Assembly: GCA_902812465.1 (NCBI GenBank)
Contig: CADDZE010000034.1
Location: forward strand, 1 to 42,095
Length of the DNA: 42,095 nucleotides
Direction: 5' to 3'
Source: Acidobacteriota bacterium
GTDB lineage: Bacteria > Acidobacteriota > Terriglobia > UBA7540
Shown: positions 1 to 42,095 of the stretch, one piece after another
Position numbering within the stretch: position 1 is the stretch's first letter
How the letters are laid out: the number at the start of each line of letters is the position of its first letter
Made by a program: the position numbers and the translations under genes
Notes under the pieces: model-generated
Seen by the model: the letters and a program-made list of their open reading frames with translations, nothing else
Database searches by the model: none
What the model was told of the DNA's origin: nothing

Positions 1-128
1 CAAATGTCGTGCTCTTCCCCCAGCTTCTCGTGAAAGTGACGCACGTTGAAGTCCGCATATTGCTCCCGGTAGAGTCGCAGCACTTCTTCGGCCAACTCCA
101 TCGGCACCCGCTTCGGACTCGGCCTTTC
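1..128 (-). pseudogene. transposase fragment (ISNCY-like, integrase type), truncated
   Basis: A minus-strand open frame runs from a TGA at 129-131 to the window edge, about 42 codons. It contains SPKRVP followed by LYREQYADFNVRHFHEKL, which I recognise from the region after the helix-turn-helix in ISNCY-type transposases. The start codon and the N-terminal helix-turn-helix (roughly 70-80 residues in relatives) are missing: upstream of the fragment is a stop and then the 34-bp repeat. The gene continues off the window. It is very unlikely to make a working transposase. Recognition is from memory of the motif, not from a search. Confidence 0.65.
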
Positions 129-161
129 TCATTCATCCGGACATTTAATGTGCTAATGACA
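128..161 (-). repeat. 34-bp inverted repeat, left copy
   Basis: Read on the minus strand this is TGTCATTAGCACATTAAAT, then GT, then CCGGATGAATGAG. The copy at 41839-41872 on the plus strand is identical except for AG in place of GT (32 of 34 matching). Both copies point outward. Both contain an ATGAATGAG that could be the original transposase start. Similarity stops just after the repeat. Confidence 0.85.
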
Positions 162-178
162 AGCAGTCGCTGACGGCG

Positions 179-207
179 TTTTGCGCCCGAGCTTTCTCGT
201 ATATACT
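179..207 (+). promoter_or_regulatory. possible promoter of the sodium:solute symporter gene
   Basis: TTTTGC (179-184) is followed after 17 bases by TATACT (202-207). The -10 box is good and the -35 box is poor. Transcription would start near 214, about 130 bases before the ATG at 344. The -35 box lies 17 bases inside the left IS end. No other function is visible in 162-343. Confidence 0.35.
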
Positions 208-343
208 GGCGCGCTCGCCGTGTCAATCAAGGGTTCTGGGGAGCCAGCCGGAAAGCCTTGCACTGGGACAGGCTGGACGAAGGCGGCTCGCCCAGAAACG
301 TGCGGTCCTTCCGCGCAGCTCGGGGATACGGCAGCAGCCGACT

Positions 344-2125
344 ATGAAACTTACCTTCACTGATTGGCTGGTCGTCGCAGCTTATTTCCTGGCCAATCTC
401 CTGATTGGTCTGCATTACCGCAAAAAAGCCAGCAGCAGCACGGGCGATTTCTTCGTTTCCGGACGCGAGGTGAGCTGGTGGCTGGCGGGGACGTCGATGG
501 TGGCGACCACCTTCGCCGCTGACACTCCTCTGTGGGTGACTGGCCAGGTGGCGCAGCACGGCATCGCCGCCAACTGGCTGTGGTGGAGCTTCCTCTTCAG
601 CGGCATGATGACCGTCTTCTTCTTCGCCCGGCTGTGGCGGCGCGCCGAGGTCATCACCGACGTCGAGTTCATCGAGCTCCGCTACGCCGGCAAGCCGGCC
701 GCCTTTCTGCGCGGTTTCCGTGCTCTCTACTTTGGCTTGCTGATGAACTGTTTGATCGTTGGCTGGGTGAATCTGGCGATGGAGAAGATCCTGATGACGG
801 CGCTGGGGGTTTCGAAGACAACCGCCGTGGCGCTCATCCTGGCCATCATCGCCCTCACCAGTTTCTACACGTTTATCTCCGGGTTGTGGGGCGTGCTTTG
901 GACCGACCTCATCCAGTTCACCCTGAAAATGACCATGGTTATTGTTCTGGCCTATTACGGCGTGAAAGCGGCCGGAGGGATGGATGGACTTAAGGCCAAG
1001 CTGGCCCAGGTGGACGCCGCCCGCGCCGCCAGCCGCGGCGGTTCGGGCTCCATCCTCTCCTTCATTCCCGACCTTCACTCACCCTGGATGCCGCTCGTCA
1101 CCTTCTGTGTCTACATCGGAATCAACTGGTGGGCCAACTGGTATCCGGGTGCCGAGCCAGGCGGGGGCGGCTACGTGGCACAGCGCATCTTCTGCGCGCG
1201 GGACGAGAAACATTCGCTGTGGGCAACGCTGTGGTTCAACCTCGCCCATTACGCTCTCCGCCCCTGGCCCTGGATTCTGACCGCCCTGGCCTCGGTGGTC
1301 CTCTATCCGCACTTAGCCGATCCCGAGATCGGTTATATCAAGGTCTGGGTGGACTACCTGCCCGCCGCGCTGCGCGGACTGATGCTGGCCGCTTTTGCCG
1401 CTGCCTACATGTCCACCATTGCCACCCAGTTGAATTGGGGATCCTCTTACTTGGTTAATGACTTCTACCGGCGCTTCTTGGTGCGCCACCGGCCGGAGGC
1501 GCACTACGTCACCGCATCCAAGCTGGCCACCGCGTTTCTGGCGGTGCTAGGGACGGTCGTCTCGCTTTATCTGGCTAGTGTTGCCCAAGCCTGGAACGTC
1601 CTGCTGGCCATCGGGGCCGGCACGGGCGGCGTCTACTTGCTGCGCTGGTATTGGTGGCGCATCAACGCTTGGTCAGAAGTCGCCGCTATGACCTGTGCCG
1701 CCCTGACCAGCGCGATCCTCAGCCTCGGCCTGGGTATCTCGACTAGTACGCCTCTCGGCTTCGCCCATTCGATCCTCATTACCGTTTCCGTCACCACCCT
1801 CGTCTGGTTGCTGGTGACGCTGCTGACGCCACCCGAGCCGCAAACCAAGCTGATCGAGTTTTACCGACGCGTCCGGCCCAGCCTGGCGGGCTGGCGGACC
1901 ATTGCCGCCCAGGCTCCCGACGTGCGAGCCTCACAAGACGGTTGGTATAACCTGCTCGACTGGGCGCTGGGCTGCCTGATGGTGTACATGGCGCTGTTCG
2001 GCATCGGCAAAATCTGTCTGGGCGCCACCGGAATGGGAATCACCTTTCTGGTGATCGCGGCCGTTTCGGGCTACCTCATCTATTGGGACTTCTCGCGGCG
2101 AGGCTGGGAGGCGCTATCTCAGTAG
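344..2125 (+). CDS. sodium:solute symporter family transporter
   Basis: This 593-residue protein is almost entirely hydrophobic, with about 13 likely membrane segments. It belongs to the SSS family, which moves sugars, amino acids, vitamins or other organic solutes into the cell with sodium across the inner membrane. The start fits the family: the first helix follows at residue 6, then a loop with GDFFVSGREVSWW and the helix with TTFAADTPLWVTG, typical of the SSS core. A glycine-rich loop, PGAEPGGGG, lies near residue 270. The substrate cannot be read from the sequence. No enzyme gene stands next to it on the same strand, so context does not help. The ribosome site before 344 is weak. A hairpin directly follows the stop. 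Confidence 0.9.
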   Translation: MKLTFTDWLVVAAYFLANLLIGLHYRKKASSSTGDFFVSGREVSWWLAGTSMVATTFAADTPLWVTGQVAQHGIAANWLWWSFLFSGMMTVFFFARLWRRAEVITDVEFIELRYAGKPAAFLRGFRALYFGLLMNCLIVGWVNLAMEKILMTALGVSKTTAVALILAIIALTSFYTFISGLWGVLWTDLIQFTLKMTMVIVLAYYGVKAAGGMDGLKAKLAQVDAARAASRGGSGSILSFIPDLHSPWMPLVTFCVYIGINWWANWYPGAEPGGGGYVAQRIFCARDEKHSLWATLWFNLAHYALRPWPWILTALASVVLYPHLADPEIGYIKVWVDYLPAALRGLMLAAFAAAYMSTIATQLNWGSSYLVNDFYRRFLVRHRPEAHYVTASKLATAFLAVLGTVVSLYLASVAQAWNVLLAIGAGTGGVYLLRWYWWRINAWSEVAAMTCAALTSAILSLGLGISTSTPLGFAHSILITVSVTTLVWLLVTLLTPPEPQTKLIEFYRRVRPSLAGWRTIAAQAPDVRASQDGWYNLLDWALGCLMVYMALFGIGKICLGATGMGITFLVIAAVSGYLIYWDFSRRGWEALSQ

Positions 2126-2152
2126 CCTGCCGAAGCCTCTCTTCGCAGGTTT
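2126..2152 (+). terminator. hairpin terminator after the symporter gene
   Basis: Starting one base after the TAG stop, CCTGC-c-GAAG pairs with CTTC-GCAGG around a five-base loop (stem 2126-2149, one bulged C), followed by TTT. It also separates the symporter from the convergent sulfatase/TPR gene ending at 2172. The T run is short. Confidence 0.5.
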
Positions 2153-2171
2153 CCCCCAATCACGCGCGCGA

Positions 2172-4301
2172 TCACCGCGTGCTGTCGGTCACCGCTCGCA
2201 TCCCCTCCAGCGCCATGCCATTGTGTGGATCGAGTGCCAGGGCGTGCTGGAACGCTTCGCGTGCGCCCTCCGTCTTCCGGAGCTGCAGACAGGCCGCACC
2301 CAGCAAGGCGAAGGCCTGAGGCTGGCGAGCATCGAGACGAATCGTCTGCGTCATCAGGCGCTCCACGTCCCCGAAGCGTTTCAACTGCAAATAGACGAAT
2401 CCTAAGTTCAATCTCACCGGCACGGCATGCGGCGCGCCTTGGAGAGCGCGCTCAAGCACGGCCGCCGCCTCTTGGTAGTCTCCCTGGCGCGCCTCAGCTT
2501 CGCCCAGGGCGTTCAGCGCAAACACATCCGTGGGGTCCAGCTTCAAGGCCTCGCGCAGCAGCTTCTCGGCCTCCTCGAGCTGGCCCCGTTCCAACAGCAG
2601 CATACCGAGCTCGCGCGGCGGCCGCGGATTCGAGGGATCAATTTCCATCGCGCGGCGGTAGAGCCGCTCGGCCTCTGCGCGATTCCCCAGGAGAGCCTCC
2701 GTGTGGCCGAGTTCGCTGTAGCCCGTCGCGTAGTAGGGTGCTGCCTCGATCAACTGCGCGTAAATGCGGCGGGCAGCCTGCAGGTCATGCCTCGAGAACT
2801 GTATGGTGCCAAGATAATCGAGCGCGAGGGGCTGCTCCGGGTCCCGGCTAAGCACGTCTTCCAGGATGGCTGCGGCGGTATCGTATCGACGCGCCTGGAA
2901 TGCGTGGGCCGCTCTCAGCAGCGCTTCGTGTTCTGCCACGCCGTCTTTGGGGTCGCGGCGCGCGGCGGCCTCCCCGAGCCCCGAAATGCCTTCAGCGAAA
3001 TAGCCCAGGCTGGCAAAGAGCTTTGCCGTTTGAGCGTTCACCGGAGCGCGTGCGGCCAAAGCATCGGCGCGGGCGTGCGCCTTGACGAACGCCTCCAGTT
3101 GCGCGTGGGCAGCCACGCCCGCCTGCGATGCATACTGATTATGCAGCTCGCCCGCATCGGCGCCCAGGTCGTAGAGTTCCGGGTGCGGTGCCTGGATGTA
3201 CTTAACCGCTTCCCACCGCGGCGATGCCTTCGCTTGCGAAATCAACGCCCGCAACGGAGCCCAGCCTAGGTGCAGCAGGGGATACAGCGTCTCCGCGTAG
3301 ACAGGATGCGCCGGAGGCTCTTTACCAGAAATGACGCCTTGCGCCAGATCCACTCCCTGCATGCTGGCAGGGATAGGGACTCCGGCAAGATGTAACAGCG
3401 TCGGCGCCACATCCACCAGGCTAACCGACACCTGGATCTCTTTGGCTCGCGTCGGGGAGGCGGGCTTGATCAACAGCGGTACATGGAGCGTGGAATTGTA
3501 AATGAAGTAGCCGTGCGTCGATTCACCATGGTCGCCCAGGCCTTCGCCGTGGTCGGCCGTCAGCACGATGATCGTGGAGTCAAACAGCTGGTGGCGGCGC
3601 AAGCTGGCAAACAGTTTGGCCAGCGATGAATCGGTATAAGCAATCTCGCCGTCGTAGGGACGGGAGGCGAAGCGGCTACGAAACGGTTCAGGCGTTCGGT
3701 ATGGCAAGTGTGGGTCGTAAAAATGCAACCAGAGAAAGAAAGGCTTGCCCCGTGGCCTCCGCTGCAGCCAGGCGAGCGCCAGGTCCGTCACCGCGCCCGC
3801 CGGCCGCTTGATGTTGGGCAGCCCCGCTTCTTGTTGTTCCGTCGACACGGCGAATCGGTCGTCGTAATCCCTGAAGCCGCGCTCAAGCCCAAAGCGCCGG
3901 CAAAGGACCGGCGATCCCAAAACTGCCGCCGTCGCATACCCCGCCCTGGAAAAGAGTTCGGGCAGCGTCGGGACATCGCGAGGAAGTCGAAAGCCGGGCT
4001 GATCCCGCACTCCGTTGTACATGGGGTAGGTCCCGGTGAGCAGCGCCGCGTGGGAAGGTAATGTTAGAGGAACCGCAGCGAAGGCATGCTCGAACTTCAC
4101 CGACTGCTTTGCCAAGGAGTCGATGGCTGGCGTGACCGCTCGCGCGTCTCCGTAGCAGCCCAAATGGTCGGCGCGCAGCGTGTCAATGGTGATCAACAGC
4201 ACGCTGTCCGACGCTTCCGCCCGCGCCCAGGTGAACAGTACTAAGGCGGAGAGTACGCCGGGGCTGATTCGATGCTTCGGGCAGTATGGCATGGCCATCA
4301 T
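2172..4301 (-). CDS. secreted sulfatase-fold (alkaline phosphatase superfamily) protein with C-terminal TPR repeats
   Basis: About 709 residues from the ATG at 4301. A longer frame opens at 4418, but it would place the receptor terminator (4350-4381) inside the gene. Residues 1-30 look like a signal peptide ending AEA. Residues 33-400 are a sulfatase/phosphoesterase domain: metal-binding LITIDTLRADH with D40, and TADHGEGLGDHGE (248-260). The nucleophile motif reads TLPSHAALLTG, with T80 where sulfatases carry the Cys or Ser that becomes formylglycine and H84 where they carry Arg. A formylglycine sulfatase is therefore unlikely; a Thr-nucleophile phosphoesterase or transferase, or a non-catalytic role, fits better. 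Residues 465-700 are about six TPR repeats for protein binding. It lies downstream of the TonB receptor gene, behind its terminator. The substrate is unknown. Confidence 0.85.
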   Translation of the reverse strand: MMAMPYCPKHRISPGVLSALVLFTWARAEASDSVLLITIDTLRADHLGCYGDARAVTPAIDSLAKQSVKFEHAFAAVPLTLPSHAALLTGTYPMYNGVRDQPGFRLPRDVPTLPELFSRAGYATAAVLGSPVLCRRFGLERGFRDYDDRFAVSTEQQEAGLPNIKRPAGAVTDLALAWLQRRPRGKPFFLWLHFYDPHLPYRTPEPFRSRFASRPYDGEIAYTDSSLAKLFASLRRHQLFDSTIIVLTADHGEGLGDHGESTHGYFIYNSTLHVPLLIKPASPTRAKEIQVSVSLVDVAPTLLHLAGVPIPASMQGVDLAQGVISGKEPPAHPVYAETLYPLLHLGWAPLRALISQAKASPRWEAVKYIQAPHPELYDLGADAGELHNQYASQAGVAAHAQLEAFVKAHARADALAARAPVNAQTAKLFASLGYFAEGISGLGEAAARRDPKDGVAEHEALLRAAHAFQARRYDTAAAILEDVLSRDPEQPLALDYLGTIQFSRHDLQAARRIYAQLIEAAPYYATGYSELGHTEALLGNRAEAERLYRRAMEIDPSNPRPPRELGMLLLERGQLEEAEKLLREALKLDPTDVFALNALGEAEARQGDYQEAAAVLERALQGAPHAVPVRLNLGFVYLQLKRFGDVERLMTQTIRLDARQPQAFALLGAACLQLRKTEGAREAFQHALALDPHNGMALEGMRAVTDSTR

Positions 4302-4349
4302 CGCGCAGCTGCCGAAGAGGGCAGGCTGCCCTCCCCTCCGCCGCATGCG

Positions 4350-4381
4350 AAACGAAAAAGGGGTGCGGCGAGCCGCACCCC
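4350..4381 (-). terminator. strong intrinsic terminator of the TonB receptor gene
   Basis: On the minus strand GGGGTGCGG pairs with CCGCACCCC around a four-base CTCG loop (4360-4381), followed by TTTTTCGTTT. It starts about 60 bases after the receptor stop at 4439 and precedes the sulfatase start at 4301. This supports two transcription units and the shorter sulfatase start. Confidence 0.85.
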
Positions 4382-4438
4382 TACCCACCAAGCGACCGGA
4401 GCAGGTTTTCAGACCCACCCCGAGAAAACCTGGACCGA

Positions 4439-7400
4439 TCAGAACAGCAAACGCAGCCCAAACTGGATGCGCCGGGCAGGCGCCGCCCCCGCTGGACAGG
4501 TCGAGTCCCCAACCGTGCAGTTGGCCTTACCAAAGCCACCACTATTCAGATCAGTGTTAATGGCGTCAAAGTTGGGATGATTGAGAACATTGGCGACATC
4601 CGTCCGGAACTGCAGATTCCAGCGCTCATTGAGCTTGAAATTCTTCGACAGGCCAGCATCGAGCCCATTGAACCAAGGTCCGTGGAAGACATTCCGACCC
4701 AAGCCGCCGAACTTAATGCCTTCCCCCGAAGGGTTCACGAACAGCTTGTTGGGTGTCACGACGCCGAACTCGGCATTGCATTTAGCCGTGGCGGCCGCAC
4801 TCGATAGCTGGCCGGCGAAGCCGCAGCCGATCGGATTAACGTCGGTGAAGATTCCATCCGCCGGGCTACCATGGGAGTAGATGCTTCCGGATCCCACAAA
4901 ATCAGGGTGGTCATTGTTGACGCGGTCGAGGTTATAATCGCAGCCAATGTTTTCTGGAACTCCATTGGCATCCACAGCATCGCCCTTATAGCGTGCTCGA
5001 CCGCAATATACCTCAATCGGGTGTCCGGAATAGGCTTGGTAAAAGCCGGTCACCTGCCACCCTCCCACCACCTTCCCCAGGAAGCCCTTCTGGTCGCGCA
5101 GGAAGGGAAGCTGATAGGTAAGGACCACTTTGAAGTTGTGGCGGTGATCGAAGGCTCCGGAGCCCCTCTCGAGATTCTTATGGTTATTGGAGATGAAGTA
5201 GTAGGGCTGGCTGTAGGCGCCTTGGGTGGTTGAGCCGGCAAACAAGTCAGAGTTGAAATCGATCAGGTGGCTCCAGGTGTATCCGCCCTGAAACTGCAAG
5301 CCATTACTTAAGCGCTTTTGAACCTCGGTAACCAGAGCATGATAGCTAGAGGTGATGTTATTGGCGCGGTAGTTAAAGCCGGTGTAGTCGGGATTCGGAC
5401 GAACCGCTATAAAGGCACGGTTATAGCCTTCTCCGTCGTAGCGGTTCCAGTTCATCAGCACTGGGAGGTGACGGCCCAAGGAGCCCTGGTAGTTGACGCG
5501 CACGAGCAAGTTCTGGGCGAACTGGTGCTCGACGCCCAGATAGAAGTTTTGCACCGAGGAATCCTTGAGGTTGTTCTCCATGGTGCGAACAGAGACACGC
5601 CCGGCGGGCCCTGGTAAGCTGTTCGGAACGTAACTCGGCGAGGGCCTTGGAGGGTTGCTGTAAAAGATGGTGTCACCGATCGTCGCATCCCAGTCGATGA
5701 GGCCATAAAAAGGCGGGTTCCAGGCGCCATTGGACCAAACATTGTCAAAGATGCGGTCATAGGAGATACCGAAGCCACCCCGTACCGCCGTGCGGCCGTC
5801 GCCGAAGACGTCCCAGGCGAAGCCGACGCGAGGCCCAAAATCGCCCAGCCGTGTATTCCACATGCGCGGCACCGGCCCGGTGCGCGCGTTGGCGATGCAC
5901 TCGATGAAGGAGATAGTGGTCGAATTGATGCAGTTGAAGTTCACAAACTGAGCCAGGATGCCATGCTGCTCGGTGGGAGCACCGTAAATGTCCCAGCGCA
6001 GCCCGAGGTTGAGCGTGAAGTGAGGCTTCACCTTAAAATCGTCATTCACGAATAGGTAAGTGTCGTTCATGATGTAATGGCGGTAGGCGTTGGCCCGTGC
6101 CCCGGTGCGTGGATCGATGGAGAGCTCCTGAAAATATGGGAAATCATGCTGGAAATTGCTCACCGTCGAGTCGGAGACATTGGTGATGCTCCCGTCGGGA
6201 TTAACCGTCACTTCTCCGGCGGCCGCTGCAGCAGCGATCGAGGGTCCGAGAACATTCCCAAACTCGTAGTATCCAGGCAAACCGAGATCCCAGTTCCGAT
6301 AAAGAATGCCGTGCTGCCAGCCGCCGCCGAACTTGAAGGAGTGTTTGCCGGCAATAAGGCTGGCGTTGTCCTGAAGCTGCCAGCGATCCTGAGTGAAGAG
6401 CTGAATCAGGCCGCCTTCGTAAGGGCCGAATCCAAAGGCGAGTCCTGCATAGTCGTCGCCGTCGATGATGATTTCGGGATCGAGATTCTTGCCACCCCCC
6501 TCCAAAAAGTTCGAATAATGCCGGTTATGTGCCATAGTCAGCTCATTGATAAGCTGAGGCGTAAAGGTATGCGTTTCCACCAGAGTCAGGTTGTGATAGT
6601 GCTCTCGATCCTGGGAGTTAATCGGCTTCACCGACACGTGCCCGCCCCCGTACTTATCCGTGCCGGTGAGACGGTGAACGTTGGCCGTGAAGCTGAGCCG
6701 GTCCTTCGTGCTGAAATTCTGATCAATGCGTCCGTAGTAGTTGTGTTCGGGCTGCTCGAACGGATCGAAGAACGTCGTGCAGCCGATGAAACCCACCGCG
6801 GCCGGATTATTGGCCGCTTCCGCCGGACAGAGCGCACTGGAGGTGATTGGCGGATACTTATTAAGGTAGTAGCTCGCAATCTGGCCGGCACCCTGGGTCA
6901 GCTGCGAAAGCAGCGCCGGAGTGGGAACCGACGTCACGGTGTTCCCTCCGGTGTGCAATGCAATCTGATCATAAGCGAAGGCAAAGAAGGTTTTGTCCTT
7001 CACGATGGGGCCGTCGACTTCACCGCCAAACTGGTTACGAATGTACTTCGGCTTAGGGTGCCCGGCGCGATTGGAGAAGAAGTCCGAGGCGTTCAGCGAC
7101 CGGTTGCGATTGAATTCGTAAGCCACGCCGTGAAAACTGTTGGTCCCTGATTTCTGCACGGCACTCACCACCGCCCCACCACCGCGGCCATACTGAGCAC
7201 TCATCTGGTTGGTCAGGATGCTGAACTCCTGCACCGACTCAAGAGGCGGTGTGATGTTTTGGGCGCCTTCGCCGAAATTGTCGTTATTGTCTGAGCCGTT
7301 CAGCAGAAAGGCCGTGCCCGCTTCCCGCTCCCCGCCTGAGGCCGCGCCAAAATTCATACCCTGGGTCACCTGCGGCGCGGCAAACGCCAGATCGTACACG

Positions 7401-7855
7401 TTGCGCCCGATCAACGGCATGCTAGTGATGGTAACGTTGTTCACCGTGTGCACCAGGTCCGAAGTCGACGTCTGCACCAGAGGCACCTGGGAGGTAACTT
7501 CAACGGTCTGCGTGGCTTTGCCAACCTCCAGCGTCACATCCAGGCTCACCGTCTGGCTGGGGTCGACCGTTACGTTCTTGCGGAGATACTCCGCGAATCC
7601 CGTGGCCTTCACCTGGACGGTGTAGGTGCCTGGAGGAACGAGTGGAAATCGGTACAAGCCGTCCCGGCCCGTCGTCGTAGACTGCGAGACACTGGTGCCT
7701 TCATTGACGATCGTCACCGTGGCACCCGGCAACACAGCGCCCGACGGATCGAACACCGTACCGGTAATGACACCCTGAACCGTTTGCGCTACAGCGGGCC
7801 GTGCAACGCACAACGATAAGCCTGCCAAACCATAGGCAACAATCTTCCTCAGCAT
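4439..7855 (-). CDS. TonB-dependent receptor with carboxypeptidase-regulatory-like N-terminal domain
   Basis: An outer-membrane beta-barrel of 1138 residues. The ATG at 7855 is chosen because GGAGG lies a few bases upstream and a clean signal peptide follows (MLRKIVAYG to AVA, about 23 residues). Residues 27-110 form an Ig-like carboxypeptidase regulatory domain (VFDPSGAVLPGATVTI, GLYRFPLVPPGTYTVQV). A plug region follows, then a long barrel ending in FGLRLLF with the terminal Phe typical of outer-membrane barrels. This architecture (Oar-like) is greatly expanded in Acidobacteriota, where it is thought to import glycans or peptides. The ligand is unknown. A good promoter (7886-7915) precedes the gene and a strong terminator follows it. 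A 41-bp element shared with the Rel/SpoT gene lies about 250 bases upstream. Confidence 0.93.
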   Translation of the reverse strand: MLRKIVAYGLAGLSLCVARPAVAQTVQGVITGTVFDPSGAVLPGATVTIVNEGTSVSQSTTTGRDGLYRFPLVPPGTYTVQVKATGFAEYLRKNVTVDPSQTVSLDVTLEVGKATQTVEVTSQVPLVQTSTSDLVHTVNNVTITSMPLIGRNVYDLAFAAPQVTQGMNFGAASGGEREAGTAFLLNGSDNNDNFGEGAQNITPPLESVQEFSILTNQMSAQYGRGGGAVVSAVQKSGTNSFHGVAYEFNRNRSLNASDFFSNRAGHPKPKYIRNQFGGEVDGPIVKDKTFFAFAYDQIALHTGGNTVTSVPTPALLSQLTQGAGQIASYYLNKYPPITSSALCPAEAANNPAAVGFIGCTTFFDPFEQPEHNYYGRIDQNFSTKDRLSFTANVHRLTGTDKYGGGHVSVKPINSQDREHYHNLTLVETHTFTPQLINELTMAHNRHYSNFLEGGGKNLDPEIIIDGDDYAGLAFGFGPYEGGLIQLFTQDRWQLQDNASLIAGKHSFKFGGGWQHGILYRNWDLGLPGYYEFGNVLGPSIAAAAAAGEVTVNPDGSITNVSDSTVSNFQHDFPYFQELSIDPRTGARANAYRHYIMNDTYLFVNDDFKVKPHFTLNLGLRWDIYGAPTEQHGILAQFVNFNCINSTTISFIECIANARTGPVPRMWNTRLGDFGPRVGFAWDVFGDGRTAVRGGFGISYDRIFDNVWSNGAWNPPFYGLIDWDATIGDTIFYSNPPRPSPSYVPNSLPGPAGRVSVRTMENNLKDSSVQNFYLGVEHQFAQNLLVRVNYQGSLGRHLPVLMNWNRYDGEGYNRAFIAVRPNPDYTGFNYRANNITSSYHALVTEVQKRLSNGLQFQGGYTWSHLIDFNSDLFAGSTTQGAYSQPYYFISNNHKNLERGSGAFDHRHNFKVVLTYQLPFLRDQKGFLGKVVGGWQVTGFYQAYSGHPIEVYCGRARYKGDAVDANGVPENIGCDYNLDRVNNDHPDFVGSGSIYSHGSPADGIFTDVNPIGCGFAGQLSSAAATAKCNAEFGVVTPNKLFVNPSGEGIKFGGLGRNVFHGPWFNGLDAGLSKNFKLNERWNLQFRTDVANVLNHPNFDAINTDLNSGGFGKANCTVGDSTCPAGAAPARRIQFGLRLLF

Positions 7856-7885
7856 GTTCTCCTCCGGCCGGAAATGCTGATTGGT

Positions 7886-7915
7886 CACATAGCACGCGAC
7901 CACAGCCGATGTCAA
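7886..7915 (-). promoter_or_regulatory. sigma-70-type promoter of the TonB receptor gene
   Basis: On the minus strand TTGACA (7915-7910) is followed after 18 bases by TATGTG (7891-7886). Transcription would start near 7879, giving a short leader of about 24 bases containing GGAGG before the ATG at 7855. Confidence 0.6.
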
Positions 7916-8100
7916 GTTTGAACTCCCGTAACCCTTAGCTTGCATGTTCACCGTTTGGGATGCGGGTCGAGGTGGTGTCCAGCCCCGCACGTGCTTGCCC
8001 AAGGTCAACCGCAACGCCGCAGGGCTGACAGACGGGACCTGCCTCACTTGTCCTCTTTGCTTCGTCGGCGGGGTATCGGCGAGCTCTGTTTGGGAGCTGC

Positions 8101-8141
8101 CCTCGTCTTTTCAAGCACATATCCGGTTCGTTTCGTCAAAA
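8101..8141 (-). repeat. 41-bp conserved intergenic element, copy 1
   Basis: Read on the minus strand it starts TTTTGACGAAACGAACCGG, continues ATATGTGCTTGAAAA and ends CGAGG. It matches 20782-20822 (plus strand) at 36 of 41 positions. The copy points toward the TonB receptor gene, ending about 245 bases before its start. I cannot fit it to a sigma-70 promoter. The conserved blocks GAACC and CGAGG, 19 bases apart, could be an alternative-sigma promoter or a regulator site. Confidence 0.7.
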
Positions 8142-8393
8142 CGCTCTGAGCGCGACGTTGCCGTTCCGGCCACACCGGAAATGTCTACGATTCCTACGTC
8201 TCATACAGCCTATACAATGGCTACGGTTTGCGCGTTTCTGGTGTATTGGTGTGCGCCGCCTAACGCCCTCCAGCGGCTGACCCGCGCCGGCATCTCTGGA
8301 ATCCACGGTGCCGCCTGGTTTAACATAGCGGCTGGCGCGAAAGTGCGGACGGGCAGGCAATGGCCCGGCGCAGGCAAGCGGCAAGGTGCAAGT

Positions 8394-9059
8394 ATGCGGC
8401 ATTTCGACGAATTACTGGACGAGTTGAGAAAGAGGCTGGTGGAGATGAGCGGACTGGTGGAGTCGGCGATCCACCAGAGTGTCCGTTCGCTAGTGGAGCG
8501 GAACGAGGAACTTGCCCGCCAGGTGCTGCGCGGCGAATCGCGAATTAATCAGATGGAGATTGAAATCGACGATTTGGCGACGGCGCTTCTGGCGCTTGAC
8601 CAGCCAGTGGCCTCCGACCTGCGCTTCATCACTGCGGCCATCAAGATCAACACCAATTTGGAGCGGATGGGCGATAAGGCGGCCAACATCGCCGAGCGGT
8701 CCATTGCTCTGCTCGCGGAGCCGCGGATTGAGGCACTGGTTGACATGCCGCATTTGGCCAATCTCGTGCAAGCCATGGTCAAAAAGGCGCTGGACGCCTT
8801 TGTCAACAAAGATTCCGAACTCGCCCGCAGCGTGCTGGTGTCCGACGATGCCGTCGACGAGTTGCGCGACGCCATGTTCAGTGAGTTGATCGAACACATG
8901 CAGCGTGACCCAACGACGGTCCGGCAGTGTGTGGACCTTATCTTTGTGGCTCGCAGTCTCGAGCGCATCGCCGACCACTGTACCAACATCGCCGAAGAGG
9001 TTCTCTTCGCGGTTGAAGGCATCGACGTTCGGCACCACGCCGCCCAACCCATCGACTGA
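8394..9059 (+). CDS. phoU: PhoU-family phosphate signalling protein
   Basis: A 221-residue all-helical protein with two PhoU three-helix bundles. Each carries the metal-binding signature: LERMGDKAANIAE near residue 95 and LERIADHCTNIAE near residue 195. PhoU links the Pst phosphate transporter to the PhoR-PhoB sensor and represses phosphate uptake when phosphate is plentiful. It acts in the cytoplasm at the inner membrane. The ATG at 8394 is chosen because the family start (MRHFDELLDELRK) begins there and AAGGTG lies upstream; the frame is open further upstream without family-like sequence. No pst or phoBR genes are in the window, so this copy is separate from its usual operon. Confidence 0.9.
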   Translation: MRHFDELLDELRKRLVEMSGLVESAIHQSVRSLVERNEELARQVLRGESRINQMEIEIDDLATALLALDQPVASDLRFITAAIKINTNLERMGDKAANIAERSIALLAEPRIEALVDMPHLANLVQAMVKKALDAFVNKDSELARSVLVSDDAVDELRDAMFSELIEHMQRDPTTVRQCVDLIFVARSLERIADHCTNIAEEVLFAVEGIDVRHHAAQPID

Positions 9060-9124
9060 AAGCTTTTCGGCGGCTGCCCCCAACGCCATCCAAGATGCCC
9101 CGGAGGCGGTTTCTGCGTCACCTG

Positions 9125-9559
9125 CTAGTCGCGGCAGAACCCCTCACCCACCTTGATGACGAGGCAATGCTTCTTTTCGAGCAGCCACTTCATTCCGGTT
9201 TGCTCGCCGCTGCCAGCGCGAATGGATTCCGTCTTGCCATCGCGTTGGAATTCGATATGGTCCCCAACTTGAGTTGCCGCGTAGGTGGCCACGCCATCAA
9301 GGGACTGAATCCGGACTGAGTACCGGCCTGCCTTCTTGGCGATGCGAAGATAGGTCCCTTCCGGCCCATTCCACTGTCCCAGCCACTGGTCAACTGCGGC
9401 TGGGTGGGCAGCCGGATGTGCCTCTGTGCCAACAGAGCCCGACGGACGGTGGTTCTCAGCGGACGGCCGTGTCGCCGGCCGATTGGGTTTCTCGCAGGCG
9501 GTCGCAAGGAAAACCGAGAACAGAATTATCCGTCGAAGGCGGGTTCGGGCTGGCACCAT
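9125..9559 (-). CDS. small putative lipoprotein of unknown function
   Basis: I do not recognise this 144-residue protein. From the ATG at 9559 it begins with a basic stretch and a hydrophobic segment (ILFSVFLATAC) with Cys at residue 22, which looks like a lipoprotein signal, although position -3 is Ala rather than Leu. A Pro/Ala/His-rich linker follows. The last 75 residues read as a compact beta domain (DQWLGQWNGPEGTYLRI) similar in style to lipocalin-like or DUF-type domains that start with GxWxGPEG. The longer frame to 9625 adds no signal-like sequence. It is convergent with phoU and lies downstream of the aspartase-family gene. The ribosome site is weak. Confidence 0.6.
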   Translation of the reverse strand: MVPARTRLRRIILFSVFLATACEKPNRPATRPSAENHRPSGSVGTEAHPAAHPAAVDQWLGQWNGPEGTYLRIAKKAGRYSVRIQSLDGVATYAATQVGDHIEFQRDGKTESIRAGSGEQTGMKWLLEKKHCLVIKVGEGFCRD

Positions 9560-9690
9560 TCGGCATGGGGTCCTATGGAAAAAGTTGACGGACGGCGCGG
9601 CTCTTCTCGCTCCCAGCCTGGGCACCGCCCTCCCCGAAGGTAAAGAGAGGGTGCGACTTCAGCTGCAAAAGCCAGCGGGCTTCAAGCAAG

Positions 9691-11103
9691 CTATCCTTTG
9701 GCTCTTCGCCGCAACAACCCCGGTTCCGTCATCTTCCTCGGATCGAGCAGCCGATCGAGTTCGGCGCGTGGCAGCACTCGATCCTCCAGGCACACCTCGG
9801 GAATCGACTTGCCAGTCGCCAGCGCCTTCTTCACAATCGCGGCCGCCCGCTCGTATCCAATGACAGGATTCAGGGCGGTCGCCACCGAAGGCGTGCGGTA
9901 GGCGTAGCGTTCGCACGTCTCCCGGTTGGCTTTGATTCCCAGGACGCAGCGTTCTGCCACAATTCGGCAGGTGTTCTTGAGTATCTCGATGGCGTGGAGA
10001 ATGTTCCAGGCCATGGCCGGCATCATGACGTTTAACTCAAGTTGGCCGGCCTGTACCGCCAGCGCAACGACCGTATCGCAGCCGACGACCTGGAAGCTCA
10101 CCATGTCCAGCAGTTCCGGCAGCACGGGATTGACCTTGCCGGGCATAATGCTTGAGCCGGGCTGAAGCGCGGGGAGCGTAATTTCCCCCAGGCCGGTGTA
10201 GGGACCACTCGCCAGGAGACGCAGGTCGTTGGCAATCCGGATCAGCTCGAGCGCCAGGTTGCGCAGCGCACCGGACAAGGCGGCCATCGGCAGTTGCGAC
10301 TGCATCGCGGCCCGCAGGTCCCTGGCCACATGCAGTCTGACGCGGAGGTTGGGAAGAAGCTGATTGAGCCGGTTCACGACCAGGCGGGCGAATCGGGGAT
10401 GGGTATTCAGCCCGGTGCCCACGGCGCTTCCCCCGATCCCCAGCTCCCCCAGCAATTTGGAAACCTCCCGAAGCTGCTCGCCGGCCTGGTGGAGAGCCGT
10501 GCTATAGGCAGCAAACTCTTGGCCCAGGCGGATGGGAACCGCATCCTGCAGGTGGGTTCGCCCTGCCTTGAGGACATCGTCGAACTCTCGTCCTTTTTGG
10601 CGAAAAGCCTCTTCCAGACTACGGAGAGAAGGGTAGAACTCCTCCAGCAGAAGAAAGGCGGCGAGCTTCATGGCCGTCGGGAAAGTGTCATTCGTTGACT
10701 GCCCGAAATTCACATGATCGTTGGGATGGACTATCCCGTAGTCACCGCGCCTGCCCCCTAGGTATTCAATCGCGCGATTGGCGATCACCTCATTGACGTT
10801 CATGTGGAAGCTGACACCAGCCCCCGCCTGATAGACGTCGACGGGAAACTCGCTATGGAGAGAGCCGCGGGCCACGTCACCGGCGGCTTGAATGATGGCG
10901 CGCCCCACGCGCCGGGGAATCAGGCCGAGCGCGAGATTGGCCTGTGCGCAAGCCAGCTTGAGCAATCCGTACGCCTGGATGAGCGCGGGATGAGCCCGGA
11001 AACCGCTGATGGGATAGTTTTGAACAGCGCGAGCGGTTTGAGCCCCGTAGTATGCCTGGGCCGGAACCTCCACCCACCCCAGGGAGTCGTGCTCCCGGCG
11101 CAT
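9691..11103 (-). CDS. aspA: aspartate ammonia-lyase (aspartase/fumarase superfamily)
   Basis: About 470 residues. The superfamily signature GSSIMPGKVNPV, with the loop Ser that acts as catalytic base, is intact. HPNDHVNFGQSTNDTFPT and the TxHLQDA-type motif (GRTHLQDAVPIRLGQE) are also present. Aspartase converts L-aspartate to fumarate and ammonia; fumarase C hydrates fumarate. The N-terminus (REHDSLGWVEVPAQAYYG) and C-terminal CERYAYRTPSVATALNP fit aspartases better, but I cannot exclude class II fumarase. The ATG at 11103 starts at the family-typical MRREHDSLG with GGAAAG upstream; an ATG at 11118 in the same frame lacks a ribosome site. The gene is downstream of cspA but separated from it by a terminator. 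Confidence 0.85.
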   Translation of the reverse strand: MRREHDSLGWVEVPAQAYYGAQTARAVQNYPISGFRAHPALIQAYGLLKLACAQANLALGLIPRRVGRAIIQAAGDVARGSLHSEFPVDVYQAGAGVSFHMNVNEVIANRAIEYLGGRRGDYGIVHPNDHVNFGQSTNDTFPTAMKLAAFLLLEEFYPSLRSLEEAFRQKGREFDDVLKAGRTHLQDAVPIRLGQEFAAYSTALHQAGEQLREVSKLLGELGIGGSAVGTGLNTHPRFARLVVNRLNQLLPNLRVRLHVARDLRAAMQSQLPMAALSGALRNLALELIRIANDLRLLASGPYTGLGEITLPALQPGSSIMPGKVNPVLPELLDMVSFQVVGCDTVVALAVQAGQLELNVMMPAMAWNILHAIEILKNTCRIVAERCVLGIKANRETCERYAYRTPSVATALNPVIGYERAAAIVKKALATGKSIPEVCLEDRVLPRAELDRLLDPRKMTEPGLLRRRAKG

Positions 11104-11234
11104 CCGTATCTTTCCCATACGCGAAGACCCGGAAAACCTTCAGCCCAAAGCTAGAACGACCACAATGATCAGGCTATACCGTAAGAAGCTGTCAGCCTAG
11201 CCCCTCGATGAAATGCGGCCGCTGCCCTCGGGGG

Positions 11235-11270
11235 AAGAACAAAACGGGCGGACCCTTGCGAGTCCGCCCG
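11235..11270 (-). terminator. intrinsic terminator of the cold-shock gene
   Basis: A perfect 9-bp stem CGGGCGGAC/GTCCGCCCG (11245-11253 with 11262-11270), an eight-base loop, then TTTTGTTCTT on the minus strand. It lies 35 bases after the cspA stop at 11305 and before the aspartase gene. Confidence 0.88.
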
Positions 11271-11304
11271 CCAACGTTTACCCGGTTTCGAGGACCGAGC
11301 GCCT

Positions 11305-11508
11305 TTAAAGTTTTTCGACGTTCTCTGCCTGCAGGCCCTTGGGACCCTTCTTCACGTCGAAGCTGACCCGGGCACCCTCTTCTAGAGAGCGGTAGCCATC
11401 ACCCATAATCGCCGAGAAATGTACGAACACGTCGTCACCACTCTCGCGCTGGATAAAGCCATAGCCTTTGGACGCGTTAAACCACTTCACTACACCTTGT
11501 TCCTTCAT
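11305..11508 (-). CDS. cspA: cold-shock domain protein (CspA family)
   Basis: A 67-residue single cold-shock domain (OB fold) that binds single-stranded RNA and DNA and acts as an RNA chaperone. RNP1 (KGYGFIQ) and RNP2 (VFVHFSAI) are intact. The length is right for the family if the start is the ATG at 11508 ([11 protein letters not shown]). The frame stays open upstream, but that part is not family-like. AAAGGA lies about 14 bases before the start, slightly far. A promoter at 11688-11716 predicts a leader of about 170 bases, and a strong terminator follows. The gene is therefore a single unit with the long leader known from cold-induced csp genes. Confidence 0.93.
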
Positions 11509-11681
11509 ATTCTTGTGCAACATCCTTTGATTTGAAATTGCAATTTGTGGGAACGGCAACGGCGGGAAAAACCCGACGATTCCGCTTGTAACACCGCGGT
11601 CACAAAAGCAAGGCTACGCCCCTTCGGTGAAGCGCTCCTTTGGCTGTTGCGAAGCTCATCGGGATTACAACTACAAACTGC
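11509..11681 (-). promoter_or_regulatory. long 5' leader of the cspA mRNA
   Basis: From the predicted start near 11681 to the ATG at 11508 is about 173 bases with no credible reading frame. Cold-induced csp mRNAs such as E. coli cspA have leaders of about this length that refold with temperature. The function here is inferred from length and position. No structure was computed. Confidence 0.45.
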
Positions 11682-11687
11682 ACTTCT

Positions 11688-11716
11688 ACCCTACCATGCA
11701 GCGCTTCGCTTGACAA
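11688..11716 (-). promoter_or_regulatory. sigma-70-type promoter of cspA
   Basis: Minus strand TTGTCA (11716-11711), a 17-base spacer, then TAGGGT (11693-11688). The same -10 hexamer TAGGGT appears in the pal promoter (31975-31980). The promoter lies just after the stop of the upstream TPR gene (11777). Confidence 0.6.
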
Positions 11717-11776
11717 GCAGCTTTTTTGGGGCTCGTTCCTCCTCCCAAGCTGGTGCACGGCGCACCAAGACAGCTT

Positions 11777-13090
11777 TTAATGGTCGGATGATTTTGCACG
11801 GGCCAGCTGGCGGCGCTCCTCGGCCGCCTCCGCTTGCCGTCCCATGGCGCTGTAGGACTCGGCCAGCAAGCGATGCGGCTCCGCTTCCCCAGGCCGCAAC
11901 CGGGCGGCTTCACTCAGATACCGCTGAGAGGCGGCATACTGCTTGTCCGCCAGGCTCTTCTCACCTAACCGCAGCGCCACGCGGTACAAGGCGCTCGCTG
12001 TGGCCCGGTCCTGGGGACGGAGTTCGTAAGCGTGATGCAGCGTCCTATAGGCCTCCTGATCTTCACCCAGGCGTTCGAGGACCACACCCAGCAGGGCGTT
12101 GACCGGAAAGAGGTCCGGCCAGCGTTCAGCAGCCTTCACCAGCGGATCGCGAGCCTGCTGGTAACGGTGTAACTGAAAATAGTCGAACGCCAGGTTGTAC
12201 TGCATCTGCGGAGAATTCGGACGGAGCTCGGCGGCCCGCGCCAAAGGCTTCAGGGCGGCGGAGTAATCGCCGTGCTGGCCATAGAGGGTACCGAGGATGG
12301 TCAACCGCTCGACATCCTCGGGGTCGAATAACCTATCGCAGACGGCGCGCGCTGCATCAGGCGGCCCCTGGTCAAGCGCGCTGGTGCATTCGATCCGCAA
12401 GCGATCGGTTTCCGCCTGGCGTTGCCGGAGTTGCTCGGAGCGCGCGTAGGCTTGTGCCGCCTCGTCCTTGCGGCCCGCCTCGGCGTAGAGGGCGCCGAGT
12501 TCGTAAGGCACGGCGGGGTTCAGAGGATCCGCCTCAGCCGCCACTCGCAGCCACCTCTCGGCTAAAGCCAGATTGTGCCGCTTCCAGTAGGCCGTTCCCA
12601 GGTAGTACGCCGTGTCGGGGAATGGAGGCTTGGTGGCAGCCTTTTGAAACTCGGCAATGGCAGCTTCCAGCCTGCCTTCCGCCAAATCGAGCCGCCCGAG
12701 GTAATACTCGACGTTGGGCTGGTCACCCGCCTCGCGCCGCACTGCTTCGAACTCGTGTCGCGCCTCCTCGTCGCGATGCAGCTCAAAGAGGCAGACGGCG
12801 AGTGGAAATCGTGCCTGTAGCACCAGCCGCGGGTCCAACGTCAAAGCAGCGCGGAATTCGGCGGCAGCCGCTTCATACCGGCTGTTCTTCAGGTCGTCGT
12901 AGCCAGCGCCAAGGTGCGCTGCCACGCTTTCTCTAAAACCAACCTCCTTGGGCTGGCCGGTGCTTTGGCCGAAACCGTTTGCGGCAATCAGGAGCAGGAG
13001 GGTTAGAGTCTCGCGGAAGGCAGCAGGCCCAGGATGTGAATGCAGACCTTGCCCGACCATGCTCAACGCCCGCGAGGCTTGGGATTGCAT
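11777..13090 (-). CDS. secreted TPR-repeat protein
   Basis: A 437-residue protein. The start at 13090 has a strong GGAGGAGG site. Residues 24-41 (AFRETLTLLLLIAANGFG) look like a signal peptide behind an unusually long N-terminal part. The remainder is a chain of about ten TPR or TPR-like helix pairs, for example YYLGTAYWKRHNLALAERWL and MQYNLAFDYFQLHRYQQARD, which would form a superhelix for protein contacts in the periplasm. No catalytic domain is visible. It is the last gene of a tight run: the cytidine deaminase gene ends 35 bases upstream of its start. Its partner is unknown. It ends in KSSDH without a membrane anchor. Confidence 0.82.
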   Translation of the reverse strand: MQSQASRALSMVGQGLHSHPGPAAFRETLTLLLLIAANGFGQSTGQPKEVGFRESVAAHLGAGYDDLKNSRYEAAAAEFRAALTLDPRLVLQARFPLAVCLFELHRDEEARHEFEAVRREAGDQPNVEYYLGRLDLAEGRLEAAIAEFQKAATKPPFPDTAYYLGTAYWKRHNLALAERWLRVAAEADPLNPAVPYELGALYAEAGRKDEAAQAYARSEQLRQRQAETDRLRIECTSALDQGPPDAARAVCDRLFDPEDVERLTILGTLYGQHGDYSAALKPLARAAELRPNSPQMQYNLAFDYFQLHRYQQARDPLVKAAERWPDLFPVNALLGVVLERLGEDQEAYRTLHHAYELRPQDRATASALYRVALRLGEKSLADKQYAASQRYLSEAARLRPGEAEPHRLLAESYSAMGRQAEAAEERRQLARAKSSDH

Positions 13091-13125
13091 GCCTCCTCCG
13101 CCTGAAATGAGCTACGCCAACTCGT

Positions 13126-14154
13126 TCATCGCTTCCAGCGCGCTGGAACACGGCGCAGCGTTACTGCCGGTGCCAGCGCCCCTAGCGCGTCCCGGGCAGC
13201 ACTGGCCTGGCTGATGGGAGCATCCTCCACTTCCACCAGCACCGCCGCCGTGATGTCCCCGGGCTCCTCCCCTCCCATGATCAAACTAACCAGAGCAGCC
13301 TGAAGGGGCGGAAGACTGGGGTTGAACGCGGCATTCTCAATGTAAGATCCGGCGTACGTGCGCCCCGCCAAGGACCTCAACGCGATACCCGAAGGCGATC
13401 TCGAATAGGGAGCGTACGATTGGCAGGCCGCCTTCAAGGCAGCACGTGTTAAATCTTCCTCCGGGCTCGGGGCCAGCTCGAGATCGAAGCTCTTGCCGCC
13501 GAAGAGCCGCTCCCTCATCCCGAGGTTGCTGGGACCAAACGCTGCGGGCAGCAGCGCGGCCATGGTGGCAGGCGGGTGGTTCGCGATCAGGACGGCAAGG
13601 TCTGGGGCGTTCGGCAGTTCGTTCAGGAACTGCCGGCAGTGGCCGCAGGGCGCGGCGTTGATCGCGAGGGCGACGAGCCCGGCCTCGTCGTGTAAGAAGG
13701 CGTTGGCGACAGCGGCTTGTTCCGCGTGCACGCAGTAACCGAGCGGCTGACGCGGTACCTCAAGGTTAGCGCCCCAGTACAAACTCCCGCTGGCGCCGCG
13801 CGCCACGGCGCCCACGCGGTAACTCGAAATCGGGGGCCGCGCATAGAGCTGCGCCACCGGAAGCAGGTCGACCATGAGCGCCTCAACCTGCTTCCTTTCG
13901 GCGCGCCCTATCCCTTCCACCTCCGCAGCAGGAAGCTGCCCGCGAAGCGCGCGGTTGTTGAGAGACCTCAGCAAGCGCTCGCGCGACGGCACACTGAAGG
14001 AAGGGACCAGGCGGCGGAGGTCTTGCGCATCCAGCCAAGCCTTGGCGGCCGAATCGCTCCGCTTTCCCATAAGTCTTCCTGCCAGACAGGCGCCCGCGAG
14101 CATCACCAGAGCTCCGCGCCGGCTGAAGAGCATGTCGAATTTCACTTCCCGCAT
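13126..14154 (-). CDS. two-domain cytidine deaminase with N-terminal Tat-type signal
   Basis: A 342-residue protein. Residues 36-340 follow the E. coli Cdd layout: a catalytic domain with zinc ligands HAE (H143, E145) and PCGHC (C170, C173), then a degenerate second domain (YAPYSRSPSGIAL, SYIENAAFNPSLPPLQ). Such enzymes hydrolyse cytidine and deoxycytidine to uridine forms in the cytoplasm. Here about 35 residues are added at the front: FSRRGALVMLAGACLAG has a twin-arginine pair (R12, R13), a hydrophobic stretch and a possible lipid-attachment Cys at 23. If used, the folded zinc enzyme would be exported. GAGGT lies just before the ATG at 14154. If translation began after the signal a normal cytosolic enzyme would result, but I see no good internal start. 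The gaps to its neighbours are 31 and 35 bases, so an operon is likely. Confidence 0.88.
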   Translation of the reverse strand: MREVKFDMLFSRRGALVMLAGACLAGRLMGKRSDSAAKAWLDAQDLRRLVPSFSVPSRERLLRSLNNRALRGQLPAAEVEGIGRAERKQVEALMVDLLPVAQLYARPPISSYRVGAVARGASGSLYWGANLEVPRQPLGYCVHAEQAAVANAFLHDEAGLVALAINAAPCGHCRQFLNELPNAPDLAVLIANHPPATMAALLPAAFGPSNLGMRERLFGGKSFDLELAPSPEEDLTRAALKAACQSYAPYSRSPSGIALRSLAGRTYAGSYIENAAFNPSLPPLQAALVSLIMGGEEPGDITAAVLVEVEDAPISQASAARDALGALAPAVTLRRVPARWKR

Positions 14155-14185
14155 TCTACCTCACGGCTCATGGCCAAGCTGCAAC

Positions 14186-15493
14186 CTAACGCAGGACGGG
14201 AAGGGCAGGCGACACCGTGAACCGGAGCTTTCCGTGGGCGGTGCGCAGGGCTTGCTCAACCGCCTGCGGGGATTCGCCGCGGGCGAAGATGAATCCTAGG
14301 TAACTCGATCCTTCCGGCAACGGCACCAGCTTCTGCAAGGGCTTGGCGCTGATGACGACATCCCACACACCCGGCGTATTCAGAGCCTGTTCCACTCCCT
14401 CCACCCCCTCGTAGACTCCCTCGGCAGGGATGGGAATCATCATCACGCCCGAGGCCTGCGGTTCGCGAGCAAAGGCAGCGACGCTCTCATCCAAGGCCAG
14501 GCGGATGATGAGCTCCTCCAGGGTAATGTGCTCCTTAGTATTTTCAGGAGAATAAAAGCGCAAGGCGCGGGAACACAATCCGCCGATCGGGCGGCTGGCC
14601 ACTTCCAGAATCCAAACGCGCTCGTGCGGCGAGGCAGCGTTGAACGCGCTTTGCGGCATGATGCGAAACTCGGCGTGAAGGGGCCCATGGAACAGCCCCA
14701 AAGCCTCTGCAGCGCGCCGCAAGGTCTCCGTCACCGCGTCCTGCACCTCGGGAGCGAGGCGCGACGGAGTGACGTAGAGGGTCTCCTCGAAGAAGGGGCC
14801 GGCGAGGGGATCGGGCTTCTCAAAAAGGGCGAGCACCCGCAACTGCCCGTGGTCGGCGACTGCCTCGACAGCTACTTCGTCGCCCTCGATGTAGTCCTCT
14901 ACTTGGATGAACTCGTTGCTGCTCTCGCGCATCACTCGCACGTCCGGAGCGCGCAGCAGCTCGCGGATGCGCCTGAAGGCGCGAACGAATTCGCTGTCGC
15001 CGTCGGCGCGAATGACTCCGCGGCTGGCCGAAAGTGCCAGCGGTTTGAGCACACAGGGGAATCGCACCCCGTGAGTTGCCAGGATCTGCTCCGGATCGCT
15101 CTCGACCCGGTAGCGCTGTGCGGCCGGCACATTGAGTCCGGCGCAGCGCAGGCGCTGGCGCGACAGGTATTTGTCCCGGCAGATGTCGGCAGCCTGGGGA
15201 GGGTGAAAGGGCAGTCCGAGCCGCTGAGCCGCGCGCGCCGCAGTGGGCGTGGGCCGATCGCCAAGCGAGACAACGGCATGCACCGGCTTTCCTTGAGCGT
15301 AGTCAACGATCTGCCTGGCGGAGGCCTCCGGGTCCTCGAAGCGCAGCGGCAGTGCGCCATCCTGCCAAGGATCCTCGAGCACATGACAGCGGTCCGTGCC
15401 GAAGGTAACGCCTAGGCCGAGTTTCTGCGCCGCCTCGAGGAAGGCACGCGTCTGGTAACCGGTAGTGGTGGAAAGCAAAAGAAGCCGCCTCAC
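14186..15493 (-). CDS. ATP-grasp ligase, L-amino-acid-ligase-like
   Basis: About 435 residues. The N-terminal part (RRLLLLSTTTGYQ) is a Rossmann-like preATP-grasp fold. The ATP-grasp domain spans roughly 110-310: DKYLSRQRLRCAG, then FPCVLKPLALSASRGV with the ATP-binding Lys, FIQVEDYIEGDEVAVEAV, and metal-binding HAEFRI with WILEVASRPIGG. The C-terminal domain (GVMMIPIPAEGVYEGVEG) resembles the LAL C-terminal domain. The family forms amide or peptide bonds by an acyl phosphate; substrates are unknown here. GTG at 15493 is chosen because GGTGGGG lies upstream; another GTG at 15550 has none. The frame stands 123 bases after the methyltransferase gene and 31 before the cytidine deaminase gene. 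Confidence 0.82.
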   Translation of the reverse strand: MRRLLLLSTTTGYQTRAFLEAAQKLGLGVTFGTDRCHVLEDPWQDGALPLRFEDPEASARQIVDYAQGKPVHAVVSLGDRPTPTAARAAQRLGLPFHPPQAADICRDKYLSRQRLRCAGLNVPAAQRYRVESDPEQILATHGVRFPCVLKPLALSASRGVIRADGDSEFVRAFRRIRELLRAPDVRVMRESSNEFIQVEDYIEGDEVAVEAVADHGQLRVLALFEKPDPLAGPFFEETLYVTPSRLAPEVQDAVTETLRRAAEALGLFHGPLHAEFRIMPQSAFNAASPHERVWILEVASRPIGGLCSRALRFYSPENTKEHITLEELIIRLALDESVAAFAREPQASGVMMIPIPAEGVYEGVEGVEQALNTPGVWDVVISAKPLQKLVPLPEGSSYLGFIFARGESPQAVEQALRTAHGKLRFTVSPALPVLR

Positions 15494-15616
15494 GAGAACC
15501 CCACCCTGCGCCTGCTGCTGCAGTAGCGAGGACCCAGTTCGACCCCTCACCGCCGAACCATGGCCGCACCGCAGGCACCCAGATCCGGAATGACCTGCGT
15601 TTTCCTGATCCCCATC

Positions 15617-16405
15617 CTAGCCCGGTTCCGGTACGAGCAGCAGGAACAGGCCCTCGTAGTGAGTAATGATCAGATCGTCGCCCTTCACCCGGGGCATGAA
15701 GCCGGCTGCATCCTGCGGCATGGATTCCTCCATCAAGCGGCGTACTTCGGTGTAACGCTCCTCATCCGGATCGAGGCCGGCACGTCGCATCCAGTGATTG
15801 AACGACCGTTCCCGCGGTTTGATCAACTGCCGCACCACTTGAAGGCCCGCCGCACGAAACATGTCACGGAAGTCGGTCAGCCGCAGCGTCTGAGTATGCG
15901 ATGGGTCGCGGAGGACCTCAATCCGGTTGTGCAGCTCCCGCCTGACATCAGCCTCAGGGGCCAGAGAATCGATTAGCAGCAGCCGGCTGCCCGGCTTGGC
16001 CACTCGGATCATCTCCTGGAGGACGACGTCGGGCGCGGGCAGATGGTGAAAGGCATACTGCGAAGTCACAAAATCGAAGACGCCATCCGCATACGGCAAG
16101 CGCTCTGCCTCGCCGCGCTCGAAGCACACATTGCGGATGCGCCTCTCGGCCTGAAAAGCGCGGGCCTGCCGGATCATCTCCTCCGTTAAGTCGATCCCTC
16201 GGGCAAAGCGCACCCGGGGCGCGACGGCCAGGAGAAAGGCGCCGGGCCCGCAGCAGACGTCCAGCAGCAGGTCGGCCGCCCTGACCTGAGCGAAGGCCAC
16301 CTTTTCGGCGACCATCTCCGGCGTGTCGCGGACGACGTACCGAGCGAATGCGTCCGCCGTCTTCGTGAACTGCTCTTGCACCGTTTGTTGATGGGAAGGA
16401 GCCAT
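15617..16405 (-). CDS. class I SAM-dependent methyltransferase
   Basis: A 262-residue Rossmann-fold methyltransferase of the UbiE/YcgJ type. SAM-binding motif I is LLLDVCCGPGAFLLAVAP (near 45-62), motif II GIDLTEEMIRQAR, the acidic FDFVTSQYAFHHLP, and motif III RLLLIDSLAPE. The protein is probably cytoplasmic. The C-terminal part (DPSHTQTLRLTDFRDMFRAAGL) matches ubiquinone/menaquinone-type or small-molecule methyltransferases, and the acceptor is unknown. It is the first gene of the minus-strand run with the ATP-grasp, cytidine deaminase and TPR genes, and its start is 61 bases from the divergent FGE-fold gene. Its start ATG at 16405 has no strong ribosome site. Confidence 0.85.
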   Translation of the reverse strand: MAPSHQQTVQEQFTKTADAFARYVVRDTPEMVAEKVAFAQVRAADLLLDVCCGPGAFLLAVAPRVRFARGIDLTEEMIRQARAFQAERRIRNVCFERGEAERLPYADGVFDFVTSQYAFHHLPAPDVVLQEMIRVAKPGSRLLLIDSLAPEADVRRELHNRIEVLRDPSHTQTLRLTDFRDMFRAAGLQVVRQLIKPRERSFNHWMRRAGLDPDEERYTEVRRLMEESMPQDAAGFMPRVKGDDLIITHYEGLFLLLVPEPG

Positions 16406-16466
16406 CGTCTAATAGTACCGCTGCCGGCCTGAACAGGGGGAGCGAATGCTACAATGACGAGCTTGG

Positions 16467-17180
16467 ATGGCGGTCGCGGTTTCAGAAACGAACTGGGTGA
16501 AGATTCCAGGGGGCGAGTTCCTGATGGGCTCGGAGATAGGTCAGGATGAAGAGCGGCCGGTCCACCGGGTGTATGTGGATGCCTTCGAAATGGCCGTAAC
16601 CCAGCTTCGCAACCGCGACTACGCCGCCTTCTTGCAGGACACTGGGCATCCACCGCCTCCGTACTGGGACGATCCTGCTTTCAATCACCCCGACCAGCCG
16701 GTAGTAGCGGTTAACTGGTTTGAAGCCGTGAAGTACTGCGAGTGGCTTGCCCAGCGTACCGGCTGGGCGGTTCGTCTTCCCACTGAGGCCGAATGGGAGC
16801 GCGCAGCCCGCGGGGGCCGCGAGGGATGCGCTTATCCGTGGGGTAACGTGCCGCCGCGCGAGTGGAGGGAATACCTCGAACGCTGGGGCGGAGAGGTGAC
16901 TGGCCCGCTGCCCGTCGGGCTGGGAACGCCGAATCCGTTCGGGCTCTACGACGTCTCCGAGAACGTGCACGAATGGTGTTCCGACTGGTTCGATCGAACC
17001 TACTATCGCACGTCACCTCAGACCAACCCGCGCGGGCCGGCGACGGGCGAACGCCGCGCGTCGCGAGGCGGCTCGTGGCGCCACCAAATCAAGGTCAGCC
17101 GCTGTGCCGCTCGCTCCAGCATTCCGCCCACCTTCTGCTATGCCGACTATGGGTTCCGCCTGGTGCGCGATCTTGCTTGA
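16467..17180 (+). CDS. formylglycine-generating-enzyme-fold (SUMF1) protein lacking the catalytic cysteines
   Basis: A 237-residue protein consisting only of the FGE-sulfatase fold: WVKIPGGEFLMGS, PVVAVNWFEAVKYCEWL, VRLPTEAEWERAARGG, GLYDVSENVHEWCSDW and ASRGGSW. True FGE has RGGSYxC and a second Cys five residues later that hold copper. Here these positions are H206 and S211, so formylglycine formation is not expected. Family members without these cysteines serve as binding domains or as non-heme-iron enzymes, but no DinB domain of the EgtB type is present. There is no signal peptide. TACAAT lies 12-17 bases before the ATG, so the mRNA may be nearly leaderless. It diverges from the methyltransferase gene. 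Confidence 0.85.
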   Translation: MAVAVSETNWVKIPGGEFLMGSEIGQDEERPVHRVYVDAFEMAVTQLRNRDYAAFLQDTGHPPPPYWDDPAFNHPDQPVVAVNWFEAVKYCEWLAQRTGWAVRLPTEAEWERAARGGREGCAYPWGNVPPREWREYLERWGGEVTGPLPVGLGTPNPFGLYDVSENVHEWCSDWFDRTYYRTSPQTNPRGPATGERRASRGGSWRHQIKVSRCAARSSIPPTFCYADYGFRLVRDLA

Positions 17181-17306
17181 ATCCGGAAGAACCAAACCAG
17201 GGCAACGGGCGAGCGAGGAAGAGCAGCGTGTGCCAGGCTCATTGCCCTTTGGAGTCGCACTCCCTATTGGAGCCGCTGTCTCGTCGATTGGGGCCTGCTA
17301 TCTCCT

Positions 17307-18800
17307 TCACAAGCCCGCCTCGGCCAACTCAAACGCGCGCAGCATGGCTCGTGCTTTGTTCAGGCATTCTTCGTACTCGCGCGCGGGAACGGAGTCAGCA
17401 ACAATGCCCGCCCCCGCCTGCAGGTAGGCCACGCGATCCTTGACCAACACGGTGCGGATGACGATGCAGGAGTCGAGGTTTCCGGAAAGGTCGAGGTACA
17501 GCACCGCGCCGCCGTAAAGGCCGCGGCGAGTGGGTTCCAGCTCGTCGATGATCTCCATGGCGCGCACCTTGGGAGCGCCGGAGAGGGTGCCAGCCGGGAA
17601 GCAGGCCGCCAGGGCATCGTAGCTGTCGGCGCCTGGCCGCAGGGTGCCCTCCAGCAGAGAAACCAGATGCATCACGTGGGAGTATCGCTCCACGAACATG
17701 ATCTCCCGGGGGCGCACGGAGCGAAATTCGCAGACGCGGCCAATATCGTTGCGGCCTAGGTCCACCAGCATGATGTGCTCGGCGCGCTCCTTCTCGCTCG
17801 AGCGGAGCTCCTGCTCCAGCTGGCGATCTTCTTCCTCGGTCTTGCCGCGCGGGCGCGTACCGGCAATCGGGCGGTATTCCACGCGCCTTCCCGTCACCTT
17901 CACCAGCATCTCGGGCGACGAGCCGAGCACCGTCGCCTTGCCCATCCGCAAGAAGTACATGTAAGGGGACGGGTTCACCACGCGGAGAGCGCGATAGACC
18001 TGGAAGGCCGGCACGCGCAGCGGCACTTCGAGGCGCTGCGAAAGCACCACCTGAAAGACATCGCCGGCGTGAATGTAGTCCTTGCCCCGCTCCACGATCT
18101 TCTGGTAATGGCGGCGCGACAGATTGGAACGGTAGCGGAGCGGGCCGCGCGGAGGGCGGAACCGGGGCAGCACGAGCGGCCGCTCGAGCGCTCGCTGCAG
18201 GCGGTCGAGATGCCGGACGGCGGCTTCGTATTTTTGGCGCAGCGTGCCCGTCCCCTCGTCGGTGAGCACGTTGGCAATCAGGAAGAGGCGGTGCTGAACA
18301 TGATCGAACGCCACCAGGTTGGCAAAGTACATAAAAACCGCGTCATCGATGTCGACGTCCGGCGGCACACGGGGAGGAAGACGCTCGAGCTGGCGCACCG
18401 CTTCGTAGGCCAGGTAGCCCACCGCCCCGGCGGAAAAGGGGGGCAGGCCCGGGGCCTTCACGGGGCGGTAGTGCGAACCGATCTCGCGCAAGAACTCGAA
18501 GATGTTACCGGAACTGTGGACCCGCCGTTTGCCACGGGCAAGGGTGATGTGGTCACCCCGGCAGGAGACAACTTGATAGGGGTCAACGCCGAAGAATGTA
18601 TATCGGCCCACCCGCTCGCCGCCTTCCACGCTCTCCAACAGGAAGCTATACGATCCTTCGTGCCCTTCCATGCGCCTGGCTTCGGGATCCAGCTTCAAGA
18701 ACGCGGAAACAGGGCTCAACAGATCGGCCACAATCGTGCGGTAGACGGGCACCACGTTACCCTGGCGGGCCAGGCGCGCGAACTCGGCGAACCTCGTCAT
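17307..18800 (-). CDS. trpE: anthranilate synthase component I
   Basis: A 497-residue TrpE that converts chorismate to anthranilate, using ammonia from glutamine supplied by a TrpG partner. The N-terminal domain holds the LLES motif (SFLLESVEGGERVGRYTF), the site of tryptophan feedback. The C-terminal chorismate-binding domain has GTRPRGKTEEEDRQLEQEL, HIMLVDLGRNDIGRV and FPAGTLSGAPKVRAMEI, all intact. The ATG at 18800 gives the normal length (MTRFAEFARL); the upstream extension to 18929 is not family-like. No trpG follows, so the amidotransferase must be elsewhere. The aroDE gene ends 137 bases upstream on the same strand. It could be a pabB-type paralogue, but the LLES motif and length favour TrpE. 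Confidence 0.92.
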   Translation of the reverse strand: MTRFAEFARLARQGNVVPVYRTIVADLLSPVSAFLKLDPEARRMEGHEGSYSFLLESVEGGERVGRYTFFGVDPYQVVSCRGDHITLARGKRRVHSSGNIFEFLREIGSHYRPVKAPGLPPFSAGAVGYLAYEAVRQLERLPPRVPPDVDIDDAVFMYFANLVAFDHVQHRLFLIANVLTDEGTGTLRQKYEAAVRHLDRLQRALERPLVLPRFRPPRGPLRYRSNLSRRHYQKIVERGKDYIHAGDVFQVVLSQRLEVPLRVPAFQVYRALRVVNPSPYMYFLRMGKATVLGSSPEMLVKVTGRRVEYRPIAGTRPRGKTEEEDRQLEQELRSSEKERAEHIMLVDLGRNDIGRVCEFRSVRPREIMFVERYSHVMHLVSLLEGTLRPGADSYDALAACFPAGTLSGAPKVRAMEIIDELEPTRRGLYGGAVLYLDLSGNLDSCIVIRTVLVKDRVAYLQAGAGIVADSVPAREYEECLNKARAMLRAFELAEAGL

Positions 18801-18814
18801 GCAGAACCGTCCGA

Positions 18815-18835
18815 TCGTGATTCGTGGCTCGTGGC
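18815..18835 (+). repeat. three tandem heptamers in the trpE leader
   Basis: TCGTGAT, TCGTGGC, TCGTGGC stand head to tail, ending 15 bases before the trpE start. This is short and may be neutral. Confidence 0.5.
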
Positions 18836-18937
18836 TTGAAGGGCGGGGCCACAGCGCGGAAATAAAAGGGCAGCCAGAAGCCCCAGTTCTTTGGGCGTCC
18901 CGGGCCTCTCGTCCTTTGCCCCTGGCCACTACCCGTA

Positions 18938-20446
18938 CTAACTTCCCGATTGCCCGAAGGCCTGGCGCACTGCTTGTTCCATGAGGGCGCGCGGCGCCGA
19001 CTCTCCGGTCCAGATTTCAAACTGCCGGGCTCCTTGCGCCACCAGCATCTCAAGGCCGGAAATGGTGGTGAGCCCGCGCCCGCGAGCTTCCGCCAGGAAG
19101 CGCGTCTCCATGGGGTAGTAGACCATGTCAAACACCACGCGCACGCGCAGCCGCGCCAGATCGAGCGGCAAAGCGTCCACATAGGGCGCCATGCCGACGG
19201 GCGTCGCGTTAATGACCGCATCGACGTCGAGCCCGTCCGCGCTGCCCCACGGCACGACTTGCGCCGAGATGCCCCGCGCCAAGCTGCGCCCGGCCGCTTC
19301 CCGTCTCGCCGCAATGATCACCACTGCCCCTTCGGCGCGCAGCGCGTAGGCAGCGGAACGAGCCGCTCCTCCAGCACCGAGAATCAGGATGCGGCTGCCC
19401 GCCAGGCGCAACCGCTTGGTGAGCACCTCGACGACCGCGGCGGCGTCCGTGTTCCAGCCCATCCACTTGCCATGTTGCACCGCCACCGTGTTGCAGGCAC
19501 CAATCTTCGCCGCCAGCGGATCCACCCAGTCCAGCTCGCGAATGATGGCTCGCTTGAAGGGCATCGTCACGCTAAATCCCGAGAATCCCAATTGCCGCGC
19601 GAAGGCCAAAAAGTCCTGCAGGCGGTTCGTTTCGCAGGGCATATAAATGGCGTTCAGGTGCTTGGCATGAAAGGCCGCATTCTGCATGGCAGGCGAGAGA
19701 GAGGTTGAGGCGTGCGACCCGACCACCCCGTAGTACTGCGTGCGCTGGTTGAGATGCTCAACGTGGTACACGGAGCGCATCACCTCAACGGGAAACTGCC
19801 CCGGCGCCACCGCCAGCAGGCTGCCCGCTGACGCATAAGTGAAAGGCGAACCCCACTTCAGGCTCAGCAAGCGAGAAGGAAGGCCCGAAGGTCCCAGCGC
19901 GAAGGCCACCAGCTGAGGGCTCTTCCGGCGGTGCGACGCCAGCAGCTTCTGGATGCGCAGGTTGTCGGTAAGCTGGCTGGCATGCGTCGCGATCTTGATC
20001 ACCTGAACCGGCAAGCGCGCCAGCCGCCGGTAAAGCGCGCCCAGTGGAGGAGTTTGCCTGAAGTTGTGGTAGGACACGATGACTTTGGCGGAGCGGAAGC
20101 GCGAAAGCAGCATGCGACGCGCGTGCTGGAACGACTCCATCTCCACGTCCAGCCACTGACAGCCGGCACGCATCGCCGCCTCCAAAATGCCAGCCTGCTC
20201 CTCGACCGACCCTCGGAAGAGCCCTCCCGCCTCGGTCCGCCGACAGGTGGCAATGGTGAGCGGAAAACGTAGCCGCAGCAGCATCTCGTGCAGGCGCTGC
20301 TCCAGGCCCTCGTAGTCCCGTAGGTAGTCCAGACGCAGCTCGTAGCCAATCTGGGAGCCACCTACCCGTCCCGCCTGGTTCTCCATGACCGTGAGCGCGG
20401 GTGCAGCAAGCGTCACGAAGATGCGGATTGGCGTGGATTTGGCCAA
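18938..20446 (-). CDS. aroDE: bifunctional 3-dehydroquinate dehydratase (type I)/shikimate dehydrogenase
   Basis: About 502 residues fusing two steps of the shikimate pathway. Residues 8-215 are type I dehydroquinase: YELRLDYL, then TCRRTEAGG, the active-site His in VSYHNF and the Schiff-base Lys in VIKIATHA. Residues 235-500 are shikimate dehydrogenase: SLSPAMQN, the catalytic Lys in TMPFKRA, GACNTV, GWNTDA, the NADP loop GAGGAARS and NATPVGM. The fusion order is that of plants and some bacteria. The start is uncertain: the frame opens with TTG at 20446, which keeps the first beta strand (IRIFVTLAAP), whereas the first internal ATG would remove it. The N-terminal part is complete only with the TTG or a nearby GTG. 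A promoter lies at 20548-20577. It is upstream of trpE and probably co-transcribed. Confidence 0.9.
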   Translation of the reverse strand: MAKSTPIRIFVTLAAPALTVMENQAGRVGGSQIGYELRLDYLRDYEGLEQRLHEMLLRLRFPLTIATCRRTEAGGLFRGSVEEQAGILEAAMRAGCQWLDVEMESFQHARRMLLSRFRSAKVIVSYHNFRQTPPLGALYRRLARLPVQVIKIATHASQLTDNLRIQKLLASHRRKSPQLVAFALGPSGLPSRLLSLKWGSPFTYASAGSLLAVAPGQFPVEVMRSVYHVEHLNQRTQYYGVVGSHASTSLSPAMQNAAFHAKHLNAIYMPCETNRLQDFLAFARQLGFSGFSVTMPFKRAIIRELDWVDPLAAKIGACNTVAVQHGKWMGWNTDAAAVVEVLTKRLRLAGSRILILGAGGAARSAAYALRAEGAVVIIAARREAAGRSLARGISAQVVPWGSADGLDVDAVINATPVGMAPYVDALPLDLARLRVRVVFDMVYYPMETRFLAEARGRGLTTISGLEMLVAQGARQFEIWTGESAPRALMEQAVRQAFGQSGS

Positions 20447-20547
20447 GACTGGTCTGACGGTTCGCGGCGAGACCGGAAAACTCTTGCCCGCCCTCCCCAG
20501 GCAGCAGCTTCCGCCGGAGGAGCTGACGGTGCCAGCACAGCATGTTC

Positions 20548-20577
20548 AATATACGTGGGCACAGCCAAAAAAAGCAA
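20548..20577 (-). promoter_or_regulatory. sigma-70-type promoter of aroDE-trpE
   Basis: Minus strand TTGCTT (20577-20572), an 18-base spacer, then TATATT (20553-20548). Transcription would start near 20541, about 95 bases before the TTG start. Confidence 0.5.
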
Positions 20578-20781
20578 GAAATCCGGCCCCTTCAAGAGGT
20601 AGCTCCCACTCACAGCTTCGGAAGGCCCGCTCGAGGACCTCACGAAAGAAACGTCTCGTGCGTGCGATCCGGGCGCTTACAAATTATCGTAACCATCGTA
20701 AGCGTTGTTGCCAATGTCGACGTCGTTAGGAATGTAAAAGGGGCCGGCGTAGCAAAGGTGCGTGCGCGGTCGCGCATAGCC

Positions 20782-20822
20782 TTTTGACAAAACGAACCGG
20801 ATATGTTGTTGAAAAATCGAGG
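20782..20822 (+). repeat. 41-bp conserved intergenic element, copy 2
   Basis: It starts TTTTGACAAAACGAACCGG, continues ATATGTTGTTGAAAA and ends CGAGG. The match to 8101-8141 (minus strand) is 36 of 41. It points toward the Rel/SpoT gene and ends 131 bases before its start. The longest identical block is 18 bases (AAACGAACCGGATATGT plus flanks differing by single bases). Confidence 0.7.
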
Positions 20823-20953
20823 CCGGAAATGTGTCGAGCCGGGGCATTGGCAGGATTTTACGTTCAACCGGTCGGCGGGCTCGGTCTGGTGGGGCGCGCT
20901 AGGCACCGGATCGCCTTATTCCGAGTCCCAGGGCACCGCCGACCAGACACCAG

Positions 20954-23131
20954 ATGCTAAAATGGACGCAAAACATGCTCCAGTTCGAGGAGATCGTCCG
21001 CAAGGTGCAGGCCTACCGCCCCGGGGAGGACCTCACCTTGCTGCGCAAGGCTTACGAATTCAGCGCTGCCGAGCACAAGAGCCAAACGCGCCTCTCGGGC
21101 GAGCCCTTTGTCTCTCACCCGCTCGAGGTCGCCAATGTGCTGGCAGACATGAAGCTGGACGTGGTGTGCCTGGCGGGCGGGATGCTCCACGACGTCGTAG
21201 AGGACACACCCACCACCATCGAGCGGGTCAAGGCCGAATTCGGGCCCGAAGTGGCGCGGATCGTCGAAGGCGTCACCAAGATCAGCCGCCTGACCTTCCT
21301 TAGTCCGGAGGAAAAACAGGCCGAGAACCTGCGCAAGATGGTGCTGGCCATGGTTGACGACATCCGCGTCGTACTGGTAAAGCTGGCTGACCGCCTACAC
21401 AACATGCGCACCCTCGAATACATGCCGCCGGAGAAGCGCGAGACCATTGCCCGGGAGACGATGGACATCTATGCTCCCATCGCGCACCGCCTGGGGATGG
21501 GCAAGATTCGCGGCGAACTGGAAGACCTGGCGTTCCGCTACCTCGAGCCCCAGGCCTTCGAGGAAGTCAAGCAGGCGGTGGAGAGCCGCCGCAAGGTAAG
21601 CGAGGAGTTCCTGGCCGAGGTCTGCCGCCAGGTGGAAGAGAAGATGAAAGCCCACGCGATTCCGGTGCGTATCGAGGGGCGTATCAAGCGGCTTTACAGC
21701 ATTTGGCAAAAGCTGCGCCGCCAGCACATTTCCATCGAGCAGGTCTATGACCTGCTCGCTATCCGCATCATCACCGACTCGGTGAAGAACTGCTATGCGG
21801 CCCTGGGGGTGATCCACAATACCTGGCGGCCGGTGCCGGGCCGCATCAAGGATTTCATCGCTATTCCGCGCCCCAACCTCTACCAGTCGCTGCACACCTC
21901 GGTGATCGGCCCGCACGGACAGCCCTTCGAGGTGCAGATCCGCACGGAGGAGATGCATCGTCTGGCCGAGGAAGGCATCGCCGCACACTGGAAGTATAAG
22001 GACGGCAAGGCGCTGACGCCCGAAGATGAGGAGCGCTTCGCGTGGCTGCGCCACTTGGTGGAGTGGCAGCGCGAGATGCGTGATCCCAGTGAGTTCCTTT
22101 CCACGCTCAAAATCGACCTCTACCCCCAAGAGGTCTACACCTTTACGCCCAAAGGCAAGGTGATCGTGCTGCCGCGGGACGCCACGCCCATCGACTTCGC
22201 CTACGCCATCCACACCGAGGTCGGCCACCACTGCGTAGGGGCGCGCGTCAACGGACGGATGGTGCCTCTCAAGTCGCGCCTGCGCAACGGCGATATCGTT
22301 GAGATTACCACTCAGGCCAACCATCATCCCAGCCGCGACTGGCTGAGCGTGGTGAAGACCTCGCGGGCCCGCAACAAGATCCGGCACTGGCTGAATGTGG
22401 CCGAGCGCCAGCGGGCCATCGAGATCGGCAAGAAGCTGCTGGATAAGGAAGCGCGCAAATACGCCATCGCCCTCAAGAACGTTCCGGAAGCGGATTATCT
22501 GCGCGTCGCTCGCGACTACGGCTGCCATCACCTCGACGACTTGCACGCCAGCTTGGGCTACGGCAAGATCTCGGCCCGCCAGGTGCTTTCCAAGTTGGTG
22601 CCGTCTACCGAGCTCGAGCCGGAGTGCGCGCCGCGCCTGACGGGCATGGTCAAGCGGGCGCTCGGCCTGACGCGTGATGAAGCCATCCAGGTGCATGGGT
22701 ACGACGATCTAATGGTCTACCGCGCTAAATGCTGCAATCCTATCCGCGGCGAGGAGATTGTCGGTTACATCACCCGCGGCAAAGGCATTTCGGTGCATTC
22801 CAAATCCTGCCCCAACGTCCAGAATCTGCTTTACGACGCCGAGCGCCGCATCGAGGTGGAGTGGACTGGACCCCAGCAGAGCCTCTACACGGTGAAACTC
22901 ACGCTGAGCACGGCCGAGCGGCGCGGTATGCTGGCGGACATCACGGCTGCCATTAGCGACGTCCAGTCGAACATCCTCAATATCGAGGCCCATTCCGACC
23001 ACGACCGCGGCAGCATTGACGTCACGCTGGACATCGTCGACATGCACCACCTCGAACGCATTGTCACCGCGCTGCGGCGCATCGATGGCGTCTTCGAGGT
23101 GAAACGGGTAATGAATAGCGCCAGGCAGTGA
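20954..23131 (+). CDS. rel: bifunctional (p)ppGpp synthetase/hydrolase, Rel/SpoT family
   Basis: A 725-residue long-form RSH protein that makes and breaks the stringent-response alarmone (p)ppGpp. The hydrolase domain has HP at residue 55-56 and the HDVVED motif (79-84). The synthetase domain (about 230-360) has GRIKRLYSIWQKL, DLLAIRIITD and RIKDFIAIPRPNLYQSLHT. The RxKD motif, with the intact HD motif, marks a bifunctional enzyme rather than RelA. Then follow TGS (VYTFTPKGKVIVLPRDATP), a Cys-containing conserved region (AKCCNPIRGEEIVGYITRGKG) and a C-terminal ACT domain (about 650-725). It binds the ribosome. The ATG at 20954 or the one at 20975 could be used; neither has a strong ribosome site. 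A 41-bp element shared with the TonB receptor gene lies upstream. Confidence 0.94.
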   Translation: MLKWTQNMLQFEEIVRKVQAYRPGEDLTLLRKAYEFSAAEHKSQTRLSGEPFVSHPLEVANVLADMKLDVVCLAGGMLHDVVEDTPTTIERVKAEFGPEVARIVEGVTKISRLTFLSPEEKQAENLRKMVLAMVDDIRVVLVKLADRLHNMRTLEYMPPEKRETIARETMDIYAPIAHRLGMGKIRGELEDLAFRYLEPQAFEEVKQAVESRRKVSEEFLAEVCRQVEEKMKAHAIPVRIEGRIKRLYSIWQKLRRQHISIEQVYDLLAIRIITDSVKNCYAALGVIHNTWRPVPGRIKDFIAIPRPNLYQSLHTSVIGPHGQPFEVQIRTEEMHRLAEEGIAAHWKYKDGKALTPEDEERFAWLRHLVEWQREMRDPSEFLSTLKIDLYPQEVYTFTPKGKVIVLPRDATPIDFAYAIHTEVGHHCVGARVNGRMVPLKSRLRNGDIVEITTQANHHPSRDWLSVVKTSRARNKIRHWLNVAERQRAIEIGKKLLDKEARKYAIALKNVPEADYLRVARDYGCHHLDDLHASLGYGKISARQVLSKLVPSTELEPECAPRLTGMVKRALGLTRDEAIQVHGYDDLMVYRAKCCNPIRGEEIVGYITRGKGISVHSKSCPNVQNLLYDAERRIEVEWTGPQQSLYTVKLTLSTAERRGMLADITAAISDVQSNILNIEAHSDHDRGSIDVTLDIVDMHHLERIVTALRRIDGVFEVKRVMNSARQ

Positions 23132-23138
23132 CCAGCGC

Positions 23139-23952
23139 ATGCGGCCTCCAGCTCGGGTCTCTCGGTGGGACTTCTCAGGACAGGTGGTGGTTGTCACCGG
23201 CGCCAGCGGCTGCGTGGGTCGCGCCATCGCGCTGGATTTGCTGCAAGCTGGCGCGCAGGTAGCCTGGGTCGACCGCGAGGTGGAGCGTTCGCGTCGCGCT
23301 CTAGCGCGCCTTGCAGGCGGCCAGCGCCACTCGATCCTCATCCGCGCCGATATTTCGCGGAAGGCAAGCGTGCGCGCCATGGCCGCTCGCGTCCTCGATT
23401 GCTTCGGCCAGATCGATATGCTGGTAAACGACGCGGGGGGTGCGAGGCCCCACGCTTTCGGCCGTGCGTTTGCCCGTCCAGGTGTGGCGAAGCGTGCTTG
23501 AAAGCAATCTCACGGGGCCTTTTCTGTGCGCGTCCCGCTGCCTTAAACCTATGCTAGCGCGGCGACAAGGCTGCATCGTGAACATTGGTTCCGTGGCTGG
23601 AAGAATCGCCTATCCCCTGCGCGCGGCCTATGCGGCGTCGAAGTGGGGGCTCACCGGTCTGACCTTGACCCTCGCCCAGGAGTGCGGGAAGTCTGGCATT
23701 CGGGCGAACGCTGTCTGCCCCGGTCCGGTCGAGGGTCCGGCTATGGACAGCGTCATCCGCCGGCGGGCACGGGCCCTGAACCTCTCGCTGGATGCCATGC
23801 GCCGCCGGTATCTACGGCCAGCTGCGCTCGGCCGCATGGTCACGCCTGCCGAGGTGAGTCAAGCGGTGTTGTTTCTGTGCTCCGACGCAGCGCGAAGTAT
23901 CACCGGCCAAGTGCTCGAAGTCAGCGCTGGCTTTGGCCTGTTTCCAGTGTGA
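23139..23952 (+). pseudogene. short-chain dehydrogenase/reductase, broken by one frameshift
   Basis: Two frames together make one SDR of about 270 residues. The first (from ATG 23139) carries VVVTGASGCVGRAIA, the NAD(P) loop TGxxxGxG, and IDMLVNDAG. The second continues with WRSVLESNLTGPFLCASR, IVNIGSVAGR, catalytic Tyr and Lys in YAASKWGLTG, and ends at 23952. The break is in a run of six G at 23435-23440; with five G the reading is NDAGVRGPTLSAV and all motifs line up. This is either a sequencing error in the homopolymer or a real frameshift. As given it is not functional. It starts 8 bases after the rel stop and precedes the CMD-family gene. Confidence 0.88.
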
Positions 23953-23985
23953 GGCACGACCGATTGAACTGCAGCGAGAAGAACT

Positions 23986-24350
23986 ATGTCTGACCTAGGG
24001 CTTCAGATGCTTCATCAGATGCTGGGCGACGAGCGCGCGGCGTTCAGGCGGCATGGCAGCGTCTCTGTCCCGACTTCGCGGACCTCGTCACACGCTTCCT
24101 GGCCGGTGAGATGTGGCGCCGTCTCCACCTCGAACTCAAGACCCGCAGTCTGGTGACCATCGCGGCGCTCACGGCGCTAGGACGCACTACCGGCCTGAGG
24201 CTCAACATCGAAATGGCGCTGCACAATGGTGCAAGCCGGGAGAAAATTGTGGAGACCCTGCTTCAGATGGCGCCTTACGCCGGTTTTCCGGCATGCTGGG
24301 AGGGATTGCTGGTAGCCGATGAGGTGTTCCGGTCGCGGCAGCAACCGTGA
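23986..24350 (+). pseudogene. carboxymuconolactone decarboxylase (CMD) family protein, broken by one frameshift
   Basis: The start ATG at 23986, after GAGAAG, reads MSDLGLQMLHQMLGDERA, the usual beginning of the family. About 50 bases later the frame must shift: in another frame it continues VQAAWQRLCPDFADLVTRFL and then LKTRSLVTIAALTALGR, LNIEMALHNGASREKIVE and QMAPYAGFPACWEGL to the stop at 24350. One base seems lost in the GC repeat around 24034-24041. The intact protein would have about 120 residues with the AhpD-like fold, possibly a decarboxylase or thiol peroxidase. The redox Cys pair of AhpD is absent. It follows the SDR pseudogene by 33 bases. Confidence 0.85.
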
Positions 24351-24559
24351 CGCTGGCAGCCTCTGTGCGGCCGCACGCCCATGCGCGGTGGAATGCGCTC
24401 TCTCGCCAGAGCTGCTTATCTCCAGAGTCAGCGCCGTGCCCCGCGCGCCAGGCGACCCAGGGGCGCGGTCAAACTGCCTGGCCGCCCTCGCTTCCTCAAA
24501 GGACTGGCGATCCGCTATAGTACGCGAATAGTAAACGCGAAACTGCTCGGGACGCTGGT

Positions 24560-25090
24560 ATGAATTGCGTGCTCGCCGCCTTGTTGCTGGTTCCCCAGTC
24601 GGTCCTAATGCCTGATGAACCCGGCCTCTACTACGCCGAAGCGAACCATTTCACCCGCGTGGAGGGCCGCGCCGTGACCCTTGCAGAGAGCGGAGGACAT
24701 ATTCCGCTGAAAGGCTCGCTGCCTCTGGCCGGCAGCAGCGGCACCAAGGCGCAAATTTTAGGTGAAAGCGCCGAGTTGAAAGTGACGCCGACCCCCGTCT
24801 TTTACTTTCGTCCGGCGAAGGATAATGAAGCTTCGGGTGCGGGAGACTTGGTGCTGATCAAGCTTAAGAGGAGGAAGCACTGGCGCGAATTCGAGGTCAG
24901 TTCCAAGCCCGATTGGAAGGCGAGTTCCGGCATTCCGCTGAAGGCGCAGGTGCGCTATTACACCAGGCAGGTGGAGCGCGGCCTCTACAAGCTCTTTCCA
25001 GCGGAGGACCTCGATCCGGGTGAGTACGGTTTCTACCTGTATCGTGGCCGCGACCTTCCCGGACTCATCTATGATTTTGCTGTGGAATAG
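24560..25090 (+). CDS. secreted protein of unknown function
   Basis: I do not recognise a named family in this 176-residue protein. It begins with a short hydrophobic stretch (MNCVLAALLLVPQSVLM) that could be a signal peptide and then appears mostly beta. It has two recurring blocks of style: a polar segment with IPLKGSLPLAGSSGTKAQI and a later VLIKLKRRKHWREFEV, ending GEYGFYLYRGRDLPGLIYDFAVE. Similar proteins are common next to acidobacterial housekeeping genes, in my recollection. A TATAGT at 24516-24521 could be its -10 box, with a weak -35. The start ATG at 24560 has only a weak ribosome site (GGGAC). It is convergent with the small membrane protein gene. Confidence 0.7.
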   Translation: MNCVLAALLLVPQSVLMPDEPGLYYAEANHFTRVEGRAVTLAESGGHIPLKGSLPLAGSSGTKAQILGESAELKVTPTPVFYFRPAKDNEASGAGDLVLIKLKRRKHWREFEVSSKPDWKASSGIPLKAQVRYYTRQVERGLYKLFPAEDLDPGEYGFYLYRGRDLPGLIYDFAVE

Positions 25091-25168
25091 CCGCCCCCTC
25101 TTCCGGGAATAGGCTCCCGCTGTCCGGGCTGGCAATCCAGGGTAAGGTTGACCAGCCGCGGACGGCCT

Positions 25169-25342
25169 TCACGGCACGAAATACATGATCCATCCAAGCG
25201 CTACCGCGATGCCCACAAATAGTGCGAAGGATTTCGCCGCATAGAGGGCGCGCTCGCGAGGCGTATCCTTGCTGATGACGCCGAATACGGTCGAGACGAG
25301 CGCTGCAAAGAGCAGTAGTGCAGGAAAGTGGGTAATAGGCAT
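25169..25342 (-). CDS. 57-residue small membrane protein
   Basis: A complete frame of 58 codons: ATG at 25342 to TGA at 25169-25171. It has two hydrophobic segments, FPALLLFAALVSTVFGVI (6-23) and SFALFVGIAVALGWIMYFV (38-56), joined by the basic/acidic loop SKDTPRERALYAAK, typical of a two-helix membrane hairpin. AAGGAA stands directly before the ATG, closer than ideal. It follows the DUF6677-like membrane protein gene by 78 bases on the same strand. Function is unknown. I judge it real from composition, the clean two-helix pattern and the context. Confidence 0.6.
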   Translation of the reverse strand: MPITHFPALLLFAALVSTVFGVISKDTPRERALYAAKSFALFVGIAVALGWIMYFVP

Positions 25343-25420
25343 TTCCTTAGAAGTCCGTGCGCTGCATTCGGCGAGCCAAATGACAACCGCCTGCTGGCTG
25401 ATTTCAGACTGATGCCATGC

Positions 25421-25852
25421 CTACGGCTTCCGCCCCATAGCAATGTCGTAGGCATCGAGAATCGCCAGCACGTTCAGCATGCCGGCAGAAACCAGGAACG
25501 CCGTGCCGTAGTCCGAACTCACAAACAGCGGGTCGCCTGCGTAGCCAAAGAAGCGTGCCGCGGGCATGGCGATGCCAACACAAAGTTCTCCCCAGTGGCC
25601 AAGCGTCTCGAGATAGGAACCCGTGCCCAGCGCGAAGAATTCGCCTTTCATCGCCAGGCCCAGCAGAAACATGAGGATGATACAAGCGAAGAGTACGATG
25701 GCCCGTCCCCTGCGATTGAGCAGCCAGTGGCCGAATCCGGGAATCAACCACGCGGCTACGCAAAGGCGAACCAGGGTAGTAAGGCTGGGACGCGCCGCCA
25801 TCTCGGCGGGCGGCCCTGCGGTGATCTCTGCCTCGGCGGCGCGCTTGGGCAT
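25421..25852 (-). CDS. DUF6677-like integral membrane protein
   Basis: A 143-residue protein with a charged N-terminal 25 residues, then AAWLIPGFGHWLLNRRGRAIVLF, a helix-loop-helix with the PGxGHxxxxRRGRA pattern of the DUF6677/TM2-like family. A second hydrophobic segment (CIILMFLLGLA) follows, and a C-terminal one (GTAFLVSAGMLNVLAILDAYDIAMG). It lies in the inner membrane and has no known reaction. Homologues are typical of Acidobacteriota, from family knowledge. The M24 peptidase gene ends 130 bases upstream on the same strand. The start ATG at 25852 has no good ribosome site but is the only start giving the family N-terminus. Confidence 0.7.
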   Translation of the reverse strand: MPKRAAEAEITAGPPAEMAARPSLTTLVRLCVAAWLIPGFGHWLLNRRGRAIVLFACIILMFLLGLAMKGEFFALGTGSYLETLGHWGELCVGIAMPAARFFGYAGDPLFVSSDYGTAFLVSAGMLNVLAILDAYDIAMGRKP

Positions 25853-25982
25853 GTTGAACGAAACGTGCTGAACGTGGAAGCACCAGTCCGATCGCTTACC
25901 CTAACACAGCGAAAGAGAGGCGGCAAGAATCGCTTGGTGGCAGGCCAAGAAGCACCCACGGCCGGAGGGGCCCTGCTGCCCA

Positions 25983-27155
25983 CTACGCCAGGATGGGGAC
26001 CACAGCCTGCTGAATCTCGCCGGTCACCCGCGCATCACGCTCCTCCACGTAGACATTGACCTCGGTGCGCACGCCGAAGTCCGCCAGGTAAATGCCCGGT
26101 TCAATCGAAACGCATGTGCCGGGCAGAATACGGCGATCGTCGTGGGTTTCGAAGTTGTCCAGGTTAGCGCCATTGCCGTGAACCTCCTCGCCGATGGAGT
26201 GGCCCGTGCGATGGACAAAGTAGCCGGCGTAGCCGTGACGCGTGATGACGCCGCGGGCGACGTCGTCGACGTCACAACCACGGAGGACACGGCCTTCCCG
26301 CCGGGCGCGTTGGACCACCTCAATCGCCGCATCGCGCGCCTCACGAACTATCTCGAAGATTTCCGCATACCGGGGCGGCACGGCTTCCCCAACAAAGCCC
26401 GTCCACGTAATGTCGAAGTAGACGGCGCCCGGCTTGGCCTCTTTGGCCCACAGATCAAGCAGCACCCAGTCGCCCTGCCGGATCGGCAGCGCCTGCTCGC
26501 GCGTCGGAGAATAGTGGGGATTGCCGCTGTGGGTGTTCACCGAGACGTTGGGCGGCTCGTCGGCTTCCACCCCCCGGGCAGCAAACCAGCGCACAATTTC
26601 TTGCTGGACGTCATATTCCGTAATCGTTCGTCCCCTCTTCACTGCGTCCCGTATGATCCCAAAGGCATCGCGCACGCATTGATGCACTACCTGACCCGCG
26701 GCCAGGTGGGACGCCAAGGCCTCCGGAGACCACCGCGCCTCAAACTGCTGCACCAGGTCACCCGAAGAAACCACCTCCACGCCACAGCTCCGGACAAGCT
26801 CCACCGTTCCCGCGTCCACCAGCCCCACATAAGGGATCGCGTTCAGCGGGGAATACTGCATGGCCACCCGCCGTTGCCCGTCAAGCATTCTGGCTAGCTT
26901 CTTCCGTTGTTCCTGCCAGGAAGAATATTCGTGCTGCGTGCCGGGCAGGGCCGCCAGGTTCTCACGTTCAATACGGTGCACCAGCTTAACCGGCTCGCCC
27001 TCTGCGGGAATGAAGTAGTACCAGCGGCGCGTGACCATCACCGGGGCGATGCCCAGGATGCGGTAGGCTAGGGGATCGCGGCGGTGATGATCGTAAAAGA
27101 GCCAACCGTCGAGTCCTGCTTCGGCGAGCGCGGCTTGAATGGCGTTGAGGTCCAT
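25983..27155 (-). CDS. M24 family Xaa-Pro peptidase/aminopeptidase P-like
   Basis: 390 residues. The N-terminal creatinase-type domain (DLNAIQAALAEAGLDGWLFY, residues 1-150) is followed by the pita-bread catalytic domain. Dinuclear metal ligands are visible in VLLDLW, YFDITWTGF, HRTGHSIGEEVHG, SIEPGIYL and RTEVNVYVEE. Such enzymes remove the N-terminal residue from X-Pro peptides or cleave Xaa-Pro dipeptides in the cytoplasm. ATG at 27155 has GGGAGAGG upstream; the TTG at 27167 adds only four residues. No signal peptide is present. It diverges from the Tricorn-like protease gene, consistent with a shared peptide-breakdown role. Confidence 0.88.
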   Translation of the reverse strand: MDLNAIQAALAEAGLDGWLFYDHHRRDPLAYRILGIAPVMVTRRWYYFIPAEGEPVKLVHRIERENLAALPGTQHEYSSWQEQRKKLARMLDGQRRVAMQYSPLNAIPYVGLVDAGTVELVRSCGVEVVSSGDLVQQFEARWSPEALASHLAAGQVVHQCVRDAFGIIRDAVKRGRTITEYDVQQEIVRWFAARGVEADEPPNVSVNTHSGNPHYSPTREQALPIRQGDWVLLDLWAKEAKPGAVYFDITWTGFVGEAVPPRYAEIFEIVREARDAAIEVVQRARREGRVLRGCDVDDVARGVITRHGYAGYFVHRTGHSIGEEVHGNGANLDNFETHDDRRILPGTCVSIEPGIYLADFGVRTEVNVYVEERDARVTGEIQQAVVPILA

Positions 27156-27620
27156 CGCCTCTCCCAAGAACCGAACAGCTCAGCCATCGGCTTCTATCAT
27201 AGCGGATTAAGCTAGTCTGCGAGCACGGCACCGGTGATCCGTTTTGGGGAGATCACTACGGTGAGGCCAGCTCACTGGCAGCCGACAGTGCTAGCAGGGC
27301 CGGAGGTTAGCAGGAGGCAAGGAATGTGGCTAAAAGGTGCACTATGTCATGCCACGGCTTCCGTCGTGCCGCCACCGAGAGCATGCCCGGATAGCCGCTT
27401 GAGCCTCCGGAGCCCAACGGCTGAAGCCGTTTCAAACTCTCTCCGGTCTCGGCCCCGGCTAAAGGCCTGAAGCAAAGCACTGCCTTCGAATTTCAGCCTG
27501 CCGAGCGGCCCCTCCTTCGGGTTCCGGTGTAAAGCTTCCGCGCTTCACCGCCCGATGGTGTACAATGCTCGCCGGTCGCGAACCGGAGGAATGAACCCGC
27601 CCACGAGGAGGAAGGGATCC
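27156..27620. other. 465-base divergent intergenic region with a palindromic repeat
   Basis: I see no gene. It contains AACGGCT-ga-AGCCGTT (27416-27431), a 7-bp inverted repeat of the kind found in dispersed acidobacterial palindromes, followed by GGCC-rich sequence to about 27477. TACAAT at 27561-27566 lies 55 bases before the Tricorn start and may be a -10 box without a clear -35. Confidence 0.45.
27416..27431. repeat. REP-like palindrome
   Basis: AACGGCT and AGCCGTT flank a two-base centre. It could form a small hairpin. Only one clear copy exists in this window, so calling it a dispersed repeat rests on recollection. Confidence 0.4.
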
Positions 27621-30600
27621 ATGAGGCCATGTTGGCGCAGGATACTGAGCGGATTTGTCTGCACGCTGCTGACGGCCATTCTGACGACAGCCAGCGACAC
27701 TTCCTTTAAACCCATACTGGCTCGCCGGCCCACGGTGAATCGTGACTCGATCGTCTTCAGCTATGCCGGAGACCTCTGGTCGGTGAGCCGCGCGGGCGGT
27801 GAGGCAAAGCGCCTAACTTCCGGAATCGGTATTGAAACGGACCCGGTTTTTTCGCCTGACGGAACCCAGATCGCCTTCACCGGCGAGTACGACGGGAACG
27901 TGGATGTTTACGTTATGCCGGCGGCGGGAGGTATTCCCCGGCGGCTCACTTATCACCCCGGCGCCGACCGCGTGGTCGGCTGGACACCGGACGGCCGCCG
28001 CGTCCTGTTCAGCTCGGCTCGCCACGCCTACGCCCGCGGCGTCGTGCGGCTTTACACCATCTCCCTCGAGGGAGGGCTACCCAGTGAACTTCCGCTCGAC
28101 CGGGCCGTGGAAGGGTCATACTCCCCGGACGGAGAACACATTGCCTACGTGCCTATCTTCCAGTGGCAGCGGGCGTGGAAGCGTTACCGCGGCGGGCAAA
28201 CCAAACGTATCTGGATCGCCGACCTTTCGGATTCCAGCATTCAGAAGATTCCCCGCGACAACTCGAATGACTTCAACCCCATGTGGGTGGGCAACACCAT
28301 CTACTTTCTCTCGGACCGGGCCGGACCTGTGACGCTCTTTGCCTATGACCTCGGCACTCACCGGGTCACACCAGTAGTGAAGAACGACGGCCTGGACCTG
28401 AAGTCAGCTTCCGTGGGTCCTGGGGCGATCGTCTATGAGCAGTTCGGCTCCATTCATCTGCTGGATCTGGAGTCACACCAGGACCGCAGGGTGGACATCC
28501 GCATGGCCGCCGATCTGAATGAAGTGCGGCCGCACTTCGAAAAGATCGAGCCCAAGCGCATTCGTTTTTACGGCATTTCGCCCACCGGCGCTCGAGCGTT
28601 GTTTGCTGCGCATGGGGAAGTTCTCACCGTCCCCGCCGAAAAGGGCGCCATTCGCAACCTCACGCGCACGCCCGACGTGTCGGAAATCGATCCGGCATGG
28701 TCTCCGGACGGCAACTGGATCGCCTACTTCAGCGATGAGTCTGGGGAGTACGCGCTCCAGGTACGCAGCCAAGACGGCCTCAGTGAGGCAAAAAAGATCA
28801 GCCTGGGCGATCCACCTTCGTTCTATTACTCACCGACCTGGTCGCCCAACAGCCAGAAGATCGCTTACTCCGACAAGCGGCTGAACCTTTGGTACGTTGA
28901 CTTGGAGAAGAAAACGCCCGTCAAGATCGACGTGAACACCTATGCTGGCCCCTTCCAGGACCCGAACCCGAACTGGTCTCCTGACAGCCGCTGGATTGCT
29001 TACAACAAGGAGCTGCCCAATCACCTTCACGCTATCTTCATCTACTCGCTGGAACAGGCTAGGTCGTACCAGGTCACTGACGGCATGAGCGATGCGCTCT
29101 TCCCTCAATTCGACAAGGAAGGCAAGTACCTTTATTTTACGGCCAGCACTGACGTGGCCCTGAGCAACGGCTGGCTTGACATGTCCAGCCTGCGCCGGCC
29201 CGTCACGCGTAGCGTCTACCTCGCGGTGTTGAGGAAGGATCTGCCATCGCCCTTGGCGCCCGAAAGCGATGAAGAGAAGGCCACCCAGAAAAATGACCGG
29301 GGGCAAAGTGAAAAGAACGCAGGCGAGGGCGGGGGCAAGAACGCGGCGGAGAAGGACAAAAAAACGGCGCCGGTCCAAGTCGAAATCGATTTCGACAACA
29401 TCAGCCAGCGCATCCTGAGCCTCCCGATCCCCCAACGGAACTATTCTTCACTCATCGCCGGCAAGGCTGGCATGCTCTACCTTGTTGAGGCCCCCGTGGT
29501 GGACCCCATGGGCGGTGAGGGTCCACCGGCGCAAACCTTGCATCGGTTTGACTTGAAAACCCGCAAAACCGACAAGCTCCTGGACAGCGTCACGGCGCTC
29601 AGCCTATCCTTCAACGGCGAAAAAGTGCTTTACCGACAGGCCGATAAGTGGTTCATTCGGCCGTCGGACAAGCCCGCCGAGCCACCTCCGCCCCCGGCCG
29701 ATCCCGGACCCCTCAAGCTCGATGGCATGGAAGTCTATGTAAACCCGTGGGCCGAGTGGAGGCATATGTTCTACCAGGTCTGGCGCGACGAAAGGGACTT
29801 TTTCTACGACCCCGGGCTCCACGGCTTGGACATCCAGGCCGCCGAGAAGCGTTACGCGCCTTACCTCGACAGCATCGCTTCCCGCGACGACCTGAATTAC
29901 CTGTTCGAAGAGATGCTGGGTGAGCTAACCATCGGCCACATGTTTGTGGGAGGCGGCGACTATCCCGAGGTGAAGAAAACCAACGTAGGCCTGCTGGGAG
30001 CCGACTATTCGCTCGAAAACGGCCGCTACCGCTTTGCCCGCGTTTACAATGGGGAAAACTGGAATCCTCAGTTGCACGCCCCGCTCACCCAGCCGGGTGT
30101 CAATGTGGTTGCCGGTGAATACCTGCTGGCGGTCAACGGCAGGGACCTCCACGCCTCAGACAATGTCTATAGCTTCTTCGAAGAGACAGTAGGCAAGGCC
30201 ACGGTGCTCACAGTTGGACCCAACCCGGATGGCAGCCGCTCACGCCAGGTCACCGTCATGCCGGTCGACGACGAGTTTGGACTGCGCAACCTTGCTTGGG
30301 TGGAAGGCAATCGCCGCCGGGTGGACCAGATGACCGGGGGCCGCGTTGCCTATGTTTATCTGCCGGACACGGCCGACGGCGGTTACACGAACTTTAATCG
30401 CTACTACTTCGCCCAGGTTGGCAAGCAGGCCGCCCTCATCGACGAGCGTTTCAACGGCGGCGGCGACATCGCCGACTACGTAATCGATTACCTCCGGCGC
30501 CCGCTACTCGGATACTTCACCATGCGCGAGGGAACCGACATCACGACGCCGATCGAAGGGATTTTCGGTCCCAAGGTCATGATCACCAACGAAATGGCGG

Positions 30601-31001
30601 GTTCCGGCGGCGACGCCATGCCCTGGCTCTTCCGCCGCGCTGGCATCGGCCCGCTGGTGGGCACGCGAACCTGGGGCGGGCTGGTGGGCCATTACACTAA
30701 CCCCAGCGACCTAATCGACGGCGGCTTCACCGGCACTCCCGACCTCGGCTTCTACAGCCCCGATGGTGCCTGGGAGGTGGAGAACCGCGGCGTGCAGCCA
30801 GATATTGAGGTTGAGATGGACCCGAAGCTGATACGCCAGGGACACGATCCGCAGCTCGAACGAGCCGTGGCCGTCGTGATGGAAATGCTATCGAAGAACC
30901 CGTCCCCGAAGGGCAAGCGCCCCGCTTATCCGAACTACCACGCAAGCGACGCGCTGGGCAGGCACCAGGTCATGGCCGAGAGCCACCCGGGGAACAAGTA
31001 G
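27621..31001 (+). CDS. secreted Tricorn-like S41 serine protease
   Basis: 1126 residues. ATG at 27621 follows GAGGAGGAAGG. Residues 1-25 form a signal peptide. Residues 30-540 are two WD40/TolB-like beta-propellers with repeated WSPDG-type motifs (FSPDG 77, WTPDG 121, WSPDG 360, NWSPDSRW 451). A charged linker rich in Lys, Glu and Gly spans 540-590. Residues 700-780 are the C1 catalytic part with the His of ELTIGHMF (H773). A PDZ domain follows (785-880), then the C2 part with the Ser nucleophile in NEMAGSGGD (S995) and the Glu in WEVENRG (E1054). Tricorn degrades peptides from larger proteases. The residue before the catalytic His, Ser in the archaeal enzyme, is Gly here. It lies beside the divergent M24 peptidase gene. 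No Tricorn-interacting factor genes are near. Confidence 0.93.
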   Translation: MRPCWRRILSGFVCTLLTAILTTASDTSFKPILARRPTVNRDSIVFSYAGDLWSVSRAGGEAKRLTSGIGIETDPVFSPDGTQIAFTGEYDGNVDVYVMPAAGGIPRRLTYHPGADRVVGWTPDGRRVLFSSARHAYARGVVRLYTISLEGGLPSELPLDRAVEGSYSPDGEHIAYVPIFQWQRAWKRYRGGQTKRIWIADLSDSSIQKIPRDNSNDFNPMWVGNTIYFLSDRAGPVTLFAYDLGTHRVTPVVKNDGLDLKSASVGPGAIVYEQFGSIHLLDLESHQDRRVDIRMAADLNEVRPHFEKIEPKRIRFYGISPTGARALFAAHGEVLTVPAEKGAIRNLTRTPDVSEIDPAWSPDGNWIAYFSDESGEYALQVRSQDGLSEAKKISLGDPPSFYYSPTWSPNSQKIAYSDKRLNLWYVDLEKKTPVKIDVNTYAGPFQDPNPNWSPDSRWIAYNKELPNHLHAIFIYSLEQARSYQVTDGMSDALFPQFDKEGKYLYFTASTDVALSNGWLDMSSLRRPVTRSVYLAVLRKDLPSPLAPESDEEKATQKNDRGQSEKNAGEGGGKNAAEKDKKTAPVQVEIDFDNISQRILSLPIPQRNYSSLIAGKAGMLYLVEAPVVDPMGGEGPPAQTLHRFDLKTRKTDKLLDSVTALSLSFNGEKVLYRQADKWFIRPSDKPAEPPPPPADPGPLKLDGMEVYVNPWAEWRHMFYQVWRDERDFFYDPGLHGLDIQAAEKRYAPYLDSIASRDDLNYLFEEMLGELTIGHMFVGGGDYPEVKKTNVGLLGADYSLENGRYRFARVYNGENWNPQLHAPLTQPGVNVVAGEYLLAVNGRDLHASDNVYSFFEETVGKATVLTVGPNPDGSRSRQVTVMPVDDEFGLRNLAWVEGNRRRVDQMTGGRVAYVYLPDTADGGYTNFNRYYFAQVGKQAALIDERFNGGGDIADYVIDYLRRPLLGYFTMREGTDITTPIEGIFGPKVMITNEMAGSGGDAMPWLFRRAGIGPLVGTRTWGGLVGHYTNPSDLIDGGFTGTPDLGFYSPDGAWEVENRGVQPDIEVEMDPKLIRQGHDPQLERAVAVVMEMLSKNPSPKGKRPAYPNYHASDALGRHQVMAESHPGNK

Positions 31002-31077
31002 GGCACGTCCAGGACTTGACCAATGGGAGTACCGCGGGCTTACAACGCGAATCCCAAGAGGCCGCAAGTGAGTGGTG

Positions 31078-31866
31078 CTACGGCTGCTGCGGTCCGCTCT
31101 TGATGGATAGGTGAGCGCGGCGGTTCTTTTGCCAGCATTCCTCGGTAGATTCGGTGCAAACCGGGCGGCTCTTGCCGTAGGAAACGGTGCGAAGGCGGTC
31201 GGCGCTCACACCCAGGCTTTCGAGGAAGTTCTGGGCGGCAGTGGCGCGGCGGTCGCCCAAGCCCAGGTTGTACTCCTCGCTGCCGCGCTCGTCGCAGTGC
31301 CCTTCCACCGTCACGCGGATGTCCGGGTGGGCCTTCAGGACCGCGGCGTCAGCCGTCAGCGCCTGTTCGGCATCCGGCCGCAGATCAGCCTTGTCGTAGT
31401 CGAAGTAAGCGTCGCGCAACTCATCGGCCAAATTGGTCTCGAGATTCTCCTCCTTGACGGAGGGTGTCGGCGGAGGCGGCGGCATCGCCACCGTCACCCT
31501 GGAGGTACAGGTGGCGTCTCCGCCGGGCCCGCTCGCAGTCAGAACATACGTCGTGGATTCCTTGGGAGTGACCGAGGTGGACCCTTTGGCCAGTTGCTTC
31601 CCCACGCCCGGCTCAATGTCCACACTGGTCGCGTCTTGGGAGGTCCAACTCAGTACCACTGAATGCCCCTGGTCCACCGTGGCGGGTTCGGCGGTCAGGG
31701 TGCACGTAGGAGCTTTAGGTGGTGCTGGCGGCGCTTCGGTGGATGCGGCAGACGCTGCTGCCGGCGCGGGCGCCCGTTTGTGGCACGCGTCGCCTGCCAA
31801 GACAACAAGAACGCAAGCCGCGAACCTCGCAAGTGTCCTGAACCTTCCCGGAGCGGGTCTCTTCAT
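31078..31866 (-). CDS. pal: peptidoglycan-associated OmpA-family lipoprotein (Pal-like)
   Basis: A 262-residue protein. ATG at 31866 opens a lipoprotein signal (ARFAACVLVVLAGDAC, Cys 28), although the -3 residue is Gly. A Pro/Ala linker is followed by an extra domain at about 53-130 (CTLTAEPATVDQGHSVVLSW) resembling Ig-like modules. The C-terminal OmpA domain (150-262) has YFDYDKADLRPDAEQAL and VEGHCDERGSEEYNLGLGDR, the peptidoglycan-binding residues. Pal ties the outer membrane to the wall with the Tol system. TolB is absent next to it. The gene is convergent with the Tricorn-like gene and has its own promoter. Confidence 0.88.
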   Translation of the reverse strand: MKRPAPGRFRTLARFAACVLVVLAGDACHKRAPAPAAASAASTEAPPAPPKAPTCTLTAEPATVDQGHSVVLSWTSQDATSVDIEPGVGKQLAKGSTSVTPKESTTYVLTASGPGGDATCTSRVTVAMPPPPPTPSVKEENLETNLADELRDAYFDYDKADLRPDAEQALTADAAVLKAHPDIRVTVEGHCDERGSEEYNLGLGDRRATAAQNFLESLGVSADRLRTVSYGKSRPVCTESTEECWQKNRRAHLSIKSGPQQP

Positions 31867-31974
31867 GGGCGTTGCACTCCCGGCACACCGGCTGTCCGAG
31901 GCATCCCCGTGCAAGGGGGGCCGCAGTTGAACCGAGGGCCTTGACGCGCGTGCAAGAGAGAAAACCACTTCTCC

Positions 31975-32004
31975 ACCCTAAATGCTGGCGGGAGTGCATG
32001 TCAA
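31975..32004 (-). promoter_or_regulatory. sigma-70-type promoter of pal
   Basis: Minus strand TTGACA (32004-31999), an 18-base spacer, then TAGGGT (31980-31975). It predicts a leader of about 100 bases. Confidence 0.6.
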
Positions 32005-32170
32005 GGCAGCTCCAAAGATGGGCGCCTCGGCCAACACGCGCCGCCTCCCCTCATTGACACCTCCGCCGCCAGCATCACTAAGCGCCACCCCGGCAGAATC
32101 CGCGAGCGGCATATGCGCGTTTCTTCGATCACCCTCGATAGGGCTTCTGCTGCCGCGTGCTTTAATTCTT

Positions 32171-32200
32171 TTGACGTGTCCGCCTGCTTCCGGCTAAGCT
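32171..32200 (+). promoter_or_regulatory. sigma-70-type promoter of apt
   Basis: TTGACG (32171-32176), an 18-base spacer and TAAGCT (32195-32200). It lies about 135 bases before the GTG start of apt and fits the TTGACx-N18-TAnnnT pattern of the pal promoter. Confidence 0.5.
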
Positions 32201-32334
32201 GGTCTAGCCAAGGTGCAGAAGTGCTTCAAGCACCGATCATCAGCTGGGCGTAACGACTCTCGCCTTGAAGGCTCGCGGCACGTGGCCGAGGGCGCCGCGT
32301 CAGCCACCCCAGCACTCGGATTCAAGGAGGGTCA

Positions 32335-32859
32335 GTGGAGGATCTGAAGCGTCTCATTCGCGAAGTCCCGGATTTCCCCAAGCCTGGCATCCTCTTCTAC
32401 GACATCACGACGCTGCTCAAGGACCCGGTGGGCCTGCATCGCGCCGTCGACGCGCTGGCCGACCATTACGTGGGCCGGAAGGTGGACCGGGTGCTGGGCG
32501 TCGAAGCCCGGGGCTTCATCTTTGCACCGATGGTGGCCTATCGCCTCAATGCCGGCTTCGTTCCGGTGCGGAAACCCAAAAAGCTTCCCGCCCCCGTCGC
32601 CCGCTCCACCTACAGCCTGGAATATGGTGAGGACGCGCTGGAGATCCACCGCGATGCGCTGGGCGAAGGAGAGGAGGCGCTGATCATCGATGACTTGCTA
32701 GCCACGGGTGGGACGGCCGCGGCGGTGGCTGGCTTGGTCGAGTCACTGGGAGCTCACGTGGCGGGAATCGGCGTTCTGATCGAACTCGAGTTTCTGAAAG
32801 GCCGCGAGAAGCTTTCGCGCTACGATGTGCACGCCGTGCTAAGGTATTCATCCGGCTAG
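32335..32859 (+). CDS. apt: adenine phosphoribosyltransferase
   Basis: 174 residues, the usual length for Apt, which salvages adenine with PRPP to AMP in the cytoplasm. It has [18 protein letters not shown] near the N-terminus, the GVEARGFIF motif and the PRPP loop [14 protein letters not shown] (115-128). The start is GTG at 32335; it lies behind AGGAGGGT, an excellent ribosome site that supports GTG over any later start. It is followed by the nitrilase-family gene on the same strand (75-base gap), so the two may form an operon. Confidence 0.94.
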
Positions 32860-32934
32860 GGTTGCGCCGCCACTGGAGGAGCGGCGAAGGGACAACGGTA
32901 ACGGGCCGGCCGGGCGCCGGTTGGAGGAGGAACG

Positions 32935-33792
32935 ATGAAAGTGGCGGCGGTGCAAATGGACGTGCGGATTGCGGACAAGGATCACAACCTGCACAAAATC
33001 GCCGAGTATTTGGAAAAGGCCGCACGCGATGGCGTCCGGCTGGCCGTCTTTCCGGAGTGTGCGCTGACCGGCTATTGCTTCAGCAGCCGCGAGGAAGCCT
33101 GGCCTCACGCTGAGGCGGTGCCGGGGCCCAGCACCGAGGCGATTGCCGAGGTGGCACGGCGTTCGGGCTGTTCCGCGGTTGTGGGGATGCTCGAGCGTGC
33201 CGGCGACCAGCTTTACAACGCAGCGGCCGTCATCGGTCCCGAAGGCATTCTGGGAACGTACCGGAAGGTGCATCTGCTGTGGCTTGGTGTGGACCGCTTT
33301 GACGCACCCGGGGACAAGCCCTTCCCGGTCTTTGAGACGCAGCACGCCCGACTAGGGGTGAACATCTGTTTTGACTGCAGCTTCCCCGAGGCCGGCCGCG
33401 CTGTGAAGCTAGGAGGCGCGCAGTTGCTGGCGATTCCCACCAACTGGCCGGTGGAGTCCGATAGTTGGCAGCATGTGCCCAAGGTGCGGGCCATCGAGAA
33501 CCACCTGGTAGTGGTCGCGGCCGACCGCGTAGGTGAGGAACGCGGCTTCCGCTTTGCCGGCCACTCCCAGATCGTCAACTTCGACGGGCGCGTGCGCGCC
33601 GAGGCCGGAGAAACCGAAGAGACGATCCTCTGCGCCGAGGTCGACCTTACCGCCGCAGACCGCAACCGCGTGGTGCGCGTTCCGGGCGAATACGAGTTTG
33701 ACCGCCTCGCAGCACGCCGTCCCGAGATGTATCAGATCCTCGTGCAAGAGGCGTGCCGCTGCTCCCCTGCAGCGGCCAACCCTTCGGCGTAA
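32935..33792 (+). CDS. nitrilase-superfamily carbon-nitrogen hydrolase
   Basis: A 285-residue protein with the complete Glu-Lys-Cys triad: E41 in VFPECALTG, K111 in TYRKVHLL and C145 in NICFDCSFPE. The superfamily hydrolyses non-peptide C-N bonds (amides, N-carbamoyl compounds, deaminated glutathione). Length and the ETQHARLGVNICFD context suggest an omega-amidase or carbamoyl-amidase type; the substrate cannot be read here. The ATG at 32935 has GGAGGAGG directly upstream. It is between apt and glgB on the same strand. Confidence 0.88.
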   Translation: MKVAAVQMDVRIADKDHNLHKIAEYLEKAARDGVRLAVFPECALTGYCFSSREEAWPHAEAVPGPSTEAIAEVARRSGCSAVVGMLERAGDQLYNAAAVIGPEGILGTYRKVHLLWLGVDRFDAPGDKPFPVFETQHARLGVNICFDCSFPEAGRAVKLGGAQLLAIPTNWPVESDSWQHVPKVRAIENHLVVVAADRVGEERGFRFAGHSQIVNFDGRVRAEAGETEETILCAEVDLTAADRNRVVRVPGEYEFDRLAARRPEMYQILVQEACRCSPAAANPSA

Positions 33793-33903
33793 CTGCAGGG
33801 TCCGGAGGGCGGGCACGGACGGACGGTCCTGCGGCTCGTCCTCCATTGAAGGTTTCGGAGCCCGCTTTGGGAGTGTGGCCTCCGAGTCCTGAATCCCCAG
33901 GTT

Positions 33904-35811
33904 ATGGTGCGCTACGACGTCACGCTGCTAACTGCGGACGACCTACACCTCTTCAACGAAGGTACCCACTACCGCCTTTACGAGAAGCTCGGCGCCCACC
34001 CCCTGCAGTCAGGGGGGCAAAGCGGCACCTACTTTGCTGTCTGGGCTCCCAACGCCGAAGGTGTTTACGTTATCGGCGACTTCAATGGCTGGGATAAGCG
34101 CGCGCATCCGCTACGTGCGCGGGACCAGTCCGGCATCTGGGAAGGTTTCATACCCGGCGTGGGCCCGGGAATGAAATACAAGTATGAAGTGCAGTCCCGC
34201 TATCTCGGCTACCACATCGACAAGGCCGATCCTTTCGCCTTCTACAACGAAGTGCCACCCCAGACTGCTTCCATCGTCTGGGAGCTGGGGTACGAGTGGG
34301 GCGACCACGACTGGATGAAGGCCCGCGCTGCTTACCAGGCCTCCAGCCAGCCGATGGCCATCTACGAAATGCACCTCGGTTCCTGGATGCGCTCGCCGGA
34401 GCATCCGGAGCAGTTTCTGGGCTATCGCGACCTCGCTCCCAGGCTAGCCGACTATCTCGAACAGATGGGCTTCACTCACGTCGAGTTCTTGCCGGTCATG
34501 GAGCACCCCTTCTACGGTTCGTGGGGCTACCAGGTGACCGGTTACTTTGCCCCTACCAGCCGCTACGGCACGCCGCAGGACTTCATGTACTTGGTCGACC
34601 ATCTGCACCAGCGCGGCATCGGGGTAATCCTCGACTGGGTGCCGTCCCACTTTCCTACGGATGGCCACGGCTTGGGGTTCTTCGACGGCACGCACCTCTT
34701 CGAGCACCAGGACCGGCGCTTGGGCTTCCACCCGGACTGGAATAGCTTCATCTTCAATTACGGGCGCAACGAAGTGAAGAGCTTCTTGATGTCCAGCGGT
34801 TTGTTCTGGCTGGACGTCTACCACGCCGACGGGCTGCGCGTGGACGGCGTGGCCTCCATGCTCTATCTCGATTACTCGCGAAAGCCTGGTGAGTGGATCC
34901 CTAACCGCTACGGTGGCAACGAGAACCTCGAGGCCATTGCCTTCCTGCGCCGCTTCAACGAGGAAGTTTACAGCACCCACCCCGGTGTGGTGACGGTGGC
35001 GGAGGAGTCCACCGCTTGGCCCATGGTCTCCCGTCCTACCTACATCGGTGGTTTAGGATTCGGCATGAAGTGGGATATGGGCTGGATGCACGACACACTC
35101 AGCTATATGGAGAAGGACCCCATCTACCGCTCCTACCATCACAACCTGCTCACTTTTCGCATGCTCTACGCCTTCAACGAAAACTTTGTCCTGGCCCTTT
35201 CGCACGACGAAGTGGTGCACCTAAAACGCTCCCTGCTCGATAAGATGCCGGGCGATGGGTGGCAGAAGTTCGCCAACCTGCGCGCCCTCTTCGGCTACAT
35301 GTATGCCCAGCCGGGCAAGAAGCTGCTCTTTATGGGCGGCGAATTCGCTCAGGGCCGCGAATGGAACCACGAGGCGAGTTTGGACTGGCACTTGCTCGAT
35401 TATCCCCCGCACCGCGGCGTCCAACGCTGGATGCAAGACCTCAACCAGCTCTACCGCAGTGAGCCGGCCTTGCACGAGCTGGACTTCGAGCCCGCCGGCT
35501 TCGAGTGGATTGATTGCAATGATGCCCTGCAAAGCACCATCAGCCTGATGCGGCGCGGCAAAAGCACCCGCGACGTGATCGTGGCCGTTTGCAACTTTAC
35601 CCCTGTGGTGCGCGAAAACTACCGGCTGGGCGTGCCGGGTGGAGGATTCTGGAAGGAGGTCTTGAACAGCGACGCATCCCTCTACGGCGGTAGCGGCCAC
35701 GGTAATAGGGGCGGGGTTGAAGCCACACCCATTCCGGCCCACCAGCGCTCGCATTCGCTGACCATCACCCTGCCGCCCCTGGCCGCGGTCTTCTTCAAGC
35801 GAAGCGTCTAG
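33904..35811 (+). CDS. glgB: 1,4-alpha-glucan branching enzyme
   Basis: A 635-residue GH13 enzyme that introduces alpha-1,6 branches into glycogen. CBM48 domain at about 35-140 ([20 protein letters not shown]), catalytic barrel 150-500 with NPF-like [15 protein letters not shown], the nucleophile Asp in [11 protein letters not shown] (D314), the acid Glu in [10 protein letters not shown] (E367) and the transition-state Asp in [10 protein letters not shown]-terminal all-beta domain follows. ATG at 33904 gives the full N-terminus and lies 111 bases after the previous stop. No other glg gene is in the window. The ribosome site is weak. Confidence 0.95.
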
Positions 35812-35918
35812 CGGCGCGGAGCCCGGCCGGGCCGTGCGGCGGTCGCCCGCCCAGCGCGCCAGAGCTCCTAGCCGCAGCATCACCTCCCAGTCAGCGCACA
35901 GTGAGGCTGTGCCACCGG

Positions 35919-36269
35919 TTAACCCGGCGGCCAGCGAAACACTCTTCCGCCCAAGAGGTGCACGTGCAGGTGGAAGACAGACTGGCCGGCCCAGGAACCG
36001 TTGTTAATCACCGTGCGGTACCCTTTGCTTTCCAGCTGGTGCTCACGCGCCAGGCGGGCCGCTACGGTAAACAACCGGCCCAGTAGGGGTTCGTCTTCCG
36101 CGGTAACCGCTTGCAGCGAGGGCAGGTGCCGGCGCGGAATCACCAGCAGGTGAACGGGCGCCTGGGGATGCAAATCCTCGAAGGCCACCACGGTGTCATC
36201 CTCGTAGACGATCTTTGCCGGCGCCTGGCGTTCGGCAATGCGGCAGAAGATGCAGTTTGTTTCCTTCAT
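35919..36269 (-). CDS. HIT family nucleotide hydrolase/transferase
   Basis: A 116-residue protein of the Hint/protein-kinase-C-interacting type. It has the Cys-containing N-terminus CIFCRIAERQAPAKIVYEDD and the histidine triad HLHVHLLGG (H100, H102, H104, with the third His acting as nucleophile). It hydrolyses purine nucleotide phosphoramidates such as adenylated amino groups in the cytoplasm. GGAG lies seven bases before the ATG at 36269. It follows the rlpA gene by 55 bases on the same strand. Confidence 0.93.
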   Translation of the reverse strand: MKETNCIFCRIAERQAPAKIVYEDDTVVAFEDLHPQAPVHLLVIPRRHLPSLQAVTAEDEPLLGRLFTVAARLAREHQLESKGYRTVINNGSWAGQSVFHLHVHLLGGRVFRWPPG

Positions 36270-36324
36270 CCATTCTCCGTCCTTAGCGGTTGCAGGTTCT
36301 TCTCCGGCTGTCGCCCTTTAGCTG

Positions 36325-37047
36325 TTAGTTCAGCCTCACTACAAAGGTCTCAGCCGCCAGCCCCGCCGCGCGCAACCTGGCCGCTAGCGCCTGCGCGGCT
36401 TCGATGCTGCTCTCGCGGCCCACCCGCACGCGGTGATACATGCCATCGCCGCGGTCAAAGCTCTGGATCATGACGAAGCTAAACTGGGCGGCCGCGCGAG
36501 CCTGCAGCCGCTCGGCATTGTCTCGGTTGCGAAAGGCCCCGATCTGCACCGCGTAGATCCCCGGGACGGCGTTCGGCCCCGAAACCACCTCCGGGTTGAG
36601 GATCTCCAGGCTCACGGTCGCTAGGCCCGGCCCCACCATTTCCAGCGCCTTGGCCGCCGCATAGGAGAGGTCAATGATCCGGCCCTCGACGAAGGGGCCG
36701 CGGTCATTGATACGAACCACAACGTCGCGGCCGTTGTCCAAATCATGCACCCGCACCTGAGTGCCAAACGGTAGTGTGCGGTGCGCCGCCGTCAGGGCGT
36801 ACATATTGTAGATTTCGCCGTTGGCCGTCGGCCGCCCGTGGTAGGGATGGCCGTACCAGGAAGCCAGCCCCATTTCACCCTGGACGATGGAGGGCGCCGA
36901 CGCCGGCGGAGTAGCCACCGGCTTCCGTCGGCTCAGCGGAGGCGGTGCCCGGTGGCGATGCAGGCAGCCGCCCGCCAGCAATACCGAAAGCAGCGCGACA
37001 AGAGAGCCTAGCCGCTCACCGGCAGGGCGAGTGAAAGCAGGAATCAT
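36325..37047 (-). CDS. rlpA: RlpA-type septal-ring lytic transglycosylase
   Basis: 240 residues. A lipoprotein signal ends at LLAGGC (Cys 28), so it should sit in the outer membrane. A double-psi beta-barrel follows (about 58-150): [19 protein letters not shown] and [18 protein letters not shown] with the Asp of the active site. A C-terminal SPOR domain (about 165-240) binds denuded peptidoglycan at the division site. The protein cleaves glycan strands without stem peptides during daughter-cell separation. The start at 37047 gives an intact signal but has a weak ribosome site. It is probably co-transcribed with the HIT gene. Confidence 0.92.
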
Positions 37048-37131
37048 CCCAGGGGTATCCCCGGCAACGTGCGGCCATTCTCCACAGCCTCTGGAGCCTG
37101 GCAGGCTCGAACCGTTGCCCTTCTTGCTGCT

Positions 37132-37296
37132 TCACGGCTTCTCCAGCCTGGAGGCCGCCTTGGCCAAACTTTCGGACGCCTTGCGTAGCAGCTCGGCTAA
37201 CTCGCGGCGTGTGGCCGGCCTCACCTTGTTCTCCACAAAGTCGATCAGCTTTTTCACTTCTGCGTCTACGGCCTTCCCCGCTTCTTCGAGGTTCAT
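37132..37296 (-). CDS. 54-residue helical protein of unknown function
   Basis: I do not recognise it. From ATG 37296, after the strong GGAGGATAGT site, it reads as an amphipathic helix followed by another: NLEEAGKAVDAEVKKLIDF and LAELLRKASESLAKAASRL. It is highly charged (Lys, Glu), without membrane segments or Cys. This looks like a small helical hairpin or coiled coil. The longer frame to 37365 has no good start. It stands 84 bases upstream of rlpA on the same strand; the spacing permits co-transcription. A TATACT lies just upstream (37317-37322). Confidence 0.6.
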   Translation of the reverse strand: MNLEEAGKAVDAEVKKLIDFVENKVRPATRRELAELLRKASESLAKAASRLEKP

Positions 37297-37551
37297 ACTA
37301 TCCTCCGTCCTCCGCAGTATACGCGGGAATCGCCCAAAACCGATCCCCGGGGTCTCCCCTGGCAAACTTTGTGTGTCATGGTCGCAAAGGACCGGTCGGC
37401 CCTTCTCACACCCGGAATTTCCCTAGGTAGGTCTGACCGGCCCTGTTATGATGGCGTTGGCCCCCGACTTTAGAGTGCCTAACCCGCTTGGCAGAGAGCT
37501 CCTGAGTTGCTGACCGGGCGGCTCGCAGCTTGTTGAAGGGGTGCAGGATGG

Positions 37552-39717
<2,166 letters not shown>

Positions 39718-39776
39718 AGGTGATCTGGCGGTAGGCCGCAGGCTGGTGGGTGATCCCGGCCATGGCACGCTGCGGG

Positions 39777-40676
39777 TCAGCCCTCGAGCGCCTGCCGGCA
39801 GTAGGCGTAACATTTCCGGACCTCGGCCACGGTGTCCATTCCCGGCTCGCCATATTCGTACTCGATGTTGGCGGGAATCTTCCAATGCTGATCGCGGAGA
39901 AGCCGCAGCACCGCGGCAATCGGCGTGTCACCCTGGCCAAACGGCACATTCGGGCCATGGTTTTTCTTGCGATCCTTGATGTGTAGCGTGACGATGCGAT
40001 GGTGATAGCGGCGGATGAACTCCACCGGATCGCCGTTGGCAGCGACGAAATGGCCAATGTCCAGGTTGATGCCGATATAGGGGGAGGCGCCCTTCAATGC
40101 CCGCTCGAACGTCTCCGCGGTTGAGAACTCATCGGGGTTGGAAGTCTGGTCGTGGCCATGGCATCCCACGGTCACCTGATACTTCTGCGCATAGGCGTCG
40201 ACACGGGGAATCACGCTGAGGTTGGCGGAGGCCGTGAGGTATTTCACGCCTAGCGCTTGCGCCATCTTGAAACCCTGTTCGATCTCGGGATCGGTATAGT
40301 CGCGGCGGAAGCTGTAGTTGTAAGCGTAGAGAAGGATGCCCGCGTCATCGAACTGCCGGCGGATGTTACGGAAGTGGCTGAGGGGCGTCGTCAGCCGCCA
40401 ATGGCGCATCGCCTCGCGGCCCATCTGGCGTTCATCCGGCTCGACGTGCCCTTGCCAGAGCTCACACTCGCCAAGCCCCACAGTCTGGTAGGCCTCGACG
40501 CAGGCGGCGAGTGGCCGGTCGCGAAACGAATAGCTTTGAGCGCCTATCTGGACGCCTCGAACCACGGAGTCGATTCGCTGGGCAGCCACCCATCGGGTCA
40601 CGCGGCTGGCGCACAGCAAGCCGAGGGAACCAGCCATCATTCGCTTGCCAGCTTCGCGCCGCGAGAGGGTGGACAT
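39777..40676 (-). CDS. Tat-signal sugar phosphate isomerase/epimerase-like TIM-barrel protein
   Basis: 299 residues. It starts with MSTLSRREAGKRMMAG, a twin-arginine (RR at 6-7) and a hydrophobic segment to about residue 32, then an AP-endonuclease-2/xylose-isomerase-type TIM barrel. Candidate metal ligands are in VGCHGHDQTSNP, INLDIGHFV, VTLHIKDRKK and NIEYEYGEP. The family acts on sugars or cyclitols; the substrate is unknown. Export as a folded metal protein would fit the Tat signal. GGAGGACG stands before the ATG at 40676. The sulfurtransferase gene ends upstream by 122 bases. Confidence 0.88.
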   Translation of the reverse strand: MSTLSRREAGKRMMAGSLGLLCASRVTRWVAAQRIDSVVRGVQIGAQSYSFRDRPLAACVEAYQTVGLGECELWQGHVEPDERQMGREAMRHWRLTTPLSHFRNIRRQFDDAGILLYAYNYSFRRDYTDPEIEQGFKMAQALGVKYLTASANLSVIPRVDAYAQKYQVTVGCHGHDQTSNPDEFSTAETFERALKGASPYIGINLDIGHFVAANGDPVEFIRRYHHRIVTLHIKDRKKNHGPNVPFGQGDTPIAAVLRLLRDQHWKIPANIEYEYGEPGMDTVAEVRKCYAYCRQALEG

Positions 40677-40798
40677 GGCGTCCTCCTAGTGGAACCCAGT
40701 TCTAGGGCAGATCCCGAAACCGCCCTGAGTGAAGGCAGGGCTGCAGCAGGATGGGGTCGGCGGCGCCCGTACGGGTCTCGGTTCCGTCCCCACTCCGC

Positions 40799-41665
40799 CT
40801 AGCTCGCGTGGGCGGCGGTGGCTTCACCCTTCTCGATGGGCGCGTCCACCAGGTTGCCCCATTCCGTCCAGCTGCCGTCGTAGTTCTTTACGCGATCATA
40901 GCCCAGCAGGTATTTCAGTACGAACCAGGAATGAGAACTGCGCTCCCCGATGCGGCAATAGGCGATGACCTCGCGGTCGGGGCGGACCCCCTGCCCCTCG
41001 TAGAGCTTCACGAGCTCATCGTAGGACTTGAAGGTGCCATCCTCGTTGGCTGCCTTGCTCCAGGGGATATTGAAAGCGCCGGGAATATGTCCGCCGCGTT
41101 GCGCCGTCTCCGTCATGCCGGGCGGGGCAATGACCTTGCCGGTAAACTCGTCTGGCGAGCGAACGTCGACCAGGTAGGCATCGCGGCGGTCGAGCGCCTG
41201 AAAGATGCGCTCGCGACGCGCCCGCAAACTTTCGTCAGGCGGCTGCGCTTTGTAGTGGGTGGGGGGGAACTTGGGAACCTCGGTCGTCAAGGGCCGGTTC
41301 TCAAGCTCCCACTTCTTGCGGCCGCCGTTCATCAACCGCACATCGGGGTGTCCGAAATACTTGAGCTGCCAGAAAGCGTAAGCAGCAAACCAGTTGTTGT
41401 TGTCGCCGTAAAGGACCACGGTAGTGTCGCGCGCGATGCCGGAGTCGCTCATGAGCTGCTCGAAGTCACGCTGCCCCAGCAGGTCGCGGCGCACGTTGTC
41501 CTGCAACTGTGACGTCCAGTTCCAACCGACGGCGTTCCGAATGTGTCCCTTTTCGTAGGCGCTGGTATCGACGTCAACTTCCACTAGGCGCACCTTGGGA
41601 TCGTCGACATGCGCAGCCACCCAGTCGGTACTTACCAAAACCTCGGGATGCTTGTATTCACCCAT
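40799..41665 (-). CDS. two-domain rhodanese, thiosulfate/3-mercaptopyruvate sulfurtransferase
   Basis: 288 residues from the ATG at 41665. GGAGG lies seven bases before this start, whereas for the ATG at 41671 the spacing is only one base. The N-terminal rhodanese domain is inactive (VVLYGDNNNWFAAYAF, Asp at the Cys position). The C-terminal domain has the active loop AYCRIGERS with the persulfide Cys. The CRxGERSS loop resembles thiosulfate sulfurtransferases (CysA/SseA type). The protein lacks a signal and should be cytoplasmic. A promoter candidate lies at 41793-41822. The gene is next to the right IS end. Confidence 0.92.
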   Translation of the reverse strand: MGEYKHPEVLVSTDWVAAHVDDPKVRLVEVDVDTSAYEKGHIRNAVGWNWTSQLQDNVRRDLLGQRDFEQLMSDSGIARDTTVVLYGDNNNWFAAYAFWQLKYFGHPDVRLMNGGRKKWELENRPLTTEVPKFPPTHYKAQPPDESLRARRERIFQALDRRDAYLVDVRSPDEFTGKVIAPPGMTETAQRGGHIPGAFNIPWSKAANEDGTFKSYDELVKLYEGQGVRPDREVIAYCRIGERSSHSWFVLKYLLGYDRVKNYDGSWTEWGNLVDAPIEKGEATAAHAS

Positions 41666-41792
41666 GCTCATTCCTCCTTGTGGGCTCTCAAGAGTGCGGG
41701 ATCTGCTTTGCAGCAGGAGAAGTCGGCCAGATTCAACAGCAACAGCGGGATTGCATGCGAAGCGCTGTGGAATAGCTCACCATGCCGCCTTC

Positions 41793-41822
41793 TTTTTATC
41801 ACAAAAGGGTGGGCCCGCGCAA
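41793..41822 (-). promoter_or_regulatory. possible promoter of the sulfurtransferase gene
   Basis: Minus strand TTGCGC (41822-41817), an 18-base spacer, then TAAAAA (41798-41793). The leader would be about 120 bases. The -35 box ends 16 bases from the right IS end. Confidence 0.4.
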
Positions 41823-41838
41823 CTGCGTGTACTCGTCC

Positions 41839-41872
41839 TGTCATTAGCACATTAAATAGCCGGATGAATGAG
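41839..41872 (+). repeat. 34-bp inverted repeat, right copy
   Basis: TGTCATTAGCACATTAAAT, then AG, then CCGGATGAATGAG. It pairs with the left copy at 128-161 in opposite orientation. It differs from that copy at two adjacent bases. Confidence 0.85.
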
Positions 41873-42095
41873 CACGTGATCTATCGGCTGAAGGCGGCGA
41901 GGGGAATCGGGCATTCTGTCGGGAGGGAGGCAGAAGGTGACGATACTCGGAAGCCACCTGGGAGCGGGCGAGGAAAGTACAGGAAGTGATTTTGCGCGCG
42001 ATGGGCACTTGTCAAGAATGTTGTGTCTGGCAGATTGATTTTCATTCCTGCGTCTCGAATCTGGGGACTGAAAGGTGGCGTTGAATTGGTCGAGG
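41839..42095 (+). mobile_element. second insertion-sequence end, running off the window
   Basis: It begins with the 34-bp repeat (41839-41872), reading outward to the right. From ATG at 41864, inside the repeat, a frame reads MNEHVIYRLKAARGIGHSV, plausible as the start of a transposase helix-turn-helix, but it ends at a TGA at 41987-41989 after 41 residues with an unlikely Gly/Arg/Lys-rich tail. The remainder to 42095 shows no recognisable coding frame. I read this as a decayed copy of the same element as at 1-161. Confidence 0.55.

Follow-up and report, generated by a model that had tools for sequence, protein, structure and literature searches.

A family of short intergenic repeats in Terriglobia, probably tied to a partner gene

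The window analyzed here is a 42,095-nucleotide stretch comprising the whole of one contig (C34, CADDZE010000034.1) of a 3.9 Mb draft genome in 190 contigs from a soil bacterium of the Terriglobia (Acidobacteriota), referred to below as G000. Two 41-base stretches of this window, located upstream of a TonB-receptor-like gene and of a relA/spoT-type gene, each represent one copy of a short non-coding element present about 75 times in G000. The original prediction was right in observing that these stretches are shared, and the phenomenon is far larger than it reported. The window copies are probably members of a repeat family of Terriglobia whose short non-coding units lie between genes and are associated with a partner gene. 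A repeat family with a partner, built like the REP/RAYT systems but differing from them in its unrelated protein and in an element that is mostly non-palindromic, is in our analysis the most economical account, in which we have fair confidence. The scattered solo copies would then derive from the 3′ end of a gene-plus-element module and would owe their spread to the partner protein, or to host machinery that recognizes the element, as in RAYT/REP or IS/MITE pairs. The two window copies, next to the receptor gene and relA/spoT, would be insertions of this kind with no functional link between them.

The element in the window and in its own genome

By direct reading, the two stretches (8101–8141, minus strand, and 20782–20822, plus strand) are identical at 36 of 41 positions and share an uninterrupted 17-base core, AAACGAACCGGATATGT. 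Gene calls and Pfam matches confirm that each lies in a divergent gap and is oriented towards its own gene, about 245 and 131 bases before the start, as first described. The sequence TTGACRAAACGAACCGGATATGT occurs twice in the window and in none of 100 shuffles, even with 3 mismatches allowed. Across G000, the 15-mer ACGAACCGGATATGT is found at 76 places with up to 2 mismatches (36 of them exact), compared to 3 for the reversed control. An ungapped alignment of 70 copies places the limits of the full conserved unit (~58 bp) at −11 and +46 relative to TTGAC, with the consensus CAAAwGTtaATTTGACSAAACGAACCGGATATGTKRTTGAAAAatcgAGGnCGG. The two window copies and their surroundings are as follows.

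4439..7855, minus strand: TonB-receptor-like gene with OMP_b-brl_4 barrel and CarboxypepD_reg (Pfam), downstream of copy 1; start codon at 7855 with a Shine-Dalgarno sequence (direct reading)
7887..7915, minus strand: sigma-70-like promoter TTGACA-N17-CTATGT of the receptor-like gene, downstream of copy 1 (direct reading)
8093..8150, minus strand: element copy 1 (pattern match at 8117–8139, limits from the 70-copy consensus; encloses 8101–8141)
8394..9059, plus strand: phoU, divergent neighbor of copy 1 (Pfam PhoU)
18938..20446, minus strand: 3-dehydroquinase (type I)/shikimate dehydrogenase fusion, divergent from relA/spoT and neighbor of copy 2 (Pfam)
20773..20830, plus strand: element copy 2 (pattern match at 20784–20806, limits from the consensus; encloses 20782–20822)
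20954..23131, plus strand: relA/spoT-type gene, downstream of copy 2 (Pfam HD_4, RelA_SpoT, TGS, ACT_4)

Elsewhere in the window, positions 11241–11637 (minus strand) match the cspA thermoregulator over its full length but below threshold (32.3 bits against a gathering threshold of 78, E 9e-5).

Thirty positions of the G000 unit are near-invariant, while positions 5, 20, 23, 24 and 32–36 vary among 2–3 bases. Divergence per position (chi2 590, df 32) is therefore far from uniform decay, indicating position-specific constraint on the units. Between different copies, flank similarity does not exceed background, and core positions are linked mainly to their neighbors; thus, there is no sign of recent copying in G000.

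All 70 copies examined are intergenic, according to the uncurated calls of a purpose-written codon-usage gene caller. The downstream gene is co-oriented with the element in 64 of the 67 cases with a called gene, and gaps between co-directional genes hold 26 sense and 0 antisense copies. The median distance from element to start is about 195 bp. The original prediction had named copies mainly inside genes, random orientation or absence from relatives as results that would count against it; the copies are instead never in genes, are oriented, and recur in relatives (see below). tRNAs gave no explanation for the exceptional loci, with a single antisense tRNA-Ala near L009. The ~65 genes downstream of the copies cover a broad range of housekeeping and surface functions, including aroA, trpD, mutS, recN, phoH, thiC, uvrC, tig, ksgA, glgA, sucC and TPR proteins. 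The proposed link between nutrient import and the stringent response is not supported, since these genes look random and the targets change from one genus to another; with unrelated housekeeping genes downstream, there is no TonB/Rel regulon. A transcription-factor regulon with related, conserved targets was rejected on the same grounds, between-genus sharing being at chance level.

Sigma-70-like promoters are found 60–200 bp downstream of the G000 copies. Between element and start, the best promoter score exceeds 9 in 25 of 47 loci, compared to 2 on the antisense strand, and shuffled sequence in the same scan gave a mean of 5.4 against 8.8. The element is thus mostly located upstream of the promoter and outside the leader RNA.

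Versions and dispersal among relatives

A 46-column sequence model was used to search 250 genomes, all drafts. The element is present in 29 of the 39 sampled genomes of the window's own family and in several of a second Terriglobia family (f5), with almost none in the other families among the 250. A scan of named genomes matched Terriglobia/Acidobacteria MAGs, a Bryobacterales bacterium and a Candidatus Solibacter sp.; matches in SAR116, Algibacter and similar organisms look like chance, those in SAR116 and Algibacter being in apparent coding sequence. No element was found in virus contigs, plasmids or phages. Copies are alike within a genome, and the versions of different genomes differ at several adjacent positions. 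Nearly all versions have AACGAAnC....AnGTnnTTGAAAA in common.

G009 and G023: CCGGAGAGGTT
G029: CCCGAGAAGTT
G014: AAGCCGCTAAGTT
G025: AAGCTAGGAAGTT
G024: AAACCGTCAGGTT
G004: AAGCTGTTATGTT

The arrangement of units also varies. Genus g10 has arrays of about 230 bp in which the units are spaced at 66 bp, compared to about 50–53 bp in other genera. The orientation bias, strong in G000, is moderate in g10 (21 sense to 5 antisense) and absent in G025 (3:3). Many g10 arrays (L111, L115, L137, L140) have a repeated sigma-70-like promoter, CTTGACAnnnnCTGGCCTAGCATGGTAGTCTTC, in front of them. It is found even before arrays whose next gene is antisense, so that the arrays of g10 may form transcripts of their own. 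The G014 version (L101, L159, L191 and others) differs from those of other genera in a 15-bp imperfect inverted repeat, CGAAGCCACTAGGTT...AACCTAGCGGCTTCG, before the core.

Different genera have element-adjacent genes in common at about the level expected by chance, estimated on the assumption that a genome has about 1,500 intergenic gaps. In g10, the sampled sites (20 x 20) have 5 downstream genes in common. In a targeted comparison of 14 loci, some orthologous gaps contained the element and others did not; those without it have diverged too far for a clean junction to be visible. Copies of g10 located at unrelated genes resemble each other at 80–95% over left flanks of up to 350 bp, in a mosaic fashion, and the G004 copies have a long left flank in common. 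The element in g10 is a dispersed repeat, part of longer duplicated units. Unsystematic inspection made no terminal repeats or target-site duplications evident, the empty sites being too diverged for a precise junction.

The strongest alternative to a repeat family with a partner is that the element is a true cis-regulatory site, which we consider unlikely. A global DNA-binding protein, enhancer-like or nucleoid-structuring, would bind the ~58-bp unit upstream of sigma-70 promoters and modulate many unrelated genes, its sites evolving in concert with it. The strict sense orientation and upstream position in G000, together with the strong position-specific constraint, are as expected for such a site. 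So is a second promoter count in G000, in which scores above 9 occur downstream of the element in 33 of 61 loci and upstream in 5 of 61. Two loci, L020 and L062, have tandem copies before one gene, which also favors binding. However, different genera have no more targets in common than by chance, orientation is random in G025, the distance to the promoter varies widely, and copies in g10 share flanks. The homogeneous change at several positions in all copies of each lineage would also be hard to achieve for independent sites. The tandem pairs themselves are spaced 190 bp (L020) and 149 bp (L062) apart, and the genes behind them encode an HMGL-like enzyme and an AI-2E family transporter.

The repeat family with a partner has its own difficulties. 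Insertion alone leaves the strict orientation in G000 unexplained, and other genomes such as G025 show no such orientation. The lack of signs of recent copying in G000, of terminal inverted repeats and target-site duplications on inspection and of clean empty sites also counts against it, as do the deviating sub-version of the gene-linked elements in G000 and a partner protein with neither a nuclease or transposase signature nor a match to a known fold (see below). The position-specific constraint and strict orientation upstream of promoters suggest that the G000 copies are now selected in place, either through selection against other insertions or through co-option as an upstream cis-element.

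One contig of G014 (C5; L254–L258, CADDZC010000005, NODE_62) carries 4 copies of the G000 version, whereas the rest of G014 has its own version. Its read depth is 26, compared to roughly 35–48 for other contigs. Based on depth and element version, the contig probably comes from another species and was binned into this assembly. It was therefore rejected as a close relative for footprinting, and no DNA-level orthologue in common with G000 was found among the pieces tested.

The partner gene

In G009 (L124) and G029 (L109), an open reading frame ends 5 bp before the element, and in its homologues in G025 (L313) and G014 (L106) the reading frame ends inside or beside the element. The possibility that the frame upstream of L124 is an HsdS tail was rejected; it encodes the partner protein. 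This protein consists of 310–350 residues with the motif ...NAQKSTGPRTxAGKRRAALNALKYG... (also given as STGPRT...NALKHG). It has no match in Pfam, NCBIfam or PHROGs and none convincing among PDB sequences, and no recognizable nuclease or transposase signature was found in it. An AlphaFold2 model is all-helical (mean pLDDT 79, 13 sequences). Foldseek searches of the PDB and BFVD with this model returned no match at E<=0.001, and only non-significant coiled-coil matches.

In a profile search, close homologues (E<1e-150) occur once each in G014, G025, G009, G029 and G023, all element-rich, and in all five the gene is followed by an element. Weaker homologues are found in many other genomes. Strong matches (E<1e-20) are present in 17 of 29 element-positive genomes, compared to 1 of 10 element-negative genomes. 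When 50 own-family partner loci were scanned with the element model, 25 gave a total of 41 matches, all on the same strand and 3′ of the gene. Confident matches (E<=1e-3) occur at 16 own-family and 3 f5 loci, and 19 of 19 are same-strand and 3′; these adjacency counts cover the retrieved protein loci, and loci of one genome are not independent. One weak match in f5 (E 0.01) breaks the rule. In six genomes, the version next to the gene is the same, or nearly the same, as the scattered one.

Shorter derivatives of the gene-element pair are also present. L116 and L125 of G009 (genus g10) each contain a 50-bp piece of the 3′ end of the L124 gene at 92–94% identity, followed by the element, and thus look like internally deleted gene-plus-element modules. 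G000 contains two remnants of the partner gene: a 112-residue reading frame on contig C11, its stop followed 11 bp later by a degenerate element (L346), and a frameshifted copy on contig C9 followed by three element units (L351). Both of these gene-linked elements are of a sub-version different from the 75 scattered copies.

It is conceivable, if improbable, that the element is only the 3′ untranslated or overlapping part of a multi-copy STGPRT/NALKHG gene family, and that solo copies are functionless remnants of degraded genes. The consistent 3′ same-strand adjacency, the fragments of 3′ end plus element in g10 and the frameshifted remnant in G000 would all follow from this. Yet about 75 copies in G000 are without a trace of the gene and have kept 30 near-invariant positions, and the conserved orientation to the next gene would stay unexplained.

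Under the preferred account of a repeat family with a partner, the partner protein would move or bind the element. A more specific version, which we put forward tentatively, is that the STGPRT/NALKHG protein recognizes AAACGAAnC...GTTRTTGAAAA at its own gene's 3′ end and either spreads or binds copies across the genome, which in the window lineage became a genome-wide, strictly oriented cis-element upstream of promoters. Such a repeat-and-partner system of Terriglobia might, with the same caution, be previously undescribed, as the protein belongs to no described family of the libraries searched.

Promoter and RNA readings, and comparison with known systems

The element is indeed not a sigma-70 promoter, as originally noted, since its TTGAC has no −10 sequence at 16–18 bp. 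The further suggestion that GAACC and CGAGG form an alternative-sigma (ECF-like) promoter fails: conservation between the boxes is no lower than within them, CGAGG itself reaches only about 50% conservation, so that the pair is not a feature of the family, and sigma-70-like promoters are located downstream. We therefore regard a second, upstream promoter for each gene as very improbable. A non-palindromic, gene-oriented element upstream of a sigma-70-like promoter would suit that role, but conservation is continuous, where two boxes with a free spacer would be expected, relatives have tandem units at a spacing of 66 or 53 bp, and the orientation of the element to genes is random in G025. A structured leader-RNA element (riboswitch or thermometer) is the least credible reading, since, despite a position 100–400 bases before start codons, the element has no consensus structure or covariation (no base pairs in the consensus of 23 G000 copies), does not fold better than shuffled sequence, has no Rfam match, and is followed by a promoter in most G000 loci. 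A left-end hairpin, CAAAw-N4/5-wTTTG, looked suggestive by eye and was discarded as covariation is absent.

The closest parallel to a repeat family with a partner is provided by REP elements and REPINs, GTAG-/CGTC-tagged palindromic repeats associated with RAYT transposases (PMC3733652), whose populations have been described (PMC8049555). Both systems have short intergenic repeats in tens of copies, with homogeneous, genome-specific versions; one copy adjoins the partner gene, here on the 3′ side only, and solo copies are intergenic elsewhere. In contrast to REP/RAYT, the G000 unit is not palindromic, its consensus is without a GTAG/CGTC tag, its copies are strictly oriented upstream of promoters, and the partner is not a Y1_Tnp HUH transposase. 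G000 has no match to Y1_Tnp (PF01797), the RAYT domain. The dispersed, non-autonomous copies, with internally deleted derivatives that keep the unit ends (L116/L125 compared to L124), also resemble MITEs or solo IS ends, although no terminal inverted repeats or target duplications were seen (by unsystematic inspection) and the partner has no known transposase domain.

The tnpB genes of IS200/IS605-type elements encode an RNase H-like nuclease and have an overlapping 3′ omega-RNA. The order of a gene and a same-strand conserved non-coding segment, sometimes overlapping, is similar here, but the partner model is all-helical with no RNase H-like fold, and the element is without RNA structure. Mobile promoters (“promoter propagation”) are upstream intergenic sequences duplicated before unrelated genes. 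The element resembles them in its duplication upstream of unrelated genes, and the duplicated unit of g10 carries a sigma-70-like promoter, whereas the G000 element has no promoter of its own and is located upstream of that of the gene. Many short (<50–100 nt) repeats have been reported in Candidatus Solibacter usitatus Ellin6076, of the same class (PMC3174227); no sequence, position or partner gene was named for them, unlike for the element here. A literature search for the element sequence or for such repeats in Acidobacteria found nothing specific.

Few repeat families with a dedicated partner gene are known in bacteria, and the well-studied REP/RAYT systems use an HUH transposase. If our account is true, the Terriglobia repeats would be a second such arrangement, with an unrelated helical partner and lineage-specific elements in two families of an abundant soil phylum. 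They would then provide a new way for elements to disperse and allow a repeat to be followed as it turns into a regulatory site. The link to the element also gives a starting point for a multi-copy family of hypothetical Acidobacteriota proteins that is found on a planctomycete plasmid as well. For annotation, reading frames that run into element arrays may have element-encoded ends, as in the partner genes of G014 and G025. The plasmid homologue, annotated as hypothetical, is at 25051–25356 of NZ_CP011274.1 (Planctomyces sp. SH-PL62) and matches the N-terminal part of the partner protein at 44% over 106 residues.

Follow-up and report, generated by a model that had tools for sequence, protein, structure and literature searches.

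The locus analyzed here raises the question of why a cytidine deaminase (Cdd), an enzyme that is cytoplasmic in E. coli, should start with what looks like an export signal. The gene lies in a 42,095-nucleotide stretch of acidobacterial DNA (hereafter the window), and its open reading frame (ORF) begins with ATG. The following features of the gene, all on the minus strand, are referred to throughout the text.

13126..14154, minus strand: cdd, two-domain cytidine deaminase with an N-terminal leader, 342 amino acids (from ORF, families, and fold)
14038..14154, minus strand: predicted Tat signal peptide, residues 1-39 (conserved leader; low-pLDDT segment)
14116..14121, minus strand: twin arginine R12-R13 (CGG CGC), kept in 10/10 leader-bearing Cdds
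14077..14115, minus strand: hydrophobic h-region, residues 14-26, GALVMLAGACLAG (Kyte-Doolittle)
14068..14070, minus strand: alternative in-frame ATG, M29, with AGGA six bases upstream; its use would give a leaderless enzyme
13942..14037, minus strand: linker/N-terminal helical segment of Cdd, residues 40-71 (the model shows helices starting at residue 43)
13615..13884, minus strand: catalytic domain PF00383, with zinc site H143, E145, C170, and C173
13192..13557, minus strand: C-terminal (second) deaminase domain PF08211 (family match)

The identity of the enzyme as a complete E. coli-type two-domain Cdd was confirmed by families, motifs, and fold. Both Pfam domains were matched within one chain, PF00383 with 44 bits and PF08211 with 135 bits. 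NF006537, the cytidine deaminase family of NCBIfam, scored 293.8 bits, above its cut-off of 153. TIGR01355 scored 251.3 bits, below its cut-off of 275, and it stayed below that cut-off for the nine other leader-bearing Cdds described below as well. The motifs HAE (residues 143-145) and PCGHC (residues 169-173) are present, and the zinc-site residues H143, E145, C170, and C173 were invariant across 22 aligned Cdds, which gives the protein the appearance of an active E. coli-type Cdd. The AlphaFold model had a mean pLDDT of 89.7; by ten-residue block, values ranged from 45 to 60 within residues 1-40, where an isolated helix at residues 12-29 was the only helix, and from 87 to 98 afterwards. Among solved structures, E. 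coli Cdd (1ctt) matched best, with 39% identity and a TM score of 0.92 on the target, and those of Vibrio cholerae and Klebsiella were the other nearest relatives. According to this model, the enzyme part is complete from about residue 41, residues 41-342 being confidently a Cdd, with the leader attached as a unit of its own. The N-terminal extension is therefore present as originally predicted, but its length is about 41 residues rather than about 35, because position 10 of NF006537 aligns to residue 51.

The leader of the window protein reads MREVKFDMLFSRRGALVMLAGACLAGRLMGKRSDSAAKA. Tat signal peptides follow the consensus S/T-R-R-x-F-L-K, of which the window sequence S-R-R-G-A-L-V matches the S, the RR pair, and the L, with F and K replaced; the lack of a Phe at its usual place had been noted at the outset and holds, Ala standing there instead. 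From RR+2 onward, 12 uncharged residues follow before R27 breaks the h-region, and the best 13-residue stretch has a Kyte-Doolittle mean of 2.00. A putative cleavage site, recognized as a pattern by eye, follows A37-K38-A39. Scans of the ten leader-bearing proteins against Pfam and NCBIfam with E values up to 10 returned no Tat-signal family, a null result that says little since HMMER filters drop such weak, short matches. The same leader had also been considered as a possible lipid anchor, an option that did not survive the comparison with homologues. Within 40 residues downstream of the RR pair, the window Cdd alone among the ten has a Cys, so that its Cys23 has no counterpart in the other nine, and its LAGAC lacks the L that is usual at position -3 of a lipobox.

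The original prediction made conservation of the extension in Acidobacteriota its main check, and we thus collected two-domain Cdds from the best 80 of at least 540 matching genome loci, from 399 genomes of the class, and from 396 genomes of the phylum. The class genomes yielded 11 two-domain matches and the phylum genomes 3 above the cut-off, the window genome being included both times. Removal of duplicates (two recognized by shared DNA; L148/L076 and L032/L066 judged the same by sequence and by identical lengths of ORF or contig) left 20 distinct Acidobacteriota proteins including that of the window. A leader consisting of an RR pair and a hydrophobic stretch was found in 10 of these 20, namely, the window Cdd, L060, L062, L063, L064, L065, L067, L068, L141, and L142. 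When these ten were aligned, R12 and R13 were the sole invariant columns ahead of the enzyme domain, bearing in mind that the ten (like the eight of an earlier alignment) were selected for showing RR, that gapped columns were ineligible, and that most of the linker is missing in L063 and L064. Mean identity among the ten was 21.9% across the signal segment apart from RR, 34.1% in the linker, and 54.7% in the core, and the RR pair was encoded by five different codon pairs. Such retention of RR in a leader that is otherwise 22% identical looks like selection for the Tat motif. The pattern RR.[FGAVML][LITMVF], a known form of that motif, was found at the aligned pair in 9/10 proteins, the exception being L060, and several relatives show A-x-A-like ends after the h-region (e.g., AHA, VFA, and IFA).

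Broader scans put the sequence motif in perspective. Among 92 Cdd ORFs, a few of them repeat finds of one gene, only those ten, all from Acidobacteriota, combined an RR pair with a hydrophobic stretch behind it, as assessed from the motif and by eye. Of the 142 ORFs with 150 or more amino acids in 16 Acidobacteriota stretches, 13 passed a simple Tat rule. Seven of these 13 were leader-bearing Cdds; L060, L064, and L142 failed. The rule alone is thus neither rare nor complete, and it is conservation that carries the argument.

Conservation is nevertheless partial, the leader being present in only half of the collection. No leader was found in the other 10 of the 20 Acidobacteriota Cdds; L061 among them keeps the linker and shows TRS in place of TRR. 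A midpoint-rooted tree of 42 proteins was built from the 20 Acidobacteriota sequences (duplicates L143, L147, and L148 dropped) and 22 hand-picked outgroup rows. The leader-bearing Cdds fell within a group of 19 (support 93/89), whose other members are six leaderless proteins of Acidobacteriota, two that are Melainabacteria-like, and one from a gammaproteobacterium. Close relatives lacking the extension, which had been named as evidence against an export signal, therefore exist within the leader-bearing group itself. On this tree, the leader state needs three changes, of which the starred branches force at least one, the deep forks being weak. No two-domain Cdd of comparable score was found in 36 genomes of the same family (best score, 40 bits); the window gene is thus patchy and may have moved laterally. 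A phage origin was considered and rejected, as the window Cdd had no match in viral contigs or phage records. Thirty-eight plasmid records matched, none covering 80% of the query, and no tRNA was found within the window.

Taken together, the best account of the window protein is probably that of an E. coli-type Cdd exported by the Tat pathway, which would scavenge external pyrimidine nucleosides in the periplasm. Its two parts differ in strength: export is likely, given the conserved leader, and the salvage role, which is suggested by the gene neighbors of relatives, is somewhat less so but still favored. The Tat reading thus draws support from conservation within Acidobacteriota, tempered by the half of the Acidobacteriota Cdds that are leaderless. 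In the window genome, which is 98.6% complete with 4.2% contamination, a TatC (PF00902, 223 bits) is encoded and the TatA/B-type family PF02416 gives two hits. The enzyme would fold and take up zinc in the cytoplasm and would then be moved as a folded protein across the inner membrane by TatABC. The leader would probably be cut near A39, leaving Cdd to work in the periplasm, where it would convert cytidine and deoxycytidine to uridine and deoxyuridine. The substrates could come from nucleic acids, either external or released by dying cells.

In an unlikely variant of this account, the leader stays uncut and keeps the enzyme attached to the inner membrane on its periplasmic side. The AKA site of the window protein is a by-eye pattern only and L062 shows no clear A-x-A, which would agree with an uncut leader, but several relatives do show a polar end with A-x-A-like residues, and a lipid anchor is not conserved.

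A second alternative is that the protein is an ordinary cytoplasmic Cdd that starts at M29 in the window genome, or that uses both starts to give exported and cytoplasmic forms, the leader having decayed or acting on only a fraction of the enzyme made. The ribosome site is better at M29 (AGGA at six bases) than at M1 (GAGG at four bases), and the window genome yielded no further Cdd: its TIGR01354 matches are the two halves of the window Cdd, and its only other PF00383 match reads as TadA by eye. Leaderless relatives also exist, and L060 and L141 have an ATG at the same position (RR+16), with L062 having one at RR+18, so an internal start would not be peculiar to the window. Against this, codons 1-28 appear coding (GC3 0.68, GC2 0.46), and the RR pair is kept in ten homologues whose signal segment otherwise diverges, which makes an untranslated leader hard to sustain. 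Moreover, in L063 and L064 the only start in the 35 residues ahead of RR lies four residues before it. In L060, L141, and L062, nothing resembling AGGA precedes those internal ATGs at the usual spacing (by eye), and no ATG lies at RR+14 to RR+20 in the other six leader-bearing Cdds. We regard a window enzyme that is cytoplasmic, wholly or in part, as improbable. A frameshifted or non-coding leader is also unlikely, since homologues keep both the reading frame and RR.

For the preferred reading, a Tat-exported Cdd, the complement of deaminases in each genome bears on what would be left in the cytoplasm. A separate single-domain Cdd scored above the cut-off in 5/14 genomes searched. Four of the ten genomes encoding a Tat-leader Cdd have such a gene (L063, L064, L065, and L068), so the Tat copy is not simply a housekeeping enzyme there. 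In the remaining 6/10, the window genome among them, the Tat copy was the sole Cdd found, and its export would leave the cytoplasm without one, which counts against this reading.

Gene neighborhoods were next considered for partners in nucleoside use. The scanned neighbors of the window gene encode a TPR protein and an ATP-grasp ligase, neither of which is a nucleoside gene, and they lend the salvage role no support. The ligase carries an L-amino-acid ligase C-terminal domain (PF13535, PF18603; window 14186-15550, minus strand), and its ORF lies 31 bases upstream of cdd on the same strand, a spacing that would allow cotranscription. No nucleoside gene was found as the single scanned neighbor of the Cdds of L060, L062, L067, L068, L141, and L142 either. 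The informative cases came from two Bryobacterales, L063 and L064, in which the Tat-leader Cdd gene shares its first base with the last one of a gene for a NupG-type symporter (nucleoside-H+ symporter family Nuc_H_symport, PF03825; 353 and 345 bits, respectively). This family was above its cut-off in 4/13 genomes, the two besides L063 and L064 being marginal (27 and 26 bits), and had no match in the window genome. A gene with an RR leader precedes the symporter in both Bryobacterales, and its L063 copy encodes a xylose-isomerase-like TIM barrel. As a separate observation, another possible Tat substrate lies in the window itself, at 39777-40676 (minus strand); this protein carries the RR leader MSTLSRREAGKRMMAGSLGLLCASRV ahead of a xylose-isomerase-like TIM barrel (PF01261).

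The uridine formed by a periplasmic Cdd could either be imported by a nucleoside symporter, as the two Bryobacterales suggest, or be cleaved outside the cytoplasm by a nucleoside hydrolase. The window genome offers a candidate for the latter in a RihA-like protein with a Sec-like leader (L154:1471-2508, minus strand), which scored 263 bits against a curated cut-off of 433. A set of pyrimidine genes was found in a gammaproteobacterial relative, L081, whose Cdd carries a Sec-like leader, MKKFTLGLLLLSCALV, with later ATGs at residues 38 and 41. There, the compact region L081:226-8005 encodes, in order, a TonB receptor, thymidine phosphorylase, Cdd, uracil phosphoribosyltransferase (upp), a C-N hydrolase, and dihydropyrimidinase. 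When 195 genomes were searched for further gammaproteobacterial relatives with a Sec-like leader, nothing emerged beyond the query genome itself and a single partial match. In Chlamydiota, the longest ORFs of two two-domain Cdds (L074:3878-4804 and L075:3857-4807) open with Sec-like hydrophobic leaders, and their true starts could be later ATGs.

Leaderless Cdds showed a different setting. Those of G547, G594, G489, and G689, which belong to one genus and are not independent, lie directly behind a gene of the uridine phosphorylase superfamily. Such a neighbor was found in 4/6 leaderless Acidobacteriota genomes versus 0/10 Tat genomes, the genomes of L030, L066, L149, and L150 lying outside the search. 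This neighbor is compatible with a cytoplasmic role for the leaderless enzymes. Leaderless Cdds directly behind a PNP_UDP_1 gene were seen at L131:3079-4735, with an 8-base overlap, and at L190:5023-6638; the L131 Cdd lacks the N-terminal helical segment.

The neighbors also bear on a third alternative, in which the exported enzyme would act as a shield that deaminates cytidine-like nucleoside antibiotics of soil competitors before they enter the cell; the Tat route would suit this role and Cdd-type enzymes accept cytidine analogues, but it is very improbable given that the informative relatives' neighbors indicate salvage (NupG-type symporter, thymidine phosphorylase, uracil phosphoribosyltransferase, and dihydropyrimidinase) and that no resistance gene was found among the neighbors scanned.

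Returning to salvage by an exported Cdd, a broader and more tentative possibility is that exporting nucleoside Cdds is a strategy found repeatedly among bacteria, with Tat as the route in Acidobacteriota and Sec-like leaders in L081, L074, and L075. Such enzymes might form a periplasmic branch of pyrimidine salvage that deaminates before uptake, with loss of the signal returning some copies to cytoplasmic pairs beside uridine phosphorylase. Nucleoside deamination is normally placed after uptake. If the window Cdd is exported, deamination and ammonium release would occur outside the inner membrane, cytidine would become usable with uridine-preferring hydrolases or transporters, and the view of DNA and RNA recycling by soil bacteria would change. 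A Cdd gene in a genome need not, then, imply cytoplasmic salvage. Each of these steps (export, cleavage, activity, substrate source, and product flow) is proposed here from sequence and gene context.

No description of a Sec- or Tat-exported bacterial nucleoside Cdd was recognized in the literature searched, from which subscription journals were mostly absent. Among secreted deaminases, Tsd1 and Tsd2 of Pseudomonas aeruginosa are described as putative type VI secretion effectors, with a PAAR-like domain in Tsd1 and an immunity gene (PMC9846239). Like the Tat-leader Cdd, they are bacterial proteins of the cytidine deaminase superfamily destined to leave the cell; unlike it, they are not nucleoside Cdds of the two-domain kind that bear a signal peptide at the N terminus. 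The SNAD1 proteins of fish are secreted AID/APOBEC-like deaminases (PMC11004436). They share with the Tat-leader Cdd a zinc-dependent cytidine deaminase domain, a signal peptide, and intracellular relatives, and differ in belonging to the animal AID/APOBEC family. Pyrimidine nucleoside hydrolases of the RihA/RihC type are different enzymes, and the one with a Sec-like leader in the window genome is a likely partner for uridine. With Tat substrates that have cleavable signal peptides, the window protein shares an S/T/N/D-R-R pair, a hydrophobic stretch, an A-x-A-like polar end, and a TatC in the genome, whereas the Ala at the Phe position and a charged residue soon after the h-region set its leader apart from the usual ones. 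The closest counterpart is E. coli Cdd (PDB 1ctt/1af2; NF006537), which matches it in fold, in having two deaminase domains, and in the zinc site formed by HAE and PCGHC, and from which the window enzyme differs by about 41 extra residues with a twin-arginine leader.
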